In this document: positions 1 through 64,000 of the stretch, one piece after another
Numbering within the stretch: position 1 is the first letter of the stretch
Layout of the letters: every line of letters starts with the position of its first letter
Assembly: GCA_025062325.1 (NCBI GenBank)
Contig: JANXAL010000069.1
Span: 1-64,000, forward strand
DNA length: 64,000 nucleotides
DNA from: Roseiflexus sp.
GTDB lineage: Bacteria; Chloroflexota; Chloroflexia; Chloroflexales; Roseiflexaceae
Direction of reading: 5' to 3'
The notes under the pieces: generated by a model
Databases searched by the model: none
Seen by the model: only the letters and a program-made list of their open reading frames with translations
What the model was told of the DNA's origin: nothing
Made by a program: the position numbers and the translations under genes

Positions 1-426
1 GACGACCCCGCTGCGCCTGTGCCCGCTCACGCCTGCCATCACAACCTGGCATACTGGCTGAACGCCGATTACCTGGCGGCTGGCGCTGGCGCTCACGGTC
101 ATCTGTACCCGCGCCGCTATGTCAACGTGGCTGGCATTGACGACTATATTGCCCGTGTGCGCGCTGGCGATCCGCCGGTTGTCGAGGTCGTCGAACTGAC
201 CCCGCGCGATCTGGCGGCGGAAACCATGTTTATGGGGCTGCGCCTGAATGCGGGCGTCAGTTTCGCCCATTTCCGTGATCGGTGCGGTGTGGACATGGAC
301 GCAATCTTTGGCGCGGAACTGGCGGATCTGGCAGATGAGGGTCTGATTGAGCGCGATGAACGCGGCGTGCGGTTGACCCGGCGCGGACGGATGCTCGGAA
401 ATCGGGTGTTCGAGCGGTTTGTGTGA
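1..426 (+). CDS. hemW: HemW/HemN-like radical SAM protein, C-terminal part
   Basis: This is the 3' end of a gene that begins before the window; the frame is open from base 1. The visible residues, with HNLAYWLNADYLAAGAGAHG near the start and a winged-helix-like tail ending in GLIERDERGVRLTRRGR, match the C-terminal region of the HemW/oxygen-independent coproporphyrinogen oxidase-like family. HemW proteins are cytoplasmic radical SAM proteins now viewed as haem chaperones. The Fe-S radical SAM core lies outside the window and cannot be checked. It is not part of the CRISPR operon that follows: a 518-bp repeat-rich gap separates them. Confidence 0.85.
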   Translation, partial: DDPAAPVPAHACHHNLAYWLNADYLAAGAGAHGHLYPRRYVNVAGIDDYIARVRAGDPPVVEVVELTPRDLAAETMFMGLRLNAGVSFAHFRDRCGVDMDAIFGAELADLADEGLIERDERGVRLTRRGRMLGNRVFERFV

Positions 427-944
427 GGTGAGAGGTTGAAGGTTGAAGGGTACACGTTGAACACGTGGGTCTCGCGGTTAGCGAAGAAGGAAGCGAATAA
501 ACGAACGATCCGCCTCGTACTCTCTCTCTCCCGGCGCCGCGCCCGGCCTCCAGGGACTTGGGGGCAGGAACCTGCCCGACCCTTGAGGTCTTTGCCGTAG
601 ATGCATCGTTGCCAATCCACGTCGCCAGCGCTGCTCTCGCCAGAGGCCGCGCCCGACCTCAAGGGACTTGGGGGCGGGAACCTGCGGGTCTTGCAGTCGA
701 TGAATACCCGAATGAACTGACGAATAAACGAATGAGCACGCCTCATTCGTTTATTCGTTTTCTTATTCGTTGACCGTCCATTCATCGACCATCCACTCGT
801 TGACGATTCGTTAACGGAATCGACTCCAAATCGTCACTCATCCTCTCGATTTGTACAGAAGCGCTCTTCATAGAATGGGCATGTATGTTCGTGGGCGCTT
901 TGTGGCTGTTGCGCAACGGCGCCACGCGATAGTCGGGAGGTTCT
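427..944. other. Repeat-rich gap between hemW and cas10
   Basis: No credible gene is seen. The gap opens with GAAGGTTGAAGG-type heptamers (434-450), then has two related GC-rich segments (about 536-598 and 641-690, sharing GGGACTTGGGGGC and GGAACCTGC), then an ATTCGTT-rich repeat. The cas10 ribosome-binding site GGGAGG lies just before 945. No convincing sigma-70 promoter was found; TAGAAT at 871-876 is a weak -10 candidate. Confidence 0.6.
708..820. repeat. ATTCGTT-rich dispersed repeat with hairpin, left of CRISPR locus
   Basis: A perfect 15-bp inverted repeat (GAATAAACGAATGAG at 722-736, its complement at 742-756) is followed by a run of CGTTGACC/ATTCGTT-like words. A second copy of the same arrangement, in the same orientation, lies at 14,063-14,168 on the far side of the CRISPR locus. 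Confidence 0.75.
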
Positions 945-3203
945 ATGCACGAACACGCGCATTGCGCGGCGCTCGCGGCGCTGCGCTTCTGGGCGACGGC
1001 GGCAAACGGCGATGAGGGTGCAACCGCAGTGCCGGACGCAGTGGGCGATGTGGTGCATCGCGCCGCGCGGCTGGTCTTCGGCGACGATGCCCTGCCGCGC
1101 CTCGATCTGACCCGGCCGCTTACGACGGTGTTTGGGCGTTTGCAGGGGGCGCCAGCGGCGTATGTGCGCCGCGCGCCGCTGGCGCTGACTGAGGAGACCC
1201 TCTTTCCATCGGTTGAACCGCACGTTGATGCGGCGGCAACCGACAGGCTGCGCGCGGCGCTGCGCTCTGCCGACGATCAGAGTGCGCGCCTGCCGATCGC
1301 GCCGCGTGTCGAGGCGCTCCTCTTCGCGCTGCAGCGGTATGCCTGGTGTCTCCCCTCGCCCCTCGACGGCGTGTCGCTGTACGATGCGGCGCGCATCCAC
1401 GCGGCGGTTGCGGCGGCGCTCGCGGCGGCGCTCGCTGTTGATGCCGACCTGCTGCTCGTCGGCGGCGATATTTCCGGTGTGCAGGAGTTCATCTACTCGG
1501 TCAGCGCCGCTGGCGCAACCCGTCAACTGCGGGGGCGCTCGTTCTATCTGCAATTGTTGACCGATGCATGCGCGCATGACCTGCTGCACCAGGCGGGGAT
1601 GCCGTTCTGTAACCTGCTCTATGCCGGAGGCGGGCGCTTTTATGTGCTGCTCCCTGCGTCATACGAGCCGCGCCTCGTCGCCTGGCGGCGCGACATCGGT
1701 CAACTGCTCCTCGATGCGCACGGCGGCGCGCTCTACCTGGCGCTCGGCGGGGTGCGCTTCGCGCCGCAGGAGTACAACGACTCCACCTGGCAGCGCCTGA
1801 CCGGGCAGATCGACGATGCCAAGCTCCGTCGCTTCGCCGAGCTTGATGATGCGGCGTTCGCCGGATTATTCGAACCGGTGCAGCCGGAGCCGCCGCCGGA
1901 CAGCGAAACCCAATCCGCCGAACCGCTCGACGCGATGGGTGAGTCGCTCGAAGACCTGGGGCGGCGGCTGGCGCGCGTGAAACTGCTGTCGGTCGAGCCG
2001 AGGGAACCGCGCGCCGCGCCCTTCCGCCGCCGCGAGGCGCGCTGGCACGAGGTGCTGCGCAGCCTGGGGTTGAATGTCGCTCCGCTCGACGATCCGCGCG
2101 ACTATCGCGCTGATCCATCCCATCGGCGGCGGGTGCTGCTGATTGACGACAGCATCGACCCGCAGACCCTTCCTCTCGGACCGCAGGACGTCGTCGGGAT
2201 GCGCTATACGGTCGCGGTGGCGCAACTGGCGACACTGGAAGATGTTGCGCAGTATCAGGCGCTCGAACGCAACGCTGACGATGATCAGACGTTGCATCCG
2301 GGTGATGTCAAGCCGTTCAACCTGCTGGCGGAACAGAGCCTCGGCGTGCGGCGGATCGGCGTGCTGCGCATGGATGTGGACGACCTCGGCGATCTCTTCG
2401 GGCGACGCCTGAATCGCCCGCCCGGTCTGGCGGGTCTGGCGGTCACGGCGGCGCTCAGCGCGACGTTGAGCCGCTACTTCGAGGGATGGGTCGGCGAGCT
2501 GTGCCGCCGCGCCAACAACGACGGCGGCGCCGGCGGGGTGTGTGCCGTGTACAGCGGCGGCGACGATCTCTTCCTGGTGGGATCGTGGCATCGCATGCCG
2601 CGCCTGGCGCAGCAGATCCGCCGCGACTTTGCGCGCTATGCGCTGGGACGCGCGCCGCGCCCCGGCGAAGCGCCGCCCATCACCCTGTCGGGCGGGATGA
2701 CGCTGCACACTGCGCGCTACCCGCTCTACCAGGCGGCTGACGATGCCGCCGAAGCGCTCGACGCCGCGAAACGCCACACGCGCCCTGACCGGCACGCCAA
2801 AGATGCCATGACCTTCCTGGGGCGCACCCTCGGCTGGGAACACTTCGGCGAAGCAGCAGACCTGTGCGATGAACTGGTTGATCTGGTACAGAAGCAGGGC
2901 GTGCCGCGCAGCCTGCTGATGGTCATTCAGACGCTCGACGCGCGCGCGCGCCAGGCGCAGCGGCGCAATCGCGGCGGCGACCCGCAGTTCACCTACGGAC
3001 CGTGGGTGTGGCAGGGCGCCTATCAGTTGACGCGCGTCGCCGAGCGATCCCCGAACGGGGTCAAAGAGCGCATCAACGATCTGCGCGATCGGATCGTCGG
3101 CGACGATGGGGTGCAGCACCGTTTCATCGAGCGGGCGGGTCTCGCCGCTCGCTGGGCGCAATTACTGGTTCGTGAACGCAGCAGTGCAAAGGAGGAACGA
3201 TGA
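945..3203 (+). CDS. cas10: Type III-A CRISPR effector subunit Cas10/Csm1, HD motif not seen
   Basis: Large subunit of the Csm complex, 752 residues. Palm domain 1 is marked by the text VGGDISGVQEFIYSV near residue 175. Palm domain 2 carries MDVDDLGDLF (D477 onward) and the cyclase motif SGGDD (G538-G539-D540-D541), which in this family makes cyclic oligoadenylates from ATP after target RNA binding. The N-terminus reads HEHAHCAALAALRFWA and does not show the LLHDIGK-type HD nuclease motif usual in Csm1; the zinc-finger cysteine pairs are also not evident. The start is supported by GGGAGG just upstream. It overlaps csm2 by ATGA. The loss of HD is seen in sequence; loss of DNase activity is inferred. 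Confidence 0.95.
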   Translation: MHEHAHCAALAALRFWATAANGDEGATAVPDAVGDVVHRAARLVFGDDALPRLDLTRPLTTVFGRLQGAPAAYVRRAPLALTEETLFPSVEPHVDAAATDRLRAALRSADDQSARLPIAPRVEALLFALQRYAWCLPSPLDGVSLYDAARIHAAVAAALAAALAVDADLLLVGGDISGVQEFIYSVSAAGATRQLRGRSFYLQLLTDACAHDLLHQAGMPFCNLLYAGGGRFYVLLPASYEPRLVAWRRDIGQLLLDAHGGALYLALGGVRFAPQEYNDSTWQRLTGQIDDAKLRRFAELDDAAFAGLFEPVQPEPPPDSETQSAEPLDAMGESLEDLGRRLARVKLLSVEPREPRAAPFRRREARWHEVLRSLGLNVAPLDDPRDYRADPSHRRRVLLIDDSIDPQTLPLGPQDVVGMRYTVAVAQLATLEDVAQYQALERNADDDQTLHPGDVKPFNLLAEQSLGVRRIGVLRMDVDDLGDLFGRRLNRPPGLAGLAVTAALSATLSRYFEGWVGELCRRANNDGGAGGVCAVYSGGDDLFLVGSWHRMPRLAQQIRRDFARYALGRAPRPGEAPPITLSGGMTLHTARYPLYQAADDAAEALDAAKRHTRPDRHAKDAMTFLGRTLGWEHFGEAADLCDELVDLVQKQGVPRSLLMVIQTLDARARQAQRRNRGGDPQFTYGPWVWQGAYQLTRVAERSPNGVKERINDLRDRIVGDDGVQHRFIERAGLAARWAQLLVRERSSAKEER

Positions 3204-3679
3204 GCAATCCACGATCTGAACGACGCACAGGCGACCAGCTTGCGGAGGAGCTGGCGCCACGGAAGACGCTGGAGCAGATCATTGCCGAAGACACGTCGGA
3301 GTCGATCCAGGCATTGACGGAGACTGCCGAGAGGATCGGCAAGCGTCTTGCGCGCGATGTCACTACGTCGCAAATCCGCAACATCTTCGGCACGGTGCGG
3401 GCGATTGAGCAGGACGTCAAAACAACTGACGACAATAAGCCGCTGCCGCTCCATGTGCAGCGCGAATTGCAGATGCTGCGCCCCAAACTTGCCTATCAGT
3501 ACGGGCGCGTCCAGGGGCGCGACGATGATCCAGGCAAGGCGGCAATGGGCGCCCTGACGAAGATTCTTTCGGACTCTATCAGTCTCGTGGGCGCGGATAC
3601 CCGCCGTTTCCGCAATTTCGTCGATTTCTTCGAGGCCATTCTCGCCTACCATCGTCGCTACGGCGGTCGCACTAACTGA
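3200..3679 (+). CDS. csm2: Type III-A CRISPR small subunit Csm2
   Basis: A 159-residue, helix-rich, charged protein in the Csm2 position, with the family-like stretch TTSQIRNIFGTVRAIEQ near residue 53 and a C-terminal half containing RPKLAYQYGR. Csm2 forms the inner filament of the Csm complex and contacts crRNA and target RNA without known catalytic activity. ATG overlaps the cas10 stop as ATGA, suggesting translational coupling. csm3 follows after 18 nt. Confidence 0.93.
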   Translation: MSNPRSERRTGDQLAEELAPRKTLEQIIAEDTSESIQALTETAERIGKRLARDVTTSQIRNIFGTVRAIEQDVKTTDDNKPLPLHVQRELQMLRPKLAYQYGRVQGRDDDPGKAAMGALTKILSDSISLVGADTRRFRNFVDFFEAILAYHRRYGGRTN

Positions 3680-3697
3680 TGATGAAGGAGAATCATA

Positions 3698-4531
3698 ATG
3701 CCAGAACGATTCGTCACTCTCCACGGGCGCATCTTTCTGCGCGCCGACATCGAACTGCTCACCGGGTTGCACATCGGCGGCGCGGCTGCCGGGCTGGAGA
3801 TCGGCGGGCTGGATAAGCCGGTGATCCGCAACCCGCGCACGAATGAACCCTACATCCCTGGCTCCTCGCTCAAGGGCAAGCTGCGCTCGCTTATGGAAAA
3901 GGCGCACGGCGCGCCACAAACGTTTCGGGTCAATGAAGGGGTGTTCGTCCACGCCCCCGAAAGCGTCGACGACTATAAACGCTACCGGATGATCAGTGGC
4001 GTGTTCGGCATGCTGCCGCGTTGGGGTCCGAACGGCAATCGGAATATGTTCAGTGTACCCGCGCCGACGCGCCTGGCGGTGCGCGACGTGCCGTTGCGCG
4101 AGGAGTCGCGCAGGGAATTGGAGCGCCTGCGCACCGACCTGCCGTTTACCGAGATCAAGTGGGAGGCGGCGATTGACCGGGTCACGTCCGCTGCTGCGCC
4201 GCGCCAGATCGAGCGCGTGCCCGCCGGCGCGGTCTTCGGTCCGGCGGAACTGGTCTACAGCGTGTATGTGGGGGAGAACGAGCAGATCGCTGAGGTCGCC
4301 GATTTATTCGATACGGTGATCGAGGCGCTGCTGCACCTGGAAGACGATTACCTCGGCGGCATGGGGTCGCGCGGCAACGGGCAGGTGCGCCTGAAGAACC
4401 TGAGCATCAGTGCGCGGCGCATCCGCGATGGGCGGTATGGTGACGAGACGCCGTTCGACAGTCAGCCAGCGTCGCTGAAGGAACTCGACCGCGCGGCGCT
4501 CAAGGCGTGGCTAGCGCGGACGTTTGCATAG
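3698..4531 (+). CDS. csm3: Type III-A CRISPR backbone RAMP and target RNase Csm3
   Basis: A 277-residue RAMP protein. The N-terminal ferredoxin-like fold has TGLHIGGAAAGLEIGGLDKP, and the Asp of GGLDKPVI (D39) aligns with the catalytic Asp of characterised Csm3 proteins that cuts target RNA at 6-nt intervals. PYIPGSSLKGKLRSLME follows and GGMGSRGNGQVRL supplies the glycine-rich loop near the end. AAGGAG lies just upstream of the ATG. It sits 12 nt before csm4. The catalytic residue appears intact, so RNA cleavage by the complex should be functional. Confidence 0.95.
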   Translation: MPERFVTLHGRIFLRADIELLTGLHIGGAAAGLEIGGLDKPVIRNPRTNEPYIPGSSLKGKLRSLMEKAHGAPQTFRVNEGVFVHAPESVDDYKRYRMISGVFGMLPRWGPNGNRNMFSVPAPTRLAVRDVPLREESRRELERLRTDLPFTEIKWEAAIDRVTSAAAPRQIERVPAGAVFGPAELVYSVYVGENEQIAEVADLFDTVIEALLHLEDDYLGGMGSRGNGQVRLKNLSISARRIRDGRYGDETPFDSQPASLKELDRAALKAWLARTFA

Positions 4532-4543
4532 CGGGGCGCTGCT

Positions 4544-5689
4544 ATGAACGATCTCACGGTCTATTATCTGACCCCGCCGCCGGACCGCCGGACGCTCTGT
4601 TGTCATTTCGGACGTCAGGGGATCGGTCTGGAGGAAACGGGCGAAACGTTTCCGTCGGACTCGTTCTTTGCGGCGCTGGTGGCGCAGGCGGTGACGCTCG
4701 ACGACGCTGACCTCGATGCGGACGGCGTTCCGGCGCTGGCGCGCGCCTTCTGCGCTGGCGAACCGCCGTTGCGCCACAGTTCGCTCTTCCCGCGCCTCGG
4801 CGACCTGCCGCTGTTGCCGCGCCCGGCGCTCCCTCTGAACGTGGCGGACGAAACCCTGCGCGCGCGGATCGGCAAAGGATTCAAGCGCCTGAAATACCTG
4901 TCGCCAGCGCTGTTCGCCGCAGTGTGCGCCGGTCGCCCGATCACCGCTGCGCCGCTCATGCTGCAGGGCGGGAAGGTCTGGATGACCGAAGCGGAAGCCC
5001 GGACGCTGACCGTCGATCCCTGGCGACGCCAGTTGAGCGAGAGCGACGAGGCGTGGAAGCGGCGGCTGGAAACGACGCCGATCTGGTCGATTCTGAGCGA
5101 GCCGCACGTGACCGTCGACCGCGTCAGTTGCGCCTCGGCGTACTACGAAGTCGGACGGGTGACCTTTGCGCCCGGTGCGGGTCTGGCGCTGCTGGTGCGC
5201 TTCGTCGATCCGGCGTGGCGCCCGCGCTTTGAGCAGTTGCTCGACCTGCTGGGGCACAGCGGGCTTGGCGGTCGGCGATCAAGCGGCAGCGGCGCATTTG
5301 CCTGGCAGCCGGGGAAGGCGCTGGACGCCATACCCGGCGCAGCGGGAACCCGCGTTGTGCTGCTCTCGCGCTACCTTCCGGCGCAGGACGAGATCGCAGC
5401 GCTGCGCAGCCCTGAAGCGGCGTATCAACTGGTCACGGTCGGCGGGTGGTTGTTCAGTCCGGGGCAGATGCCGCAGCGCCGCCAGCGGGTGCGCATGGTC
5501 GCCGAGGGATCGGTGCTCGATGTGCGCGCCGCTGCTCCACGCGGCCAGGTGATCGATGTGCGCCCCGATTACCGCAAGAGTACGCGCGCGCACCCCGTGC
5601 TCGGCAGAGATGTCGGCACGCCGCACCCCGTCTACCGCAGCGGACTGGCGCTGACTGCGCCGATCCCCGACTGGAAGGAGGCATCCTGA
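4544..5689 (+). CDS. csm4: Type III-A CRISPR RAMP protein Csm4
   Basis: A 381-residue RAMP protein in the Csm4 position. Visible features are the N-terminal strand LTVYYLTPPPDRRTLCCHFG, a central PLMLQGGKVWMTEAEAR region and the loop SGLGGRRSSGSGAFAW near residue 250. Csm4 caps the crRNA 5' end of the complex and contacts Cas10. The stop overlaps the csm5 start as TGATG, so csm4-csm5 translation is probably coupled. At 381 residues it is somewhat longer than typical Csm4 proteins. Confidence 0.92.
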   Translation: MNDLTVYYLTPPPDRRTLCCHFGRQGIGLEETGETFPSDSFFAALVAQAVTLDDADLDADGVPALARAFCAGEPPLRHSSLFPRLGDLPLLPRPALPLNVADETLRARIGKGFKRLKYLSPALFAAVCAGRPITAAPLMLQGGKVWMTEAEARTLTVDPWRRQLSESDEAWKRRLETTPIWSILSEPHVTVDRVSCASAYYEVGRVTFAPGAGLALLVRFVDPAWRPRFEQLLDLLGHSGLGGRRSSGSGAFAWQPGKALDAIPGAAGTRVVLLSRYLPAQDEIAALRSPEAAYQLVTVGGWLFSPGQMPQRRQRVRMVAEGSVLDVRAAAPRGQVIDVRPDYRKSTRAHPVLGRDVGTPHPVYRSGLALTAPIPDWKEAS

Positions 5690-7104
5690 TGGCGTTGTTG
5701 CGCAACCAGGTCGTTTCCCTGACCATCACCACCCTTACGCCGATCCACATCGGCACTGGCGACCGGCTGGCAGCGAACCTGGATTACTACGTGGACGGCG
5801 ACGCCACGCTGGTGATCAACACCGACGCGGCGCTCGATCTGGTCGTTGATCTCTGGCAGCAGCACCGCGTCCCGTATGAGGAACAACTGCGGCGCTTCCA
5901 CGCAGAACTGGCGCAGGAAGAAGAACGCATTCGCCAGGCGGATGAGCGCCTGCGCCGCCAGATCGAGCAATTCGAGGAGAACCCGCCCCGGCGCAAGGAT
6001 GAGTACGAACGCCAGGCGAATCGTTTCCGCGAGGAGGCGCGGCGCCTGAAGGAACGCAAGCAGCAACTGGCGGAGCGCCGCGCCAATCCGCCGCAGCCGG
6101 ACGATACCGGCGATCTGTTGCCGCCGGAATTGATCTCCGGCAGCACGCTCGATCAACTGGTCGAAGGCGGGCTGCTGCCGCTCGACCGGCTGCGCGAGCG
6201 CGCGATGTTCAACGGGCGACCGCTGGTGCGCTATGCGCTGAACGGGCGCCCGGCGTCCGGCGAGGTCTATGAGCAGATCAAGGATGTTGCCGACCGCCTC
6301 TACCTGCCGGGGTCGTCGCTCAAAGGCGCCATCCGCAGTGCGCTGGCGTGGGACGTAGCGCACAGTCCGGCGATCGCGGCGCTTCAGCGGGCAGTGACAC
6401 AGGGCGCAAAGGGCGCCGACGATGAGATTGAGCAAGATGTTTTTCTCGGCACGCCCCGATCGCAACGCAGCATCAACAACACGGTGCGCGACGTGTTGCG
6501 CACGCTCCACATCAGCGACAGTGCGCCGGTTGAACGTGCGCCTGAGCTACTGGCGGTGCGCATTTACCGCAGCCGCTCGGCGCAAGGGTTGATCGCGCTC
6601 GAAGCCATTCCCGCCAACGTCGAGTTTCGCGCGACGCTCCAGATCGAACGGTACCCGTTCGAGAGCCGGGTGGCGCGTTCCATCCTTGACTTTGGCGAAT
6701 GGCAGCGCCGGTTGCAGCCGGAAGAGCTTGCGGCAGCGTGCCAGCGACGCGCTGCGCGCCTGATCGACGGCGAACTCGACTACTTCAACCGCCAGACCGA
6801 CGCTGCCGAGCTGACTCGCTTCTACACCGACCTGCGCGCACGTCTGGAGCGGATGGATGCGCACTCGTTCCTGCTGCCGATCGGCTGGGGCGCCGGCTGG
6901 CGCTCCAAAACCCTCGACGACCGGCTGCGTCAGGGTGCGGATCGTGAAAACACATTTGTGCAAGTAGTCCAACATCATAAACTCAAAAAGCACAAATCCG
7001 CTGGTTTCCGCCCCGGCGACGTCTTCCCGGAGACGCGCAAAGTTATCGTGCGCGGCGCATTGCCCTGGCAGCCATTGGGATGGGTCGAGGCGCGGATAGG
7101 TTGA
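5689..7104 (+). CDS. csm5: Type III-A CRISPR RAMP protein Csm5 with coiled-coil insertion
   Basis: A 471-residue RAMP protein with LTPIHIGTGDRL at the N-terminus and YLPGSSLKGAIRSALAWD in the middle, both typical of Csm5, which caps the crRNA 3' end and aids maturation. The start is the ATG inside TGATG with GGAGG upstream; an in-frame extension before it overlaps csm4 and is not used. Residues about 63-125 are a highly charged Glu/Arg/Gln-rich segment (for example AQEEERIRQADERLRRQ) that should form a coiled coil, inserted after the first strands. This insertion is unusual for the family. It is the last gene of the tight csm1-5 operon. Confidence 0.92.
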   Translation: MALLRNQVVSLTITTLTPIHIGTGDRLAANLDYYVDGDATLVINTDAALDLVVDLWQQHRVPYEEQLRRFHAELAQEEERIRQADERLRRQIEQFEENPPRRKDEYERQANRFREEARRLKERKQQLAERRANPPQPDDTGDLLPPELISGSTLDQLVEGGLLPLDRLRERAMFNGRPLVRYALNGRPASGEVYEQIKDVADRLYLPGSSLKGAIRSALAWDVAHSPAIAALQRAVTQGAKGADDEIEQDVFLGTPRSQRSINNTVRDVLRTLHISDSAPVERAPELLAVRIYRSRSAQGLIALEAIPANVEFRATLQIERYPFESRVARSILDFGEWQRRLQPEELAAACQRRAARLIDGELDYFNRQTDAAELTRFYTDLRARLERMDAHSFLLPIGWGAGWRSKTLDDRLRQGADRENTFVQVVQHHKLKKHKSAGFRPGDVFPETRKVIVRGALPWQPLGWVEARIG

Positions 7105-7310
7105 AGGTGGGAAGGTTGAAGGTGAAAAGTGGGGGAAGGTTGAAGGTAGGAACGTCTGCGACCCTTGAGATCTGCGCCACAGACCGCGCCGGGCGCTGTC
7201 GGCGTCCCTGGCAGTGGCAGGGGTGCGGGGGCGCCTCGTGGGCAAGTGACGGTCACACCCGGCGGCGCTACACGCGCCGGGCGCCGTCAGCGCCCCTGGC
7301 GATGGCGAGG

Positions 7311-7662
7311 CTTGTAAGTGTAGATTGTACGGGCACGCCCTCACGTTGCATCGCCCGTTTTGGGCATTAGGACGCCCAGACTCCCCCTTCTCCCCTTGTG
7401 GGAGAAGGGGGCGGGGGGATGAGGGGAAAACAGGCGGCAGGACACGGCAAACCTCAATCGTACTCTGAAACTCTACGCTTGTGAGGGCGGAAGAAGGGAA
7501 CCGGGAGGATGAGGGGGGAAAAGAGCGTTAAGATGTGGCAAACCCGCTTCGCACCTGAAAGCCTGCACTTGCGAGGTGAGAGAAAGGGACCGAGGGGATG
7601 AGGGGACAACAGGCGTCAGGACGCAGAAACATCGCACCCCAAAAACTCTACCCTTGTGAGGG
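7311..7662 (-). repeat. MITE-like repeat, one full copy and two truncated tandem copies
   Basis: 7311-7485 is a full copy in reverse orientation: it begins CTTGTAAGTGTAGATT, contains the hairpin core CTCCCCCTTCTCCCC/GGAGAAGGGGG and ends CTACGCTTGTGAG. 7486-7582 and 7583-7662 are shorter derivatives that each end in a TGC/CCC-CTTG(C/T)GAG terminus. Confidence 0.7.
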
Positions 7663-7854
7663 CGATGGCAGGATTATGGGGGCGCCTCGATGTGACCATC
7701 ATCCGGTCACGATCCCGGCGCCTGGTTTGCGTGTGTCCTGACCTCAAAGGTATCGGCAATGGCAAGGCAGGGAAGTAGAAGGCTGAAAGTTAGAAGGTTA
7801 AGGGGTCGAAGGTCAGTAAGGTTAGAGGGCTAAGGGTTGAAGACCAGGAAGATC

Positions 7855-7897
7855 TCTAACCCCTAACCCTTAACCCCTAACCCCTAACCCCTAACCC
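7855..7897 (+). repeat. Telomere-like heptamer run TAACCCC before csm6
   Basis: About six heptamers of the form TAACCCC/TAACCCT run directly into the csm6 ribosome-binding site AGGAGG (7898-7903). A complementary GGTTAGAGGGCTAAGGGTT lies about 30 nt upstream, so the transcript could fold. Similar runs precede the genes starting at 41,722 and 59,431. Confidence 0.85.
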
Positions 7898-7908
7898 AGG
7901 AGGTTCCA

Positions 7909-9372
7909 ATGAGCATTCTGGTTCTGGCGAACATCGGCAACAGCGACCTGAACGTTGACGGCAGGCGATTGCAGCGTCCGCGTTCCGAAGGCGAGGCGGT
8001 GTGGGCGACGTTTGAACAGCATACGTTCGAGATGCCGATCATCGAGCCGTGCATCCGCTGGATCGTCCGGCGCCAGCCAATCGACCGGCTGATCCTGTTC
8101 TACACCGACCAGCCGGAGACGCCGGAGACGCTGAAGCTGGATCGGTTCGGCGTGTCGCTGCGCGACAAAGATACGCTCTGGTGTGCACAGATCATCACGC
8201 GTCTGCTGCGAGAGCGGTTCGGCGAGCAGATCGCACGGATCGACCATCAGGCGGTTGTGGGCGCTGGCGGGCGCGCGATCAACCCCAGCATGTACGATGA
8301 AGCCTTCGACGCCTACGCCGGTCTGATCGCGCCGCTTTCAGACCCGCAGACGACGTGCTACGTCCTGATGGCGGGCGGCATCCCGGCGTGCAACACGGCG
8401 CTGCAACTGCACGCTATCAGCGCCTTCGGCAACCACTGCCACGTAGTGTACCAGCCGGAAGGCGGGCAGCCCTACGAACTGCGCGTCGGCGACCAGGTGC
8501 TGAACACCTTCCGCCGCGCTGCCGCCATTGAAGCCCTCGAACGCCTCGACTTCGCCACCGCACTGTCGATTGTGCGCCAGTTCAACGATGCGGCGTTGAA
8601 AGCGCTCGTGGAGCATGCCCACTACCGCGAGTGCTTCGACTTCGAACGGGCGCAGGCGGCGCTTGCTGACGGCATTCGCCAGGCGAGCGGCGCGTTGCGC
8701 ACCTTCCTCGCCGACCTTGAACGCGACCTCGACCCGCTCATGCAGTGCTCCAACATGGGCGCATTACTGCGCGAACTTGTCGCCAATGCGGACATCACCT
8801 TCCGCAACGGACGCTACGCCGATTTCCTCGGGCGCATGTTCCGCTTCCAGGAAGCCGCGCTGCGCTATATCGTCGAAACAAAACTCGACCTGCCGACCGA
8901 TATGAGCAAAGAGCGCAAAGCGGTTAATCTGCCAGCGTACCAGCAGCGCATCGAGGCTGACCCCGGTTTGAAAGCCTGGCTCGACGGGCGCACGATTGAC
9001 GGGACGCCATTGCGCTACGACCATCCCAACATCCCGGCAATGCAGGCAATGCTCGAGTACCTCGTTAACGCCAAAAGTATCAAGCCTGATGGCAAACCCT
9101 ATCTGTCGAAGGACGAGCAGGGGCGACTCACCGGCGTCAAGCAGCGCCTCGACAAAATCACCGCGCTCTCGCAGTTGCGCAACCAGAGCGTGATTGCGCA
9201 CGGATTCGCGGGTGTTTCGCGCGAGCGGCTGGCGGAAGTGTACAACGGCGACCCGGCGATGTTAATCAGCGACCTGCGCAAGATTGCGGAACTCCTCGGA
9301 CTCGCCGCTCAGGAATCGCCATTCGAGCGCATCGCCGCCGTTGCGATTGAGCAGTTGCGACACCTGACGTGA
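7909..9372 (+). CDS. csm6: Csm6-like CARF-HEPN ribonuclease
   Basis: A 487-residue protein. The N-terminal half is a CARF-like Rossmann domain (ILVLANIGNSDL at residues 3-14, then YVLMAGGIPACNTALQL near residue 150), expected to bind cyclic oligoadenylate. The C-terminal half is a HEPN domain with the catalytic pattern R-X6-H, RNQSVIAH (R424 to H431). Csm6 proteins are dimeric RNases activated by the Cas10 second messenger, degrading cell and phage RNA. The start has AGGAGG seven nt upstream. It is separated from csm5 by about 800 bp of repeats and so probably has its own transcription start or relies on read-through. Confidence 0.9.
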   Translation: MSILVLANIGNSDLNVDGRRLQRPRSEGEAVWATFEQHTFEMPIIEPCIRWIVRRQPIDRLILFYTDQPETPETLKLDRFGVSLRDKDTLWCAQIITRLLRERFGEQIARIDHQAVVGAGGRAINPSMYDEAFDAYAGLIAPLSDPQTTCYVLMAGGIPACNTALQLHAISAFGNHCHVVYQPEGGQPYELRVGDQVLNTFRRAAAIEALERLDFATALSIVRQFNDAALKALVEHAHYRECFDFERAQAALADGIRQASGALRTFLADLERDLDPLMQCSNMGALLRELVANADITFRNGRYADFLGRMFRFQEAALRYIVETKLDLPTDMSKERKAVNLPAYQQRIEADPGLKAWLDGRTIDGTPLRYDHPNIPAMQAMLEYLVNAKSIKPDGKPYLSKDEQGRLTGVKQRLDKITALSQLRNQSVIAHGFAGVSRERLAEVYNGDPAMLISDLRKIAELLGLAAQESPFERIAAVAIEQLRHLT

Positions 9373-9571
9373 AGCATACGCAGAAACTGTTGTTCTGTGA
9401 CATCGGCAGCAATACGTTGATCGACGCTCTGTTGCGCGCGGTGGAACAGCCGTAGCGCGGGCGACACGACGCCCCATCGCAGCACCTTAACAACTGCATA
9501 GAAGCTGATCGCTGCCACCGCAGGCGCGCCCGCCGTGGGCGCGCGCAGGCGCGGGTGGGAGGGGCGCTCCT

Positions 9572-9746
9572 CTCACGTGTAGGCTTTTTGGCGTGCGAAG
9601 CAGGTTTGTCGCGTCCTGACGCCCTTTTGCCCCTCATCCCCCCTGCCCCCTTCGCCCACCAGGGGAGAAGGGGGAGTTGGGGCGTTCTGTTGCCTGAAGC
9701 AGGCGATGCAACGTAAGAGCTTGCTAAAAAAATCTACACTTGTGAG
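9572..9746 (+). repeat. MITE-like repeat, full-length copy
   Basis: A 175-bp element that starts CTCACGTGTAGGCTTTTTGGC and ends TCTACACTTGTGAG; the ends are imperfect terminal inverted repeats. The core is CCCCTCATCCCCCC followed by a hairpin around AGGGGAGAAGGGGGAG. It encodes no protein. It is flanked by a duplicated GC-rich segment of about 45 bp. Confidence 0.75.
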
Positions 9747-9833
9747 GAGGGGCGCCCCCCGGTGGGCGCACGCAGGCGCGGGTGGAAGGGGCGCTCTCCT
9801 GTAGGCGCGTGCGGCGCCCCGTCGCTGTTTACC

Positions 9834-9862
9834 GTAAGGGCAGGTCTCAGACCTGCCCAACC
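9834..9862 (+). repeat. GC-rich palindrome upstream of cas6
   Basis: GGGCAGGTCT and AGACCTGCCC form a 10-bp stem around a single C. The same palindrome (with GGGCGGGTCT arms) occupies three spacer-like positions in and after the CRISPR array and occurs again at 47,664-47,696. Here, as in the array tail, it is followed directly by a repeat-like sequence. Confidence 0.85.
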
Positions 9863-9897
9863 GTGAGAAGAGAATCCCCGCCGGGGACTGGAAAGGA
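9863..9897 (+). promoter_or_regulatory. CRISPR-repeat-like hairpin overlapping the cas6 ribosome-binding site
   Basis: GTGAGAAGAGAATCCCC, a GCC loop, then GGGGACTGGAAAG closely follows the array repeat (GTGAGAAAAACCC, AATCCCCGCCAGGGGATT, GAAAC) with a 3-nt deletion in the 5' part, one base missing in the loop and few changes in the last 8 nt. The likely ribosome-binding site AAAGGA (9892-9897) begins in its 3' end, 7 nt before the cas6 ATG. Cas6 binding or cleavage here could repress its own translation. The match and position are seen; the regulation is inferred. Confidence 0.7.
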
Positions 9898-9904
9898 CAC
9901 ACCC

Positions 9905-10723
9905 ATGCCCGTATCACTGATCTTCACCATCCGCCCGCTTGCGTCGGCGCAAACATCGTCATCGCTCGGGCGCGCGGCGCACGCTGCCGTCCTGCGTCTG
10001 ATCAACGACGCCGATCCAACGCTCGCGGCGCAGATCCACGACGACGACGGACCCAAACCATTGACCGTCTCGAACGTTATCGGTCTCGAAGCGCGCAATC
10101 ATAGTGCGCACGTTCATCCTGATCGCCAGTACCGACTGCGGGTCACATTGCTGACCCCGGCGCTTGAGGCGATCGCCGCAACCTGGCGCCCCGACACGCT
10201 CGGGCCGCTCGACCTCGACGGTGTGCTCTGGCGCGTCGAGCGGATAACCGGTGATCCTGCCGACGATCCGTGGGCAGGAAGTTCCACATATGAGAAACTG
10301 GCGTCTGCGGTCATCAACCGCAGCGCCGCCCCTTCGCGCTGGACGTTCGAGTTTGCCACGCCGGTCACATTCCGGCAGCGTGGTCTCAACCAACCGCTGC
10401 CGCTGCCAGCGCTAGTCTTCGGCAGCCTCCTCGAACGCTGGAACGCATTTGCGCCTATTGCTTTCCCCGATGAGGCGCGCCGGTTTGCCGAAGAGTGCAT
10501 CGCGGTCAGCCGGTTCAACCTGCACTCGCGGTCTGAGCCGACGAAGGGCGGCGTTCCGCAGATCGGCGCCACAGGGCGCGTCACGTATGCCGCCGTCAAC
10601 CGTGACCGCTACTGGCTGGCGTGCATCAACACACTGGCGCGCTTCGCCCTGTTCAGCGGCATTGGCGCTAGCACAACTCGCGGCTACGGTCAGGCGCGCC
10701 TGCTGGACAGCGACGACCGCTGA
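9905..10723 (+). CDS. cas6: CRISPR pre-crRNA endoribonuclease Cas6
   Basis: A 272-residue Cas6. The N-terminal text SSSLGRAAHAAVLRLINDADPTLA followed by HDDDGPKPLTVSNVIG is typical of the family, and the C-terminal glycine-rich RNA-binding loop is FSGIGASTTRGYGQARLL. Cas6 cuts the CRISPR transcript at the base of each repeat hairpin, leaving the 8-nt handle ATTGAAAC for crRNAs in this locus. The start is the ATG with AAAGGA seven nt upstream; in-frame sequence before it crosses a palindrome and repeat-like hairpin and is unlikely to be coding. Cas1 follows after a 255-bp gap. Confidence 0.92.
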   Translation: MPVSLIFTIRPLASAQTSSSLGRAAHAAVLRLINDADPTLAAQIHDDDGPKPLTVSNVIGLEARNHSAHVHPDRQYRLRVTLLTPALEAIAATWRPDTLGPLDLDGVLWRVERITGDPADDPWAGSSTYEKLASAVINRSAAPSRWTFEFATPVTFRQRGLNQPLPLPALVFGSLLERWNAFAPIAFPDEARRFAEECIAVSRFNLHSRSEPTKGGVPQIGATGRVTYAAVNRDRYWLACINTLARFALFSGIGASTTRGYGQARLLDSDDR

Positions 10724-10978
10724 GGTTATCGGAGAGTCCGATCTGTCGATAGGACACGGATGAACACAGGTGCGACGGATGCGCACGGATCAGATTCGAT
10801 TCGCTCGTCGGGCGCTTCTTCTGCGACTTCGCTTCTTCTGCGACTTCGTCCAATTATGAACACAGGTGCGACGGATGCGCACGGATCAGATTCTGATAGA
10901 AAGCGATTGAACCGCGCGCATCCGTGCGCTCTATGTCGCTGCGTCAACCAGAACATCACACTGCAACGGAGCAATTCC
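10724..10978. repeat. Gap with duplicated ACACAGGTGCGACGG element
   Basis: Between cas6 and cas1 a segment of about 35 bp (GAACACAGGTGCGACGGATG, then CGCACGGATCAGATTC) occurs twice, at 10,761-10,797 and 10,858-10,893. CACGGATC-type relatives lie at 18,170-18,275 and 53,715-53,750, so it is a genome-wide family. GGAG upstream of 10,979 serves cas1. Confidence 0.75.
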
Positions 10979-11998
10979 ATGGCAACCCTCTACGTCACCG
11001 AACAGGGCAGTGAGATCGGCTGCGACGGCGAGCGGTTGGTTGTGCGGCGCGACGGCGCCGTCATTGCCAGTGTGCCGCTGGTCAAAATTGAAGATATCGT
11101 CATCATCGGGAATGTCGGGGTGACCACGCCAGCGATCAAACGCATGCTCGACAACGGCATCAACGTTACCTTTCTAACCGTGCATGGGCGCTACCACGGT
11201 CGTCTGGTCGGCGCTGTCAGCGCGCACGCCGCATTGCGCGCCGCGCAATACCGGCGCGCCGAGGACCGCGAATGGTCCCTGCGTCTGGCGCAGCGATTTG
11301 TCGAAGGCAAGCTGCGCAACTGTCGCGCCCTGTTACGCCGTTTTGCGCGCAATCGCGCCGATGCGTCCGCTGACGTCGAGCAGGCTGCCGACGACCTCGA
11401 CCGTTTCATTGAGCGCGTACCGCGCACCACTACCCTCAATGCACTCATAGGAGTCGAAGGGAGCGCCACCGCGCGGTACTTTGCCGGCGTGCGCGCCCTG
11501 ATCGGACCGGAATGGCGCTTCGAGGCGCGCATCCGTCGGCCGCCGCCGGACCGGGTGAACGCCCTGCTCTCCTTCGGATACACCCTGCTGGTGCATAAGA
11601 TGCTCGGCGCTGTGGAAGCGGCTGGCTTCGATCCCTACCTAGGCTATTTACACCAGGTAGACTATGGACGGCCATCGCTGGCGCTCGATCTGATTGAAGA
11701 GTTTCGCCCAATTCTGGTCGACTCGCTGGTGATCCGCTGTTGCAATGACGGGCGCATTGCCTTCGACGACTTTACCGAAACGCCGGACGGCGACTACCCG
11801 GTGCTCTTGAGCGACGAAGGCAAACGGCGATTTGTCGCCGCATTCGAGGAGCGTATGCGCACCGAAGTGACCCACCCCGATGGCGCTGACGGTCGGCCGG
11901 GGAAGGCCAGCTACCTGCGCTGCCTGGCGCTTCAGGCGCGGCAACTGGCGCGCGCCGTGCAGGGAGGACCGGAGTACGAACCGTTCGTGGTGCGGTGA
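10979..11998 (+). CDS. cas1: CRISPR adaptation integrase Cas1
   Basis: A 339-residue Cas1. The N-terminal beta domain begins MATLYVTEQGSEIGCDGERL. The C-terminal helical domain has the metal-binding set: E160 in IGVEGSATARYF, H225 in LGYLHQVDYGRPSLALDLIEEFRP and acidic residues at 237-241. With Cas2 it integrates new spacers at the leader end of the array. The ATG has GGAG upstream and gives the usual family length; a longer in-frame form would start inside the duplicated repeat and is rejected. Cas2 follows after 10 nt. Confidence 0.96.
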   Translation: MATLYVTEQGSEIGCDGERLVVRRDGAVIASVPLVKIEDIVIIGNVGVTTPAIKRMLDNGINVTFLTVHGRYHGRLVGAVSAHAALRAAQYRRAEDREWSLRLAQRFVEGKLRNCRALLRRFARNRADASADVEQAADDLDRFIERVPRTTTLNALIGVEGSATARYFAGVRALIGPEWRFEARIRRPPPDRVNALLSFGYTLLVHKMLGAVEAAGFDPYLGYLHQVDYGRPSLALDLIEEFRPILVDSLVIRCCNDGRIAFDDFTETPDGDYPVLLSDEGKRRFVAAFEERMRTEVTHPDGADGRPGKASYLRCLALQARQLARAVQGGPEYEPFVVR

Positions 11999-12008
11999 AG
12001 GAGCGTGC

Positions 12009-12290
12009 ATGCTATACGTCATCGCCTACGACATCCCGGACGACGCGCGACGCCTGAAGCTGGCGAAGGTGCTGGAAGGATTTGGACAGCGCGTCCAGCG
12101 TAGCGTCTTCGAGTGCGACCTGACCGAACGGGAGTACCGCGCGCTGCTGAAAAAAGTCGAGCGCGTCATCAAGCTGGACGAAGGGGACAGCGTGCGCATC
12201 TACCGGTTGTGTAGCGCGTGCGCAACGAACGTTGAGGTCAAAGGTGAAGGGCTGCCAGTCGAAAAGAGCAATGACTTCTACGTCGTCTGA
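12009..12290 (+). CDS. cas2: CRISPR adaptation protein Cas2
   Basis: A 93-residue ferredoxin-fold protein with MLYVIAYDIPDDARRLKLAK at the start, the conserved Asp in AYDIPDD and the RSVFECDLTE strand. The C-terminus has two cysteines (LCSACATNVEVKG). Cas2 dimers bridge two Cas1 dimers during spacer capture. AAGGAG lies just before the ATG. It is cotranscribed with cas1 and directly precedes the leader. Confidence 0.96.
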   Translation: MLYVIAYDIPDDARRLKLAKVLEGFGQRVQRSVFECDLTEREYRALLKKVERVIKLDEGDSVRIYRLCSACATNVEVKGEGLPVEKSNDFYVV

Positions 12291-12500
12291 CGCGATGATC
12301 GCGCGCATTGTGCGGGAGCGCGGGCAAGCGGTGCAGCCGCGCAGTGCGCGCGAATGCCGCGCTACTGTATCAGGACGCCATGAAGAAAGGCTCGTCCCCA
12401 CAGTTGACGACAAAAAGGCTTTACACTTTTCGCCCAATTTTGGGCGACCGCGCAAACCGCCTTGCGCGCCGCGTCCTGATGCGCTACAATAGCGAAGAGT
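12291..12500 (+). promoter_or_regulatory. CRISPR leader with array promoter
   Basis: A 210-bp non-coding leader. TTGCGC (12,462-12,467), a 17-bp spacer and TACAAT (12,485-12,490) form a good sigma-70-type promoter placing transcription start within a few bases of the first repeat at 12,501. A small hairpin CGCCCAATTTTGGGCG lies at 12,431-12,446. Position next to cas2 and the intact repeats at this end mark it as the leader side. Confidence 0.7.
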
Positions 12501-13000
12501 GTGAGAAAAACCCAAATCCCCGCCAGGGGATTGAAAGTCAACGTCTGGCATGTCACGTTGCTGGGCGACAAGCGGGTGAGAAAAACCCAAATCCCCGCCA
12601 GGGGATTGAAACGAGTGGTGAGGGGTTTGTGGGACAGTGGGATGACGGCAAGATGTGTGAGAAAAACCCAAATCCCCGCCAGGGGATTGAAACAGCAGCA
12701 GCCCCGCCCACCCTGCCGGGCGAGCGAGGCTGGTGAGAAAAACCCAAATCCCCGCCAGGGGATTGAAACTATCGCATCGAACCCCCAGGGTTCATTTGAA
12801 CCGGCAGTAATCGGGAGAAAAACCCAAATCTCCGCCAGGGGATTGAAACATCAAATACAAGCGCACGCGGAACATGCGACAAACAATCAGTGAGAAAACC
12901 CCACATCCCCGCCAGGGGAATGAAACGTAAGGGCGGGTCTCAGACCCGCCCGTGCGCCCGGTTGGTGCGCCAACCCACATCTCCGCCAGGGGAATGAAAC
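12501..13000 (+). CRISPR. CRISPR array, five good repeats then two degenerate repeats
   Basis: Repeats of 37 bp lie at 12,501, 12,576, 12,657, 12,733, 12,813 and 12,890, and a 36-bp degenerate one at 12,965. They start GTGAGAAAAACCC, carry the hairpin AATCCCCGCCAGGGGATT and end GAAAC. Spacers are 38, 44, 39, 43, 40 and 38 bp. The ATTGAAAC end shows transcription from left to right. Repeat 5 has two changes, repeats 6 and 7 have AATGAAAC and CACAT changes, so the right side is the old end. The sixth spacer is the GTAAGGGCGGGTCT palindrome and the same sequence follows repeat 7. Confidence 0.97.
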
Positions 13001-13061
13001 GTAAGGGCGGGTCTCAGACCCGCCCATGCACCCGGTTTCGTTGTTTCAATAGGAGAGCGCC

Positions 13062-13289
13062 ATGTCGAGAACCGGTTCCCGAACAGGGCATCCACGTCGC
13101 TACGCTGAGCCATATCGCCCGGTATGGGAGGATACGGACGCTATTGACGGTGAAACTGTTGACAATCGAACATATGTCGGAAATGAAGACGATAAAGGCG
13201 AGAATGAGCCGTCGCCCGGCTGCTCATGGGCGACGGCGCTGGTAGTATTAATAGCGATCATCGTCACTGTGACTCTCTGGCTCTTCTAG
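13062..13289 (+). CDS. Small tail-anchored membrane protein inside the array tail, unknown function
   Basis: A 75-residue protein with AGGAG seven nt before the ATG. The first 50 residues are hydrophilic and acidic (GETVDNRTYVGNEDDKGENE) and the last 20 form one hydrophobic helix, WATALVVLIAIIVTVTLWLF, giving a tail-anchored topology. It lies between the end of the array and an outlying pair of degenerate repeats. I do not recognise a family. The good ribosome-binding site and sensible composition support a real gene; a role in CRISPR immunity is only suggested by position. Confidence 0.6.
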   Translation: MSRTGSRTGHPRRYAEPYRPVWEDTDAIDGETVDNRTYVGNEDDKGENEPSPGCSWATALVVLIAIIVTVTLWLF

Positions 13290-13554
13290 CGCAGTGAGTC
13301 GCCGGCGCCGTTGCAACTGCGCGCAAACGTCACTCCCGCAGTTGAAGCGCTGTCTTCCGTGCAGGTCGAAGAAATTTCTCCGCTCACAAGCGGATTTGTT
13401 CGCTCAATGCGACGCGAGGCGCATGGTATGCGCCAGAGTCGCCGCAGCGCGAAGCGACTCCGCCGCCGCAGCGCGAAGCAGTTTCGCCGCCATCTGCGTC
13501 GCCGTCGCAGCGCGAGAGTGCGCCGCCGTCGGTTGCTTCGCGGGCGTCGTTGTC

Positions 13555-13665
13555 GAGAGAAAAACCCACATCCCCGCCAGAGGGTTGAAACGTAAGGGCG
13601 GGTCTCAGACCCGCCCTTACGCCCGGTTGGCGCAAAAAACCCACATCCTGCCAGGGGATTGAAAT
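13555..13665 (+). CRISPR. Outlying degenerate CRISPR repeat pair around the palindromic spacer
   Basis: GAGAGAAAAACCCACATCCC with hairpin and GGTTGAAAC end (13,555-13,591) is followed by the palindrome GTAAGGGCGGGTCTCAGACC (13,592-13,620 with its full arms) and by a second, deleted repeat (about 13,630-13,665) ending GGGGATTGAAAT. It is about 550 bp beyond the main array and probably a relic. Confidence 0.8.
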
Positions 13666-14062
13666 GGCCTCCTGTGGCACCGTTGCATCGCAACGGCACT
13701 ACGAGTACGGCGGGGCACGAACCGAGCCACAGCGCGCCGGGCGCTCGCGGAGACGAACCCGGGCGCACCCAATGCCGTGCGGTGCGGCGGGAGGCAAACC
13801 GGACCACGGTGCGGCGCGGCGGGACGCAAACCGGGCTACGGAGCTGTGAGCGCCTCGTTCACCTAGCAAGGCGCGGCGCGGCGGGACGCAAACCGGACCA
13901 CGACGCGCGGTGCGGCGGGATATGAACCAGGCTACGGCGCGCCGGGCGCCTCCAGAGAAAAACCCGGGTTCACCTGGCGAGGTGCGGTGCAGTGGAGCGT
14001 GAACCAGGCTACGGCGCGCCGGGCGCCCCTGGACTTTCGGGATCTCGCCATCAAGCCATAAC

Positions 14063-14168
14063 TGAATGAAAGAGCAAATAAACGAACGAGCGCCCCCCAT
14101 TCGTTTATTTGTTTCCTTATTCGTTGACCGGTCATTCGTTAACCAGCCATTCGTTGACCGGTCATTCG
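14063..14168. repeat. ATTCGTT-rich dispersed repeat, right of CRISPR locus
   Basis: An imperfect inverted repeat (CAAATAAACGAACGAG and CCATTCGTTTATTTG) is followed by CTTATTCGTTGACCGGTCAT and further CGTTGACCGGTCATTCG words. Same order and orientation as 708-820. Confidence 0.75.
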
Positions 14169-14173
14169 CGTCG

Positions 14174-15883
14174 CTACCCCGCCATCCGCCGCACCCGCGG
14201 GTACGCTGGCGTCCACATGGTTGCGGCAATGCGCGCTGCCTGTTCGTCAGCGCTGAGCGGGTCCGCCAGCCCGGAGCGCACTGCTTCGGCGGCGACTGCC
14301 TGCGCCACGGCGCGTGAGACGTCGCGCACGCTGGTGAGCGATGGGTAGAGTGATGCCGTCGGGTCCTGCCGCGCCGGTGAGAAGGCGCTCAATGCGCGCG
14401 CTGCCGCCACGAACATCGCATCGGTCACGCGCCGGGCATTCACGGCGATGACCCCTAACCCGACGCCGGGGAAAATGAAGACGTTGTTGCACTGCCCGAT
14501 CACGAAGGTCCTTCCGCCGTACTCCACCGGCGCAAAAGGGCTGCCGGTCGCCACCAGCGCCCGCCCCTCCGTCCAGGCGATCAGGTCGGCGGGAACTGCC
14601 TCGCTCTTCAAGGTAGGATTGGAGAGTGGGAAGATGATCGGTCGCTCAACGTGCCGCGCCATTTCGCGCACGGTGCGCTCGTCGAACGCCCCCGGCTGCG
14701 CCGAGGTGCCGATCAGACAGGTTGGGCGCACGTTTGCGACGACCTCGTACAGGGTGAACGGTCCGCTCCTTTCGCGCGTCCATCCTTCCAGCGCCTCATA
14801 CGGCTGGGCATAGATCATCTTCGCCTCTTCGAGGCCGGTGCGCCGAGTATGCACTAGGTCGCGGCTGTCAATCAGCCAGATTGTCCGGCGCGCCTGCTCC
14901 AGCGGAATGCCTGCCTCGACCATCACCGTGACGATCTGATCGGCGATGCCGGTCGCCGCCGACCCGGCGCCCAGCATGACGATTCGCTGCTCTGCCAGCG
15001 GCACGCCGGAAATCTCGACAGCCGCCAGCCAACCCGCCAGCGTGACTGCGCCGGTGCCCTGAATGTCGTCGTTGAAGCTGAGAATCCGGTTGCGATAGCG
15101 GTCAAGAATGCGGCGCGCGTTGTCTTTGGCGAAATCTTCCCATTGCAGCAACACATTCGGGAATACCTTCTCGACCGCCGTGACAAACTGTTCAATGAAT
15201 TCGTCGTACTCCTCGCCGCGCACCCGTTCGTGTCGCCACCCCAGGTAGAGCGGGTCGTTAAGCAGTGCGGGATTATTAGTGCCAACGTCCAGGACGATTG
15301 GCAGCGTCGTGGCCGGGTGAATGCCAGCGCAGAGGGTGTAGAGCGTCAATTTGCCGATGGGAATGCCAATCCCGCCCATGCCCTGGTCGCCCAGCCCCAG
15401 AATGCGCTCGCCGTCGGTGACGACGATCACGCGGGTGTGCTCCGCTAGGGGCCAGGAGCGCAGCATTGTCTCGATCTGATCGCGGTGCGGATAGTCGATA
15501 AACAACCCGCGCGGTCGGTGGAACAGGTGGCTGTAGCGCTGGCAGGCGACGCCGACCTCTGGTGTGTAGATGATCGGCATCATCTCGGTGATATGCTCGA
15601 GCAGCAACCGGTAGAACAGCGTCTCATTCCGGTCCTGCAGGTCGGTCAGATAGAGGTAACGGTCCAGGTCGTCTTTGCGCTGCTGGTAGTTGCGGTAGAC
15701 GCGCGCCAGTTGCTCCTCGATGGTCGAGACGTGGTGCGGCAACAATCCGAGCAGACCGAACTCTGCGCGCTCTTCCTCGCTCCAGGCGCTGCCTTTATTG
15801 ATCACCGGCGCATTGAGCACGTCGTGCCCTGTTCGGTCGGTTTCCAGCGTCGCTCCCCCATCAGCGAACCGGATGCGAATCAT
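14174..15883 (-). CDS. maeA: NAD-dependent malic enzyme
   Basis: A protein of about 569 residues that decarboxylates malate to pyruvate with reduction of NAD(P). It shows the malic enzyme N-terminal domain with [20 protein letters not shown] and the metal/active site text [15 protein letters not shown] and [15 protein letters not shown], then the Rossmann domain with [15 protein letters not shown]. The length fits the large SfcA/MaeA class. The start at 15,883 is chosen because GGGAGG lies seven nt upstream; a Met seven codons earlier has no such site. NAD rather than NADP preference is inferred from the class. Confidence 0.93.
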
Positions 15884-15894
15884 ACCAGCCTCCC

Positions 15895-15928
15895 GAAAAC
15901 ACAACGACGGCGCGCGTTGCGCCGTCGC
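15895..15928 (-). terminator. Hairpin terminator after uvrB
   Basis: On the minus strand CGACGGCGC, a short loop and GCGCCGTCG are followed by TTGTGTTTTC. It lies after the uvrB stop and just before the malic enzyme ribosome-binding site, so it separates the two genes. Confidence 0.55.
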
Positions 15929-16014
15929 TTCGCACTAACATTACTGGGAGTTATCTTACGCCAGGAGCGCCCCTGGAACGGTAAAGAGTTGCAACCGATA
16001 TGGTAGCGTTTCCT

Positions 16015-18027
16015 CTACGAACGCGCCGGTTGGCGCTCTTCTTCGAGCGCTAGCGTGCGTCGCAGTTCAATGATCTGATCGCGCAGGGCGGCAGCCTTCT
16101 CGAACGCCAGGTCCTTCGCTGCCTGCTTCATCTGCTTCTCCAGCTCCTTGATCAGCTTGACGATCTCATCCTTCGGGATTGGCAATTCGGTCGACGCCTC
16201 GGCGGCCTGGTACACGCCGCGCTCTTCGGCGACCTTGCGCACTCGGTCGGTCAGGTCGCGCACGGCTTTCGAGATGCCCACCGGGGTGATGTTGTGCTCG
16301 CGGTTGTACGCTTCCTGAATGGCGCGTCGGCGGTTGGTTTCGTCAATTGCGAACTTCATCGATGGCGTGATCGTGTCGGCGTACATGATGACAGTGCCTT
16401 CAACATGCCGCGCAGCCCGCCCGATGATCTGGATGAGCGACGATGCGCTGCGCAAATACCCTTCTTTGTCGGCGTCAAGAATCGCAACGAGCGATACCTC
16501 TGGCAGATCGAGACCTTCGCGCAACAGGTTGATGCCAACCACGACATCGTATACGCCAAGCCGCAGATCGCGCAGAATTTCAACCCGTTCAAGCGTTTCA
16601 ATATCGGAGTGCAGGTAACTGGTGCGGATGCCCATCTCCTTGAGGTAATCCGCCAGATCCTCCGCCATGCGCTTGGTCAGCGTCGTCACCAGTGCGCGCT
16701 GTCCCTTCTGCACCCGCCGCTTGATTTCGCCAACCAGGTCATCAATCTGCCCTCTGGTCGGGCGCACCTCGACGATTGGATCGAGCAGACCGGTCGGGCG
16801 AATGATCTGCTCGACGATCTGCTGCGAATGTTCGTACTCGTAGGGTCCCGGCGTCGCCGAAACATAGATGACCTGGTGAATGTGGCGCTCGAACTCGTCG
16901 AACCGCAACGGTCGGTTGTCGAGCGCGGAGGGCAGGCGGAACCCGTACTCGACGAGCGTCTCCTTGCGCGACCGGTCGCCAGCGTACATGCCGCGGATCT
17001 GCGGAATGGTGATATGCGACTCATCAATGAACAGAATGAAGTCGTCGGGAAAGTAGTCCAGCAGCGTCCACGGCGTCTGCCCGGGGGCGCGGCGGTCGAG
17101 GTGCCGCGAGTAGTTTTCGATGCCGGAGCAGTAACCGACCTCGGAGAGCATTTCGAGGTCGTAGTTGGTGCGTTGTTTGAGACGCGCCGCTTCGAGAAAC
17201 TTTCCCTGACTCTCGAGTTCGGCGACGCGCTCCTGCAGTTCCGCCTGAATATCGGCGATTGCTAGTTTGAGCGTCTCGGCGGTGGTAATGAAGTGCTTCG
17301 CCGGATAAATATCCACGGCCGTTCGCTCGCTCAGCATCTCGCCGGTCAACGGGTCGAACTCGGCGATGCGCTCGACATCATCGCCCCAGAACTCGACACG
17401 GATCGCAATCTCCTGGTTGGCGGGGAAGATGTCGAGGGTATCGCCGCGCACGCGGAACGTGCCGCGACGGAAGTCCATATCGCTGCGTTCGAATTGCAGA
17501 TCAAGCAACTGGCGCAAGAGTTTATCGCGGTTGCGCACCTCGCCGACGCGGATGGGAATGACAACCTGCCCGTATTCGTGGGGCGAACCGAGACCGTAGA
17601 TCGCCGACACCGACGCCACGATCAGAACGTCGCGCCGCGTGAAGAGCGCCTGCGTCGCTGCGTGGCGCAAGCGGTCGATCTCCTCGTTGATCTCGGCTTC
17701 CTTTTCGATGTACAGGTCTTTGCTCGGCACATACGCTTCGGGAGTGTACATGTCGTAGTATGAAATGAACATTTCCACCGCCGCATCGGGCAGCAGTTCG
17801 CGGAACTCGGCATACAACTGGCTGACCAGCGTCTTGTTGTGCGCCATCACTAGCGCCGGTCGCTCGAGTTGGCTAATAACATGCGCCATGGTCAGCGTCT
17901 TGCCAGTGCCGGTGGCGCCGAGCAACGTTTGATGTTTGTATCCTGCGCGAATCCCTTCGACCAGTTGCGCAATCGCCTTGGGCTGATCGCCGGCTGGCTG
18001 AAAGGGCGCTGCAATGCGGAATGACAT
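16015..18027 (-). CDS. uvrB: Excinuclease ABC subunit B
   Basis: A 670-residue UvrB, the helicase-like damage-verifying subunit of nucleotide excision repair. Walker A is GATGTGKT near residue 42, the beta-hairpin region contains [12 protein letters not shown], and motifs such as [15 protein letters not shown] and [14 protein letters not shown] are present. The C-terminal UVR motif ([20 protein letters not shown]) that binds UvrC is intact. The start [16 protein letters not shown] has AAGGAGG upstream; longer in-frame starts lack one. It is a single gene here, without uvrA or uvrC beside it. Confidence 0.97.
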
Positions 18028-18431
18028 GCCTCCCAACCTCCTTGTACACCGGTGCGACTCGCATATTATAGCCCATGACTCCGCTTTGCGCCGGGAAACG
18101 TGCGCAGCAGGCGCAGCCATCGAATCTGGACGCTTCGGCTGGTATGATGAACAGGAGCGCGCGGCTCTGCACGGATCAAGACGGATTCGCACGCAGGTTT
18201 AGACGCGCGTATCGCACTCCTGCTCGATCTGGCGCACGGATCTGCGCGGATTAAGACGGATTCGCACAGATCAGTCGCCTCCTGAGCGTGCAGATCTGCG
18301 TGAGCCTGTTCCATGCGTGTGAATCAGCGTTTCCCCCTTTACGCCGGAGCGGGGATCTGCGTTTGCGCCAGCTCGTAAACAGCAGTATAGTTTGACCGTT
18401 AAACAAAAGACAACAGCGTAGTGGGAAGTAC
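18028..18431. other. Intergenic region between uvrB and the GGDEF-EAL gene
   Basis: 18,165-18,280 holds degenerate CACGGATC/ACGGATTCGCAC repeats related to those between cas6 and cas1. TTGCGC (18,363-18,368), a 17-bp spacer and TATAGT (18,386-18,391) form a good promoter reading into the gene at 18,432. Nothing else is recognised. Confidence 0.6.
18363..18391 (+). promoter_or_regulatory. Sigma-70-type promoter for the GGDEF-EAL gene
   Basis: TTGCGC, 17 bp, TATAGT. Transcription would begin near 18,398, about 34 nt before the start codon. Confidence 0.6.
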
Positions 18432-21194
18432 ATGTCGCCCTCTGGCCATATTCTAGTTGTTGACGATCACGACTACGTTCGCAACGCCCTGGCGCGGCAG
18501 CTCGAACGCGCCGGTCACACGGTGGTGGTCCGATCCGACGGCATTGCAGCGCTCGAAGCGGTGCGGCAGCAGGCGTTCGACCTGATCCTGCTCGATATTC
18601 TTATGCCCGGCATCCGCGGCGATCAGGTCCTGGCGGCGCTCAAATCCGACCCAGCGCTGCGTCACATTCCGGTGATCGTCATTTCCGGCGATCAGGATCT
18701 CGATCTGATTGCGCACTGCATTCAACTCGGCGCCGCCGACTACCTGGGCAAGCCGTTCAACGCAACAATTCTGCACGCGCGCGTCAATGCCTGCCTGGAG
18801 CAGAAGCGGTTGCGCGACGCTGAACAGGCGTATCTGCGCATGCGTTTGCAACTGCTCAGCACGGCGACCGATCATCCGGCGGCTGCGCACGATCCGGCGA
18901 TCCGGCAGGCGATCCAGAACCTCGCTAGCCTCGATGCTGTTGATCAAACACTGCAGGCGATGCTCAACCGCCTCGAGGAGGAACAGCGTGAGCGGCGGCG
19001 CGCTGAAGAGGAGTTGCGTGCGCTGAACCTCGTGCTCGAGCAGCGCGTCGCTGAACGCACCCTGCTGGCAGAGCAACGCGCCGATGCCTTGAAACGCTCC
19101 GAAGCGGCGCTGCGCCGGCAGACAAACCTCTTGCTGGCAATCCTCAACAGTATGGGCGATGCGGTTGTCGTGACCGACGCCGAGGGACGATTGATCCACC
19201 ACAATCCTGCAGCCGTTCAGATTCTTGGCGACCGCCTGACCAGCCTGCTGCCGAACGCCCCTAATGTTCCAGTTGCGCAGTCATCCGATGGTCGTTGTTG
19301 GTTGACCCCGCGCGAACTGCCGTTTGCGCGCGCGCTGCGCGGCGAGGCGGTCGATGCAGCGGAAGTGCGTTTGCCCGTCGCTGGTGCGCATCCCGAGCAG
19401 TGGCTGAGCATTACCGCCCGTCCACTCCGCGATGTAGGCGGTTTGAACGGGAGCGTGGCGATCGTGCGGGACGTAACCGAAGCCAAACGCGCTGAGGCGG
19501 CGCTGCGCGCCAGCGAGGAACGGTACGCTCTGGCGGCGCAGGGCGCCAACGATGGGTTGTGGGATTGGGATCTTGTCAATGGCCGGATCTATTTCGCGCC
19601 GCGCTGGAAGGCAATGCTGGGGTATGACGATGATGAGATCGGCACATCGCCTGATGAATGGTTCAGCCGCATCCATCCTGATGATCGGGAACGGGTTGAA
19701 CTGCGCCTCCTGGCGCATACCCGCCGCCTGATCACATCGTTCGAACTCGAGTATCGCATGCTCCATCGGGATGGAAACTACCGCTGGATGCTCTGCCGCG
19801 GCATGGCAGTGTGGGATGAGAACGGTCGGGCGACGCGGGTGGTTGGCTCGCAGACAGATATCACCGCTCGGAAACGCGCAGAGGAGCAACTCGCGTATGG
19901 CGCACTGCACGATGCGCTCACCGGCCTGCCCAATCGAACGCTGTTCATGGATCGCTTGAGCCTGGCGCTCAAGCGGTCCAAGCGCGAGAAATATCTGTTT
20001 GCCGTCCTGTTCCTCGATCTGGATCGCTTTAAGACAATCAATGACAGCCTCGGACACGCTGCAGGCGATGAATTGCTGGTCGCCGTCGCCCGGCGGCTGG
20101 AGAGCATCCTCCGCCCCGGCGATACGGTGGCGCGCTTGGGGAGCGATGAGTTTGCGGTCATCCTCGATCATCTGGAGCATCCCGAGGATGCTGAGTGGGT
20201 CGTTGAGCGCATTCAGCAGGCGCTGCGCGCGCCGTTGATGATTCGCAATCGCACAGTGTACACGACAGCGAGCATCGGTCTGGTGTTGAGCAACCAGGGA
20301 TATGACCATCCTGAAGAGATGGCGCGCGACGCCGACACAGCAATGTATCAGGCGAAAATGGGTCGACGCGCGCGTCATGTGGTGTTCGACCCGGATATGC
20401 GCCGCAAAGCGCTTAGCCACTTCCAGCTCGAAAACGACCTGCGCGACGCGATTGAGCGGGGTGAGTTGTTGGTTTACTATCAGCCGATCGTGGCGCTCGC
20501 CGACGGCAGAATCGTTGGAGTTGAGGCGCTGGCGCGCTGGATGCATCCCCACTATGGTCTGATCCCTCCTGATCAGTTCATTCCGCTGGCTGAAGAAGCC
20601 GGACTGATCAATTGCATCGGTCAGTGGGTCTTGCAGGAAGCCTGCCGCCAATTGCGCGCATGGCAAATCCGCTACCCACAGCATGCCAGATTATGGGTGA
20701 ATGTCAACTTGTCGGCGCATCAACTGGCGCAACCCGATCTAACGGCGCAGGTCGCTGAGACGATAGCCAGGAATGAGTTGTCGCCGCACGCGCTCAAACT
20801 GGAAATTACCGAGAATACGTTCATCACCCATCGTGAAACGGCAACTGCGCAGTTGAATGAACTCCGGTCACTAGGCGTGGGCGTGTGCATCGACGATTTT
20901 GGCACCGGCTATTCATCGCTCGGTTACCTGAGTCAGTTTCCGGTTGATACTTTGAAGATCGACCGAGTGTTTATCGGTCGTCTTGGGATGGCGCGGGAGC
21001 ATCGTGAGATTGTCAAAGCCATCGTTGCCTTGGCGCATTCACTCGGCATGACGGTGGTGGCTGAGGGGGTTGAAACGACGGATCAGGCGAATGAGTTGCG
21101 CGCCCTGCGCTGCGAGTATGCGCAGGGATGGCTCTTCGGTCGGGCGTTGCCGCCAGACCAGCTTGAGCGGCTGCTGGCGGACGAGCGCTCGTAG
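18432..21194 (+). CDS. Response regulator-PAS-PAS-GGDEF-EAL cyclic di-GMP protein
   Basis: A 920-residue cytoplasmic signalling protein. Residues 1-125 are a receiver domain (ILVVDDHD, phospho-acceptor D55 in LLDILMPG, conserved Lys in YLGKPFN). A coiled coil at about 175-235 leads to two PAS regions (about 235-355 and 360-490, the second with FELEYRMLHRDGNYRWM and a PAC tail). GGDEF follows with GSDEF (570-574) instead of GGDEF, so cyclase activity is uncertain. The EAL domain has E698-A699-L700 and DDFGTGYSSLGYL, suggesting an active phosphodiesterase. No kinase is adjacent, so its partner is unknown. Confidence 0.95.
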   Translation: MSPSGHILVVDDHDYVRNALARQLERAGHTVVVRSDGIAALEAVRQQAFDLILLDILMPGIRGDQVLAALKSDPALRHIPVIVISGDQDLDLIAHCIQLGAADYLGKPFNATILHARVNACLEQKRLRDAEQAYLRMRLQLLSTATDHPAAAHDPAIRQAIQNLASLDAVDQTLQAMLNRLEEEQRERRRAEEELRALNLVLEQRVAERTLLAEQRADALKRSEAALRRQTNLLLAILNSMGDAVVVTDAEGRLIHHNPAAVQILGDRLTSLLPNAPNVPVAQSSDGRCWLTPRELPFARALRGEAVDAAEVRLPVAGAHPEQWLSITARPLRDVGGLNGSVAIVRDVTEAKRAEAALRASEERYALAAQGANDGLWDWDLVNGRIYFAPRWKAMLGYDDDEIGTSPDEWFSRIHPDDRERVELRLLAHTRRLITSFELEYRMLHRDGNYRWMLCRGMAVWDENGRATRVVGSQTDITARKRAEEQLAYGALHDALTGLPNRTLFMDRLSLALKRSKREKYLFAVLFLDLDRFKTINDSLGHAAGDELLVAVARRLESILRPGDTVARLGSDEFAVILDHLEHPEDAEWVVERIQQALRAPLMIRNRTVYTTASIGLVLSNQGYDHPEEMARDADTAMYQAKMGRRARHVVFDPDMRRKALSHFQLENDLRDAIERGELLVYYQPIVALADGRIVGVEALARWMHPHYGLIPPDQFIPLAEEAGLINCIGQWVLQEACRQLRAWQIRYPQHARLWVNVNLSAHQLAQPDLTAQVAETIARNELSPHALKLEITENTFITHRETATAQLNELRSLGVGVCIDDFGTGYSSLGYLSQFPVDTLKIDRVFIGRLGMAREHREIVKAIVALAHSLGMTVVAEGVETTDQANELRALRCEYAQGWLFGRALPPDQLERLLADERS

Positions 21195-21621
21195 CAGCAG
21201 TCGTCTATGTCTAATCGAGCGCTCCACCATTCACAGCAGAGCAGGATTCAGCATGAACCTGGACGATGCCGAGAAGGGGGAGTTCCATCACTTCTCTTTC
21301 GTGTAGGCTTTTGGTGTGCGAAGCAGGTTTGCCGCATCTTGACGCCCTTGTTCCCCTCATCCCCCCTGCCCCCTTCTCCCACAAGGGGAGAAGGGGGAGT
21401 GTGCGCATCGCAACGCCCAAAACGGGCAATACAACATAAAGGCTTGCCGAAAAACCTACACCTGTGAGCTCCCCCCTTCTCCCGCTCCCCTGCGCCCCTC
21501 GCATGCGGGGGGTTGGGGGGAGAAGGGGGAGTTTACCCATCCTAACGCTCACAACGGGCGATGCAATGGAAGGGCGTGCCGAAAAATCGACACGCGTGAG
21601 GTTCGTCGCCCCCGAGGGGGT
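21195..21621. repeat. Two tandem MITE-like repeats
   Basis: A full copy at about 21,298-21,468 starts GTGTAGGCTTTTGGTGTGCG and ends CTACACCTGTGAG. It is followed by a copy with its own CCCCCCTTCTCCC core and end CGACACGCGTGAG (to about 21,600). No gene is present. Confidence 0.75.
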
Positions 21622-22137
21622 CGCTGATTGTGAACTATGAAGGGAATATCGCAGGCGTCCCGCAGGTCGTCACCGATACGCGCCAGGGCATGAGCGCACT
21701 CATTGAACACCTGATCGAGCGCCATCAACGACGTTGCATCGCATCCGTTCGCGGTCCTTTGCGCCGCTGGGAAAGCGAGGAACACTTTTGATGCCGTCAT
21801 CGGCTCCGAGATTGACTATGCTGTTGGTACGCTGCAAACGCTCCAGGAGTATGGCGTGCGCATCCCCGACGAGATGGCGGCTGCCCGATGACTCGATGCG
21901 CAGACTCTGGAGTTGCCGATGACAATCACGGAATCGGGCGCTGTGCGATGAACGCGCTCCTTAACCGGATCGACGGCAAGAGCGTCCCTGAGCGGATTGA
22001 TGTCCCTGTCCGGTTGATCTTCATCGTTCCTGCGGGCGCCGGTCGCCGGACAGCTCGGCATGTTCCAACAATGCCGCGGCTGTTTCTACGATTGCTCCCA
22101 GTTAAGCCGTCTGACGATCATCTGGTCGCGCGGTAGT
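21622..22137 (+). pseudogene. Decayed LacI-type substrate-binding sensor or regulator
   Basis: Translated pieces in shifting frames resemble the C-terminal half of a LacI/GalR-type binding domain: LIVNYEGNIAGVPQVVTDTR, SALIEHLIERHQRR and VRGPLRRWESEEHF followed by a stop; then DAVIGSEIDYAVGTLQTLQ and EYGVRIPDEMAAAR; then LLNRIDGKSVPERIDVPVRL. The order is right for the family but at least one stop and several frame changes intervene, and no DNA-binding domain is visible. Identity is by motif resemblance. Confidence 0.6.
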
Positions 22138-22202
22138 GGAACGACGCAAACCGCCGCACAATTCGCCCAGCCTGCGACGCGCACAATGAATGAGCAACCG
22201 TA

Positions 22203-22238
22203 AGAACGCAAAACGGCAGACGTAAGACGCCTGCCGTT
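22203..22238 (-). terminator. Terminator of the tRNA-Ala pair
   Basis: On the minus strand AACGGCAG and CTGCCGTT form an 8-bp stem followed by TTTGCGTTCTT, a few bases after the second tRNA. Confidence 0.65.
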
Positions 22239-22243
22239 CAACC

Positions 22244-22319
22244 TGGTGGAGCAGAGGGGGCTCGAACCCCTGACCTCAACACTGCCAGCGTTGCGCTCTC
22301 CCAACTGAGCTACTGCCCC
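22244..22319 (-). tRNA. tRNA-Ala (anticodon GGC)
   Basis: A 76-nt cloverleaf with an encoded CCA end. The acceptor stem GGGGCAG pairs with CTGCTCC and includes the G3:U70 pair that marks alanine tRNAs. The anticodon loop is CTGGCAG, giving GGC. The T arm is GGTTCGAGCCCC-like. Confidence 0.95.
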
Positions 22320-22325
22320 ATACTC

Positions 22326-22401
22326 TGGTGGAGGTGAGGGGGCTCGAACCCCTGACCTCGACAGTGCGATTGTCGCGCTCTCCCAACTGAGCTACACCCC
22401 C
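22326..22401 (-). tRNA. tRNA-Ala (anticodon CGC)
   Basis: A 76-nt cloverleaf with an encoded CCA end. Acceptor GGGGGTG pairs with CACCTCC, again with G3:U70. The anticodon loop is ATCGCAC, giving CGC, which reads GCG codons. It lies 6 nt upstream of the GGC gene on the same strand and shares its promoter. Confidence 0.95.
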
Positions 22402-22413
22402 ACAGCGCTGAAT

Positions 22414-22442
22414 AGTATAGCACGATGGACAGGGCGTGTCAA
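22414..22442 (-). promoter_or_regulatory. Strong sigma-70 promoter for the tRNA-Ala pair
   Basis: On the minus strand TTGACA (22,442-22,437), 17 bp, TATACT (22,419-22,414): a near-consensus promoter ending about 12 nt before the first tRNA. Confidence 0.85.
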
Positions 22443-22662
22443 ACTGCTGGCCTGTGGTTAGAGCGTCACGTTATAGCAAATCTGTGTGAGTCCGTCGGCA
22501 TCAGCGCGAGTCCGTCCGAGATCGCGCTTGCCTCTTGGATTGACTGGAGACTTCCACTCTTTCATCGTACTACAGAACTGCAATCACATCTGTAGTACAA
22601 TCCGAGAGAGATGCTATTCTGTCTGCCAGAGGTTCCTGGTGCGCTTACTCTACTAAACAAAT

Positions 22663-24291
22663 ATGCGTCGCTCTAGTGTTCTGCTAATCCTGCTAGTGAT
22701 CGCAGTATTGTTGGCGGTTGAACCAGCAACGGCCGCGCCACAGACATTCACTGTCACCAAAACCGTCGATACTGCCGATGGCGTGTGCGGCGTCGATTGT
22801 TCGCTGCGTGAAGCGATCAGCGCCGCCAATGCCAACCCCGGCGCCGATACGATCGTGCTGCCAGCCGGAACGTATACGCTGACGCTTGCCACCACTCTTG
22901 AGGACGACAACGCCAACGGCGATCTCGACATCCGCGAAGATCTAACGCTCGTTGGCGCCAGCGCCGCTACAACAACCATTATTGCCGCCAGCGGTGATCG
23001 CGTCTTTCACCTCCTTGCAACCGCCGCAGTTACGGTCACCGGGGTGACCCTGCGCGGAAACGGCAACGTTCCCGGCAGTGGCGGCGTGATTCTCGTTGCG
23101 CCGGGAACGAGCCTGACCCTGCGCGACAGTATGGTGCGCGATGGGCGGGCGGAGCGCGGCGGCGGCATCGAGGTGCTCGGCGATGACGGGGATAAGCGGG
23201 CCAGCGCCAGCGCCACGATTGAGCGGGTGACATTCACCGGCAATCGGGCAGGCAGCCTCGGCGGGGCATTGAGCGTGTTCAACGGCGGCAGCGCGACACT
23301 GACTAATGTGACGATCACCGGCAATAGCGCGGGGAATAGCGGCGGCGGCATCAGCGTGTCGCTCGACCAGGCGCTCATCATGCCCCCAAGAAGCTCGGCG
23401 ACGCTCAATAACGTCACGATCGTGCGCAACACTGCTGACGATGACCGGAACAATATCGGCGAGGGCGGCGGCGTCTCGGTGCGCGTCGATGAACAGGTGA
23501 TCAATCAGTTGCGGTTGCGCAACACGATCATTTCCGACAATGCCGACCTTAGTCCTGCGCCAGACCGGATCAATCCCGATTGCTTCAATATTCTTGAGTC
23601 CCTAGGGTACAATCTGATCCACCGCGATACTGGCTGCACAATTGTGGGCAATCTGAGCGGGAATGTCATCGGCGTCAGCGCACGACCCGCTGCGCTGCTC
23701 GATAACGGCGGACCGACGTTGACAGTTGGATTGCTCAGTGACAGTCCGGCAATCGATGCTGGCGATCCGGCAATCGGGAGTTCGTGTGCACCAACCGATC
23801 AGCGCGGCGTGGTGCGCCCCGTCGATGGTGATGGCAACGGTCTGGCAGCCTGTGATATAGGCGCGTATGAGACATCTGCTCTAGGGGACGCCGATCTCTC
23901 GGTGATCCTGACCGCTCAACCGAACCCGGTCGAACCCGGCGGCGTCCTCACCTACACGGTTGTCGTGCTGAATGCTGGTCCTAGTGCGGCTGGCAGTGTG
24001 CAGGTGCAGTTCACGCCGCCGCCAGACTCAACAGGCGTACAAACCGGCGGATCAGGATGGGACTGCATCATCGCTGGCGGAGTGACGTGCGTGCGCGGTG
24101 TGCTTGCAGCTAGCGGCGTCGCTCCGGCGCTCACCATTACGCTCAGAGTTCCATCACCCGGCGGTATAAGTCCGGCGACGGCAACGGTGTCATCGACGCA
24201 GCGCGATCCGGCGCCCGCAAATAACACCGCGACCCTCAGCGTCTTCCGCGGTAGACCGTATCTCTGGATGCCTTTGGTGATACGCTCGTGA
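22663..24291 (+). CDS. Secreted CSLREA beta-helix protein with DUF11-type domain
   Basis: A 542-residue exported protein. The first 25 residues form a signal peptide (SSVLLILLVIAVLLAVEPATA with cleavage near AAP). A CSLREA motif follows (GVDCSLREAISAANANPGAD), then a parallel beta-helix with Asn/Gly/Thr repeats such as ATLTNVTITGNSAGNSGGGI, where metal or glycan contacts are usual. Residues about 405-520 resemble DUF11 (VEPGGVLTYTVVVLNAGPSA), found in cell-surface proteins. The very C-terminus is YLWMPLVIRS. Surface adhesion or polysaccharide binding is likely but not shown. Confidence 0.85.
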   Translation: MRRSSVLLILLVIAVLLAVEPATAAPQTFTVTKTVDTADGVCGVDCSLREAISAANANPGADTIVLPAGTYTLTLATTLEDDNANGDLDIREDLTLVGASAATTTIIAASGDRVFHLLATAAVTVTGVTLRGNGNVPGSGGVILVAPGTSLTLRDSMVRDGRAERGGGIEVLGDDGDKRASASATIERVTFTGNRAGSLGGALSVFNGGSATLTNVTITGNSAGNSGGGISVSLDQALIMPPRSSATLNNVTIVRNTADDDRNNIGEGGGVSVRVDEQVINQLRLRNTIISDNADLSPAPDRINPDCFNILESLGYNLIHRDTGCTIVGNLSGNVIGVSARPAALLDNGGPTLTVGLLSDSPAIDAGDPAIGSSCAPTDQRGVVRPVDGDGNGLAACDIGAYETSALGDADLSVILTAQPNPVEPGGVLTYTVVVLNAGPSAAGSVQVQFTPPPDSTGVQTGGSGWDCIIAGGVTCVRGVLAASGVAPALTITLRVPSPGGISPATATVSSTQRDPAPANNTATLSVFRGRPYLWMPLVIRS

Positions 24292-24829
24292 CGCCGAGCT
24301 TGTCAGAGCTCTCAAGGGTAGGGTTTTAAGGTGCCAGGGGCGTTTTCGGCATCCCGATGCCCGGTTTTCCCCTCATCCCCCCCGCCCCCTTCTCCCACAA
24401 GGGGAGAAGGGGGAGTGAGGCGTCCTGATGCCTCAAGCAGGCGATGCAACACGAGGGCGTGTCGGAAAAATCTACCCTTGTGAGCATCCCCCCTGCCCCC
24501 TTCTCTCACGAGAGGAGAAGGGAGCGTTTACGCATCCCAACGCTCCAGATGGGCGATGCAACAGAAGGGTTGGCCGAGAAAACCTACCCCTGTGAGGAAG
24601 GGGGAGATGTGCGTCCTAATGCCCGGAGCGGGCGATGCGACGTGAGGGCTTGCTGGCAAAACGTACACTACGAGCGCAGCAAAGCGCTGATTGCTTCGCG
24701 CTATTGACTGCCGTTGCGGACTCAAGCCTTCGCAGAGCGCGCGAAAGCCCCTGAGCGAAAGGTCTCAGATCGCAGCGCGAATGGCCGGGTTCTCATTGAC
24801 GATCCTGCCCATGATGCCAGTATCGCTGG
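24292..24829. repeat. Three tandem MITE-like repeats and spacer
   Basis: Copies at about 24,310-24,484 (ends CTACCCTTGTGAG), 24,485-24,595 (ends CTACCCCTGTGAG) and 24,596-24,673 (ends GTACACTACGAG). Each contains GGGCGATGC(A/G)AC followed by a pyrimidine-rich end. No gene is present. Confidence 0.7.
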
Positions 24830-24835
24830 TATAAT
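24827..24835 (+). promoter_or_regulatory. Extended -10 promoter for rodA
   Basis: TGGTATAAT is an extended -10 box. A matching -35 is not evident. Transcription would start about 24 nt before the ATG of rodA. Confidence 0.5.
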
Positions 24836-24865
24836 GTCCGGCGCTATCCTATCTCGAACCTGCGT

Positions 24866-25969
24866 ATGGTCAAAACCTGGCGCGATTACAACTTTCCGCT
24901 GCTCATCTGTGTGGTCATTCTCCTGGGCTTCAGCGCTGCTATGGTGTACAGCGCCACCCTGCGCGATCCCCTGACCCAGGGGTATTTCTCGCGGCATCTG
25001 GTCAATCTGCTGGTCGGATGCGCTGCGATGGCGTTTCTAACCGCGCTCGATTACCATTTCTTCGAGGCCTGGATCGTGCCATTCTATCTCGGCGCAGTAG
25101 CGCTGCTCATCCTGGTACTGGCGATTGGTCAGGTCAGTTCCGGCGCACAAAGCTGGATCGATCTCGGTATTCGGACCTTTCAGCCCTCGGAACCGGCGAA
25201 ACTGCTGGTCATTCTCGCGCTAGCGGCATATTGGTCGCGGAACGAGCGCCAGCCGCACGCCTGGCAGGTGGTGATGGTCAGCCTCATTCTGGTCGGCATC
25301 CCGATGGCGCTGGTCTTTCTGCAACCTGATTTTGGCACAGCCCTGGTCTTCGGCGCTATCTGGCTGGCGATGGCGTTGGTCGCTGGCGTGCAATGGCGGC
25401 AATTCGTCATATTGTTTATCGCGGCCATCCCCGTTGCGATCTTCAGTTGGACGCACCTGCTTCGTCCGTATCAGCGCGATCGTCTGTTGATCTTCATCGA
25501 TCCGCTAAAGTATGACCCGGAACTGAAACAGGGCGCCTGGAACATTATGCAGTCGCTGACGGCCATCGGGTCTGGTGGTCTGACTGGTCGCGGATGGACG
25601 CATGGGTTGCTCAGCCAGGGCAACTATCTGCCAGTGCAATATTCCGATTTCATCTTTGCAATCACTGGCGAGGAATTGGGATTCCTTGGCGCTGCGTTGT
25701 TGCTCGTGTTTTTGGGGATAACAATCTGGCAGGCGCTAGCGATTGCGCAGGCGGCGCGCGATCCGTTCGGGCGCCTGATTGCAGTCGGGATTGCAGCGAT
25801 GCTCTTGTGTCACGTGCTGGTCAACGTCGGCATGAATATGAGCATTATGCCGATTACCGGCATCCCCTTGCCATTTGTCTCCTATGGCGGCAGCTTCACA
25901 ATGACCACGCTGGCGGCAGTCGGATTGCTCCAGAGCATTGCGCTGCGCCGACATCGTATTACGTTCTGA
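24866..25969 (+). CDS. rodA: Rod-shape determining SEDS protein RodA
   Basis: A 367-residue polytopic membrane protein of the FtsW/RodA/SpoVE family, which polymerises lipid II glycans during cell elongation. Conserved text includes GAQSWIDLGIRTFQPSEPAK, the AWNIMQSLTAIGSGGLTGRGW loop, DFIFAITGEELGF and the C-terminal GIPLPFVSYGGSF. The QPSEPAK and FVSYGGS motifs are typical of the family. About ten hydrophobic segments are visible. No penicillin-binding protein gene is adjacent, so assignment to RodA rather than FtsW rests on overall similarity and length. Confidence 0.9.
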   Translation: MVKTWRDYNFPLLICVVILLGFSAAMVYSATLRDPLTQGYFSRHLVNLLVGCAAMAFLTALDYHFFEAWIVPFYLGAVALLILVLAIGQVSSGAQSWIDLGIRTFQPSEPAKLLVILALAAYWSRNERQPHAWQVVMVSLILVGIPMALVFLQPDFGTALVFGAIWLAMALVAGVQWRQFVILFIAAIPVAIFSWTHLLRPYQRDRLLIFIDPLKYDPELKQGAWNIMQSLTAIGSGGLTGRGWTHGLLSQGNYLPVQYSDFIFAITGEELGFLGAALLLVFLGITIWQALAIAQAARDPFGRLIAVGIAAMLLCHVLVNVGMNMSIMPITGIPLPFVSYGGSFTMTTLAAVGLLQSIALRRHRITF

Positions 25970-26061
25970 GCAAGACTGCAACAATGTATTAATCTTTTGC
26001 GTCTCATCGCCAGGAGTCGAATACTTTGGTCGCGTGGCGACCACGAAGGCCCGGGAATACG

Positions 26062-26598
26062 ATGAAATCTCGTCTGGTGCGCAGTCGTCGTGATGCAGTT
26101 ATCGCTGGCGTGTGCGGCGGCCTTGGCGAATATTTTCAGATCGATCCGGTGATTGTTCGCCTGATCTTTGTGCTGGTCACCCTGACCAGCGGCCTCGGTT
26201 TCCTATTGTATCCGATACTGTGGATTATTATGCCGAAGGCGCCGCCTGATGCGCCGTCTACTTTCTCCGGTCTGGGGCAGGCGATGGAGGAACACGGCGC
26301 TGTGTTCAGCCGTCAGGCGTATGAGGCCCAGTATGCTCGGCAACGAGGATATGCTGATTCGTCGTTTGCCGATATATCTCCAGATCTGCCTAACACGGGG
26401 CAGACGATCAATCTGCGTCTCGATCCCGCCGCACCAGCGCCAAAGCCAGCGTCTCGTCGGCGTGTGAACTGGGCTGGTATTGTGCTCATTGGGCTTGGGC
26501 TGATCTTCCTGGCTGAGCAGTTCGGCATCGACGCCGATATTGTGTTTCCACTGCTGATGATTCTCGTTGGAGGGATACTTATCTTCCGTCATCGGTAG
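26062..26598 (+). CDS. PspC-domain membrane protein
   Basis: A 178-residue protein. Residues 1-60 are a PspC domain (SRRDAVIAGVCGGLGEYFQI, then LIFVLVTLTSGLGFLLYPIL), found in phage-shock and envelope stress proteins. A hydrophilic linker of about 75 residues leads to two C-terminal helices (WAGIVLIGLGLIFLAEQFG, VFPLLMILVGGILIF) like those in LiaI/LiaF-type proteins. The start at 26,062 opens the PspC domain; an upstream in-frame start adds 12 unrelated residues. Role in envelope stress response is inferred from the domain. Confidence 0.85.
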   Translation: MKSRLVRSRRDAVIAGVCGGLGEYFQIDPVIVRLIFVLVTLTSGLGFLLYPILWIIMPKAPPDAPSTFSGLGQAMEEHGAVFSRQAYEAQYARQRGYADSSFADISPDLPNTGQTINLRLDPAAPAPKPASRRRVNWAGIVLIGLGLIFLAEQFGIDADIVFPLLMILVGGILIFRHR

Positions 26599-27224
26599 TA
26601 CGTCGTTATGACGCAGCGCAGGGCAATGTGGACGGCCTTGGCATCGCGTGTTGTCGGTGTGCGCCAGGGGCAGGATAATAACGCTGCGTCCAGGTAAGCT
26701 CGATGCGCTGACGGCGTCGCCCGAACAATTGTCTGGCTGGATGCAATTCCAGACCCCTCCCTATTCCACGAGTCGTGACGAGTTGACCGTCCGCCGGTCA
26801 TCACCAACTGCCAGAGAGCAATCGAGCGCGCGTTGGTCCTCGTATACCAAATAGCAGGCACAGTCTGTTGTGTGGCCCGCCGCGCCGGGGCAGTCTTTTT
26901 GCTTCGTCCAGCGGGTGCGGCGAGCGCAACCAGGGCGCTTGCTGCAAAGAGCGCGATCTCGCAGCGCAAGTACGCAAGGGCCTTCATTCGGCGGTCGTCC
27001 TGGTGTTGGAACAATGAGCTTCTGCTGACGCGCCATTATCGCTTTGCCGCTTTGTTCAGAGTCGGATAAGATGGATGTCAGAGAAAGGCGACGTCAGGAT
27101 GATCGGTTGCGAATGGATAGGGTCTGAGCCGATAACCTGCATGCGCAACCAGGACGCCATGCTTGAAGCCTGCTGATCTGAGCGTCTAATAGGGCATAGC
27201 ACCACAAGAGACAGGAAGATCGCA
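26599..27224. other. 626-bp region without a supported gene
   Basis: Both strands were read. A minus-strand stretch around 26,850-26,990 encodes a signal-peptide-like segment (ALFAASALVALAAPAGRS) but the following sequence has no family resemblance and no good start. AGGAAG near 27,212 is the ribosome-binding site of the next gene. Confidence 0.4.
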
Positions 27225-28076
27225 ATGTTGACCGAGTCCGTTCCGCATTCTGCCCATGCCGCTGCCTCACCATCGGCCGAAAGACGGAGAGTCGAATCTT
27301 TGACCGTTTGGGCCGGCTCACCGGGCGTCCTGCTGATCCATGGCTTTGGCGGGGATCCGGCGGAAGTCCGTCCGCTGGCGGCTGCGTGTCTTCGTGAAGG
27401 GTACAGCGTGCATGCACCGTTGCTCCCTGGTCATGGTGCGCTTCCCGATGCGCTTGCTGGCGTTCAATGGCGGCAATGGGCGGAGACTGCAGCGCAGGGA
27501 TTCGCCATGCTGCACCATCGGTGCTCCGGGGTTGTCGTTGTTGGCTTCTCGATGGGAGCGTTGCTTGCGCTGCTTCTGGCAGCGCAACTGCCAGTTGAGC
27601 GGCTCGTTGTGCTGGCGCCAGCCCTGAGCCTGCGCGGTCAACTTCTGGTGAATTTGAGCAGTATCGCGCGATACGCCATTTCATGGTACTATCCTCTTGC
27701 AGGCGCTGATTTCAGCGATCCGGCGCTGCGCATGTTGATCCGCCACCGCGCCCCGGATGCTGATCTGGATGATCCGGTGGTCTGCGAGCAGTTGCGTCGC
27801 ACGGTGCGAGTGCCACTGGCTGCGATCCATCAATTGACCCTGCTGCAACGCCGCGCCTGGCGTGTGCTGCCGCGCGTCACGGCGCCGACGCTGGTGATTC
27901 AGGGGAGCAATGACTCGACAGTCGACCCCCGCTCCGCCAGGCAGGTCGTGCGGCGTATCAGCTCGACCGACTGTCGATTGGTCTGGTTGGAAGGATATGG
28001 ACATCAGTTGCTCCTTGGCGAGGGCGGCGAGTGTGTAGCTCGTACCGTCATCGCCTGGCTTCAGGGACGGATGTAA
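27225..28076 (+). CDS. Alpha/beta hydrolase, carboxylesterase-like
   Basis: A 283-residue serine hydrolase of the Est30/monoacylglycerol-lipase-like group. The oxyanion region is GVLLIHGFGGDPAEV, the nucleophile elbow is GFSMG, the acid is in VIQGSNDSTVD and the histidine in LEGYGHQLLL near the C-terminus, so the catalytic triad is complete. No signal peptide is apparent. AGGAAG lies upstream of the ATG. The FG-GAP gene starts about 20 nt after the stop and may be cotranscribed. The substrate is unknown. Confidence 0.85.
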   Translation: MLTESVPHSAHAAASPSAERRRVESLTVWAGSPGVLLIHGFGGDPAEVRPLAAACLREGYSVHAPLLPGHGALPDALAGVQWRQWAETAAQGFAMLHHRCSGVVVVGFSMGALLALLLAAQLPVERLVVLAPALSLRGQLLVNLSSIARYAISWYYPLAGADFSDPALRMLIRHRAPDADLDDPVVCEQLRRTVRVPLAAIHQLTLLQRRAWRVLPRVTAPTLVIQGSNDSTVDPRSARQVVRRISSTDCRLVWLEGYGHQLLLGEGGECVARTVIAWLQGRM

Positions 28077-28094
28077 CGCACGAAAAGCGGGGAC

Positions 28095-29462
28095 GTGCTC
28101 ATGTTTATTGATTGCAGCCATTTGATCCGTTCTAACCCGCCGCGCCTGCACTATGGCGTGGCAGTGGTTGACGTGGATGACGATGACGCCTGGGAAATAT
28201 TCATTGCTGGCTTCGATGGCGCCAATCGCGTGTTGCGCTGGGACGGATCCGGTTTCGTCGATATTGTTGATGAGACCCTTGCGGATGCCCGGCGTCAGGC
28301 CATCGGCGTGGCGGCTGGCGATCTGGATGGCGATGGCCGGGAGGAGATTTACGTTCTCAATACCGACACCTTCGCCGGTCGCAAACGCTTTGGCGATCGG
28401 TTGTTCGATTTTCAGGAAACTGGCTGGGTCGATCTGTTCGAGTTGCCGCAAAACCGTGAGGCGCTCAATTTGACCGCTGGACGCTCGGTGGCAGTCGTAG
28501 ATCGACTAGGTACAGGGCGCTACGGCTTCTTTGTAGCGAATTACGGCGGACCTTTTCGTCTGTACGAACTCGACCGTTTTGGCGAAGTGCAGGATATGGC
28601 AAGCGCCGCTGGCGTCAGTTTTACTACCGGCGGACGCGGTGTGATCACCCTGCCGCTGGTGACGTCGCGCATGGATATTTTTACTGTCAACGAGAATGGC
28701 CCTAATCTGCTCTTCGCCAATCGTGGCGATGGCACATTCGAGGAAATTGCCCGCCGCGCCGGTTTGCGCGATCCATACGAGCACGGTCGGGGAGTTGCGG
28801 CAGGCGATTTCGATGGCGATGGCCGGTTCGATCTAGTGTACGGGAATTGGGAGGGACCGCATCGCCTGTTTTTGCAAAAGTGGGACGGACTGTTCGTTGA
28901 TGTCGCGCCGCCAGATATGGCAGCGCCGTCGCGGGTTCGCACGGTTATCGCCGCCGACTTTGACAACGACGGCGAACAGGAGATCTTTTTCAACAATATT
29001 GGCGAACCGAACCGGCTGTTTGCGCGCCGCGGCGATGGGTGGACGAGGATTGATCCGGGCGATGCGCTTGAGCCAGCCGGGTTGGGCACCGGCGCAGCGG
29101 TCGGCGATTTTGATGGCGATGGACGACTGGAGTTGTTAATCAGTCACGGTGAAGCCGATCTGCAACCGCTGAGCCTGTACCGTCCCGTCCCCAACGATCA
29201 TGCCTGGCTGCGCGTTCTGCCATTGACACGCGCTGGTGCGCCTGCACGCGGCGCTGTTGTTACGATCTCTGCGGGCGGCAGGCGGCAAATGCGGGCTGTC
29301 GATGCTGGCAGCGGGTATCTGTGTCAGATGGAAGCGATAGCGCACTTCGGTTTGGGACACGTATGCACCGTTGAGTATGTTGAAGTGCGTTGGCCCGATG
29401 GCGCCGCAACGACCATTACTGCGCCGGAGGTAAACCGCGTGCTCCGCGTGCCGCATCCGTAA
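28095..29462 (+). CDS. FG-GAP repeat protein with ASPIC/UnbV C-terminal domain
   Basis: A 455-residue predicted beta-propeller. Calcium-binding-type DxDxDG repeats appear several times (AAGDLDGDGREEIY, AAGDFDGDGRFDLVYGN, AADFDNDGEQEIFFNN, VGDFDGDGRLELLI). The last 95 residues match the ASPIC/UnbV domain (GAVVTISAGGRRQMRAVDAG to EVRWPDGAATTI). Proteins of this CRTAC1-like class are usually exported, yet no signal peptide is seen here. The start is GTG at 28,095 or ATG two codons later; neither has a strong ribosome-binding site. Confidence 0.85.
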   Translation: MLMFIDCSHLIRSNPPRLHYGVAVVDVDDDDAWEIFIAGFDGANRVLRWDGSGFVDIVDETLADARRQAIGVAAGDLDGDGREEIYVLNTDTFAGRKRFGDRLFDFQETGWVDLFELPQNREALNLTAGRSVAVVDRLGTGRYGFFVANYGGPFRLYELDRFGEVQDMASAAGVSFTTGGRGVITLPLVTSRMDIFTVNENGPNLLFANRGDGTFEEIARRAGLRDPYEHGRGVAAGDFDGDGRFDLVYGNWEGPHRLFLQKWDGLFVDVAPPDMAAPSRVRTVIAADFDNDGEQEIFFNNIGEPNRLFARRGDGWTRIDPGDALEPAGLGTGAAVGDFDGDGRLELLISHGEADLQPLSLYRPVPNDHAWLRVLPLTRAGAPARGAVVTISAGGRRQMRAVDAGSGYLCQMEAIAHFGLGHVCTVEYVEVRWPDGAATTITAPEVNRVLRVPHP

Positions 29463-29468
29463 AGCCGC

Positions 29469-30674
29469 CTATAGCGTGGCGTCGAGGGCGCGCGCCAGCC
29501 CGACCACCAGGCGCACAGCGTTATTGAGGTGCGCTGCATCGAGCTTCGAGAGGTCATCGTGGCGCTCGTACTGATACGGCACATGTTGCTTGACATCGAG
29601 CGCGGCGATACCCATGGCGCGCCACCCGCGACGGCGCAGCACGCTGGCATGCGTGGCGCAACGGCAGACGCACGATCTTGCCGTCGTTTGTCCGCTCTCG
29701 ACGACGCGGGCTGCCAAACGCACCAGCAACGAATCCGCTGGTCGCGGGCGCAGTGCGCCTTCGGCGGCAAGGTAGCATAGCGTTCCGCTCCCAATGCCAT
29801 TAAGACTAATAAAGAAGGTGTGCTGCGGTTCAAATGGGTAGCGCCGCAGCAAATCGTTGATGCCTGCAGTGCTGTCGCCTGCGCCGATCCCAATCATCCA
29901 CACTTCTGTATGCTGGAGATGAGGCAACCGCGCAGCGCTCCCAATCAGCGTCGCTAGCGCCCCGGCGTAACTGATGGCGCCCGGGGTCGCCGGAGCGCGC
30001 TGGACGATGAACGCCGCAATGCCTTGCGCGAACAAAATGATTGCTGGCACAGCCTGCGCGTACCAGAGCCAGAGATGGAGATGGAAAAGAAATGGCGCAA
30101 TTGCGGCGATGCCCAACCCTAGCAGCAGTACCGCTGCCGCCGTGCGTCCGATGCGTCCAGTTCGACCGGCCCCCGCCTCCGCGAGCCAGCGCCCAATGGC
30201 CGGCGGTGAACTGAGCGGCGCCAGCACTACCAGGCGCCAGCGCATGTCTCCGGCTGCGGCGCGGGTCGCAACGACATTCTGGCTCAGGATGCGTGGCGTC
30301 AGGAGCGGGATGTTGGATAGCAGGGTCAGGAACGCTGCGCCGGAACTGACTGCAAACATCAGGATCGAGAGCAGCGGCATCCAGTGAAAACCAACAACGC
30401 CGATAACAGCCAGTGTTCCTACGACAATGCCATCGTAGCCCGGAAAACGGAACGCGCGGTACGATTCGGCGGACACACGAAACCCTGCCTGGCGAAGACG
30501 CGCATCAAGAAATGCGGCCATCTTCGCTTCACCGATTGATCCGGGGGAACGGGGTCCAATCGTGTCAACAATCTGTGCGGCAATTTCGAAGGGCGCCTCG
30601 AGCAGACGCCCTGACGGGCGGCGCTCCATTGCACTGCTCTGATCAGATGCCGTCACTGCCTGTGTCCGTCGCAT
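29469..30674 (-). CDS. M28 peptidase-like membrane protein with lost zinc ligands
   Basis: A 401-residue protein whose ends resemble M28 (aminopeptidase Y/Q) family members: IVDTIGPRSPGSIGEAKMA at the start and HVPYQYERHDDLSKLDAAHL at the end. Three or four hydrophobic segments lie between (about residues 85-115 and 195-250). The usual AHYDS zinc site is replaced by VLAPLSSPPAIG, the GAEE site by GAGDSTAG and the LDGIG aspartate by Asn in SLNGIGSG. It therefore looks like a non-catalytic homologue. A Cys cluster CVCRC precedes ATHASVLRRRGW. Confidence 0.65.
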   Translation of the reverse strand: MRRTQAVTASDQSSAMERRPSGRLLEAPFEIAAQIVDTIGPRSPGSIGEAKMAAFLDARLRQAGFRVSAESYRAFRFPGYDGIVVGTLAVIGVVGFHWMPLLSILMFAVSSGAAFLTLLSNIPLLTPRILSQNVVATRAAAGDMRWRLVVLAPLSSPPAIGRWLAEAGAGRTGRIGRTAAAVLLLGLGIAAIAPFLFHLHLWLWYAQAVPAIILFAQGIAAFIVQRAPATPGAISYAGALATLIGSAARLPHLQHTEVWMIGIGAGDSTAGINDLLRRYPFEPQHTFFISLNGIGSGTLCYLAAEGALRPRPADSLLVRLAARVVESGQTTARSCVCRCATHASVLRRRGWRAMGIAALDVKQHVPYQYERHDDLSKLDAAHLNNAVRLVVGLARALDATL

Positions 30675-30687
30675 ACTAGCATGGCAT

Positions 30688-30890
30688 GATAAACTAAAGG
30701 GTACCTCTCGGAGGTGGGACTATTGGAGGATTGAAGCGGTGCATAGTCTGTGACATGATCATGCGTGAAGTGCATGAACCTCTCCAATGCCGCTCCCGAC
30801 CCACACAGGAGGTGCCCCCGTGCTACGTAGCTTCTTCTACAAAGACTGATGTGGACTGACCTCCGAGGCGTTGGCGCCCCGGAGGTCTTT
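30688..30890 (+). ncRNA. Candidate structured RNA, 6S-like layout, unconfirmed
   Basis: Between two minus-strand genes the + strand shows a possible -10 (GATAAA, 30,688-30,693), then nested helices: GGGTACCTC (30,699) with GAGGTGCCC (30,809), GTGGG (30,714) with CCCAC (30,800), and TTGGAG (30,723) with CTCCAA (30,782). The helices bracket an asymmetric internal loop, recalling a 6S-type long hairpin. A GC-rich hairpin at 30,858-30,886 followed by TTTGC could terminate it. No Rfam consensus could be checked and no -35 is clear. Confidence 0.35.
30858..30886. terminator. GC-rich hairpin, possible terminator
   Basis: GACCTCCG and CGGAGGTC form an 8-bp stem with further GGCG/CGCC pairing. It could end the candidate RNA on the + strand (TTTGC follows) or the gene ending at 30,897 on the minus strand. 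The T-tracts are poor on both sides. Confidence 0.4.
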
Positions 30891-30896
30891 GCATTG

Positions 30897-33284
30897 TCAG
30901 GGAAGATCTTCGCCGTAGCGCCAGCGGTAGTAGTGTCGCCCGACATTGCCCATTTCAACGCGCCATCCAGGCGGGTTATCGGGCACATAGGTCAATGTGC
31001 GGCGCTCGAACAACTGGATCAGCACATCGCGCTCGATCCCGCCGACGCGTACGCGCGCCCAGAACGGTTCGCTAATCGGGTATCCGAGGACGAACAGCCA
31101 GTCGAACAGGCGGTCGTTGCGCAAACGTCCCCGGTCGTAGATCAACCCGCGTGCATTGAGATATTCCCAAAACACGACAGGAATGTTGTGACCGCTTTCC
31201 GGCACATAGTGGGCAATCCGCGTCTCGGTGCGCAGTGGTCCTTCGTATGTGCCGATGCGCCCCTGCCGATCAATGGTCATGCGCGGCAACTGTCCGGTGC
31301 GATCCGGTTCCGTCTGTGTGATGACGGCGGCAAAACTGGCGTACCACGGCGCATTGGGATCGTCCATGTCGCCCGCGACGGGGATGGCTGCCGCTTCGCG
31401 CTGAACGAACTCAGCGTCGCCGATCTGCATGCGCCCGGTGACCAGTTCCATCACCAGCAGGCCGGACGTGACAAACCAGGGGCTTGAGCGGTCGCCGAAG
31501 GGATTATTCACTTCCATCCGCCCCTTATCGAAGTACTGCACCTGCCGTATGCCGCTGGCCGCCTGCTGATAACTTTCGGCGCGCGCCATCAATCCGCGCG
31601 GTCCCCACAGCCAGCTGCGTTGCACTCTGCCGCTGGCAACGACCCGATCGGTGCGTTGCCAGAGTTGATCGAAGGCCACATCGGCGAAACCGACCAACGG
31701 CCCGTTGACAAATGCGCGCGCGGCGCCGTCCTGAGCGCTGCCGGACTCAGCGCCAGCCGCCCCGCTCGTTGCGGGTGTGCCGGTCGGCGTTGGCGTGCGA
31801 TCATCAAACGGCGCGACAGTCGGTGTCGGGGTTGTTCGCGGGGGAGTTGGCAGCACGGCTGGCTGAGGCGCACGCCCGCACTCCTCGTCCGGAACGCACA
31901 ACTGCAGAATCAGGTCGTAGCGGATGAACTGGTTGCCGAGGTCGCCGTTATTCTTGATCTGCGCATAGTAGAACCCGTCCACCCGCGGTACGAAGCGGAT
32001 CTGGGAGTCAAGCGATCCGGCGATATCGTCGCTAAAGTCGAGGAGGCGAATGCCGTCGCGATCAAACAGGTACATGACTGTGTCGGCGCCCGCCTGGGTC
32101 TGATTGTTGAAATCTGGCGCATTGCGGTAAGGCCGGGTGTCGGTATAGAGGTAATAGACTTTGCCTGCCTTGCCAAAGAACTTCACCCAGTCAGCGTCGC
32201 CTGTCGGGCAGAGTCGCCGACCGGGATGGATCTCGTTCGGCAGGATGAGTTTCGCCTGCTCTGGCAGCCCATCGTCTTCGTACAGATCACGGCAAATCTC
32301 GCCGACCATCGCGGCTGTCGGTCCGTAGCTTTCGGAGCGCACGACGAAGACGTAGGTGCGGTTGCCGCCGCCAATGCTGAGCGTATCACGAACGCGAACG
32401 AAGTAGATGCCGTCGCGTGGGGCGCGCCATGACTGAATGCGCGGCTTGATATCCTTAGGATCAGGACGCACTGGGTCGCGGTTGAAGAAATCGTCGTTGA
32501 ACGCCAGGCGCTGATCATTCTCGTCATACAGTTCGAGCGACAGGTCAAGACCCGGATCCATCCGTTCAATGTCAATTGTGTAGACCTTGCCGCCGACGCC
32601 GCCGAAGCGGAACCAGTCCTCATCGCCGATCTCGCAGATGCCATGGGTGACTGGCGAATCGACCAGCACTAGGCGCGCGCCGTCGGGATCGTTCCCCGGA
32701 TCGCGGGCGCCTTCGGGGCATACCGGACCCGGAGTTGGGGTCGGTCCGGGCGTGCGCGTCGGCGTTGGCGTGACGGTCGGCGATAGCGTCGGTGTGGCGG
32801 TCTGCCCGCCTACGGTCACGATAAAGGCGCCGAAGGTGCTTGTGGAGACAGTGCGCGTGCCGGTGGTGGCGAGGGGGTAGGAGCCGGTGACCGTAACGAG
32901 CAGGTCGTTGTACGTTCGAGGTATCGCGGTGCTGCCGATGCTCAATTGCAACTGGAAGGTTGTGCTTATTCCGCCGGGGATGTTATTCGGCAACTGCACT
33001 GGTCCCGGCGTACTGACCGTAATGCCAGTCGGTACGTTTGTCGCGGTGACGCTGAAAATTGTATTTGAGTTTATAGCGGCATCATTAATATTATTCGTCA
33101 ACTGGAACGTAAGCGTGATGATCGTTCCAGGGTCGCCCGACGGCGGCGGACCGACCTGCGTTAGCTGAAGCACCTGCTGCGCCCGAACGATGGTTAGAGG
33201 AACGCTCACGACAAGCGCGATGAGCAGTCCTAAGAGCGTCAGCGTGATTGCTGTTTTGCGTCGGGTCGTATACTGATGGCTCAC
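30897..33284 (-). CDS. Large secreted protein with two pre-peptidase C-terminal-type domains
   Basis: A 795-residue exported protein. A signal peptide (TAITLTLLGLLIALVVSVPL, then VRAQQ) is followed by a DUF11-like region, a Pro/Thr linker (TPTPTRTPGPTPTPGP), two beta-sandwich units typical of PPC domains (DEDWFRFGGVGGKVYTIDIE and DADWVKFFGKAGKVYYLYTD), a second Pro/Thr linker and a C-terminal region of about 260 residues ending ERRTLTYVPDNPPGW and GNVGRHYYRWRYG. That last motif recurs in secreted Chloroflexota proteins in my recollection. No catalytic domain is recognised; cell-surface function is inferred. Confidence 0.8.
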   Translation of the reverse strand: MSHQYTTRRKTAITLTLLGLLIALVVSVPLTIVRAQQVLQLTQVGPPPSGDPGTIITLTFQLTNNINDAAINSNTIFSVTATNVPTGITVSTPGPVQLPNNIPGGISTTFQLQLSIGSTAIPRTYNDLLVTVTGSYPLATTGTRTVSTSTFGAFIVTVGGQTATPTLSPTVTPTPTRTPGPTPTPGPVCPEGARDPGNDPDGARLVLVDSPVTHGICEIGDEDWFRFGGVGGKVYTIDIERMDPGLDLSLELYDENDQRLAFNDDFFNRDPVRPDPKDIKPRIQSWRAPRDGIYFVRVRDTLSIGGGNRTYVFVVRSESYGPTAAMVGEICRDLYEDDGLPEQAKLILPNEIHPGRRLCPTGDADWVKFFGKAGKVYYLYTDTRPYRNAPDFNNQTQAGADTVMYLFDRDGIRLLDFSDDIAGSLDSQIRFVPRVDGFYYAQIKNNGDLGNQFIRYDLILQLCVPDEECGRAPQPAVLPTPPRTTPTPTVAPFDDRTPTPTGTPATSGAAGAESGSAQDGAARAFVNGPLVGFADVAFDQLWQRTDRVVASGRVQRSWLWGPRGLMARAESYQQAASGIRQVQYFDKGRMEVNNPFGDRSSPWFVTSGLLVMELVTGRMQIGDAEFVQREAAAIPVAGDMDDPNAPWYASFAAVITQTEPDRTGQLPRMTIDRQGRIGTYEGPLRTETRIAHYVPESGHNIPVVFWEYLNARGLIYDRGRLRNDRLFDWLFVLGYPISEPFWARVRVGGIERDVLIQLFERRTLTYVPDNPPGWRVEMGNVGRHYYRWRYGEDLP

Positions 33285-33862
33285 GAGGACGTCTCTCCAA
33301 CCACGACAGCCTGAACCTGCGCCATTATACCACGGCGTCGGGGCAGGTCTCAGACCGATCCCGGCGATGACGGTTCCAACCGCCCTGGTGATGATCGTGT
33401 CACCAGCGGCGGAGGGATGCGGGGCCTCTCAAGCGGAGGCTTTGTAGGGTGCGAAGCAGGTGTGCCGCAGCCGGACGCTCTATTCCCCACGTCCCACCGA
33501 CCCCCAAATCCCACCACGGGAGACGGGGGAGTTGGGGCGTCCTGTCGCCTGAAACGGGCAACGCAACGTGAGGGCTTGCCGAAAAACCTACACTTGTGAG
33601 CTGCCCCCTTCTCCCACCCCCCTGCGCCCCCTGCAGTTGGGGGGTGAGGAAGGGAAAAGGGGGCGTTGGGGCGTCCTGTTGCTGAAACGAGCGATGCAAC
33701 GAAAGGGCTTGCCGGGAACATCTACCCCAATGCAGCAGATGAGGGCAAAGAAGTCGTCAGGACCAGGCAGACCTCCGTTGTACTCCAAATACCCGGCTTT
33801 GTGAGCAGAGGGGCGCATCTGTGCCGCCCTGCTCACGTGATTGTTCCTTTCGCCCTCGATAC
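33285..33862. repeat. MITE-like repeats downstream of the ABC transporter operon
   Basis: A full copy at about 33,427-33,600 (starts CTCAAGCGGAGGCTTTGTAG, ends CTACACTTGTGAG) and a second with CCCCCTTCTCCC core from 33,601 to about 33,735. A short GGGGCAGGTCTCAGACC palindrome fragment lies at 33,339-33,355. No gene is visible. Confidence 0.7.
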
Positions 33863-35104
33863 CTACCTCGCACTGATAAAGTCGGTGATCGCCACCCACT
33901 TGCCGTTCTCGACGCGGAACATCCGCAGCGCCTTGGCGCCGGCGTGATCGGTGGGACTGAAGACCACCGGCGGAGTCACGCCACCAGTATCGATCGGTCC
34001 CATCGTCTCAAGGGTATTCTTGATATTTTCGCCGGTCAACTCTTTCCCGTCCTTCAGCGTCCGCTCGATGCCGGCGACCAGGATCGATATGGCGGTCCAA
34101 CCTTGCACAAAGGTACTATCTGCACCGCCATAGTCGATCCCTTTCTCCTTCGCATAGTTGAGCGCCACCTTCGCGCCCTCGCCTTCCGGGCTGAATGGTA
34201 CGGCGCCGACCACGCCTTCGGCATCAGCGCCAGCCAGCTTGATCAACAATTCGTTGGCGCACCAGTTGAGGCACACGAACTGCACATCGAGCCCCAGGCT
34301 CTTCGCGTTCTTGATCGCCAGCGCCGCCGGGCTTGAGACGTTCTGGAGGAAGACGTAGTTGGCGCCATAATCGCGGATCTGCGTCAGTTGCGGCGTCAGG
34401 TCGGTAGCGCCACGCGGCGAGGGCACCTCCAGCGGCGTCTCAATGCCGTTTGCCTTGGCGAAGGCGGTCCCATCGGCAAGCGGCGAGCGTCCGAAGGGGC
34501 TGTCATTGATGAGATAGGCGAATTTGGGCAGACCGCTCTTCCCCTTCGCCTTCCAGTCGTCCAGCGCCCATTTCATGGCAATAATCAGTTGGTCAGAGTA
34601 GGTCGGCGCGACCAGGAAGTTGTAGGGCGTTTCGGCTGGATTTGCCAGAGATGCTGAATACGATGCCGAGATGAAGGGGATTTTGTCTTCGGTGATCTTG
34701 CCCTTGAGCGCTTCGGTGTCGCCAGTGCCCCAGCCGGAGAACGCTACCACGCGGTCCTGGGTGACGAATTGCGTGTATAGCTCCTCCGCGCGCGGCACTT
34801 CATAAGCATAGTCCTGACTGATCAGTTGCAACTGGCGACCGGCCACGCCGCCATTGGCGTTCTTCCAGTCGATAAAGGCAATCTGTCCTTTCGAGTAGGG
34901 GGTTCCGACGTCTGCCGTCGGGCCGGTGAGATCGAAGATCGCGCCGATCTTAATCGGCGGGCCGCCGGATGGCGCCGGCGTCGCTCCGCCTGTTCCGCCG
35001 CCAGTGGCAGGTTGTTGTGGTTGCGGTTGGCCGCATGCCGCCAGCAGCACTGCCAGTGCCAGCATCAGTGCGAGCGGGTTGAACCATCGTTGTTCGTTGC
35101 GCAT
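33863..35104 (-). CDS. ABC transporter substrate-binding lipoprotein, branched-chain amino acid type
   Basis: A 413-residue periplasmic-binding-protein-like lipoprotein. The signal ends in the lipobox LLAACG, followed by a Gln/Pro/Gly-rich linker. The mature protein starts IKIGAIFDLTGPTADVG and has two Rossmann-type lobes, as in LivJ/LivK and amide-binding proteins (VVAFSGWGTGDTEALKGKI, KFAYLINDSPFGRSPLADG). The start at 35,104 has AGGAGG upstream; a longer in-frame form lacks a signal peptide at its end. The ligand is unknown; an acyl-CoA ligase in the operon hints at an organic acid. Confidence 0.88.
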   Translation of the reverse strand: MRNEQRWFNPLALMLALAVLLAACGQPQPQQPATGGGTGGATPAPSGGPPIKIGAIFDLTGPTADVGTPYSKGQIAFIDWKNANGGVAGRQLQLISQDYAYEVPRAEELYTQFVTQDRVVAFSGWGTGDTEALKGKITEDKIPFISASYSASLANPAETPYNFLVAPTYSDQLIIAMKWALDDWKAKGKSGLPKFAYLINDSPFGRSPLADGTAFAKANGIETPLEVPSPRGATDLTPQLTQIRDYGANYVFLQNVSSPAALAIKNAKSLGLDVQFVCLNWCANELLIKLAGADAEGVVGAVPFSPEGEGAKVALNYAKEKGIDYGGADSTFVQGWTAISILVAGIERTLKDGKELTGENIKNTLETMGPIDTGGVTPPVVFSPTDHAGAKALRMFRVENGKWVAITDFISAR

Positions 35105-35121
35105 GCCTTCCTCCTTTGAAC

Positions 35122-36180
35122 CTAATAACTGAACGGCCATAACCGGAAGTAATCCTTGACGTTGCGCCACATTTTGACAATCCCTTCAGGTTCGAAGATC
35201 AGGAAGAGGATAATCGCCAATCCGAACGCACCTTGCTGAATGTAGGGCAGGTAGGAATTGATGTCCGGAACGAGACCGCTGACTGCGCGCGCCAGATTCG
35301 AGAGCAACGCTGGCAGCAGCGTCATAAATGCTGCGCCGTAGATCGACCCCGACACGCTGCCCAGGCCGCCGATGATGATCATCGCCAGGTAGAGGATGCT
35401 GGTGTCGATCGTGAACCGTTCCCAGGAGATAATGCCGCGGTAATGCGCGGTCAGCGCGCCAGCCAGCCCGGCGAAGAACGAGGAGGTGGCAAAGGCCAGG
35501 AGCTTGTAGCGGAAGAGATCGACGCCAATCACCTGCGCAGCGATATCCTGATCGCGAATCGCCACGAATGCGCGTCCGGTTCGGCTACGGAACAGGTTGC
35601 TCACAAAAATGACGGTGAGGATCAGGCATCCGACTGTGATCCAGTAGAAGGCAAAGTCGTTGTTGCCCAGATTAGCAAGGGGTATGCCGAAGAGATTATT
35701 CGCTGCACGCGGTAATGAGAGCGATTCACCGATGCCGAGCAGTTTGCCATGCGTGAGCAGCCAGATGATGATTTCCTGCGCCGCCAGCGTGGCAATCGCC
35801 AGATAGAGTCCTTTGAGCCGCAGCGACGGCAGCCCGAAGAACGCACCCACCAGCGCCGTGAAGCAACTGGCGACCGGGATAGTGATCCACATTGGCATAT
35901 CCAGGCGAACCGCCATCAGACCGGCAGTGTACGCGCCGACTGCCAGGAATCCGCCGTGTCCGATGCTGATCTGACCGGTATAGCCGACCAGAATATTCAA
36001 TCCAATCGCGCCAATGGAGGCGATAGCTATCATGTTCGCCAGGTTCAGCCAGTAGCGGTCGGCGAACCATGGAAAGAGCAGGACTGCGATGAGCACCAGC
36101 GCGATCCGCAACCGCTGAATCCAGTACGGTCGCAGTGCCATATCGCTGGCATACGACGTATGGAACGTTCCGCTCTGCAT
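35122..36180 (-). CDS. livM: Branched-chain amino acid-type ABC permease LivM
   Basis: A 352-residue inner-membrane permease. About nine hydrophobic helices are visible. LivM-type text includes ANMIAIASIGAIGLNILVGYTGQISIGHGGFLAVGAY and the coupling region GRAFVAIRDQDIAAQVIGVD that contacts the ATPase. It lies 15 nt after livH and 17 nt before the binding protein gene, so the genes form one operon. The first Met is taken; an ATG 13 codons later has no better ribosome-binding site. Confidence 0.92.
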   Translation of the reverse strand: MQSGTFHTSYASDMALRPYWIQRLRIALVLIAVLLFPWFADRYWLNLANMIAIASIGAIGLNILVGYTGQISIGHGGFLAVGAYTAGLMAVRLDMPMWITIPVASCFTALVGAFFGLPSLRLKGLYLAIATLAAQEIIIWLLTHGKLLGIGESLSLPRAANNLFGIPLANLGNNDFAFYWITVGCLILTVIFVSNLFRSRTGRAFVAIRDQDIAAQVIGVDLFRYKLLAFATSSFFAGLAGALTAHYRGIISWERFTIDTSILYLAMIIIGGLGSVSGSIYGAAFMTLLPALLSNLARAVSGLVPDINSYLPYIQQGAFGLAIILFLIFEPEGIVKMWRNVKDYFRLWPFSY

Positions 36181-36195
36181 AGAGGCGCCCCGTTT

Positions 36196-37077
36196 CTACA
36201 CGCGCTCAATAATCCGCTGACCGTAGAGACCATACGGGCGTATTAGGAGAATGAGGAGCAGGATGATGAAAGGAACGACCTCGCCCATACCGAGCTCCGG
36301 CGGCAGATACCCACCAGCGAACGATTGCAGCAACCCAATGATCAGCCCGCCGACAATCGCGCCAGGGATGCTATCGAGGCCGCCGAGAATGACGACCGGG
36401 AAGACCAGCAGGCCGACGCGGGCGATCTGCCCGGAAACGCCGCCAAAGATGCTCATCAACAGAATGCCGCCGACCGACGCGGTCACGGCTGCAATTGCCC
36501 AAGCAATGGCCCACACCTTCTTGATACTGATGCCCATGCTCAACGCTGCCTGCTGATCATCCGCAACGGCGCGCATAGCGATGCCTTCGCGGCTGTAGCG
36601 GAAAAAGAGGCTCAGCAGAGCGAAGAGGGTCAGCGCCAGCGCAAATGCCCACAGGCGGTCCACGCTGACGCTAGCGCCAAACAGCGTGATCGTGTCGCGG
36701 GGCAGGAACTGCGGCGCCGTCCGTGGCGTCACCCCCCATATTCCGCCGATGATTGCGCGCAACAGTGACGATAGCCCAATGGTGACCATAATCACCGAGA
36801 TGATCGGCTCGCCGATCAGCGGACGCAGCACGAGTTGTTCGATCAGCACGCCGATAATCGCTGCCAGCGCCACAGCGACAATGACGCCGATCGGCCACCA
36901 CAACCCGATCATCTCGACCGTAGTGTACGTCAGGTAGGCGCCGATCAGCAGCAACTCGCCCTGAGCGAAGTTAATTACGTCGCTGCTCTTGTAGATCAGC
37001 ACGAAACCGAGCGCAACCAGCGCGAAAATGGCGCCATTGGCGATCCCGCTCAAGGTCAATTGCACGATTTTTTCCAT
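36196..37077 (-). CDS. livH: Branched-chain amino acid-type ABC permease LivH
   Basis: A 293-residue permease starting MEKIVQLTLSGIANGAIFAL, a typical LivH opening, with GGAG upstream of the ATG at 37,077. Eight or so membrane helices and the coupling loop GIAMRAVADDQQAALSMGI are present. It partners LivM as the translocation channel. The upstream acyl-CoA ligase gene is 459 bp away, separated by dispersed repeats, so a second promoter is possible. Confidence 0.92.
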   Translation of the reverse strand: MEKIVQLTLSGIANGAIFALVALGFVLIYKSSDVINFAQGELLLIGAYLTYTTVEMIGLWWPIGVIVAVALAAIIGVLIEQLVLRPLIGEPIISVIMVTIGLSSLLRAIIGGIWGVTPRTAPQFLPRDTITLFGASVSVDRLWAFALALTLFALLSLFFRYSREGIAMRAVADDQQAALSMGISIKKVWAIAWAIAAVTASVGGILLMSIFGGVSGQIARVGLLVFPVVILGGLDSIPGAIVGGLIIGLLQSFAGGYLPPELGMGEVVPFIILLLILLIRPYGLYGQRIIERV

Positions 37078-37535
37078 ACTCCGCTCCGAATTATGAACAT
37101 TCATGAAATAGTCCGGCATTCGCGCTGCGCCCGGCGGCTGATGGTTTTTGAAAAATTATTCCGCTCTCCGCCTACTCGCCCGGCGGTTGATGAAGATTAA
37201 GAAATAGTTCAGTATTCCTGGGCGCTGTGGACTGAAGCCGCGGCTGAGGCTGTGAAAGCCCCCTTGGAGCTTCCACATCCTGAGCGAGGGCTTTAGCCCG
37301 TAACTCAAAGGGCGTGCGGTCTGACAGCACAGAATCTACCGGATTCACTTCTTAATCATCATAAATCGCGGGCTAGGGTCGCGAAGCTTGCCTGCGCAGG
37401 CTTAACTGGGCGATACCGGATTATTTTCTCAAACTCCATCAAGCTATAGGCTAGGGTTGCGAAGCCTGTCTGCGCAGGCTCTACCGGATTTAATCTTCAT
37501 TTTTGCTTCTCCACTTATACCCTGTTTCGCCAGCA
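37078..37535. repeat. Gap with REP-like elements between ligase and livH
   Basis: 37,250-37,345 carries GTGAAAGCCCC-CTTGGAGC-TTCCAC, then CCTGAGCGAGGGCTTT and ends TCTACCGGATT; a relative is at 47,772-47,870. Two copies of GGCTAGGGT(C/T)GCGAAGC followed by CTGCGCAGGCT and ACCGGATT lie at 37,371-37,422 and 37,450-37,491. No gene is visible. Confidence 0.65.
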
Positions 37536-39485
37536 TCACCTCGCCAGCACGCGCTCCATCCGACCATTGGGCGCGGTGACTTCCGATTCCTCCAGGTCCT
37601 CGATGCGCAGTCGCGTCTTGATCAGCGCCGTGCGCCCGTCCTGATAGGTGATGGTTGTTTCGACCTCCATCTCGCGCTGATCGCTGTACAGCGCCTCCAC
37701 AATATCGTGGTAGCGTTCCGCGATCAGACGGCGACGGACTTTGCGCGTGCGGGTCAGTTCGCCGTCATCGGCGTCGAGTTCCTTGTGAAGCAGCAGGAAT
37801 CGTCGGATACGCGCGGCTGGCGGCAGATCCGCATTCGCGCGCTCGACATCTTTGCGAATCAGCGCATAGACCTGCGGCTTCTGGGCGAGATCGGTGTAGG
37901 TGGTGTAGGTGATTTGGGCATTTTCCGCCCACTTACCGACATTGGCGAAGTCGATGTTGATGATAGCGGTGACAAAGGGCCAGTTGCCGCCGAAGACTAC
38001 GGCCTCTTTGATATAGGGGCTGAATTTCAGTTTGTTTTCAATAAACTGCGGCGAGAAAATGGTTCCATCGCGCAGCGTCATCACATCTTTCGCGCGATCA
38101 ATAACGACCAGATGCCCGTCTTCATCGAAGTATCCGGCATCGCCGCTGTGCAACCAGCCATCTTTGAGCGTTTCGGCGGTCGCTTCGGGATTCTTGTAGT
38201 ATCCGACAAACACTGACGGACTTCTGACCAAAATCTCGCCGTTCTCAGCGATGCGAACCTCCGTATTGGGGAGCGGCGTACCGACCGTCTGGAACTTGAT
38301 CTGGCCATCGCGGTGAATCACGCTCAGACCAGCGCTTTCAGTCTGACCGTAGACCTGCTTGAGATTCACGCCAATTGCGTGATAGAACCGAAACACATCG
38401 GGTCCAAGCGCCGCACCGCCAGTATAGGCGCGCTTGAGAAAACGCAGCCCCAGATGATCTTTCAGCTCCTCGAAGACGAGGATGCGCGCGAGAGCGTGCT
38501 TCAACCGCAGGAACAGACTCGGCGTCGTGCCGTTGAAGCGGGCGTCCGCCATCGCGTATCCCTGTCGCAGCGCCCACTCGTAGACTGCGCGTTTGAGCCG
38601 CGTGCTATCCTGCATCTTCACCTGCACCTGCGAGAGCATATTCTCCCAGATGCGGGGCGGCGAGAACATAACCCGTGGACCGATTTCACGGATATTTTCC
38701 TGCACTGTGTCGGTCGACTCGGGGAAATTAATGGTCAGGCCGCACTGCAGACCGGCCGCCACGGTTATCATCTGCTCGCCAACCCAGGCGAGCGGCAAAA
38801 AACTCACAAACTCATCATCGGGTCCTAGCGGATCGACAGCCAACAGCCCGGCGCCCTGATTGATCAGGTTGCGATGGGTCAGCATCGCCAGTTTGGGCTT
38901 GCCAGTCGTGCCGGAGGTTGTGGAAAGAATCGCGACATCGTCTGGTCGCCCCTGATTCAGTTCAGTTTCGAACAGTCCAGGATGCTCACGGTCGTAGCTG
39001 CGCCCCAGTTCCTCAATTTCGGGGAAGCTGGCGAGGTACGGTTCCTGATAGCGGCGCAATCCTTTCGGTTCGTAGTAGATGACCTTGAGAATACCGCGGA
39101 GTCGGGGCCAGATCTCGATGATCTTATCGACCTGCTCCTGATCCTCGGCCACGATCACCCGCGCATCGGCTGCCTCGACCAGGTAACGCACCTCTTCAGC
39201 AACTGAGTCCTGATACACTCCTATCGATGCACCGCCAATGGCTTGGGCGGCGAGCTCGGCATACAGCCATTCAGGGCGATTGTCGCCGATAATTGCAACC
39301 TTATCGCCGCGCTGCACGCCCAACGCACGCAACCCCATCGCGAACGCCCGCACGTGATCAGCGAATTGGCGCCAGGTGACAGTTTGCCAGATTCCGAACT
39401 CTTTCTCACGTAACGCAACCCGATCGCTAAAACGGTGCGCATTGTACATCAACAATTGCGGAAGAGTCATGTCGTACAGTTGCAT
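37536..39485 (-). CDS. Long-chain acyl-CoA ligase (AMP-forming)
   Basis: A 649-residue adenylate-forming enzyme that activates a carboxylic acid to an acyl-CoA through an acyl-AMP. The phosphate loop is ILSTTSGTTGKPKLA near residue 190, the adenine-binding motif is KQVYGQTESAG, and the late motif is DGWLHSGDAGYFDEDGHLVVIDRAKDVM. The layout matches bacterial long-chain fatty acyl-CoA synthetases. The start at 39,485 follows the livG stop by 10 nt with AGGGATGA upstream. Its place inside a liv-type operon suggests it acts on the imported substrate, or on an acid derived from it; this is inference. Confidence 0.9.
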   Translation of the reverse strand: MQLYDMTLPQLLMYNAHRFSDRVALREKEFGIWQTVTWRQFADHVRAFAMGLRALGVQRGDKVAIIGDNRPEWLYAELAAQAIGGASIGVYQDSVAEEVRYLVEAADARVIVAEDQEQVDKIIEIWPRLRGILKVIYYEPKGLRRYQEPYLASFPEIEELGRSYDREHPGLFETELNQGRPDDVAILSTTSGTTGKPKLAMLTHRNLINQGAGLLAVDPLGPDDEFVSFLPLAWVGEQMITVAAGLQCGLTINFPESTDTVQENIREIGPRVMFSPPRIWENMLSQVQVKMQDSTRLKRAVYEWALRQGYAMADARFNGTTPSLFLRLKHALARILVFEELKDHLGLRFLKRAYTGGAALGPDVFRFYHAIGVNLKQVYGQTESAGLSVIHRDGQIKFQTVGTPLPNTEVRIAENGEILVRSPSVFVGYYKNPEATAETLKDGWLHSGDAGYFDEDGHLVVIDRAKDVMTLRDGTIFSPQFIENKLKFSPYIKEAVVFGGNWPFVTAIINIDFANVGKWAENAQITYTTYTDLAQKPQVYALIRKDVERANADLPPAARIRRFLLLHKELDADDGELTRTRKVRRRLIAERYHDIVEALYSDQREMEVETTITYQDGRTALIKTRLRIEDLEESEVTAPNGRMERVLAR

Positions 39486-39495
39486 AATGTCATCC

Positions 39496-40299
39496 CTAGC
39501 GAATTGCATGCTCACGACCAAGATAGGCATCGATAACTTTCGGATCGGCTCTTACCTCGTCGGGCGTACCGTCGGCGATCAACTGACCAAACTCCAGGAC
39601 GGCGACACGGTCGCTAATGTCCATAACGACTCCCATATCGTGCTCAATCAGGACGATAGTGGCGCCCCACTCTTCGTTGACATCAAGAATAAAGCGTGCC
39701 ATGTCCTCCTTCTCTTCGCTGTTCATGCCTGCCATTGGCTCATCGAGCAACAGCAAGCGCGGCGACATCGCCAGCGCGCGACCAAGTTCGACCCGCTTTT
39801 GCAGACCGTATGGCAACGCTCCGACGACCTTTTTGCGGATAGACTCGATTTCGAGCAGATCGATCACCCGTTCGACAATCTCACGGTGCGCGATCTCTTC
39901 ACGCTGTGTGCGTCCCCAGTACAGACCGTTGCTGAGGATGCCGCTGCGCATGTGGATGTGACGCCCCAGCATCAGGTTGTCGAGCACGGTCATGTGGCGA
40001 AAGAGTTCGATGTTCTGAAAGGAGCGGGCGATGCCGAGGCGGGCGATATGATGGGGCGCCATGCCTACAATATTGTGTCCCTCGAAGCGGATCGCTCCAC
40101 GTTGGGGTCGATACAGTCCGCTAATACAGTTGAGGAGACTGGTCTTGCCGGCGCCGTTCGGCCCGATGATAGCCTGAATAGTGCCGGGGTAAACATTGAA
40201 ACGCACGTCGAAGAGGGCGCGCACTCCGCCGAAATCGAGGCTTACGCCATCGATTTCCAACTGCGGTCGTGGTAGCGACGCTCCGTTGCTATTCGTCAT
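39496..40299 (-). CDS. livG: ABC transporter ATPase LivG
   Basis: A 267-residue ATPase. Walker A is GPNGAGKT, the Q-loop region is ARSFQNIELFRHMTVLDNLM (LivG-like), the signature-type stretch is LPYGLQKRVELGRALA, Walker B is RLLLLDEP and the switch histidine lies in VLIEHDMGVVMDISDRV. The C-terminal IADGTPDEVRADPKVIDAYLG is typical of LivG. It is the first gene of the minus-strand operon. A LivF partner, normally adjacent, is absent from the window. Confidence 0.93.
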   Translation of the reverse strand: MTNSNGASLPRPQLEIDGVSLDFGGVRALFDVRFNVYPGTIQAIIGPNGAGKTSLLNCISGLYRPQRGAIRFEGHNIVGMAPHHIARLGIARSFQNIELFRHMTVLDNLMLGRHIHMRSGILSNGLYWGRTQREEIAHREIVERVIDLLEIESIRKKVVGALPYGLQKRVELGRALAMSPRLLLLDEPMAGMNSEEKEDMARFILDVNEEWGATIVLIEHDMGVVMDISDRVAVLEFGQLIADGTPDEVRADPKVIDAYLGREHAIR

Positions 40300-40489
40300 G
40301 TTAATCGCTCCTAAACGCTGGTACAGGAATGCGCGTCCGTCCCGGCCCTAGAAGAGAGCGCCTGGAAACACAGTTAGCAAACGTGGCGCATGACCAAACA
40401 AAGTATGCTGGCTATCACCCTGGCATTCGAGGTGCGGAGAGTAACTCTTTTTTACATTATAGCGGAATCTGTTGTTTTGTTCAATCCCC

Positions 40490-41722
40490 TCAGGAGCAAG
40501 CGATCACCAGCTCCTTCGGAAACGGCGTCAGGCTCTCGAATCGTCCATCTGGCGCACAGTAGTACGTATCCTCGATCCGCACGCCAAAACCGCGGCTCGG
40601 ATAGTAGAGCCCCGGTTCCACAGTAAACACCGTGCCGGGTTCAATGGTGTCACCCCGGTCAACCAGCGACGAGAAACTCAGGTCCTCGTGGATTTCCAGC
40701 CCGAGACCGTGACCGAGCGCGTGGACGTAGCCCTCCTCGATAGGATAGGTGCGGCGGATTGTGTCATGACCGCGCGCCTCGAAGTACTCGCACACCATAT
40801 CCTGATACTTTCTGGTCGGCGCGCCCGCCTCGAATGCGGCGGTCACCATCTCGAATGCGCCAAGCACGTCATCGTAGGCTTGTTGCAGTTCCGGCGGCGC
40901 GTACCCTATAGCAAAGGTGCGGGTCATGTCGTGGTAATATCCTCCTCCTGCTTCGCGGGGGAAGATGTCGATCACAATCGCCTGCCCCGGACGGAGCGGC
41001 ATAGTGTCGTCGCCGCGCGCGTGCGGCAGACCGGCGTCGCGCCCCTGAGCGACGATCATGCCAGCTGGCGCTTCCAGTCCCTGGGCAGCAATCTCGCGTA
41101 GCATCACTCGCCGCACATCGCCGATCGTGAGCGGCGCGCCGTCGGCGCCATAGACGCCGTCGCCGTCGATCCGTCCTGCGCGAATGAAATCGACCGCTGC
41201 CTGAACGACAGCGCACGTCTTGCGCCCAACGACGCGCATGCGCTCGACCTCGTCGGCATCCTTGGTCAGGCGCGCCATCGAAATCACATCACGGTCGAGT
41301 TCGGCAACTATCTCAAGTCCGTCGATCTGCTGCGCCAGGCGTGTCATCAACGCCAGGAACGGCCCGGCTTTGACCGTGCCATAGATGCCGACGCGCCCAC
41401 GCACGCCAAGGTCGGTAAAAATACGACGGCGATGCTCCACCCGCGCCTCCAGACGGTCGGGAAACGCCTCGAGAATCTCGCGGAGATTCCAGCGGTTGAG
41501 CGACACCAGTACGAGGCCGGTCTGTTCAGCTTCGTTCTGCTCCCACGGTCCGTGGAGCAGCATCGCGGGTTCGCCGCGCTTTTTGATGATTAAACCGGGA
41601 ATGTGCCGCCCTCCCACAAAGTAGTTGTAGTCGGGGTTGGCGCTTTCCAGCCCATCAGGTCCTTCAACAACGATGGCGTCCAGGTTTCGTTCTGCCATCA
41701 GTCGGTCGAGATCACGTTTCAA
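40490..41722 (-). CDS. M24 family metallopeptidase (Xaa-Pro peptidase-like)
   Basis: A 410-residue two-domain protein. The N-terminal creatinase-like domain precedes a pita-bread fold with the five metal ligands in place: Asp in AIVIDIFPR, Asp in YYHDMTRTFA, His in LGHGLGLEIHE, Glu in FTVEPGLYY and Glu in VRIEDTYYC. It probably removes N-terminal residues before proline. The start codon is TTG with AGGAGG five nt upstream. A telomere-like heptamer run lies directly before the ribosome-binding site. No obvious partner genes. Confidence 0.9.
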   Translation of the reverse strand: MKRDLDRLMAERNLDAIVVEGPDGLESANPDYNYFVGGRHIPGLIIKKRGEPAMLLHGPWEQNEAEQTGLVLVSLNRWNLREILEAFPDRLEARVEHRRRIFTDLGVRGRVGIYGTVKAGPFLALMTRLAQQIDGLEIVAELDRDVISMARLTKDADEVERMRVVGRKTCAVVQAAVDFIRAGRIDGDGVYGADGAPLTIGDVRRVMLREIAAQGLEAPAGMIVAQGRDAGLPHARGDDTMPLRPGQAIVIDIFPREAGGGYYHDMTRTFAIGYAPPELQQAYDDVLGAFEMVTAAFEAGAPTRKYQDMVCEYFEARGHDTIRRTYPIEEGYVHALGHGLGLEIHEDLSFSSLVDRGDTIEPGTVFTVEPGLYYPSRGFGVRIEDTYYCAPDGRFESLTPFPKELVIACS

Positions 41723-41737
41723 GATGTCCTCCTGGGT

Positions 41738-41768
41738 GGGGGTTAGAGCTTAAGGGTTAGGGGTTAGA
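41738..41768 (-). repeat. Telomere-like heptamer run before the M24 peptidase gene
   Basis: On the minus strand CTAACCCCTAACCCTTAAG is followed by CTCTAACCCCCACCC and then AGGAGG of the peptidase gene. Same sense relative to the gene as at csm6. Confidence 0.8.
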
Positions 41769-41971
41769 AGTCTACCTGCCACCTTCGCACCTGCACCCTG
41801 CTAGCCTCGCGTCTCACGCCGCGCGCCTCTCGCCTGGCTTCACCTTCCCACTTGCAACCTTCCGACCTGCACCCCGCTAGCCTCGTGTCCTGCGCTGCGC
41901 GCCTGCAACGCGCAATCTGCACCGTTCTTGGGGCGCGCCCCTACCAGGATTCCCGCGTGCAGCGCACCACA
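41769..41971. repeat. Pyrimidine-rich degenerate heptamers
   Basis: CACCTTCGCACCTGCACC and CCTTCCGACCTGCACC-type words with about 7-bp spacing; related to the GAAGGTT family elsewhere. No gene. Confidence 0.45.
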
Positions 41972-42631
41972 TCAACGTTCAACATTCCCCCGTTCCATGT
42001 GCTCATGCGCAACGAAACGGGTGATCCCCGCGCCGCAGACGGAGCAGATCCCGCGTGCGATGGAACGTCCGCCCGCGTTGATCTCGAACGTTACCTGCTG
42101 CATCGGATGGCGCGCGCGGCAGCGGGTGCACCAACCGATCAGCGCGCCGTCGCTAGTTTCCTCGCCGTCAGACGCATCGTCCGGCGCCGTATGTTCCATG
42201 AGCGCGGAGTCGCTGGCGGCATTAGACGCCGGACGTTCCGTCGACTCAACCAGCGGCGCGGATGGCGTCGACTCTTTGGATGCAGACGATGGTTCGGCGG
42301 GCAGAGGAGAGGCAGGCGGCGCCGCAGGCGCAGGAGGCAGCGATGGCTCCGGAGGAACGGCGGACATTGGCGCTGCCCGCTTCACAGCGGCACGTCGCGC
42401 TTCGATCAGCGCCGCGCGACGTCGGGTGACTTCGTGCCAGATCAGCCATAACGCTGCCGCAATCGCCGCAAGGCGCAGCACACGCTCGACGAGCGACAGA
42501 CGACGGGCAGGCGCCCGTGGCAGTGCAGGCGTGCGTGCCATGGCTGGCGCTGCGCGTCGCCTGCGGCTGCGCCAGTATTCACGAACAACCAGAATCGCAA
42601 TGTCCATCAGCAAACCGGGAGGAACTGGCAT
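41972..42631 (-). CDS. Membrane protein with C-terminal DUF5679-type zinc ribbon
   Basis: A 219-residue protein. A basic N-terminal stretch and one hydrophobic helix (LRLAAIAAALWLIWHE, about residues 52-68) lead to a Pro/Ala/Ser-rich linker of about 80 residues. The last 55 residues carry two Cys pairs, WCTRCRARHPM and GICSVCGAGITRF, arranged as in DUF5679 zinc ribbons. The function of this domain is unknown. No clear partner; nfo lies downstream-upstream on the same strand 35 nt away and could be cotranscribed. Confidence 0.75.
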   Translation of the reverse strand: MPVPPGLLMDIAILVVREYWRSRRRRAAPAMARTPALPRAPARRLSLVERVLRLAAIAAALWLIWHEVTRRRAALIEARRAAVKRAAPMSAVPPEPSLPPAPAAPPASPLPAEPSSASKESTPSAPLVESTERPASNAASDSALMEHTAPDDASDGEETSDGALIGWCTRCRARHPMQQVTFEINAGGRSIARGICSVCGAGITRFVAHEHMERGNVER

Positions 42632-42666
42632 AGAACCGCATCCTTCCTACGTCCTGCTCACGACGC

Positions 42667-43521
42667 CTACGCGCTCAGACTACGCAGAGTCTTCAGGTTC
42701 CGAATATCCTCAGCAAGGTCATCGCCTTTCGGAGTTTCCAGCACCATCGGCAGATCAGCGAAGCGTTCGTCGTTCACCAGCGCGCGAAACCCCTCTAGAC
42801 CGATATACCCCTCGCCAATGTGCGTGTGGCGATCCACCCGACTCCCGAGGTCTTTCTGCGAGTCGTTCAAATGGAAGGCTTTCACGCGTGCGATGCCGAT
42901 GACCCGATCAAGTTCTTCTATCGTTGCTGCGTAGCGCTCGGGTGTGCGAATATCATACCCGGCAGCGAAGATGTGGCAGGTATCGACGCACACGCCAAGG
43001 CGATCAGGATAGCGGGAGTATTCAATGATTCGCGCCAGTTCCTCGAAGCGGCGCCCTAGGCTGCTCCCCTGCCCGGCAGTCGTTTCTAGCAGGACCACGA
43101 CCTCCGCGCCGACGCCGCTTTCAAACACCCGGTCGAGTGCGTCGGCGACGCGGCGTAGTCCCGCTTCCTCGCCAGACCCAAGATGTGCGCCGGGATGCGT
43201 GACTAGGTATGGAACGCCAAGCAGCGCGCAGCGTTCCAGTTCCTCCTGGAACGCATCGAGCGATTTGCGCCACAACGCATCGTCTGGCGCTGCCAGGTTG
43301 ATCAGGTACGAGTCGTGAACCATTACTACTGGAACACCCTCAGTGACCTGCGCTTCCTTGAACCGAGCAATTTCTTCATCAGTCAAAGGTCTGGCGCGCC
43401 ATTGCTGCTGGTTCTTGCTGAAGATCTGAACGACATCGCACCCCGCGCGGCGTCCGCGTTCACATGCGGTGTGCAACCCGCCGCTGATGGACATATGCGC
43501 GCCAAAACGTCGCTGTTTCAT
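42667..43521 (-). CDS. nfo: Endonuclease IV (AP endonuclease)
   Basis: A 284-residue TIM-barrel enzyme that nicks DNA at abasic sites in base excision repair. Metal-site motifs are in place: GAHMSISGG at the start, VTHPGAHLGSG, LLETTAGQGSSLG, VCVDTCHIFAAGYD, FHLNDSQKDLGSRVDRHTHIGEG and VLETPKGDD. Length and motifs match bacterial Nfo. GAGGATTATC precedes the ATG, and TATAAT on the minus strand at 43,578-43,583 is a likely -10. Confidence 0.96.
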   Translation of the reverse strand: MKQRRFGAHMSISGGLHTACERGRRAGCDVVQIFSKNQQQWRARPLTDEEIARFKEAQVTEGVPVVMVHDSYLINLAAPDDALWRKSLDAFQEELERCALLGVPYLVTHPGAHLGSGEEAGLRRVADALDRVFESGVGAEVVVLLETTAGQGSSLGRRFEELARIIEYSRYPDRLGVCVDTCHIFAAGYDIRTPERYAATIEELDRVIGIARVKAFHLNDSQKDLGSRVDRHTHIGEGYIGLEGFRALVNDERFADLPMVLETPKGDDLAEDIRNLKTLRSLSA

Positions 43522-43828
43522 GATAATCCTCGACCTCCGCAGTCAAAACGGCGGCCCGACACACGACTGCGTTCCTAATTATAAGAGCAATCGGGCAATA
43601 CGAAGATTGCGGAAATGTTTGCATCCCGTCATTATGATGTATCAGCATCCTGGCGCGGGCGTGGTATGATGAGGCTGTTCCTTTCAAGGGTCCCCGCTCT
43701 GGTTGCTGCCCGGAATGCAGCGCCATACACTGGTTGTGGCGATTGTAAGGTTGTGCATGTTTGCGTCCTCACCCCGATCTGTTCGAGAGGCGCCGCAGAG
43801 TTTTGAGAATCGCGTAATGGAGCGGGAC
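43522..43828. other. Divergent intergenic region, nfo and STAS gene
   Basis: It contains a minus-strand -10 for nfo (TATAAT at 43,578-43,583) and a possible extended -10 TGGTATGAT near 43,662-43,670 on the + strand. The remaining 150 bp before 43,829 is open in the STAS frame but lacks a good start and is treated as leader. Confidence 0.45.
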
Positions 43829-44959
43829 ATGCGGAACTGGATCAATGCACTTATGGCAACGCGCGCTACTGATCCCGACGTGCAGCGCCGTGCGCTGGTC
43901 GTGATGCAGTTGATTGCCATGATGCTTGTAGCAAATGCGCTCTTCTTGATGCTTGCTCTGCTGTCTCCGGAAGGCGGCAGCCCTCTGATACCGATTGCCA
44001 GCAGTCTGTGTTTCATTGGCGCGTATGCGTTGGCGCAGCGCGGGCATGCCAGCGCCGCTGCTTGGGTTGTCATCGGCGCGTTTCTCAGCGGGGCGCTGTT
44101 TGCGGTTGCGCACCTGGACGCAGAGCGTGGAACGCAGGTCGGCTACTTTCTGAGCGTCCTAATCGTCATTGCCAGTCTGACACTCCCTCCGCCGCAGCTC
44201 TGGTTAGTGATTGGTGGTGTGATCAGTGGTTTTCTTCTAACGCTGACGACGACGCATCCCGATCTATGGAATTCTCCCCGGTTGCGACAAGAGGCGCTCA
44301 ACAGCAGCGTCTTGCTCGTGGTGGTCGGTCTTGTCTCATATATTGGAGCGCGCATCGCACGACGCGCCATTCGCGAAGCGCAAGAGGCGCGCCGAATGGC
44401 GGAGCGCGCGCAGGAAGAACTAGCGCAGGCGAATGCCTATCTGGAGGGGCGCATCGCAGAGCGCACCGCGGAGTTGACCCGGACCCTTGCGGCGCAGCAG
44501 GCGCTGGCGGATGAGTTGCGGCGCAGTCTGGCAGCGCAGCAGGAGTTGAGCCAATTGATCCTCGACCTTTCCTTGCCAGTGATCCCGGTGCGTGATGGTA
44601 CCGTGGTCGTTCCGCTCTCCGGTACAATTGACAGCACACGGGCGATAAAGTTGATCGAAAGCGTGCTCAAGACCATTGAGCAGCGACAGGTGCACACGGT
44701 TATCATGGATGTCACTGGCGTTCCAATTGTCGATACGCAGGTGGCGCAGGCGCTGGTGCGCACTGCCAGCGCAGCCAGGCTGATGGGTGCGGAAACGATT
44801 CTTGTCGGTATTCGTCCGGAAGTGGCGCAGACACTTGTTAGTCTTGGCATTCATCTAGGGTTGCGCACGGCGGCAACGTTGCAGGAAGGGTTAGAACTGT
44901 CGGCCAGGCGCGCCAATGGAGCGCCGCGCCCGCCCACGCCTCGCAGGAATGACATATGA
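43829..44959 (+). CDS. Membrane-bound STAS-domain signalling protein
   Basis: A 376-residue protein. Five or six hydrophobic helices (about residues 28-185) are followed by a coiled coil (REAQEARRMAERAQEELAQA) and a STAS domain (VRDGTVVVPLSGTIDSTRAI, VIMDVTGVPIVDTQVAQAL). The STAS part resembles RsbR/anti-sigma antagonist type regulators that carry a phosphorylatable Thr or Ser; here DVTGVPIVDT. The start at 43,829 has GGAG six nt upstream; an ATG at 43,817 and longer forms remain possible. It overlaps the next gene by 4 nt. The partner kinase is not present here. Confidence 0.8.
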   Translation: MRNWINALMATRATDPDVQRRALVVMQLIAMMLVANALFLMLALLSPEGGSPLIPIASSLCFIGAYALAQRGHASAAAWVVIGAFLSGALFAVAHLDAERGTQVGYFLSVLIVIASLTLPPPQLWLVIGGVISGFLLTLTTTHPDLWNSPRLRQEALNSSVLLVVVGLVSYIGARIARRAIREAQEARRMAERAQEELAQANAYLEGRIAERTAELTRTLAAQQALADELRRSLAAQQELSQLILDLSLPVIPVRDGTVVVPLSGTIDSTRAIKLIESVLKTIEQRQVHTVIMDVTGVPIVDTQVAQALVRTASAARLMGAETILVGIRPEVAQTLVSLGIHLGLRTAATLQEGLELSARRANGAPRPPTPRRNDI

Positions 44960-46326
44960 TGAGGATCCTTTTGCTCGGCGATGATGGTCGCGCCCATGCT
45001 CTGGCGTGGAAACTGATCAATAGCCCCCGGTCGCCAGAGGTGATCTGTGCGCCTGGCAATGGCGGAACGGCGCCGTTCGCACCCTCAGTGACGCTCGATA
45101 CCGCCGATGCCGCAGGGTTGAGTCGCTGGACTTTCGAGGAGCAGATCGACCTGGTTATTCCTGCCTCCAGCGCTCCGTTGCACACCGGGCTGGTCGATGA
45201 GGTCCTGTCGCTGCACATCGGCGTCTGGGGCGCGTCACGCCGCGCGGCTGCGCTCGAACGCAGCCGCTGTCTGGCGAAGGAATTCATGATTCGCCACGGC
45301 ATTCCGACGGCGCAGGGGCGCCCGTTTGCCGACCTCGCCACTGCGGAACGGTATCTGGCGACGTTGCCGCTGCCGGTAATGATTAAGACGGATCATCCAT
45401 CAGGTGGAGAAGAAGTCTTCGATGACCGGTATGCCGCACTCGAAGGATTGCGGCGCCTGTTTGCTGCGCGTTCGCTCGATGGCGGCGAAGGCGTGGTGAT
45501 CGAAGCGGCACTGCGCGGTCCGCGGGTGGCGCTTTCGGCGCTGACTGATGGTCGTACCGCTGTGCCGCTCCTGGCAACCCGGCTGTATGATCGGGTCGAG
45601 GAGGGGGATCGCGGTGTACAGGCGCGCGGTGTTGGCGCGCATACGAGCAATTCAACGTTTGCGCAACGTCTGACGCGCTACCTGCACGAGAAGTTTATCC
45701 TGCCATTCGTCGCGGGTCTGGAGAAAGAAGGGTTGCCATGCTGGGGATTGATCGGCGTGGATTGCATTATCACCAATGAAGGTCCCCGCGCGACGGCGCT
45801 CCGGTTCAGTTTCCGCGAAGGGGAAGCGCAGGTAGTGCTGCCGCGTTTGGAAGACGACCTGATCCCCTGGATTGAAGCCTCGATCACCAGGCGTCTTCAC
45901 GAACTGCCGTCACCAACCTGGACAACCACCGCCAGCGTTGGTCTTGGTCTCATGGCGCGCGGGTATCCCAATTTCTTCCCGACCGGCGGGCAGATCCATG
46001 GTCTCGAGGACGTTGAACCCGGTGTGATGGTGTTTCATAGCGCCACAGCCAATCCGGCGGCGACCGTGCCGTATACGTCGCGTCTGGCGAGCAGCCGTGG
46101 CAGCAGTACAAACGCGCTCAGTTCGATGATCGGCGGGTTGCTTGGCATGGGTGGCACGCCGCAGGGTTGGGGCGGGCTGCGCACCACTGGCGGCCTGGTC
46201 GCCACCGTCGTGGCGCAGGGCGTCTCGTTGCCCAGCGCCCGTGGGCGCGCCCTGGTCAACGCCGACCGGGTGCAGTTCGAGGGACGCACCTATCGCAGCG
46301 ATATTGGTGAGCGCGACTTTGGTTGA
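44956..46326 (+). CDS. Divergent PurD-like ATP-grasp ligase
   Basis: A 456-residue protein organised like phosphoribosylamine-glycine ligase: N-terminal RILLLGDDGRAHALAWKL, APGNGGTAPFA, ATP-grasp core and C-terminal domain. Key catalytic stretches differ from housekeeping PurD: VMIKTDHPSGGEEVF replaces the usual KADGLAAGKGV, EEGDRGVQARGVGAHTS replaces the GGMGAYSP loop and ALRFSFREGEAQ replaces EFNARFGDPE. It may be a paralogue with another substrate or a weak GARS enzyme. It overlaps the STAS gene by ATGA and the methyltransferase gene by about 20 nt, so all three could be one transcript. Confidence 0.7.
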   Translation: MMRILLLGDDGRAHALAWKLINSPRSPEVICAPGNGGTAPFAPSVTLDTADAAGLSRWTFEEQIDLVIPASSAPLHTGLVDEVLSLHIGVWGASRRAAALERSRCLAKEFMIRHGIPTAQGRPFADLATAERYLATLPLPVMIKTDHPSGGEEVFDDRYAALEGLRRLFAARSLDGGEGVVIEAALRGPRVALSALTDGRTAVPLLATRLYDRVEEGDRGVQARGVGAHTSNSTFAQRLTRYLHEKFILPFVAGLEKEGLPCWGLIGVDCIITNEGPRATALRFSFREGEAQVVLPRLEDDLIPWIEASITRRLHELPSPTWTTTASVGLGLMARGYPNFFPTGGQIHGLEDVEPGVMVFHSATANPAATVPYTSRLASSRGSSTNALSSMIGGLLGMGGTPQGWGGLRTTGGLVATVVAQGVSLPSARGRALVNADRVQFEGRTYRSDIGERDFG

Positions 46327-47620
46327 TTCTCCTGAGCAAACGTTATCTTCGCCCTGGCCCGACATACTGGAACTGACGCTCGATGGCATCGCGCAGGGTG
46401 GCGAGGCGGTCGGTCGCTGGCAGAACCGGGTAGTGTTCGCGGCTGGCGGCATCCCCGGTGAGCGCGTTGTCGTGCGGCTACGGGAGCGGCACGAGTCGTA
46501 TGCGCGCGGCGATGTGATCGACGTTTTGCTCGCCTCAGCCGACCGTGTCGCTCCGCGGCTCCCCGGCGCGAGCCATATGCCCTGGCAACATATTGCCTTT
46601 GAAGCGCAGCAGCGATTACGTCGTCAGATCCTCGTCGATCAACTTGCGAAGTTTGCTGGCATCGATCCGGGGGTGGTCGATGCAACAACGCCTGCCTCGA
46701 AACCATGGGAGTATCGCAACAACGCACGCCTGCACTGCGATGGACGACGGGTTGGCTACTATGAGGCGGATACGCGATCGATCTACGAATTGGATCACGA
46801 CCCGCTGCTGCATCCGACGCTGAACGAGGCGTTGGCAGCGTTGCATTGCGCACTTGCCGATGAACCCGACAATGCGCCGCCACTTGAAGTGACTCTGCGC
46901 GTCAGCGAAGCGCACGGGTACTGCATTGCAGCCCTGCGTGGGCGCGGCGACCGCCGGAGTCTGGCAGTGCGCTGGCGGGCGCGCTGCCCTGCGCTGGCAG
47001 GCGTCGTCTTCACCGTCTCGCCGCCGCACTTGATGCCGCCGCTCGGCGCTGATACGCTCGTTGAGGAACTGGAGGATCTGACGTTTCTGCTGCGTCCGAC
47101 GACCTTCTTTCAGGTCAATGTCGCAGCAGCAACGACGCTCCTGAACCTGATCCGCGCTGGTCTTGGCGAAGAAGCGCATGGACGCCTGCTCGACCTCTAC
47201 TGCGGGGCAGGTGCATTTACTCTCCCACTGGCGCGCAATGCCGTTGAAGTGGTCGGCGTCGAGGAGTACGCCGGCGCTGTCGCCGACGCAGAGCGCAGCG
47301 CCGCCGTCAACCATATCTCGAATGTGCGCTTCATTACCGGTAGGGCGGAGGCGGTGCTCACCGATCTCAGCGGTGAGTTCGACGCCGTCGTGCTCGATCC
47401 GCCGCGACGCGGCTGCCATCCGCGTGTGGTGCAGGCGCTCATCGGCCGCGCGCCGCGCCGGATCGTCTATGTTTCATGCCACCCTGCAACTCTCGCGCGC
47501 GATCTCAAAAGCCTCATCAACGGCGGCTATACCGTGGTGCGCGCCACGCCGGTTGACCTTTTTCCTCAGACGCCGCACGTTGAGAGTGTTGTTGTGCTAG
47601 TGCGCGCAGGGTCTGAGTAA
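46307..47620 (+). CDS. RlmD/TrmA-type RNA (uracil-5-)-methyltransferase, Fe-S cysteines absent
   Basis: About 437 residues. A TRAM-like domain opens (LTLDGIAQGGEAVGRW), then the family marker PWQHIAFEAQQRLRRQ, and a C-terminal SAM methyltransferase domain with LLDLYCGAGAFTLPLA, VVLDPPRRGC and the catalytic Cys in YVSCHPATLARDL. The usual Cys cluster before QHLxY, which holds a 4Fe-4S centre, reads PGASHMPWQH and has no cysteine. There is no ATG: GTG 46,307 is used; TTG 46,319 with GGTGAG upstream is an equal alternative. It overlaps the PurD-like gene. Confidence 0.88.
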   Translation: MSATLVDSPEQTLSSPWPDILELTLDGIAQGGEAVGRWQNRVVFAAGGIPGERVVVRLRERHESYARGDVIDVLLASADRVAPRLPGASHMPWQHIAFEAQQRLRRQILVDQLAKFAGIDPGVVDATTPASKPWEYRNNARLHCDGRRVGYYEADTRSIYELDHDPLLHPTLNEALAALHCALADEPDNAPPLEVTLRVSEAHGYCIAALRGRGDRRSLAVRWRARCPALAGVVFTVSPPHLMPPLGADTLVEELEDLTFLLRPTTFFQVNVAAATTLLNLIRAGLGEEAHGRLLDLYCGAGAFTLPLARNAVEVVGVEEYAGAVADAERSAAVNHISNVRFITGRAEAVLTDLSGEFDAVVLDPPRRGCHPRVVQALIGRAPRRIVYVSCHPATLARDLKSLINGGYTVVRATPVDLFPQTPHVESVVVLVRAGSE

Positions 47621-47986
47621 GCGCACCGCGAGACTGAACAAGTGTAAGGGCGGGTCTGAGCAGGCGTACGGGCGGGTCTCAGACCCGCCCGTACGCTGTC
47701 AGATGGTATCATATGACGGAGTTTGAATACATATCTACCGGATTTATTTCATGTTCATAAGCCCTTGCTGAGATCGTGAAAGCCCCTTCGGGGCTTCCAC
47801 GTCCTGAGGAGGGCTTTGTCCCGCTGCGCAGAGGGCGCGTGACCTGGCGGCATAGGTCTACCGGATGCTTGTATTAGCTCGCAGTGTTCGATTGCGCAGG
47901 AATTGCGCCGCTGCGTTCGCAATGACGCAGGATCATTGGTCATCCAAACAGGCTCCAGGCATTGAGGTTCGTGGTATCATGAGCGT
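47621..47986. repeat. Gap with palindromes and REP-like element
   Basis: 47,664-47,696 is a near-perfect palindrome (GCGTACGGGCGGGTCT, C, AGACCCGCCCGTACGC), possibly acting as a terminator for the methyltransferase gene. 47,772-47,870 carries GTGAAAGCCCC-TTCG-GGGCTTCCAC and ends TCTACCGGATG, related to 37,250-37,345. Confidence 0.7.
47975..47986 (+). promoter_or_regulatory. -10 box adjacent to the start codon
   Basis: TGGTATCAT ends 6 nt before the ATG at 47,987. If used, the transcript would be almost or fully leaderless. No ribosome-binding site is present. A similar arrangement is seen at 59,647-59,661. Confidence 0.4.
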
Positions 47987-48628
47987 ATGAATACCCCGCT
48001 TCGACGCACAACCACCCTGACCCTCACGCTGCCGCTGGTTGCAGCGGAACCGATCATCGTGCCCCGGCCCGGTCGCCCCTGGACGGTCGCTGATCTGCAG
48101 CAGCTCGCCGGGCGAGAGGAACGCTTTGAACTGGTGCGAGGAGACCTGTTGATGATGAGTCCGGCAAGCCCGAGGCAGGGGCGGTATGCGATGCGACTGG
48201 GGAGCGCACTCCAGCAGCACGTCGAAGCGCACGATCTGGGCGAAGTCTACACGGCTGAGCCCGGATTTCAACTCCAGCCTGAACCGGAAGCGGTGGTGCG
48301 CGCGCCGGATGTTGCATTTGTACGGAAAGAACGCATTCCGCCGCCGGAGAACGAAAGCGGTTTCTGGGCGCTTGCGCCTGATCTGGTCGTAGAGATTATT
48401 TCACCTTCCGAGACAGCCGTGCAGGTGCAGGCGAAGGTTCAGGACTATCTGCATGCCGGATCGCGCCTTGTCTGGCTGGTCTACCCCGAAACGCGCACCG
48501 TGGTCGAATACCGCGCTGACGGCTCAATGCGTCTCTACTCCGGTAACGACACCCTTGACGGCGCGGATGTTATCCCCGGTTTTCTGTACCCGCTCGAGCG
48601 CCTGTTCCGCGAACCGCGGCGGGCGTGA
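47987..48628 (+). CDS. Uma2 family (DUF820) putative nuclease
   Basis: A 213-residue protein of the Uma2/DUF820 family, a PD-(D/E)XK-like fold very expanded in Chloroflexota and cyanobacteria. The family text is FELVRGDLLMMSPASPRQGR, then VVRAPDVAFVRKER, DLVVEIISPSETAVQVQAKV with the E-x-K-type core, and YLHAGSRLVWLVYPETRTV. The D/E and K residues appear intact. A longer N-terminal tail precedes the domain. Biological role unknown; it is not associated with a clear defence operon here. Confidence 0.88.
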   Translation: MNTPLRRTTTLTLTLPLVAAEPIIVPRPGRPWTVADLQQLAGREERFELVRGDLLMMSPASPRQGRYAMRLGSALQQHVEAHDLGEVYTAEPGFQLQPEPEAVVRAPDVAFVRKERIPPPENESGFWALAPDLVVEIISPSETAVQVQAKVQDYLHAGSRLVWLVYPETRTVVEYRADGSMRLYSGNDTLDGADVIPGFLYPLERLFREPRRA

Positions 48629-48676
48629 TGTGGAAGGGCGGCAAATGGGCGCCGCACTGTGGCGAAAGCGGAACAT

Positions 48677-49684
48677 ATGCAACCATGCCTTCTCTATGTC
48701 GGCACTGCCGACGGCATCTTTGTCTTTCACTTTGATGGCGGCCTGCGCCTGGTCGGGCGTGGTCTCGAAGGGAATGCAGTGCGGGGCATCGCCATTCACC
48801 CGCAGGATCCGGCAACAGCGCACATCGCCTGTGGATTACACGGTTGGGGACTGCACTACACCCGCGATGCAGGTCAGCGTTTTGAGACGATTGGCTTCAC
48901 TGATCGCTGGGTCTGGGAAGCGGCTTTCCACCCGTTGCACCCAGAGGTGATCTATGTCGGCGTCGAGCCGCCGATGCTCTTCGTCTCAACCGATGATGGG
49001 CAGCATTTCACTGCCTTTCAGCCCATCGAACAGTTGCCCAGCCGTCCGAATTGGACCTTTTTTCACCCGCCGTTCTACGCCGGGCATATTCACGGGTTAG
49101 CGATCCATCCTGAGCGGCCTGAGCGGATTTTTGCCGGCGTCGAACATGGCGCGCTGATTTACAGCCATGATGGCGGACAGACATGGCGCGAAGCGCTGGC
49201 GGGCCACGACCTCCATCGCATCGTTATCGACCCCCTCAATCCTGATCGCATCTTGGCTGGCGCGGGTGAAGGACTGTTTGTCAGCCACGATGCTGGCATA
49301 TCATGGCATCCGATTGATGAGCTAATTGGCAAGTACGTGCATGCGATCTGCTTCGATCCGCGCAACCCTGCGACGATCTATGTCTACGTCTATCAAGCGG
49401 ACGGCAGCCCGTTGTACCGCAGCGACGATGGGGGCCAGCACTGGCAGGCGATTGGCGAAGGCTTGCCAGGCGCCCGCTCGGCAGACAGCCTCAGGCCGCA
49501 CCCCGCACAGCCTGACGTCGTGTTTTACGGCGGCGATGTTGCACAGGGTCGTAGCCAGCTCTTCATCAGCATCAACCGCGGCGAGCACTGGACGCCGCTC
49601 TCGGAGGAGCTGCCCAAAATCTGGCGGTTGCAGACAGCATCCCAGAGAACCGCTACTCAAACAACGCCGCCACCGGCACGCTAA
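48677..49684 (+). CDS. BNR/Ycf48-like beta-propeller protein
   Basis: A 335-residue protein with repeated Asp-box-like motifs (STDDGQHFTAF, SHDGGQTWREAL, SHDAGISWHPI, SDDGGQHWQAI, SINRGEHWTPL), characteristic of sialidase/BNR or photosystem assembly (Ycf48)-type propellers. No signal peptide is visible and no catalytic residues of sialidases can be assigned. The ATG at 48,677 is used; a GTG at 48,659 is possible. Its 3' end overlaps the convergent Uma2 gene by 32 nt. Confidence 0.75.
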   Translation: MQPCLLYVGTADGIFVFHFDGGLRLVGRGLEGNAVRGIAIHPQDPATAHIACGLHGWGLHYTRDAGQRFETIGFTDRWVWEAAFHPLHPEVIYVGVEPPMLFVSTDDGQHFTAFQPIEQLPSRPNWTFFHPPFYAGHIHGLAIHPERPERIFAGVEHGALIYSHDGGQTWREALAGHDLHRIVIDPLNPDRILAGAGEGLFVSHDAGISWHPIDELIGKYVHAICFDPRNPATIYVYVYQADGSPLYRSDDGGQHWQAIGEGLPGARSADSLRPHPAQPDVVFYGGDVAQGRSQLFISINRGEHWTPLSEELPKIWRLQTASQRTATQTTPPPAR

Positions 49685-50219
49685 AACCGGGCAACACATC
49701 ATCGCCGGGTAACTCGTCTACGTCGGTGAACTCGCGCACGTCGGTCATCGAACGGTAGGCGTAGACGCGGCGCGCCTGCGGATCAACAATCCATACCAGG
49801 CGCGCGCCTATCTCGAAGTACTCGCGTATCTTCTGCATCACGCCGCTCCAGGAGTCTTCGGGTGAGAGCACCTCAGCGATCAATTCGGGAGCGACATCGA
49901 GAAAACTGCGCGAGGTGCGCTGCGCATAGCGTTCGTTCGAGATGAAAAACACGTCCATCCCGCGCACAGTGTCTGGATTGCGCCGGGTGTAGACGCCAAC
50001 CTCGCCGACGCCAACCCTGCCGATCTTGCAGCGTCGCACGTAATCGAGAAGTGCAGCGCCCAGCGCCGCCTCGACAAAACCGTGCATGCCCTCGCTGCCG
50101 GTTGGACTCATCGGAATAATCCTTCCCTCAACCAGTTCGCACCGACCAATGTTCCCCATGGCAGCGAGTTCACTGCCAGTGATCAGGCGCTCTGAGGTTT
50201 CTGGCGCGCTGGTCGTCAT
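49653..50219 (-). CDS. Uma2 family (DUF820) putative nuclease
   Basis: A 188-residue Uma2 protein, a second member near the one at 47,987. Family text is CELVEGRIIPMSPTGSEGMH, MDVFFISNERYA, ELIAEVLSPEDSWSGVMQKI and YFEIGARLVWIVDPQARRV. The core acidic residues and Lys of the PD-(D/E)XK-like site are present. GGAGG lies upstream of the ATG. The gene is convergent with the propeller gene and overlaps its end. Confidence 0.88.
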   Translation of the reverse strand: MTTSAPETSERLITGSELAAMGNIGRCELVEGRIIPMSPTGSEGMHGFVEAALGAALLDYVRRCKIGRVGVGEVGVYTRRNPDTVRGMDVFFISNERYAQRTSRSFLDVAPELIAEVLSPEDSWSGVMQKIREYFEIGARLVWIVDPQARRVYAYRSMTDVREFTDVDELPGDDVLPGFSVPVAALFE

Positions 50220-50236
50220 GCAACCCTCCTTCCGCG

Positions 50237-53200
50237 CTACTGTAGCGGAACGCCATTGGTGGTCGTCGGCGGCGCCACGTTCGGCAGGCTGAAGCGCATG
50301 ATCCGGGCATTGCCCCGGTCCACGACGATCACCGAGTCATCGGGGGCGAATGCCACGCCGCATGGCTGTCTGACCGATGCGACGTCGCTGCCGCTTCCGC
50401 CCCATGCCAGCAATCCGATGCCATTGTCGTCGGTCAGCATCAAGATGTTGCGCAATGGTACACTGATAACCACTCGCCTGCCTCGTGCAGCGATGAAGGG
50501 GTCTTCATAGGTCTGCGGCTGCCAACCGGGAATGCGCCAGGTGGCGTAGGGCAACGGATCGACCTGTCCATTCTCGCCGCGCGCAAACGCCTGCACCCGG
50601 CTGTTCCAGGTGTCGGCAACGAAGACCGTGCCGTTCTCATCGATAGCTACGCCGATCGGTTCGTTGAACTGCCCGGCGGCGCTGCCGTCGTACCCCCACT
50701 GATACTTGTAGTTGCCGTCGCTATCGGTCACTACAATCCGCTTGTTGCCGGTGTCGGCGATGTAGACATTCCCTTCGGCGTCAACGGCCACGCCGCGCGG
50801 ACCAAAGAAGTCGAGCGGTCGGGCAAGGTTCTGTTCCTGCGTGCCGCCGGTCGGCGAGGCGCGCCGTCCATCGCCAAAATCCTCGCGTCCAACGCCCCAA
50901 CTGGCAAGGAATGTTCCCTGCGAGTCGAGTTTGACAATCCGCGCATTCCATGTGTCAGCGACGTAGATGTTCCCGGCGGCATCGACGGCCACGCCGCGCG
51001 GTTCGTAGAACTGACCGTCGCCGTTGCCGAACTCGCCAATGGTGCGGATCGGCGTCCCGGATGGATCGAAGACGATCAGGCGATGGTTGGCGCTGTCCGA
51101 TACGATGATATTCCCCTGCGGATCGACAGCGACGCCGCGCGGCTGGATGAGCTGCCCGGGTTCGCTGCCGAATTCGCCGAAGATGTCGGTCGCCACGAGT
51201 TTGATGACGCTGCTGGTTGCGGCAACGGCAGGCGCCTCACCGACGCGCGCCAGGTCGCGCCGTACCCACACCGACATCTCGCGCCCATCGAGGCGCAGCG
51301 GCGGCGGCAGTTCGCGGTAGAGCAGATAACGTCCCGTGTTTGCCCAATGGGAACTGTCGAAAATCCAGAAGATCGGCGCCCAGACCGGCGGCGCATCCTG
51401 GGGTTGCAAGCCAGGGCAGGCTTTCGCTATATCCCCGGCGCTGCCTGGATAGGCGAAGTAGAAGCGTTTGTAGCCGGGACTTTGCGGATCGCATTTGTTC
51501 CCTTCGGGGAACCACCAGTTCAGCTTGGTGTCGTACAGGCGCACATAATTCGCCTCGAGGGCCTGCTGCGCGTTACTGTTCAGGCTCACGCGCGAGACCA
51601 TCACCACTGGCGCCAGGATGCGCTCGCCCGCGCCCTGCGGCGGATCGACCAGGAAGGTATCGGGGGTTGCGGAACGGAAATCATCGGAGGAGCGCGTCTC
51701 CAGCCGCTTGAAATCGCGCAGATACCACTGGTAGGGCCATGCCAAGCTGCCCTCGCCGTCCTGCGCCGGGTCGCCGCGATCCATGATCACCGGCATCGAA
51801 AGACCGCCGGTCGGGTCATTTACGCTACGCGCGTTGCGCGTCTGGCTGATCGCCAGATCGCGGATCTGCGCGACGATCAGCGGCGTGTCGGGCGTGCTCT
51901 GGGTGTAGACCATCGGCTCAACCGGCGTATCCGGGTGGTCATAGACGACCAGCCAGGTTGAGCGTAGCGTATACGCGCCCACCAGTGCCGCGACGGTCAG
52001 CGTACAGAGGGTCAATGCCGCCCGCGTGCCAGCCCATTGAGCAGCGCGGACAATCAGGTAGATCAATCCGCTTGCTAGAATGAGCGCCAGTATCCCCTGG
52101 AGCAGGTTCGCCAGCCGCTGCTGACCGACCGCAGGTTGACCAAAACGCCAGAAGGCGACGGCGAGCGCCATGAACAGCAGAATGAGCGCTGGCGGCACAA
52201 GCCAAGCGCGGCGGTCGAGGGTGCGCAGGTTCAGGCTAGCGCCCAGCCGCGCCAGCGTCCATGCCAGCAGCAGATTGGCGGGCAGCGCGATATGCGAGTT
52301 GAGCCAGGGCATCTTCTCGCCCGCCCAAGAAAATGCCACCAGTGAGCAGAGAAACCAGAAGGCGAGAAACAGCGGAAACAGCGCCATTGCCGGGCGACCG
52401 ACGAATGACATGTGGGTTTCCGCTTCGACCGGCGCAACCCTGGCGGTTTCGATGCCGTCATGCGATGGCATCTCCTGCTGGTCCTGCGCGGTCCGCTCCT
52501 GGCGGTGCAGTCGCACGCCGCGGGTGAACAGATAGACGGTCGCCGCCAGGCCGCCAAAGAATGCTAGCGGCTCGTAGAGCGACATCAGCATCAGGTAATA
52601 GTACCACGGCTGATCACCACGCGCATATTCCTGCTGCGATCCGAGCCAGTACGCCAGACCGGCGTACAATCCGTCGAACACGCTCCGCATGTCGGCGAAG
52701 AATGCGCTGTACAGCACAACGAAGATCGAGGCCAGGGCGCTAAGCGCCGTCCAGAGCGCCGTGCGCTGCTCTTGCCAGAGCGCAACGAAGCGCGGCACGA
52801 ATACTGGCATTGGATCCCACACCCGCGACATGATCAGCCCGCCGCTGGCGACAGTGAAGAAGAGCAGTGAGATGCCGTCAGCGCGCAGCGTCGGAGTCAG
52901 GCGACCGTACCACAGCCCGGTGATGATGCTCAACTCGACGAGCGCTGCGATGCCAGCGATGCTCCCCAGGGCAATCGTCATCGTCCGGCGCGGCAGCAGT
53001 TCGTACAGCACTCGGATGATGAGAAACCAGCCGAAGATGAACCCCAGGATATAGTAGAGTTCGTGGGTGGCCAGCGCCAGCGCAACGCCGACCGCCAGCA
53101 GGTACAGGTAGCGCGGCTGCGCTGTGTCGAGGTAGCGGAAGAACCCAATGACGATCCAGAGGGTCCACAGCACCATCAACCCATCGTGTCGGGCAAAGCG

Positions 53201-53677
53201 AGTGTAGTAGAGGAGCGTAGGGGTGAATCCCAGCAGCACGCCTGCCAGCAACGCACCGCGTGCTCCCAGATATGGGCGCAGCATCCAGGCGGAGGCGACG
53301 AGCGCAATCCCAGCCGCCGCCTGCGGCAGGCGCGCCTGCATGTCCCCGTCGCCAAACAGAAAATAGGAGAAGAGGGTCAGCACGTAGAGCGATGGTCCGT
53401 GATACACCGGGTCGTAGCAGTAAGTGGCCGAGACGCGCCCACCCCAGCAGATGAAGCCGCCCGCACCGGTGTAGAACTTCCAGCTCATCCAGGCGTGGAT
53501 CGACTCGTCGTGGTGGAGCGCCATACGCCCCAGCCCGTACAGGTGTGCGATAACACTGGCGACCAGCAGCAACGCAAACAGCAGCACATCGCTCGAAAGC
53601 CACGCCAGGCTCAGCGGGCGGTCCAGCCCGACAGGCGCTGCGGCGACACTGCGAGGATCACGTGAAAGAATAGCCAT
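50237..53677 (-). CDS. TIGR03663-type membrane glycosyltransferase fused to an NHL beta-propeller
   Basis: A 1146-residue protein. Residues about 25-560 hold a dozen or more membrane helices with GT-C hallmarks in the first outer loop (MALHHDESIHAWMSWKFYTG) and YYTRFARHDGLMVLWTLW, the pattern of TIGR03663/Agl23-like proteins. Residues about 560-820 form an extracytoplasmic domain. Residues about 825-1146 are NHL repeats (QPRGVAVDPQGNIIVSDSAN, EPRGVAVDAAGNIYVADTWN, GPRGVAVDAEGNVYIADTGN). The propeller should sit outside the cell. It probably transfers sugars from polyprenyl carriers; the acceptor is unknown. AGGGATGA precedes the ATG. Confidence 0.85.
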   Translation of the reverse strand: MAILSRDPRSVAAAPVGLDRPLSLAWLSSDVLLFALLLVASVIAHLYGLGRMALHHDESIHAWMSWKFYTGAGGFICWGGRVSATYCYDPVYHGPSLYVLTLFSYFLFGDGDMQARLPQAAAGIALVASAWMLRPYLGARGALLAGVLLGFTPTLLYYTRFARHDGLMVLWTLWIVIGFFRYLDTAQPRYLYLLAVGVALALATHELYYILGFIFGWFLIIRVLYELLPRRTMTIALGSIAGIAALVELSIITGLWYGRLTPTLRADGISLLFFTVASGGLIMSRVWDPMPVFVPRFVALWQEQRTALWTALSALASIFVVLYSAFFADMRSVFDGLYAGLAYWLGSQQEYARGDQPWYYYLMLMSLYEPLAFFGGLAATVYLFTRGVRLHRQERTAQDQQEMPSHDGIETARVAPVEAETHMSFVGRPAMALFPLFLAFWFLCSLVAFSWAGEKMPWLNSHIALPANLLLAWTLARLGASLNLRTLDRRAWLVPPALILLFMALAVAFWRFGQPAVGQQRLANLLQGILALILASGLIYLIVRAAQWAGTRAALTLCTLTVAALVGAYTLRSTWLVVYDHPDTPVEPMVYTQSTPDTPLIVAQIRDLAISQTRNARSVNDPTGGLSMPVIMDRGDPAQDGEGSLAWPYQWYLRDFKRLETRSSDDFRSATPDTFLVDPPQGAGERILAPVVMVSRVSLNSNAQQALEANYVRLYDTKLNWWFPEGNKCDPQSPGYKRFYFAYPGSAGDIAKACPGLQPQDAPPVWAPIFWIFDSSHWANTGRYLLYRELPPPLRLDGREMSVWVRRDLARVGEAPAVAATSSVIKLVATDIFGEFGSEPGQLIQPRGVAVDPQGNIIVSDSANHRLIVFDPSGTPIRTIGEFGNGDGQFYEPRGVAVDAAGNIYVADTWNARIVKLDSQGTFLASWGVGREDFGDGRRASPTGGTQEQNLARPLDFFGPRGVAVDAEGNVYIADTGNKRIVVTDSDGNYKYQWGYDGSAAGQFNEPIGVAIDENGTVFVADTWNSRVQAFARGENGQVDPLPYATWRIPGWQPQTYEDPFIAARGRRVVISVPLRNILMLTDDNGIGLLAWGGSGSDVASVRQPCGVAFAPDDSVIVVDRGNARIMRFSLPNVAPPTTTNGVPLQ

Positions 53678-53800
53678 CGTTCATCCCTGCCAGAACTAGC
53701 GCACATTGCCCAATCCATATGAATCCGTCTCAATCCGCGCGTATCCGTGTTCTCTCACATGCACATGCCGCGCGTAGGGGAGAGCGACAGTTTACTGAGT

Positions 53801-56299
53801 CTACCTCTCGCCGCCGAACCCCAGCCCCATCTCCGGCGCCACTTCGGGGCGCACCGCGACGACAAAATCGGTCGAGCCGAGCGGGTGCGGCGGAACGCGG
53901 TACAGGATGTACTGCCAGAATTGCTGCGAGGTGCGCGGGTCGAACGGTTGACGCAGCATGCGCATCAGGAGCGAGGAGCGCTCGGTAACCGGCGCCGTCA
54001 TCCAATCGCGCGGCAGGCGGTAGGTCTCATCTTCCGGGAACCACCAGCGCAACGGGTAGCGCTGTACCTGAAACCCTTCCAGAAACCGGCGGTTCTGCTC
54101 GTTCTCATAGTTCTCAAGCAACATCAGCACAGCAATCACATCGTCCCCCGGCGCGCGCTGCAAGATCGGCGGCTGCTCTTCGGCGCGAGCGAAGCGGATA
54201 CGGTACCAGTCCCAAACCGTTTCGTTGTCGTACCAGACTGTTGCAGTCGTGGCGCTGCTGCGACGGCGAAGCGCTTCGTCGAGCCGGTCGATCACCCGCT
54301 TCACATCTGGCGATGTCTGAGTGTAAATCATCATTTCGCGCGGGATGTCGCCGTAGCGAAAACTGAGCTGATAGGCGCTGCGCAGCGTGTACGCCGCGAC
54401 GATCAACGTCACGCCAGCCGCCAGGGCGCCGATGGCCCAGCGCCGACCGCGCAGCATCCAGGCGCCTGCCGTAAGCAGCGCGGTCAGCACAATCCAGAGC
54501 GGCGTAATCCACGGCGTCAACCCTGCCAGTTGCGTATCGGTGTGGGTGGTGACAGTGATCAGGAGCAGGCAGTAGACGCTGATGACCGTCAGCAGCGCCA
54601 GAAAGACAGGGAATGGGCGCGCGATCCGGCTTAGCGAAAAGCTGTCTGGCGCCTGCCCGTCATCAATGCCGCGACGCCACCAGTCCAGGGTGCGCCCCGC
54701 CGCCCATGCTCCCAGCAACGTCAGCGGCAGCGCGACGTGCACTGTCAGCCAGGGCATCTTTTCGCCCGCCCACGAATAGAGCGCAAAGGTGGCAATACTC
54801 CACCACACCAGGACGAACGGCAGCCAGGAAGCCGGATCAGCGCTATGCGACGTCGCTGCTGCATCTGCGCCAGACTCGCGCCCATTGGTGGAAGAAGCGG
54901 CGTTATGGTCTCTCCGCATCAGTCGGCGCCATCCAAGCACACCCGCCATTGCCAGACCGATCACACCCCAGAGGATGAGCAACGGCTCGTAGATCGCCAG
55001 CAGCACCGCGTAGTAGTGCGGCGGCTGCCCGCCGCGCTCGACCTCATGTTGCGCCAGCCAGTAGAGGAGCGAGCCGGTCGTGCCGGTGATGACCCCGGCA
55101 GTGTTGGTAAGAAAGGCGGTGAAAAACAGGGTGTAGATTAGGAAGAACAACCCGCCAGCAATCAGCAGGCGCCGCCCTTCTCCCAGACTTGCAAACGTTG
55201 CCACTGTCGGATCGCCGCTGGCGCAGGCGCGTTCCCAGATCGTCGTGTTGGTCGCATCACGTCGTCGCCAGACGACCCACCACAGCGCCCCCAACGTTGT
55301 TGGGACGAGCACAAGCCCGGTCAGAATTGCCGGATGACTGACGAACTCGCCGAGTTTGATGAAGTACAGCCCGAAATTATCGTCTGGTTGATGGCGGACG
55401 CACAGCGCATAATTGTTGTCGAACGTCGCCAGCGGGGGCCAGCCGAAGATGGGCCCGGGGCGGGCGACGCGCATTGGGTTGGGGGGCGGGAAGGGTTGCA
55501 ATTCGCTGGGGCAGATGTACGGTCCGGCGACCCGATTGACCGTATCGCTCTCTGGAAACGGGCGCTCCGGGTAGCCCGGCAGCCAGAAAACCAGCGCCAC
55601 GACTACGATGCCCAGCGCTGCCACAATTGCTGTGCCCGGCTTCCACACCTTCCAGAAGAAGACGAGCGCAACCAGCGGCGCGAAGATCGCCATGTACAGA
55701 AAGAACGTCTCCATCGTCACGAACATAAACGCCAGCGCCAGCGCGACCACATACAGCCACAGCGGGCGGCGGGTGGTCGCATAGCGCACCGCGCCGATCA
55801 GCGCCAGCAACTCGAACAGGATGGTGTAAGGATCGTGACGAAGGAAGCGAGCAATGTACATGAACGCGGGAGAAATGAGAATATAGGTCGAAGCCAGCAG
55901 CGCCGCGCTGCGCCCCAGTTCACGGCGCAACAGGTACGGCAGCATCACCAGAGCAATGCCGAACAGGGCCGGACCCAGGCGCGCGGTTGCATCGCTGACG
56001 CTGAAGAGGAAATAGATCAGCGCGCCGAAGAAGTAGAGAAAGGGTCCGTGCAGCAGCGGGTCGTGCGCGTACCCCTCGCCGCGAAAGACCAGCCACGAAA
56101 AATAGGCATGCAACGTCTCATCATGATGGAGCGCACGATCACCCAACCCCCAGAGGCGTGAGATCACTGCCAGCAGCAGGATAACCAGGTAGGCAGCGTG
56201 TTCGAGCGAGATGGTCGCTGTGCGTGAGCGCGTCGTTGCGGGAGCTGTACTTTCGCCAGACGGTGCGGTGACCTGCGGCGGGAGTTCGGCAATTGACAT
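53801..56299 (-). CDS. TIGR03663-type membrane glycosyltransferase
   Basis: An 832-residue paralogue of the neighbouring 1146-residue protein without the NHL part. GT-C features are GDRALHHDETLHAYFSWLVF and FMYIARFLRHDPYTILFELL, with about twelve helices and a C-terminal outer domain ending RVPPHPLGSTDFVVAVRP. Both proteins share the SWAGEKMPWL motif late in the membrane region. AGGAA precedes the ATG. It is transcribed toward its paralogue with a 120-bp gap, so the pair is likely one operon assembling one surface glycan or glycoprotein. Confidence 0.85.
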   Translation of the reverse strand: MSIAELPPQVTAPSGESTAPATTRSRTATISLEHAAYLVILLLAVISRLWGLGDRALHHDETLHAYFSWLVFRGEGYAHDPLLHGPFLYFFGALIYFLFSVSDATARLGPALFGIALVMLPYLLRRELGRSAALLASTYILISPAFMYIARFLRHDPYTILFELLALIGAVRYATTRRPLWLYVVALALAFMFVTMETFFLYMAIFAPLVALVFFWKVWKPGTAIVAALGIVVVALVFWLPGYPERPFPESDTVNRVAGPYICPSELQPFPPPNPMRVARPGPIFGWPPLATFDNNYALCVRHQPDDNFGLYFIKLGEFVSHPAILTGLVLVPTTLGALWWVVWRRRDATNTTIWERACASGDPTVATFASLGEGRRLLIAGGLFFLIYTLFFTAFLTNTAGVITGTTGSLLYWLAQHEVERGGQPPHYYAVLLAIYEPLLILWGVIGLAMAGVLGWRRLMRRDHNAASSTNGRESGADAAATSHSADPASWLPFVLVWWSIATFALYSWAGEKMPWLTVHVALPLTLLGAWAAGRTLDWWRRGIDDGQAPDSFSLSRIARPFPVFLALLTVISVYCLLLITVTTHTDTQLAGLTPWITPLWIVLTALLTAGAWMLRGRRWAIGALAAGVTLIVAAYTLRSAYQLSFRYGDIPREMMIYTQTSPDVKRVIDRLDEALRRRSSATTATVWYDNETVWDWYRIRFARAEEQPPILQRAPGDDVIAVLMLLENYENEQNRRFLEGFQVQRYPLRWWFPEDETYRLPRDWMTAPVTERSSLLMRMLRQPFDPRTSQQFWQYILYRVPPHPLGSTDFVVAVRPEVAPEMGLGFGGER

Positions 56300-56379
56300 G
56301 GTTCCTAGCTCAACGACCTCCGGTATTCAGCCACGGCGAGATTGTACACGATGCATGAGCGGAACCGCAACTCTAGAGG
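56300..56379. other. Short spacer between Crp-type regulator and glycosyltransferase gene
   Basis: No gene. The Crp-type regulator stops at 56,380 and the glycosyltransferase starts at 56,299 on the same strand. No clear terminator is seen. Confidence 0.4.
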
Positions 56380-57060
56380 TCACGAATACGCCAAATTTCT
56401 GAGCCGCACCAGGTCGATCAGGTGAATAGCGTCGTCATCATCCTGGATCAATCCGGCGGCGCGAAAATCGCCAATGGCTTTAGTGACCGTTTCACGATGG
56501 GATCCGATCAGCTCAGCGAGCTGCTGATGCGTGGAGCGCACCGTCGGCGGCCAATCCTGCCGTTCTGCCCACAGTCCGAGCAGCGCTGCCGCCAGGCGTT
56601 GTGGCACGCTCTTGAAGGCGATGTCGGCCAGTTTGCGTTCGACGGCGCGCAGCCGTCGACTCATCGCAGTGATAAGCCGTAGCGCCAACGATGGCTGCTC
56701 GCGCAGCGCGCGGCGCAACGTCTCTCGGTGAACAGCGCCGACCGAGCAGGGTGTGACGCTGATCGCATAACTGTCGTAGTGCGTCCCTTCTGCCAGCGCT
56801 ATCTCGCCAAAGATAGCGGGCGCGTCGAGGAGCAACACAGTGAGGGCGCGTCCTTCAGGCGAGATGGTATAGAGCCGAACTCGTCCCTGGTAGAGCAGGT
56901 AGATTGCTGCGCCCGGATCTTCCAGGCCGTAAAACACATGCCCGGCAGGGCGCTGATTTGCTGCGATCTCGCCATGAATGTCGCGCAGCGCCGACATCAA
57001 CTGCGGGAAGAGATCGGCATCGGTGATGACATCGACCGGCGGCGGATCAGGCGCGGTCAC
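56380..57060 (-). CDS. Crp/Fnr family transcriptional regulator
   Basis: About 226 residues. The N-terminal cyclic-nucleotide-binding-type beta-roll has GRVRLYTISPEGRALTVLLL and FGEIALAEGTHYDSYA; a central helix leads to a C-terminal winged helix with RSTHQQLAELIGSHRETVTK as the recognition helix. No Cys cluster of an Fnr type is present, so it is Crp-like rather than oxygen-sensing. GTG at 57,060 with GGAG seven nt upstream is preferred; GTG at 57,078 is possible. It overlaps the phosphatase stop, suggesting coupling. Confidence 0.85.
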   Translation of the reverse strand: MTAPDPPPVDVITDADLFPQLMSALRDIHGEIAANQRPAGHVFYGLEDPGAAIYLLYQGRVRLYTISPEGRALTVLLLDAPAIFGEIALAEGTHYDSYAISVTPCSVGAVHRETLRRALREQPSLALRLITAMSRRLRAVERKLADIAFKSVPQRLAAALLGLWAERQDWPPTVRSTHQQLAELIGSHRETVTKAIGDFRAAGLIQDDDDAIHLIDLVRLRNLAYS

Positions 57061-57709
57061 GCTCAGACTCCAGTTCACGCAAGTGCCAGCAGTCGTTATG
57101 GGCGATCAACTGCCATTCCACCCGACCATCGCGGCTGGTCATCTGTCGCCAGTGGGTGATGGCGGTATTCTGCGCGTGGAACGCGTTCCTCCCGCGCGCG
57201 TGAGGTCCAAGCCCTAGCATGAAGAGGAAGGACACTTCGATGATGCCGCCATGACAGACAGCCACGATCGTCTGCCCACGATGACGGGTAATCAACCGCT
57301 CGAGCGCCGCCGATGCACGAAACTGAAAACTGGCCCAGCTTTCGCCGCCAGGAGCGATAGGAGTGAAATACTCTTTGAAAAACAGGCTCATCTGCGGGAA
57401 ACGGGCGCGTGCTTCGTCGATGTGCATCCCATCCGCTTCGCCGGGCCGCAGTTCCTGAAGGTCGTCATCCCAGTGGATCGGCAGCCTAAGCGCCTCTGCC
57501 ACGGCTTCGGCGGTCATCCGGGCGCGCGGCAGTGTGCTGGCATACAGGACGTCGGCGGCAATCTCACCACGCGCCAGGCGGCGAGCAAGCGCCTGCACCT
57601 GTGCCACTCCCCGCTCTGTCAATCCCCGGTCGCCGCGCATCCCTCCCACGATTGGTTCAACATTAGAAAACGCCTCGCCATGGCGGATCAAATACAGATT
57701 GGTGATCAT
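57047..57709 (-). CDS. Histidine phosphatase family protein
   Basis: A 220-residue phosphoglycerate mutase-like phosphatase. The catalytic histidine lies in LYLIRHGEAFSN, the conserved Arg pair in STLPRARMTAEAVAEAL, the acid in LQELRPGEADGM and the second histidine in VAVCHGGIIEVS. Substrate unknown; members act on sugar phosphates or phosphoserine. It precedes and overlaps the Crp-type gene. Confidence 0.9.
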   Translation of the reverse strand: MITNLYLIRHGEAFSNVEPIVGGMRGDRGLTERGVAQVQALARRLARGEIAADVLYASTLPRARMTAEAVAEALRLPIHWDDDLQELRPGEADGMHIDEARARFPQMSLFFKEYFTPIAPGGESWASFQFRASAALERLITRHRGQTIVAVCHGGIIEVSFLFMLGLGPHARGRNAFHAQNTAITHWRQMTSRDGRVEWQLIAHNDCWHLRELESERDRA

Positions 57710-57894
57710 ATAACCTCGAATACTTGCCGCCCGTGTGAGGGCTGGTCGGATAGACGGCTTCTCCGGTCGTGCTACATCCCATACTTACTGCCCACGTGAG
57801 GGTGGGTTTGAGACCCACCCTTATGCGGTCCAGCCTTACGCGGGCCAATCCTGGTGGTACTGTGAGCCGGTCGGCGAGCGTCTCCCGCCATTAT
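57710..57894. repeat. Gap with a GTGGGT-type palindrome
   Basis: 57,795-57,825 reads CGTGAGGGTGGGTTTGAGAC followed by CCACCCTTATG, a variant of the GGGCGGGTCT palindrome. No gene. Confidence 0.6.
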
Positions 57895-58320
57895 CTACGA
57901 TCGCCTGGCGGCAATCAGCGCAAACGCGCTCCGCCAGAGGGTCATGATCGTCAGCACTGCGATGAATGTTACCAGCGCAAACGAGAGAGGAATAGTCGTC
58001 TGCCGAATGAAGGCGCGCAATCCCAGGCTCACGGGCCAGGCGACAAGCCAGGTCAGCGTGGTGCGCGCCAGCATGCGCTGCGGCGCTCCGGTGATGTCGG
58101 CGCGATACGCGCCGATCAGCGGCGCAACCGCAAACCAACCAATGATGAACGGCGCTGCCGTCTCTGTAACTTGCGCCAGCGCTGTCAACCCGGCATCCTC
58201 ACCATGGCTGGCGCGCCCGATCGCTGCGAAGACCAGCAGCGCCAGCGCGTCGCCGATGACCAGAAGCGCGGTTCGGCGCCTGGTGGCTAATGAATGATGT
58301 GACTGTTCGTGAAGCGCCAT
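57895..58320 (-). CDS. DUF3054 family membrane protein
   Basis: A 141-residue protein with four hydrophobic helices: LLVIGDALALLVFAAIG, FIIGWFAVAPLIGAY, LTWLVAWPVSLGLRAFI and SFALVTFIAVLTIMTLWR. The GDALALLVFAAIGRASHG opening and the GWFAVAPLIGAY segment match DUF3054. The start at 58,320 follows GGAAGG; an ATG two codons upstream is possible. Function unknown. Confidence 0.8.
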   Translation of the reverse strand: MALHEQSHHSLATRRRTALLVIGDALALLVFAAIGRASHGEDAGLTALAQVTETAAPFIIGWFAVAPLIGAYRADITGAPQRMLARTTLTWLVAWPVSLGLRAFIRQTTIPLSFALVTFIAVLTIMTLWRSAFALIAARRS

Positions 58321-58402
58321 CACCATTCCTTCCTGCGGGGCCGCCTGTCGGCACGCCGTCTCAGCGTGCCGTTGCTTCCTCACAGGCAGTATACCATGCA
58401 AT

Positions 58403-59431
58403 CTACGGTCGCCGCAGGGTGATGATCGTCGCTTCAGGCGGGCAGAGGAGTCGCAGCGGCGCGCCGCCAAGCCCGCGCGATACGTAGAGGATCAAACCAT
58501 CGACCTGATACTCGCCGATGACGTAGCGTTTCCCATGGCGCGGCAGGGTGAAGGGACCGAGCAGCGGGAGGCGCAGGTGCCCGCCGTGCGTATGCCCCGA
58601 CAGTTGAACGTGAATGCCAGCGTGCGCTGCGCTCTCGGCTATGTCGGGCGCGTGGGAGAGCAGCACTTTGAACCCGCCGGTCGGCACGCCACGCAGCGCC
58701 TGCCGGAGCGATGGTCGCCCGTCCCACACATCATCAATGCCGATCAGCCATAGATCGCCGCCGTTCCACGACAACCGGCGGTGTTCGTTAAGCAGCAGCG
58801 GGATGTTTGCCAGTTTCAACGCAGCGTGCAGGTCCGCCAGCCCCTCCCAGTGATCGTGGTTGCCCGGCACGGCATAGACGCCGAGCGGCGCGCGCAATCC
58901 GCGCAGCAACCGCGGCACCTCGGGAATCGCCCAGTGATGGGTGACGATATCGCCGGTGAGCACGATCAGGTCGGGGCGTTCACGCTGCATCTGCTCAATG
59001 CCCCATCTCAGGTTCGTCTCACTATAGTGAAACCCGAGATGGCTATCGGTCAGTTGACCAATGCGCAGCCCGTCGAGTTCCGGGGGCAACGCCGGGATGC
59101 GCAGGGTCACCCGCTCCAGAATAGGGTGCGCTGGCTCGCCAAACAGCATATGACCAAGCGCTGCAGCGCTGAACGCTCCACCTGCCGCTGCGACGGGCCA
59201 GCCGAACAGACCGATCCCCGCAAGCCCGGCAGCGGTTGCCGCAGCGCCAAGGCTGAGCCACCCAGGGTTGATATGCAGTTGTGTTGCCTCAATCGTCTGA
59301 CGGCCGCGCAGCGCTCGCCGCTTGCGCGGCCGGACCCTTAGCGCATGCGGTCCGTGTGGGTGTATTTCGATGGGCACGTGGTATTCCTTTGCCGGGACGA
59401 ACCTTGGTTTCGATGCGGTCAGCAGTGTCAT
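58403..59431 (-). CDS. Calcineurin-like metallophosphoesterase, YaeI/YkuE type
   Basis: A 342-residue protein. Two hydrophobic helices near residues 58-95 anchor it, then a phosphoesterase domain shows all metal motifs: LTDSHLG, LTGDIV, VPGNHDHW, LLSHAPD and LSGHTHGG. Relatives include UDP-diacylglucosamine pyrophosphatase-like and membrane-associated phosphodiesterases. GGAG lies about 8 nt before the ATG, preceded by a telomere-like heptamer run. The substrate cannot be told from sequence. Confidence 0.88.
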   Translation of the reverse strand: MTLLTASKPRFVPAKEYHVPIEIHPHGPHALRVRPRKRRALRGRQTIEATQLHINPGWLSLGAAATAAGLAGIGLFGWPVAAAGGAFSAAALGHMLFGEPAHPILERVTLRIPALPPELDGLRIGQLTDSHLGFHYSETNLRWGIEQMQRERPDLIVLTGDIVTHHWAIPEVPRLLRGLRAPLGVYAVPGNHDHWEGLADLHAALKLANIPLLLNEHRRLSWNGGDLWLIGIDDVWDGRPSLRQALRGVPTGGFKVLLSHAPDIAESAAHAGIHVQLSGHTHGGHLRLPLLGPFTLPRHGKRYVIGEYQVDGLILYVSRGLGGAPLRLLCPPEATIITLRRP

Positions 59432-59446
59432 GTGCGATGCTCCAAT

Positions 59447-59474
59447 GGGTTAGGGGTTAAGGATTAAGGGTTAG
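59447..59474 (-). repeat. Telomere-like heptamer run before the phosphoesterase gene
   Basis: On the minus strand CTAACCCTTAATCCTTAACC then CCTAACCC and CATTGGAGC, leading to the ATG at 59,431. Third instance of the csm6-type arrangement in the window. Further ACCTTCAACC-type heptamers extend to about 59,520. Confidence 0.8.
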
Positions 59475-59646
59475 CATCTGCCCACCTTTGACCTTCAACC
59501 TTTGAACTTTACAATCTTCGACCCTCACACCTCATGCCCCTCGCCTCTTGCCTCCCTCAGCATACCACACGAAGTTTACAATCTGATGACCGCTCGCTGA
59601 CGTACAATTCCATCAACCTGTCAGATTGATTGTCGATTGCATGCGC

Positions 59647-59660
59647 TATACTTTGAGCGT
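59647..59660 (+). promoter_or_regulatory. -10 box adjacent to the LCP gene start
   Basis: TATACT (59,647-59,652) lies 8 nt before the ATG at 59,661, without a ribosome-binding site between. A weak -35 (GATTGA, 59,624-59,629) is 17 bp upstream. A leaderless transcript is suggested. Confidence 0.4.
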
Positions 59661-61043
59661 ATGCGCGACAGATACGATAGCGAACCAACCAATCGACCGC
59701 CGCGCCAGCGCGCGTACACCGGCGAGACGATAGTTATGCGGCGCGCGCGTGTTGCTGCGCCTCCAGTCCAGCGCAGCGTGTGGCAGCGCATCCGGCGCGC
59801 GCTGATGTTGACTGGCGTTCTTCTGGCGGCGCTCATCGCGCTGCTCTACTGGCAGTTTGCTGCTGCCGTTGCGCCGCTGATCGTCGCCGATGCTCGTCCG
59901 TTCCCGCCGCTCAATCCGCCGGGCACAGCGATGAATGTTCTGCTCATCGGCGTCGATGAGCGCCCCGATCATCCGGAAGAAGGAGTGCGCAGCGACACCC
60001 TCATCGTCGTCCGCCTCGACACAATCGGTCGGCGGATCAGTCTGCTCTCTATCCCGCGCGATACGCGCGTTGATGTGCGCGACATCGGTCCGACCAAGAT
60101 CAATGTCGCCTACGGGTATGGCTACGCGGCTGCGAGGGAACTCTACGGCGAGAAAACGATGCCAGCGCAGGGGGGTATGGCGCTGGCCGCCGAGACCGTC
60201 GGGCAGTTTCTCGATCTTCCCATCCATTACACAGCGCAGATCAATTTCGACGGGTTTGCGCGCGTGATCGACGCGCTCGGCGGCGTGACCATTGATGTGC
60301 CGCGCCGGATTGTCGATGATGCCTACCCGACCCCCGATTTTGGCACGGTGCGCGTTGAGTTCGAGCCTGGTCCCCAGCGGATGGACGGCGCGCGGGCGTT
60401 GATCTACGCCCGCACCCGCCACGCCGACAGCGATTTCGGGCGCGCCGAACGCCAGCAGCAGGTCATCCGCGCCGTGATTGAAGAACTTCGCGCCCGCGGT
60501 CCGATTGGCGCAGCGCTGCTGCTGCCATCACTCGGCCGGGCGCTTGATGGCGCGTTTGCGACCACCCTGCCGCTGTCGCGCCCTGATATGTTACTGGGGA
60601 TGGGATGGATTGCAACCGGGCTCGACCCGGCGGCGATCGGGCAATACCGCATCGCACCCGACACCGCGCCCAACTTCCGCGAAATCGGGTCTGACATTCT
60701 CTGGGACCCGGCAGAGGTGCGCAAGGTAGTGCGCGACTTCTTGGCGACACCCGGCGTCGAAACCGAAGATGCGCGGATTCAGGTGCTGAACGGTGCTGGT
60801 GTCACCGGACTGGCGCGGCGCGTCAGCGGCGAGCTGGAGTCGGCAGGGTTCACCGTTGTGCCTGCCGCCGATGCGCCACGCAGCGACGTTCCCCGTACCG
60901 TCGTGTATGATGTGACTGGCAAACCCGCCACTGCCCGACGCCTGGCTGCGCTGCTCAACGCCGAGATCCGGCGCGGTCCGCCCGATGGTGTTAGTCCGAC
61001 GGTCGACATTATCGTGGTGCTAGGGCGGGATCAGGTGAAATAA
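59661..61043 (+). CDS. LytR-CpsA-Psr family protein with LytR C-terminal domain
   Basis: A 460-residue protein. A cytoplasmic basic tail, one membrane helix (ALMLTGVLLAALIALLYWQF) and an outer LCP domain with LIGVDERPDHPEEGVRSDTL, the phosphate-binding Arg in LLSIPRDTRVDV and KINVAYGYG. The last 95 residues form a LytR_C domain (IQVLNGAGVTGLARRVSGEL). LCP enzymes attach polyprenyl-linked glycopolymers to the cell wall. The ATG at 59,661 is used; TTG at 59,637 is an unlikely alternative. It may work with the nearby glycan genes; this is inference. Confidence 0.9.
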   Translation: MRDRYDSEPTNRPPRQRAYTGETIVMRRARVAAPPVQRSVWQRIRRALMLTGVLLAALIALLYWQFAAAVAPLIVADARPFPPLNPPGTAMNVLLIGVDERPDHPEEGVRSDTLIVVRLDTIGRRISLLSIPRDTRVDVRDIGPTKINVAYGYGYAAARELYGEKTMPAQGGMALAAETVGQFLDLPIHYTAQINFDGFARVIDALGGVTIDVPRRIVDDAYPTPDFGTVRVEFEPGPQRMDGARALIYARTRHADSDFGRAERQQQVIRAVIEELRARGPIGAALLLPSLGRALDGAFATTLPLSRPDMLLGMGWIATGLDPAAIGQYRIAPDTAPNFREIGSDILWDPAEVRKVVRDFLATPGVETEDARIQVLNGAGVTGLARRVSGELESAGFTVVPAADAPRSDVPRTVVYDVTGKPATARRLAALLNAEIRRGPPDGVSPTVDIIVVLGRDQVK

Positions 61044-61064
61044 CCTTAATGCAGGAGCATGCCA

Positions 61065-61772
61065 ATGACCCGTGAGTATGACGTGATCACGTTCGACTGC
61101 TACGGCACGCTGATCGATTGGGACGCTGGCATCCGCAGCGGGTTTGCGGCTGCAGCGCAACGTGCTGGCGTCACTGTTGATCTTGACGCTGCGCTGGCTG
61201 CCTACCACGCCATTGAGCCACAGGTCGAGGCATCCGAATACCGCCCTTACCGCCAGGTGTTGGCGGAGACGGCGCAGCGTGCAGCCGCGACGCTCGGCTG
61301 GCCCATGGACGACGATACGGCGCAGTTTTTTGCGGCGACGCTGCCCCAATGGCCCCCGTTCGCCGACACAAATCCGGCGCTTGAGCAGTTGTACGCTGCC
61401 GGGTACCGCCTGGGCATTCTGTCGAATGTGGACGATGATCTGCTCGCAGCGACGATCAGACATTTCACGGCGCCAATCGATCTGATTGTCACGGCGCAGC
61501 AGGTCGGCTCATACAAGCCGAATATCGGCCACTTCGTCGCTGCTCGCGAGCGGATCGGCGGGTTGCGCTGGCTGCACGTTGCGCAGAGCCATTTTCACGA
61601 TGTTGTGCCCGCCGCGCGAATGGGGTTGCCAGTCGTATGGGTCAACCGCAAGCGTGAACCCTTGCCGCCGGATGGACCCGCGCCGCTTGCCGAAGTGCCT
61701 GATTTGCGGGCATTTGTGGAGTGGATTGGGGGTAGGAGAGCCGAGAACCAGGAACCGGCAACTGAGAACTGA
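61065..61772 (+). CDS. HAD superfamily hydrolase, haloacid dehalogenase-like
   Basis: A 235-residue HAD hydrolase. Motif I is VITFDCYGTLIDW (nucleophile Asp), motif II is LGILSNVDDDL, motif III Lys is in SYKPNIGHFVAA and motif IV is QSHFHDVVPAARMGLPVVW. The pattern fits type II haloacid dehalogenase-like proteins. The ATG at 61,065 is chosen because AGGAG ends seven nt upstream; the ATG at 61,059 is too close. Substrate unknown. Confidence 0.88.
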   Translation: MTREYDVITFDCYGTLIDWDAGIRSGFAAAAQRAGVTVDLDAALAAYHAIEPQVEASEYRPYRQVLAETAQRAAATLGWPMDDDTAQFFAATLPQWPPFADTNPALEQLYAAGYRLGILSNVDDDLLAATIRHFTAPIDLIVTAQQVGSYKPNIGHFVAARERIGGLRWLHVAQSHFHDVVPAARMGLPVVWVNRKREPLPPDGPAPLAEVPDLRAFVEWIGGRRAENQEPATEN

Positions 61773-62614
61773 TGTCCTCTGTAGCGTCTTTGGAGTGCGA
61801 TGGGTGGTTTCTGCGTCCTGACGCCCTGTGCCCCTCATCCCCCCGCCCCCTTCTCCCACGAGGGGAGAAGGGGGAGTCTAGGCATCCTAACGCCCAAGAC
61901 GGGCGATACGACGTAAGGGCTTGCCAAAAATCTACACTTGTGAGCTGCTCTCTTCTCCTACGAGGGGAGAAGGGGAAGGGTGCGCGTCCTGACGCCCTGT
62001 GCCCCTCATCCCCCCTACCCCCTTCTCCCCTTGTGGGAGAAGGGGGAGTCTAGGCATCCTAACGCCCAAAACGGGCGATGCAACGTAAGGGCTTGCCGAA
62101 AACATCTCCACTTACGAGGAGGTCGGGCGGGATTCATCTGTCAGGACTCGTGCAGTCGGGCGGGGTCCTTGGCACGGGCGCGATCCCTTCCGCCGGTCAT
62201 GTTCCCCGGCAGAGACTGCGCGGCGAAGACCTCAAGGGTCGGGGAGGTTCCTTCCGCCAAGACCCATGAGGTCGGGCGGGATTCATCCGCCAAGACCCAT
62301 GAGGTCGGGACGTGCCAACCGGGGGCGCGGATCGTTCTGCTGGCGCAGTTCCCCGGCAGCCAGCGATCAACGGCGAAGACCTCAAGGGTCGGGGAGGTTC
62401 AACATTCAACGTTCAACGACACCTTCCACCTGCAACCTTCCACCTCTTGCCCCTCGCCTCTCGCCTCTCGCCTCGCTTCACCCCGGCGACGACGTTACGG
62501 TGCAGCGACGTTGCGATGCAGCGACGTTGCAATGCAGCGACGTTGCGATGCAACGTCGCTACATTATATAATTGGTCGTGATTGCGCCCATCGTCCCTTC
62601 CGGGAGCTGCACTG
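61773..62614. repeat. Repeat-rich gap: MITE-like copies, direct repeats, 16-bp tandem array
   Basis: Two MITE-like copies at about 61,775-61,944 and 61,945-62,118 (ends CTACACTTGTGAG and CTCCACTTACGAG). 62,120-62,400 holds GACCTCAAGGGTCGGGGAGG twice and GACCCATGAGGTCGGG twice. 62,400-62,475 is ACCTTCCACCT-type heptamers. 62,492-62,555 is four 16-bp units (ACGTTGCGATGCAGCG). No gene. Confidence 0.7.
62492..62555 (+). repeat. Four tandem 16-bp repeats
   Basis: Units of ACGTTGCGATGCAGCG with one or two changes each, ending about 60 bp before the NACHT gene start. Confidence 0.85.
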
Positions 62615-64000
62615 ATGCGCGCTGCACGTTGTCCTGCGCTGCGATGGATCACCGTTGCCTCCCTGGTCGCGCTGTGCGTCGCGGGCGCCCCTGCCGCCGC
62701 GCAGCAACCCGCTCCCACGCCTCCCGCCACCCCCGCGCCGACTGCCGCGCTACCGACGCCGACGGTGGCGCCGGTGACGCCGACACCTGCGCCTGCGCCT
62801 GAGCCGACGCTGACGATCCCGCAGGCAATCGACCGAATTATCAGCGGCGAGCGGCCGGTCGAAACGCTCGTGACCCTGATCGCTCAACGTCCGCCGTTGC
62901 AGTTCGCTGGTCTTCTTGTGCTGGTGCTGCTGGTTGGCGTCGTTGTTGCAGCAATGAAGCCGTGGCGCGAACGGTTCGTGCGCCGGGTTGAGTTGGATAA
63001 CGGGGGGCCAGGGGTACGACATTCGAGAGGAAGTGCGGCGCGAGCGGGAGAAGGAGGCGGAGCGGAGAGAACAGGAAGCCAGGGAACGCCGCGCGGCGTT
63101 GCCGCGCGGCATTGCGCGCTATCTGGACTGGCTCTGCGCTGAGTATGGGTTCACGCAGCCGCTTGGCATTGCCACCGAGCAGGTGCAGCTCAGTCTGGAA
63201 GCCGTGCATGTGCCGCTGCGGGTCGTCGAGCGCGACGCCATCGAAGCCTACCGCCGCCTCATGCGCGGCGAAGGGCAAAAGGCGTTTGATCTGGACGAGA
63301 AGCGCGGCAGGTATGTGTTCGAGTTGTTGAGCGAGCCGGAACTGATCGCAGCGCGACCAGTGGAACTCGCCGGAAGCAATGTTTTGGAGGCGCGCTCCCG
63401 CCAGGCGCCCGATGCCAATCTGCTGCCGGTCACGACCACGCGCCTGCTGCTCGGCGACGCGGGCAGCGGCAAGACGACCACCCTGCGCTATGCGACACTG
63501 CGTCTCGCCGAGGCGTATCGTCAGCAGAACGTTGCGCTGCTCGCCGATCCGGCCCTCGGTCTGCACCTGCATCTGCGGAAAGCGCCGCTACCGATCTACG
63601 TTCGCCTGACCCTGTTCGCAGCGACAATCCCGGCTGACCTTGGTGAACTGCCGGTGCAGGAGCGCCAACGCTACGCCGGCGCCCCGCCTGACCTCTTCCT
63701 CTCCTGGCTGGACCGCGAGGCGGCGAAGTATTGCGAGATCCCGGAAGGCGCGCTGTCATCGCTGATTAGGCAGAACGACGACAGTGTGCTGCTGCTGCTC
63801 GACGGGCTGGACGAGGCGGGTGACGATCAGCGCCGCGCGTATCTGGCGCAGGTGATCGATAATCTCGCCAGCCGCTATGGCCGGCAGCGCTACGTCGTCG
63901 CCAGTCGCACGGCGGGCTACCGCGGAAACGTCTATCTGCCCACATTTCTTGATCGCCACCTCAGTCCGCTCGACGCTGACGAGGCGCAGGCGCTGATCCG
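62615..64000 (+). CDS. Membrane-anchored NACHT-type NTPase, frameshifted and open at window end
   Basis: GGGAG precedes the ATG. The first part encodes a signal-like segment (WITVASLVALCVAGAPAAA), a Pro/Thr linker and a membrane helix (FAGLLVLVLLVGVVVAAM). At 63,002-63,007 a G6 run changes frame; with one G fewer the reading continues as NGGQGYDIREEVRREREKEA, a charged coil, then RYLDWLCAEYG, Walker A (LLLGDAGSGKTTTLRYA, about 63,450) and Walker B (VLLLLDGLDEAGDD, about 63,790) of a NACHT domain, to base 64,000. As written, the first frame stops at 63,142. It may be a pseudogene, a phase-variable gene or a sequence error. NACHT proteins in bacteria include antiphage sensors. Confidence 0.75.

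What the first reader, a model, noticed from the sequence alone, without database searches (positions are those of the whole stretch)
9834..9905. CRISPR-repeat mimic hairpin over the cas6 ribosome-binding site
A palindrome followed directly by a near-copy of the array repeat (same AATCCCC...GGGGA stem and GGAAAG-like handle) ends in the cas6 ribosome-binding site, 8 nt before the ATG. Cas6 binds this repeat class by nature, so its own mRNA leader could be a target, giving a negative feedback loop in which free Cas6 blocks or cuts its message. The similarity and placement are seen; the autoregulation is inferred.
Basis: partly seen in the sequence, partly recalled or inferred. Interest (0 to 1): 0.78.

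Follow-up and report, generated by a model that had tools for sequence, protein, structure and literature searches.

The report
CRISPR-repeat copy in cas6 leader
In a Roseiflexus-like bacterium and the two relatives in its family that carry this gene, the messenger of the CRISPR-processing enzyme Cas6 bears, at its ribosome-binding site, a small hairpin resembling the RNA repeat that Cas6 normally binds, which suggests (but does not prove) that Cas6 limits its own production.

Summary
The repeat-like hairpin is real; the palindrome beside it is unrelated. At 9873-9897, directly before cas6 of a type III-A locus, lies the core of the locus's own CRISPR repeat (AATCCCC-loop-GGGGA) running into the Shine-Dalgarno. 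Outside arrays AATCCCCN3-4GGGG occurs nowhere else in this 4.7-Mb genome, nor in sister species G068, where only a 32-nt block before the cas6 ATG still aligns (28/32, against 64% at four-fold sites). In a third relative, of another genus (G070), the cas6 start carries AATCCTCGAAAGGGG, with the C-to-T change of its own repeat. So 3 of 3 Roseiflexaceae with this cas6 have it; Chloroflexus, Oscillochloris and Herpetosiphon, with the same repeat class, do not. The palindrome 9833-9859 is a dispersed element (50 genomic sites), absent from G068. Best reading: a repeat-derived Cas6 site over the start, for negative feedback. Binding, cutting and repression are untested; the stem is weak (5 bp); a relic of an array repeat kept as SD context remains possible. 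No report of Cas6 control through its own leader was found in the papers held here.

The parts
9873..9887 (+). Repeat-core hairpin in the cas6 leader: AATCCCC-GCC-GGGGA (5-bp stem UCCCC/GGGGA, 3-nt loop)
   Evidence: sequence; rarity and score; folding; kept in G068 and, as AATCCTC-GAAA-GGGG, in G070
9886..9887 (+). Predicted Cas6 cut site (between these bases) by analogy with the 8-nt repeat tag
   Evidence: inference from GGGG^ATTGAAAC in the array repeat; not tested
9890..9897 (+). GGAAAGGA: handle-like sequence that is also the cas6 Shine-Dalgarno, 7 nt before ATG
   Evidence: GAAAGGACACACCC identical in G068; a GAAAGGA before ATG also occurs without any hairpin in L030
9863..9869 (+). GTGAGAA, same as the 5' end of the array repeat; possible remnant of a full repeat
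   Evidence: sequence; could be chance
9833..9859 (.). Dispersed palindrome, not part of the element
   Evidence: absent in G068
9905..10723 (+). cas6
   Evidence: TIGR01877 64.6 bits over cut-off 58.65; PF10040 67 bits; conserved start Met-Pro
10979..11998 (+). cas1
12009..12290 (+). cas2
12501..12849 (+). CRISPR array, repeat GTGAGAAAAACCCAAATCCCCGCCAGGGGATTGAAAC; degenerate repeats follow to 13665

Best explanation
The cas6 leader holds a standalone, trimmed copy of the CRISPR repeat core joined to the Shine-Dalgarno sequence. Proposed mechanism: when Cas6 exceeds the pre-crRNA available, it binds this hairpin in its own mRNA, a few bases from the SD, and blocks ribosome loading (autogenous negative feedback); it may also cut after GGGG. 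In this species a cut would leave the SD on an 18-nt leader; in G070, where the SD lies in the 3' arm of the hairpin, binding would hide the SD and a cut would remove it. Shown: the repeat-like sequence, its place at the ribosome-binding site, its conservation in three Roseiflexaceae, its likeness to the local repeat. Inferred: binding, cutting, repression.
For: Only array-free copy of the core in G000, G068 and (with its own loop) G070, in each case 7-17 nt before the cas6 ATG. Between G000 and G068 the only alignable upstream DNA is the 32 nt holding stem and SD (28/32; binomial 0.0026 at the four-fold rate 0.636; stem arms 11/11, 0.007); the changes fall in the loop, in a U-A to U-G pair, and once after the stem. 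G070's leader has CCTC like its own repeat, not CCCC. The Cas6 keeps H45 and K51 and its nearest solved relatives are T. thermophilus Cas6B and Cas6A. A repeat-like RNA next to a cas6 gene is cut by that Cas6 in vitro in Saccharolobus (PMC4041471).
Against: No binding, cleavage or expression data. The stem is weak and forms with probability about 0.64 here and lower in G068 and G070; the leaders fold no better than shuffled sequence when the palindrome is left out. Relatives outside the family with the same repeat class do without it. G068's leader handle (TTGAAAG) does not follow the ACGAC handle of its adjacent array. Only three genomes carry it.
Confidence: 0.5

Rival explanations
1. Relic: an array once lay directly upstream of cas6 and its last repeat became the leader. 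It is decaying, and only what serves as SD and spacing is kept; Cas6 does not regulate it.
For: L114 (Anaerolineae) has an array whose last repeat ends about 15-18 nt before the cas6 ATG. In the window GTGAGAA at 9863-9869 matches the repeat's 5' end. A GAAAGGA SD exists in a distant relative without hairpin (L030).
Against: Both stem arms are unchanged between G000 and G068 while everything upstream is lost and four-fold sites are only 64% identical; the SD does not need the 5' arm. The same core sits before cas6 in another genus, 10 nt closer to the ATG.
Confidence: 0.27
2. Standalone repeat that yields a crRNA-like RNA: Cas6 cuts the leader and the downstream tagged RNA is loaded into the Csm complex, as proposed for ncRNA60 and known for CreA-type guides.
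For: ncRNA60 next to cas6-3 is cut by Cas6-3 and found in CSM (PMC4041471); guide-type standalone repeats are documented.
Against: No second repeat-like core within the leader or cas6, and the would-be guide is the start of the cas6 coding region itself; the tag ACUGGAAA differs from AUUGAAAC.
Confidence: 0.08
3. Plain RBS hairpin that tunes translation by folding or temperature, independent of Cas6; likeness to the repeat is chance.
For: The SD overlaps or adjoins the stem in all three species.
Against: Chance of the core in a 50-nt leader is about 6e-5 for this genome by base composition, it is found in three of three family members and matches the local repeat; the leader as a whole folds no better than shuffled.
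Confidence: 0.1
4. Ectopic DNA site for Cas1-Cas2 spacer integration rather than an RNA element.
For: cas1 and cas2 lie directly downstream.
Against: The array leader is not next to it, the 5' half of the repeat is missing, and no spacer-repeat unit is present there.
Confidence: 0.05

Closest known systems
Saccharolobus solfataricus ncRNA60, repeat-like RNA near cas6-3 (PMC4041471)
   Same: Standalone repeat-like sequence close to a cas6 gene in a type III (CSM) setting; cut by the neighbouring Cas6 in vitro
   Different: Separate non-coding RNA, no hairpin at the repeat-like part, not described there as a cas6 leader or as feedback; archaeal; here cutting is untested
Standalone repeats / crRNA-like regulatory RNAs and CreTA (Shmakov 2023, from own knowledge, paper not held; PMC9458426; PMC8501985)
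   Same: Degenerate CRISPR repeats outside arrays, kept near cas genes, with regulatory roles
   Different: Those work as guides with a spacer matching a promoter; here there is one core only and no spacer target
RNA anti-CRISPRs / solitary repeat units of phages (PMC10651486)
   Same: A single repeat mimic recognised by Cas proteins
   Different: Viral decoys; this one is inside the host's own cas operon
Autogenous translational control by RNA-binding proteins, such as ribosomal proteins (own knowledge)
   Same: The mRNA leader mimics the protein's normal RNA target, over the ribosome-binding site
   Different: Here the protein would be a CRISPR endoribonuclease, which may also cut; not shown

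Membership tests
Cas6 endoribonuclease (the gene downstream) | Passes curated Cas6 models | tested here: met
   TIGR01877 64.6 over 58.65, PF10040 67 over 25
Cas6 endoribonuclease (the gene downstream) | Catalytic histidine and lysine of the N-terminal domain | tested here: met
   H45 invariant, K51 nearly so in 16 orthologs; H45 aligns with the His of KLHEA in T. thermophilus Cas6B; that this His is catalytic is own knowledge
CRISPR repeat (full copy) | Matches the full-length repeat model | tested here: not met
   Full 37-nt model finds the array but not the leader
Standalone repeat-derived regulatory element | Repeat-like sequence outside the array | tested here: met
   (core only)
Standalone repeat-derived regulatory element | Conserved in related cas loci | tested here: met
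   3 of 3 Roseiflexaceae with this cas6; not in other families
Standalone repeat-derived regulatory element of the guide type (mini-array, CreA) | Second repeat and a spacer with a target in a promoter | tested here: not met
   No second core in the leader; the sequence after the handle is cas6 itself; promoter complementarity was not searched
Autogenous control element | Mimic of the protein's own RNA target placed at the ribosome-binding site | tested here: met
Autogenous control element | Protein binds the leader and lowers expression | not testable with these tools
   Needs biochemistry and reporter assays
Autogenous control element | Structure supported by two-sided compensatory changes | tested here: inconclusive
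   Only three sequences; one U-A to U-G change within the genus and C-G to U-G in G070

The most novel reading that the evidence does not exclude
A CRISPR endoribonuclease controls its own synthesis by binding a repeat-derived hairpin at its own ribosome-binding site, and this leader element evolves along with the array repeat in Roseiflexaceae.
Probability: 0.42. Interest if true: 0.75.

Novelty: new variant of a known kind. Interest (0 to 1): 0.55.

Why it matters
Class 1 loci must match the amount of Cas6 to the pre-crRNA supply, and how they do so is little known. A repeat mimic on the cas6 message would be a direct sensor of free Cas6 that needs neither a guide nor a transcription factor, a natural counterpart of engineered endoribonuclease feedback circuits. 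It would also show how a CRISPR repeat can become a regulatory element without a spacer.

Tried and rejected
Palindrome as part of the element: rejected. Full-repeat covariance model: misses the leader. Leader mimics in Chloroflexus, Herpetosiphon, Oscillochloris: none; L134 (Chloroflexus) shares only CGATAGGGGATT, the 3' arm without the 5' arm, taken as SD-like coincidence. The score in L109 comes from coding sequence at the end of the upstream gene; L157 and L158 share CCCATTGGGGGGCTGAT, which reads as conserved coding (PIGGL); L099 is not significant in the survey. Other Cas6 types in Roseiflexaceae: no mimic where repeat and leader could be compared. Rfam: only two tRNAs in 1-30000. The leader pattern is absent from viral contigs and the leader from plasmids. 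No sigma-70-like promoter or terminator in 9300-9950. A CRISPR-leader word CGCGTCCTGAYGC upstream of cas6 also occurs elsewhere in the window and was dropped. Papers: no report of Cas6 control through its own leader found; Shmakov 2023 and Niewoehner 2014 are not held. In the survey the window's p (0.0023) is inflated by degenerate repeats left unmasked; one search masks them.

Full report
Setting. The window lies in a 4.7-Mb, 143-contig genome; a complete genome of the same genus has 5,801,598 bases, which from own knowledge is Roseiflexus sp. RS-1. The locus is type III-A: csm1/cas10 945-3203, csm2, csm3, csm4, csm5, a csm6-like gene 7909-9372, then cas6 9905-10723, cas1 10979-11998, cas2 12009-12290 and an array from 12501 with the repeat GTGAGAAAAACCCAAATCCCCGCCAGGGGATTGAAAC. 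In relatives of the order Chloroflexales an array of the same repeat class follows the cas6 ortholog on the same strand.

Observation. The 5' flank of cas6 reads CCGTAAGGGCAGGTCTCAGACCTGCCCAACCGTGAGAAGAGAATCCCCGCCGGGGACTGGAAAGGACACACCC-ATG. Two different things lie side by side. The palindrome is one of 50 dispersed places in the genome; the flanks displayed for 19 of them share nothing; the sister species G068 lacks it. The second, AATCCCCGCCGGGGACTGGAAAGG, aligns with the core of the local repeat (score 27; 0 of 3000 masked window stretches, 0 of 3000 shuffles).

Rarity. AATCCCCN{3,4}GGGG occurs in G000 only in the array and here, and in G068 only in repeats and before cas6. Four Roseiflexus genomes without this cas6 hold 5 copies in about 20 Mb. 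By base composition a 50-nt sense leader would hold one with probability about 6e-5. In G070, of another genus of the family, the repeat is CTCGGAATAACCTAATCCTCGCGAGGGGATTGAAAC, and AATCCTCGAAAGGGG ends 7 nt before the cas6 ATG. The pattern AATCCTCG[AGT]NAGGGG is otherwise found in G070 only with a TG loop: in a second array at 374176-375370, at 643528 inside the array after cas6, and at 613401, about 200 nt beyond the array fetched there. A scan of 20 cas6 loci of the order (335 kb, one mismatch allowed) finds standalone cores before cas6 at -32, -32 and -22 in these three only; the other hits outside masked arrays are single-mismatch matches elsewhere, the unmasked repeats of G068, or lie beyond an array.

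Conservation. Between G000 and G068 Cas6 is 89% identical and four-fold sites 63.6% (98/154). Directly before the ATG 32 nt align with 28 identities; the 200 nt further upstream align no better than shuffled (binomial 0.0026). The differences are two loop bases, the outermost pair U-A to U-G, and one base after the stem. AATCCCC, GGGG and GAAAGGACACACCC are unchanged. The SD and its spacing would explain the last part, not the first. In a survey of 46 cas6 loci with a known local repeat the five lowest p values belong to L114 (a true repeat, array directly upstream), the window, G070, a Chloroflexus sharing only the 3' arm, and G068; the rest look like chance.

Structure. Alone the hairpin is 5 bp (-7.0 kcal/mol) against 7 bp (-11.6) in the repeat; in context it forms with probability about 0.64 in the window and less in the relatives, and the leaders without the palindrome fold no better than shuffled sequence. 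By the usual 8-nt tag rule (own knowledge) the cut in the repeat lies after GGGG; the part of the stem above the cut, CCCC/GGGG, is then complete in the leader. This is inference.

Enzyme. The protein passes the Cas6 cut-offs, keeps H45 and K51, and its profile best matches T. thermophilus Cas6B and Cas6A (4c98, 4c8y).

Mechanism. Most likely the hairpin is a Cas6 site over the ribosome-binding site: free Cas6 would lower its own translation until pre-crRNA takes it up. In the window's species a cut at 9886/9887 would leave the SD, so blocking rather than destruction is the likelier mode; in G070 the SD is inside the 3' arm. None of this is shown. The main rival is a relic: L114 shows that an array can end directly before a cas6 ATG, and GTGAGAA at 9863-9869 could be the 5' end of such a repeat. 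The 11/11 conservation of the stem arms speaks against a pure relic, but with two species of one genus this is modest (0.007 at the four-fold rate).

Known systems. Sulfolobus ncRNA60, near cas6-3 and cut by Cas6-3 in vitro, is the nearest experimental precedent found. CreA and other standalone repeats act through guides. A 2023 review of CRISPR-Cas regulation did not show Cas6 leader control among the passages found, and searches of the held library found none; papers outside it could not be read. The element works like autogenous control by target mimicry if the inference holds, and is best filed as a new variant of repeat-derived regulatory elements rather than a proven new system.

Noticed in passing
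window 12926-12952, 13000-13026, 13591-13617: Three further copies of the dispersed palindrome start exactly at the 3' end of degenerate CRISPR repeats, followed each time by a similar tail (CCCGGTT); with 9833-9859, 4 of 50 genomic copies lie beside CRISPR repeats. They could be captured as spacers and then duplicated.
   Followed up: partly
window 9586-9731 and 21309-21454: A dispersed element of about 146 nt, 80% alike, lies between the csm6-like gene and cas6 and again near the tRNA genes.
   Followed up: no
L114 8637-10000: Anaerolineae locus in which the last repeat of an upstream array abuts the SD of cas6, a natural case of a true repeat in a cas6 leader.
   Followed up: partly
window 9481-9493: AGCACCTTAACAA, a variant of a motif GGTACCTTAACAA conserved upstream of cas6 in Chloroflexus and Oscillochloris loci, here 424 nt before the ATG; it may mark the cas6 promoter.
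   Followed up: partly
L185 2391-2409 (minus strand): A different Cas6-type gene (G064) has a hairpin GCCCC-GCCGAAA-GGGGACG about 30 nt before its likely start; its local repeat is not known.
   Followed up: partly
L127 and L143: Sister species G068 has two repeat variants that differ in the handle...ATTACGAC beside cas6-cas1-cas2 and ...ATTGAAAC at a contig end.
   Followed up: no
window 5446-7104: The mechanical csm5 ORF overlaps csm4 (ends 5689); the RAMP match begins at residue 93, so the true start is probably later.
   Followed up: no
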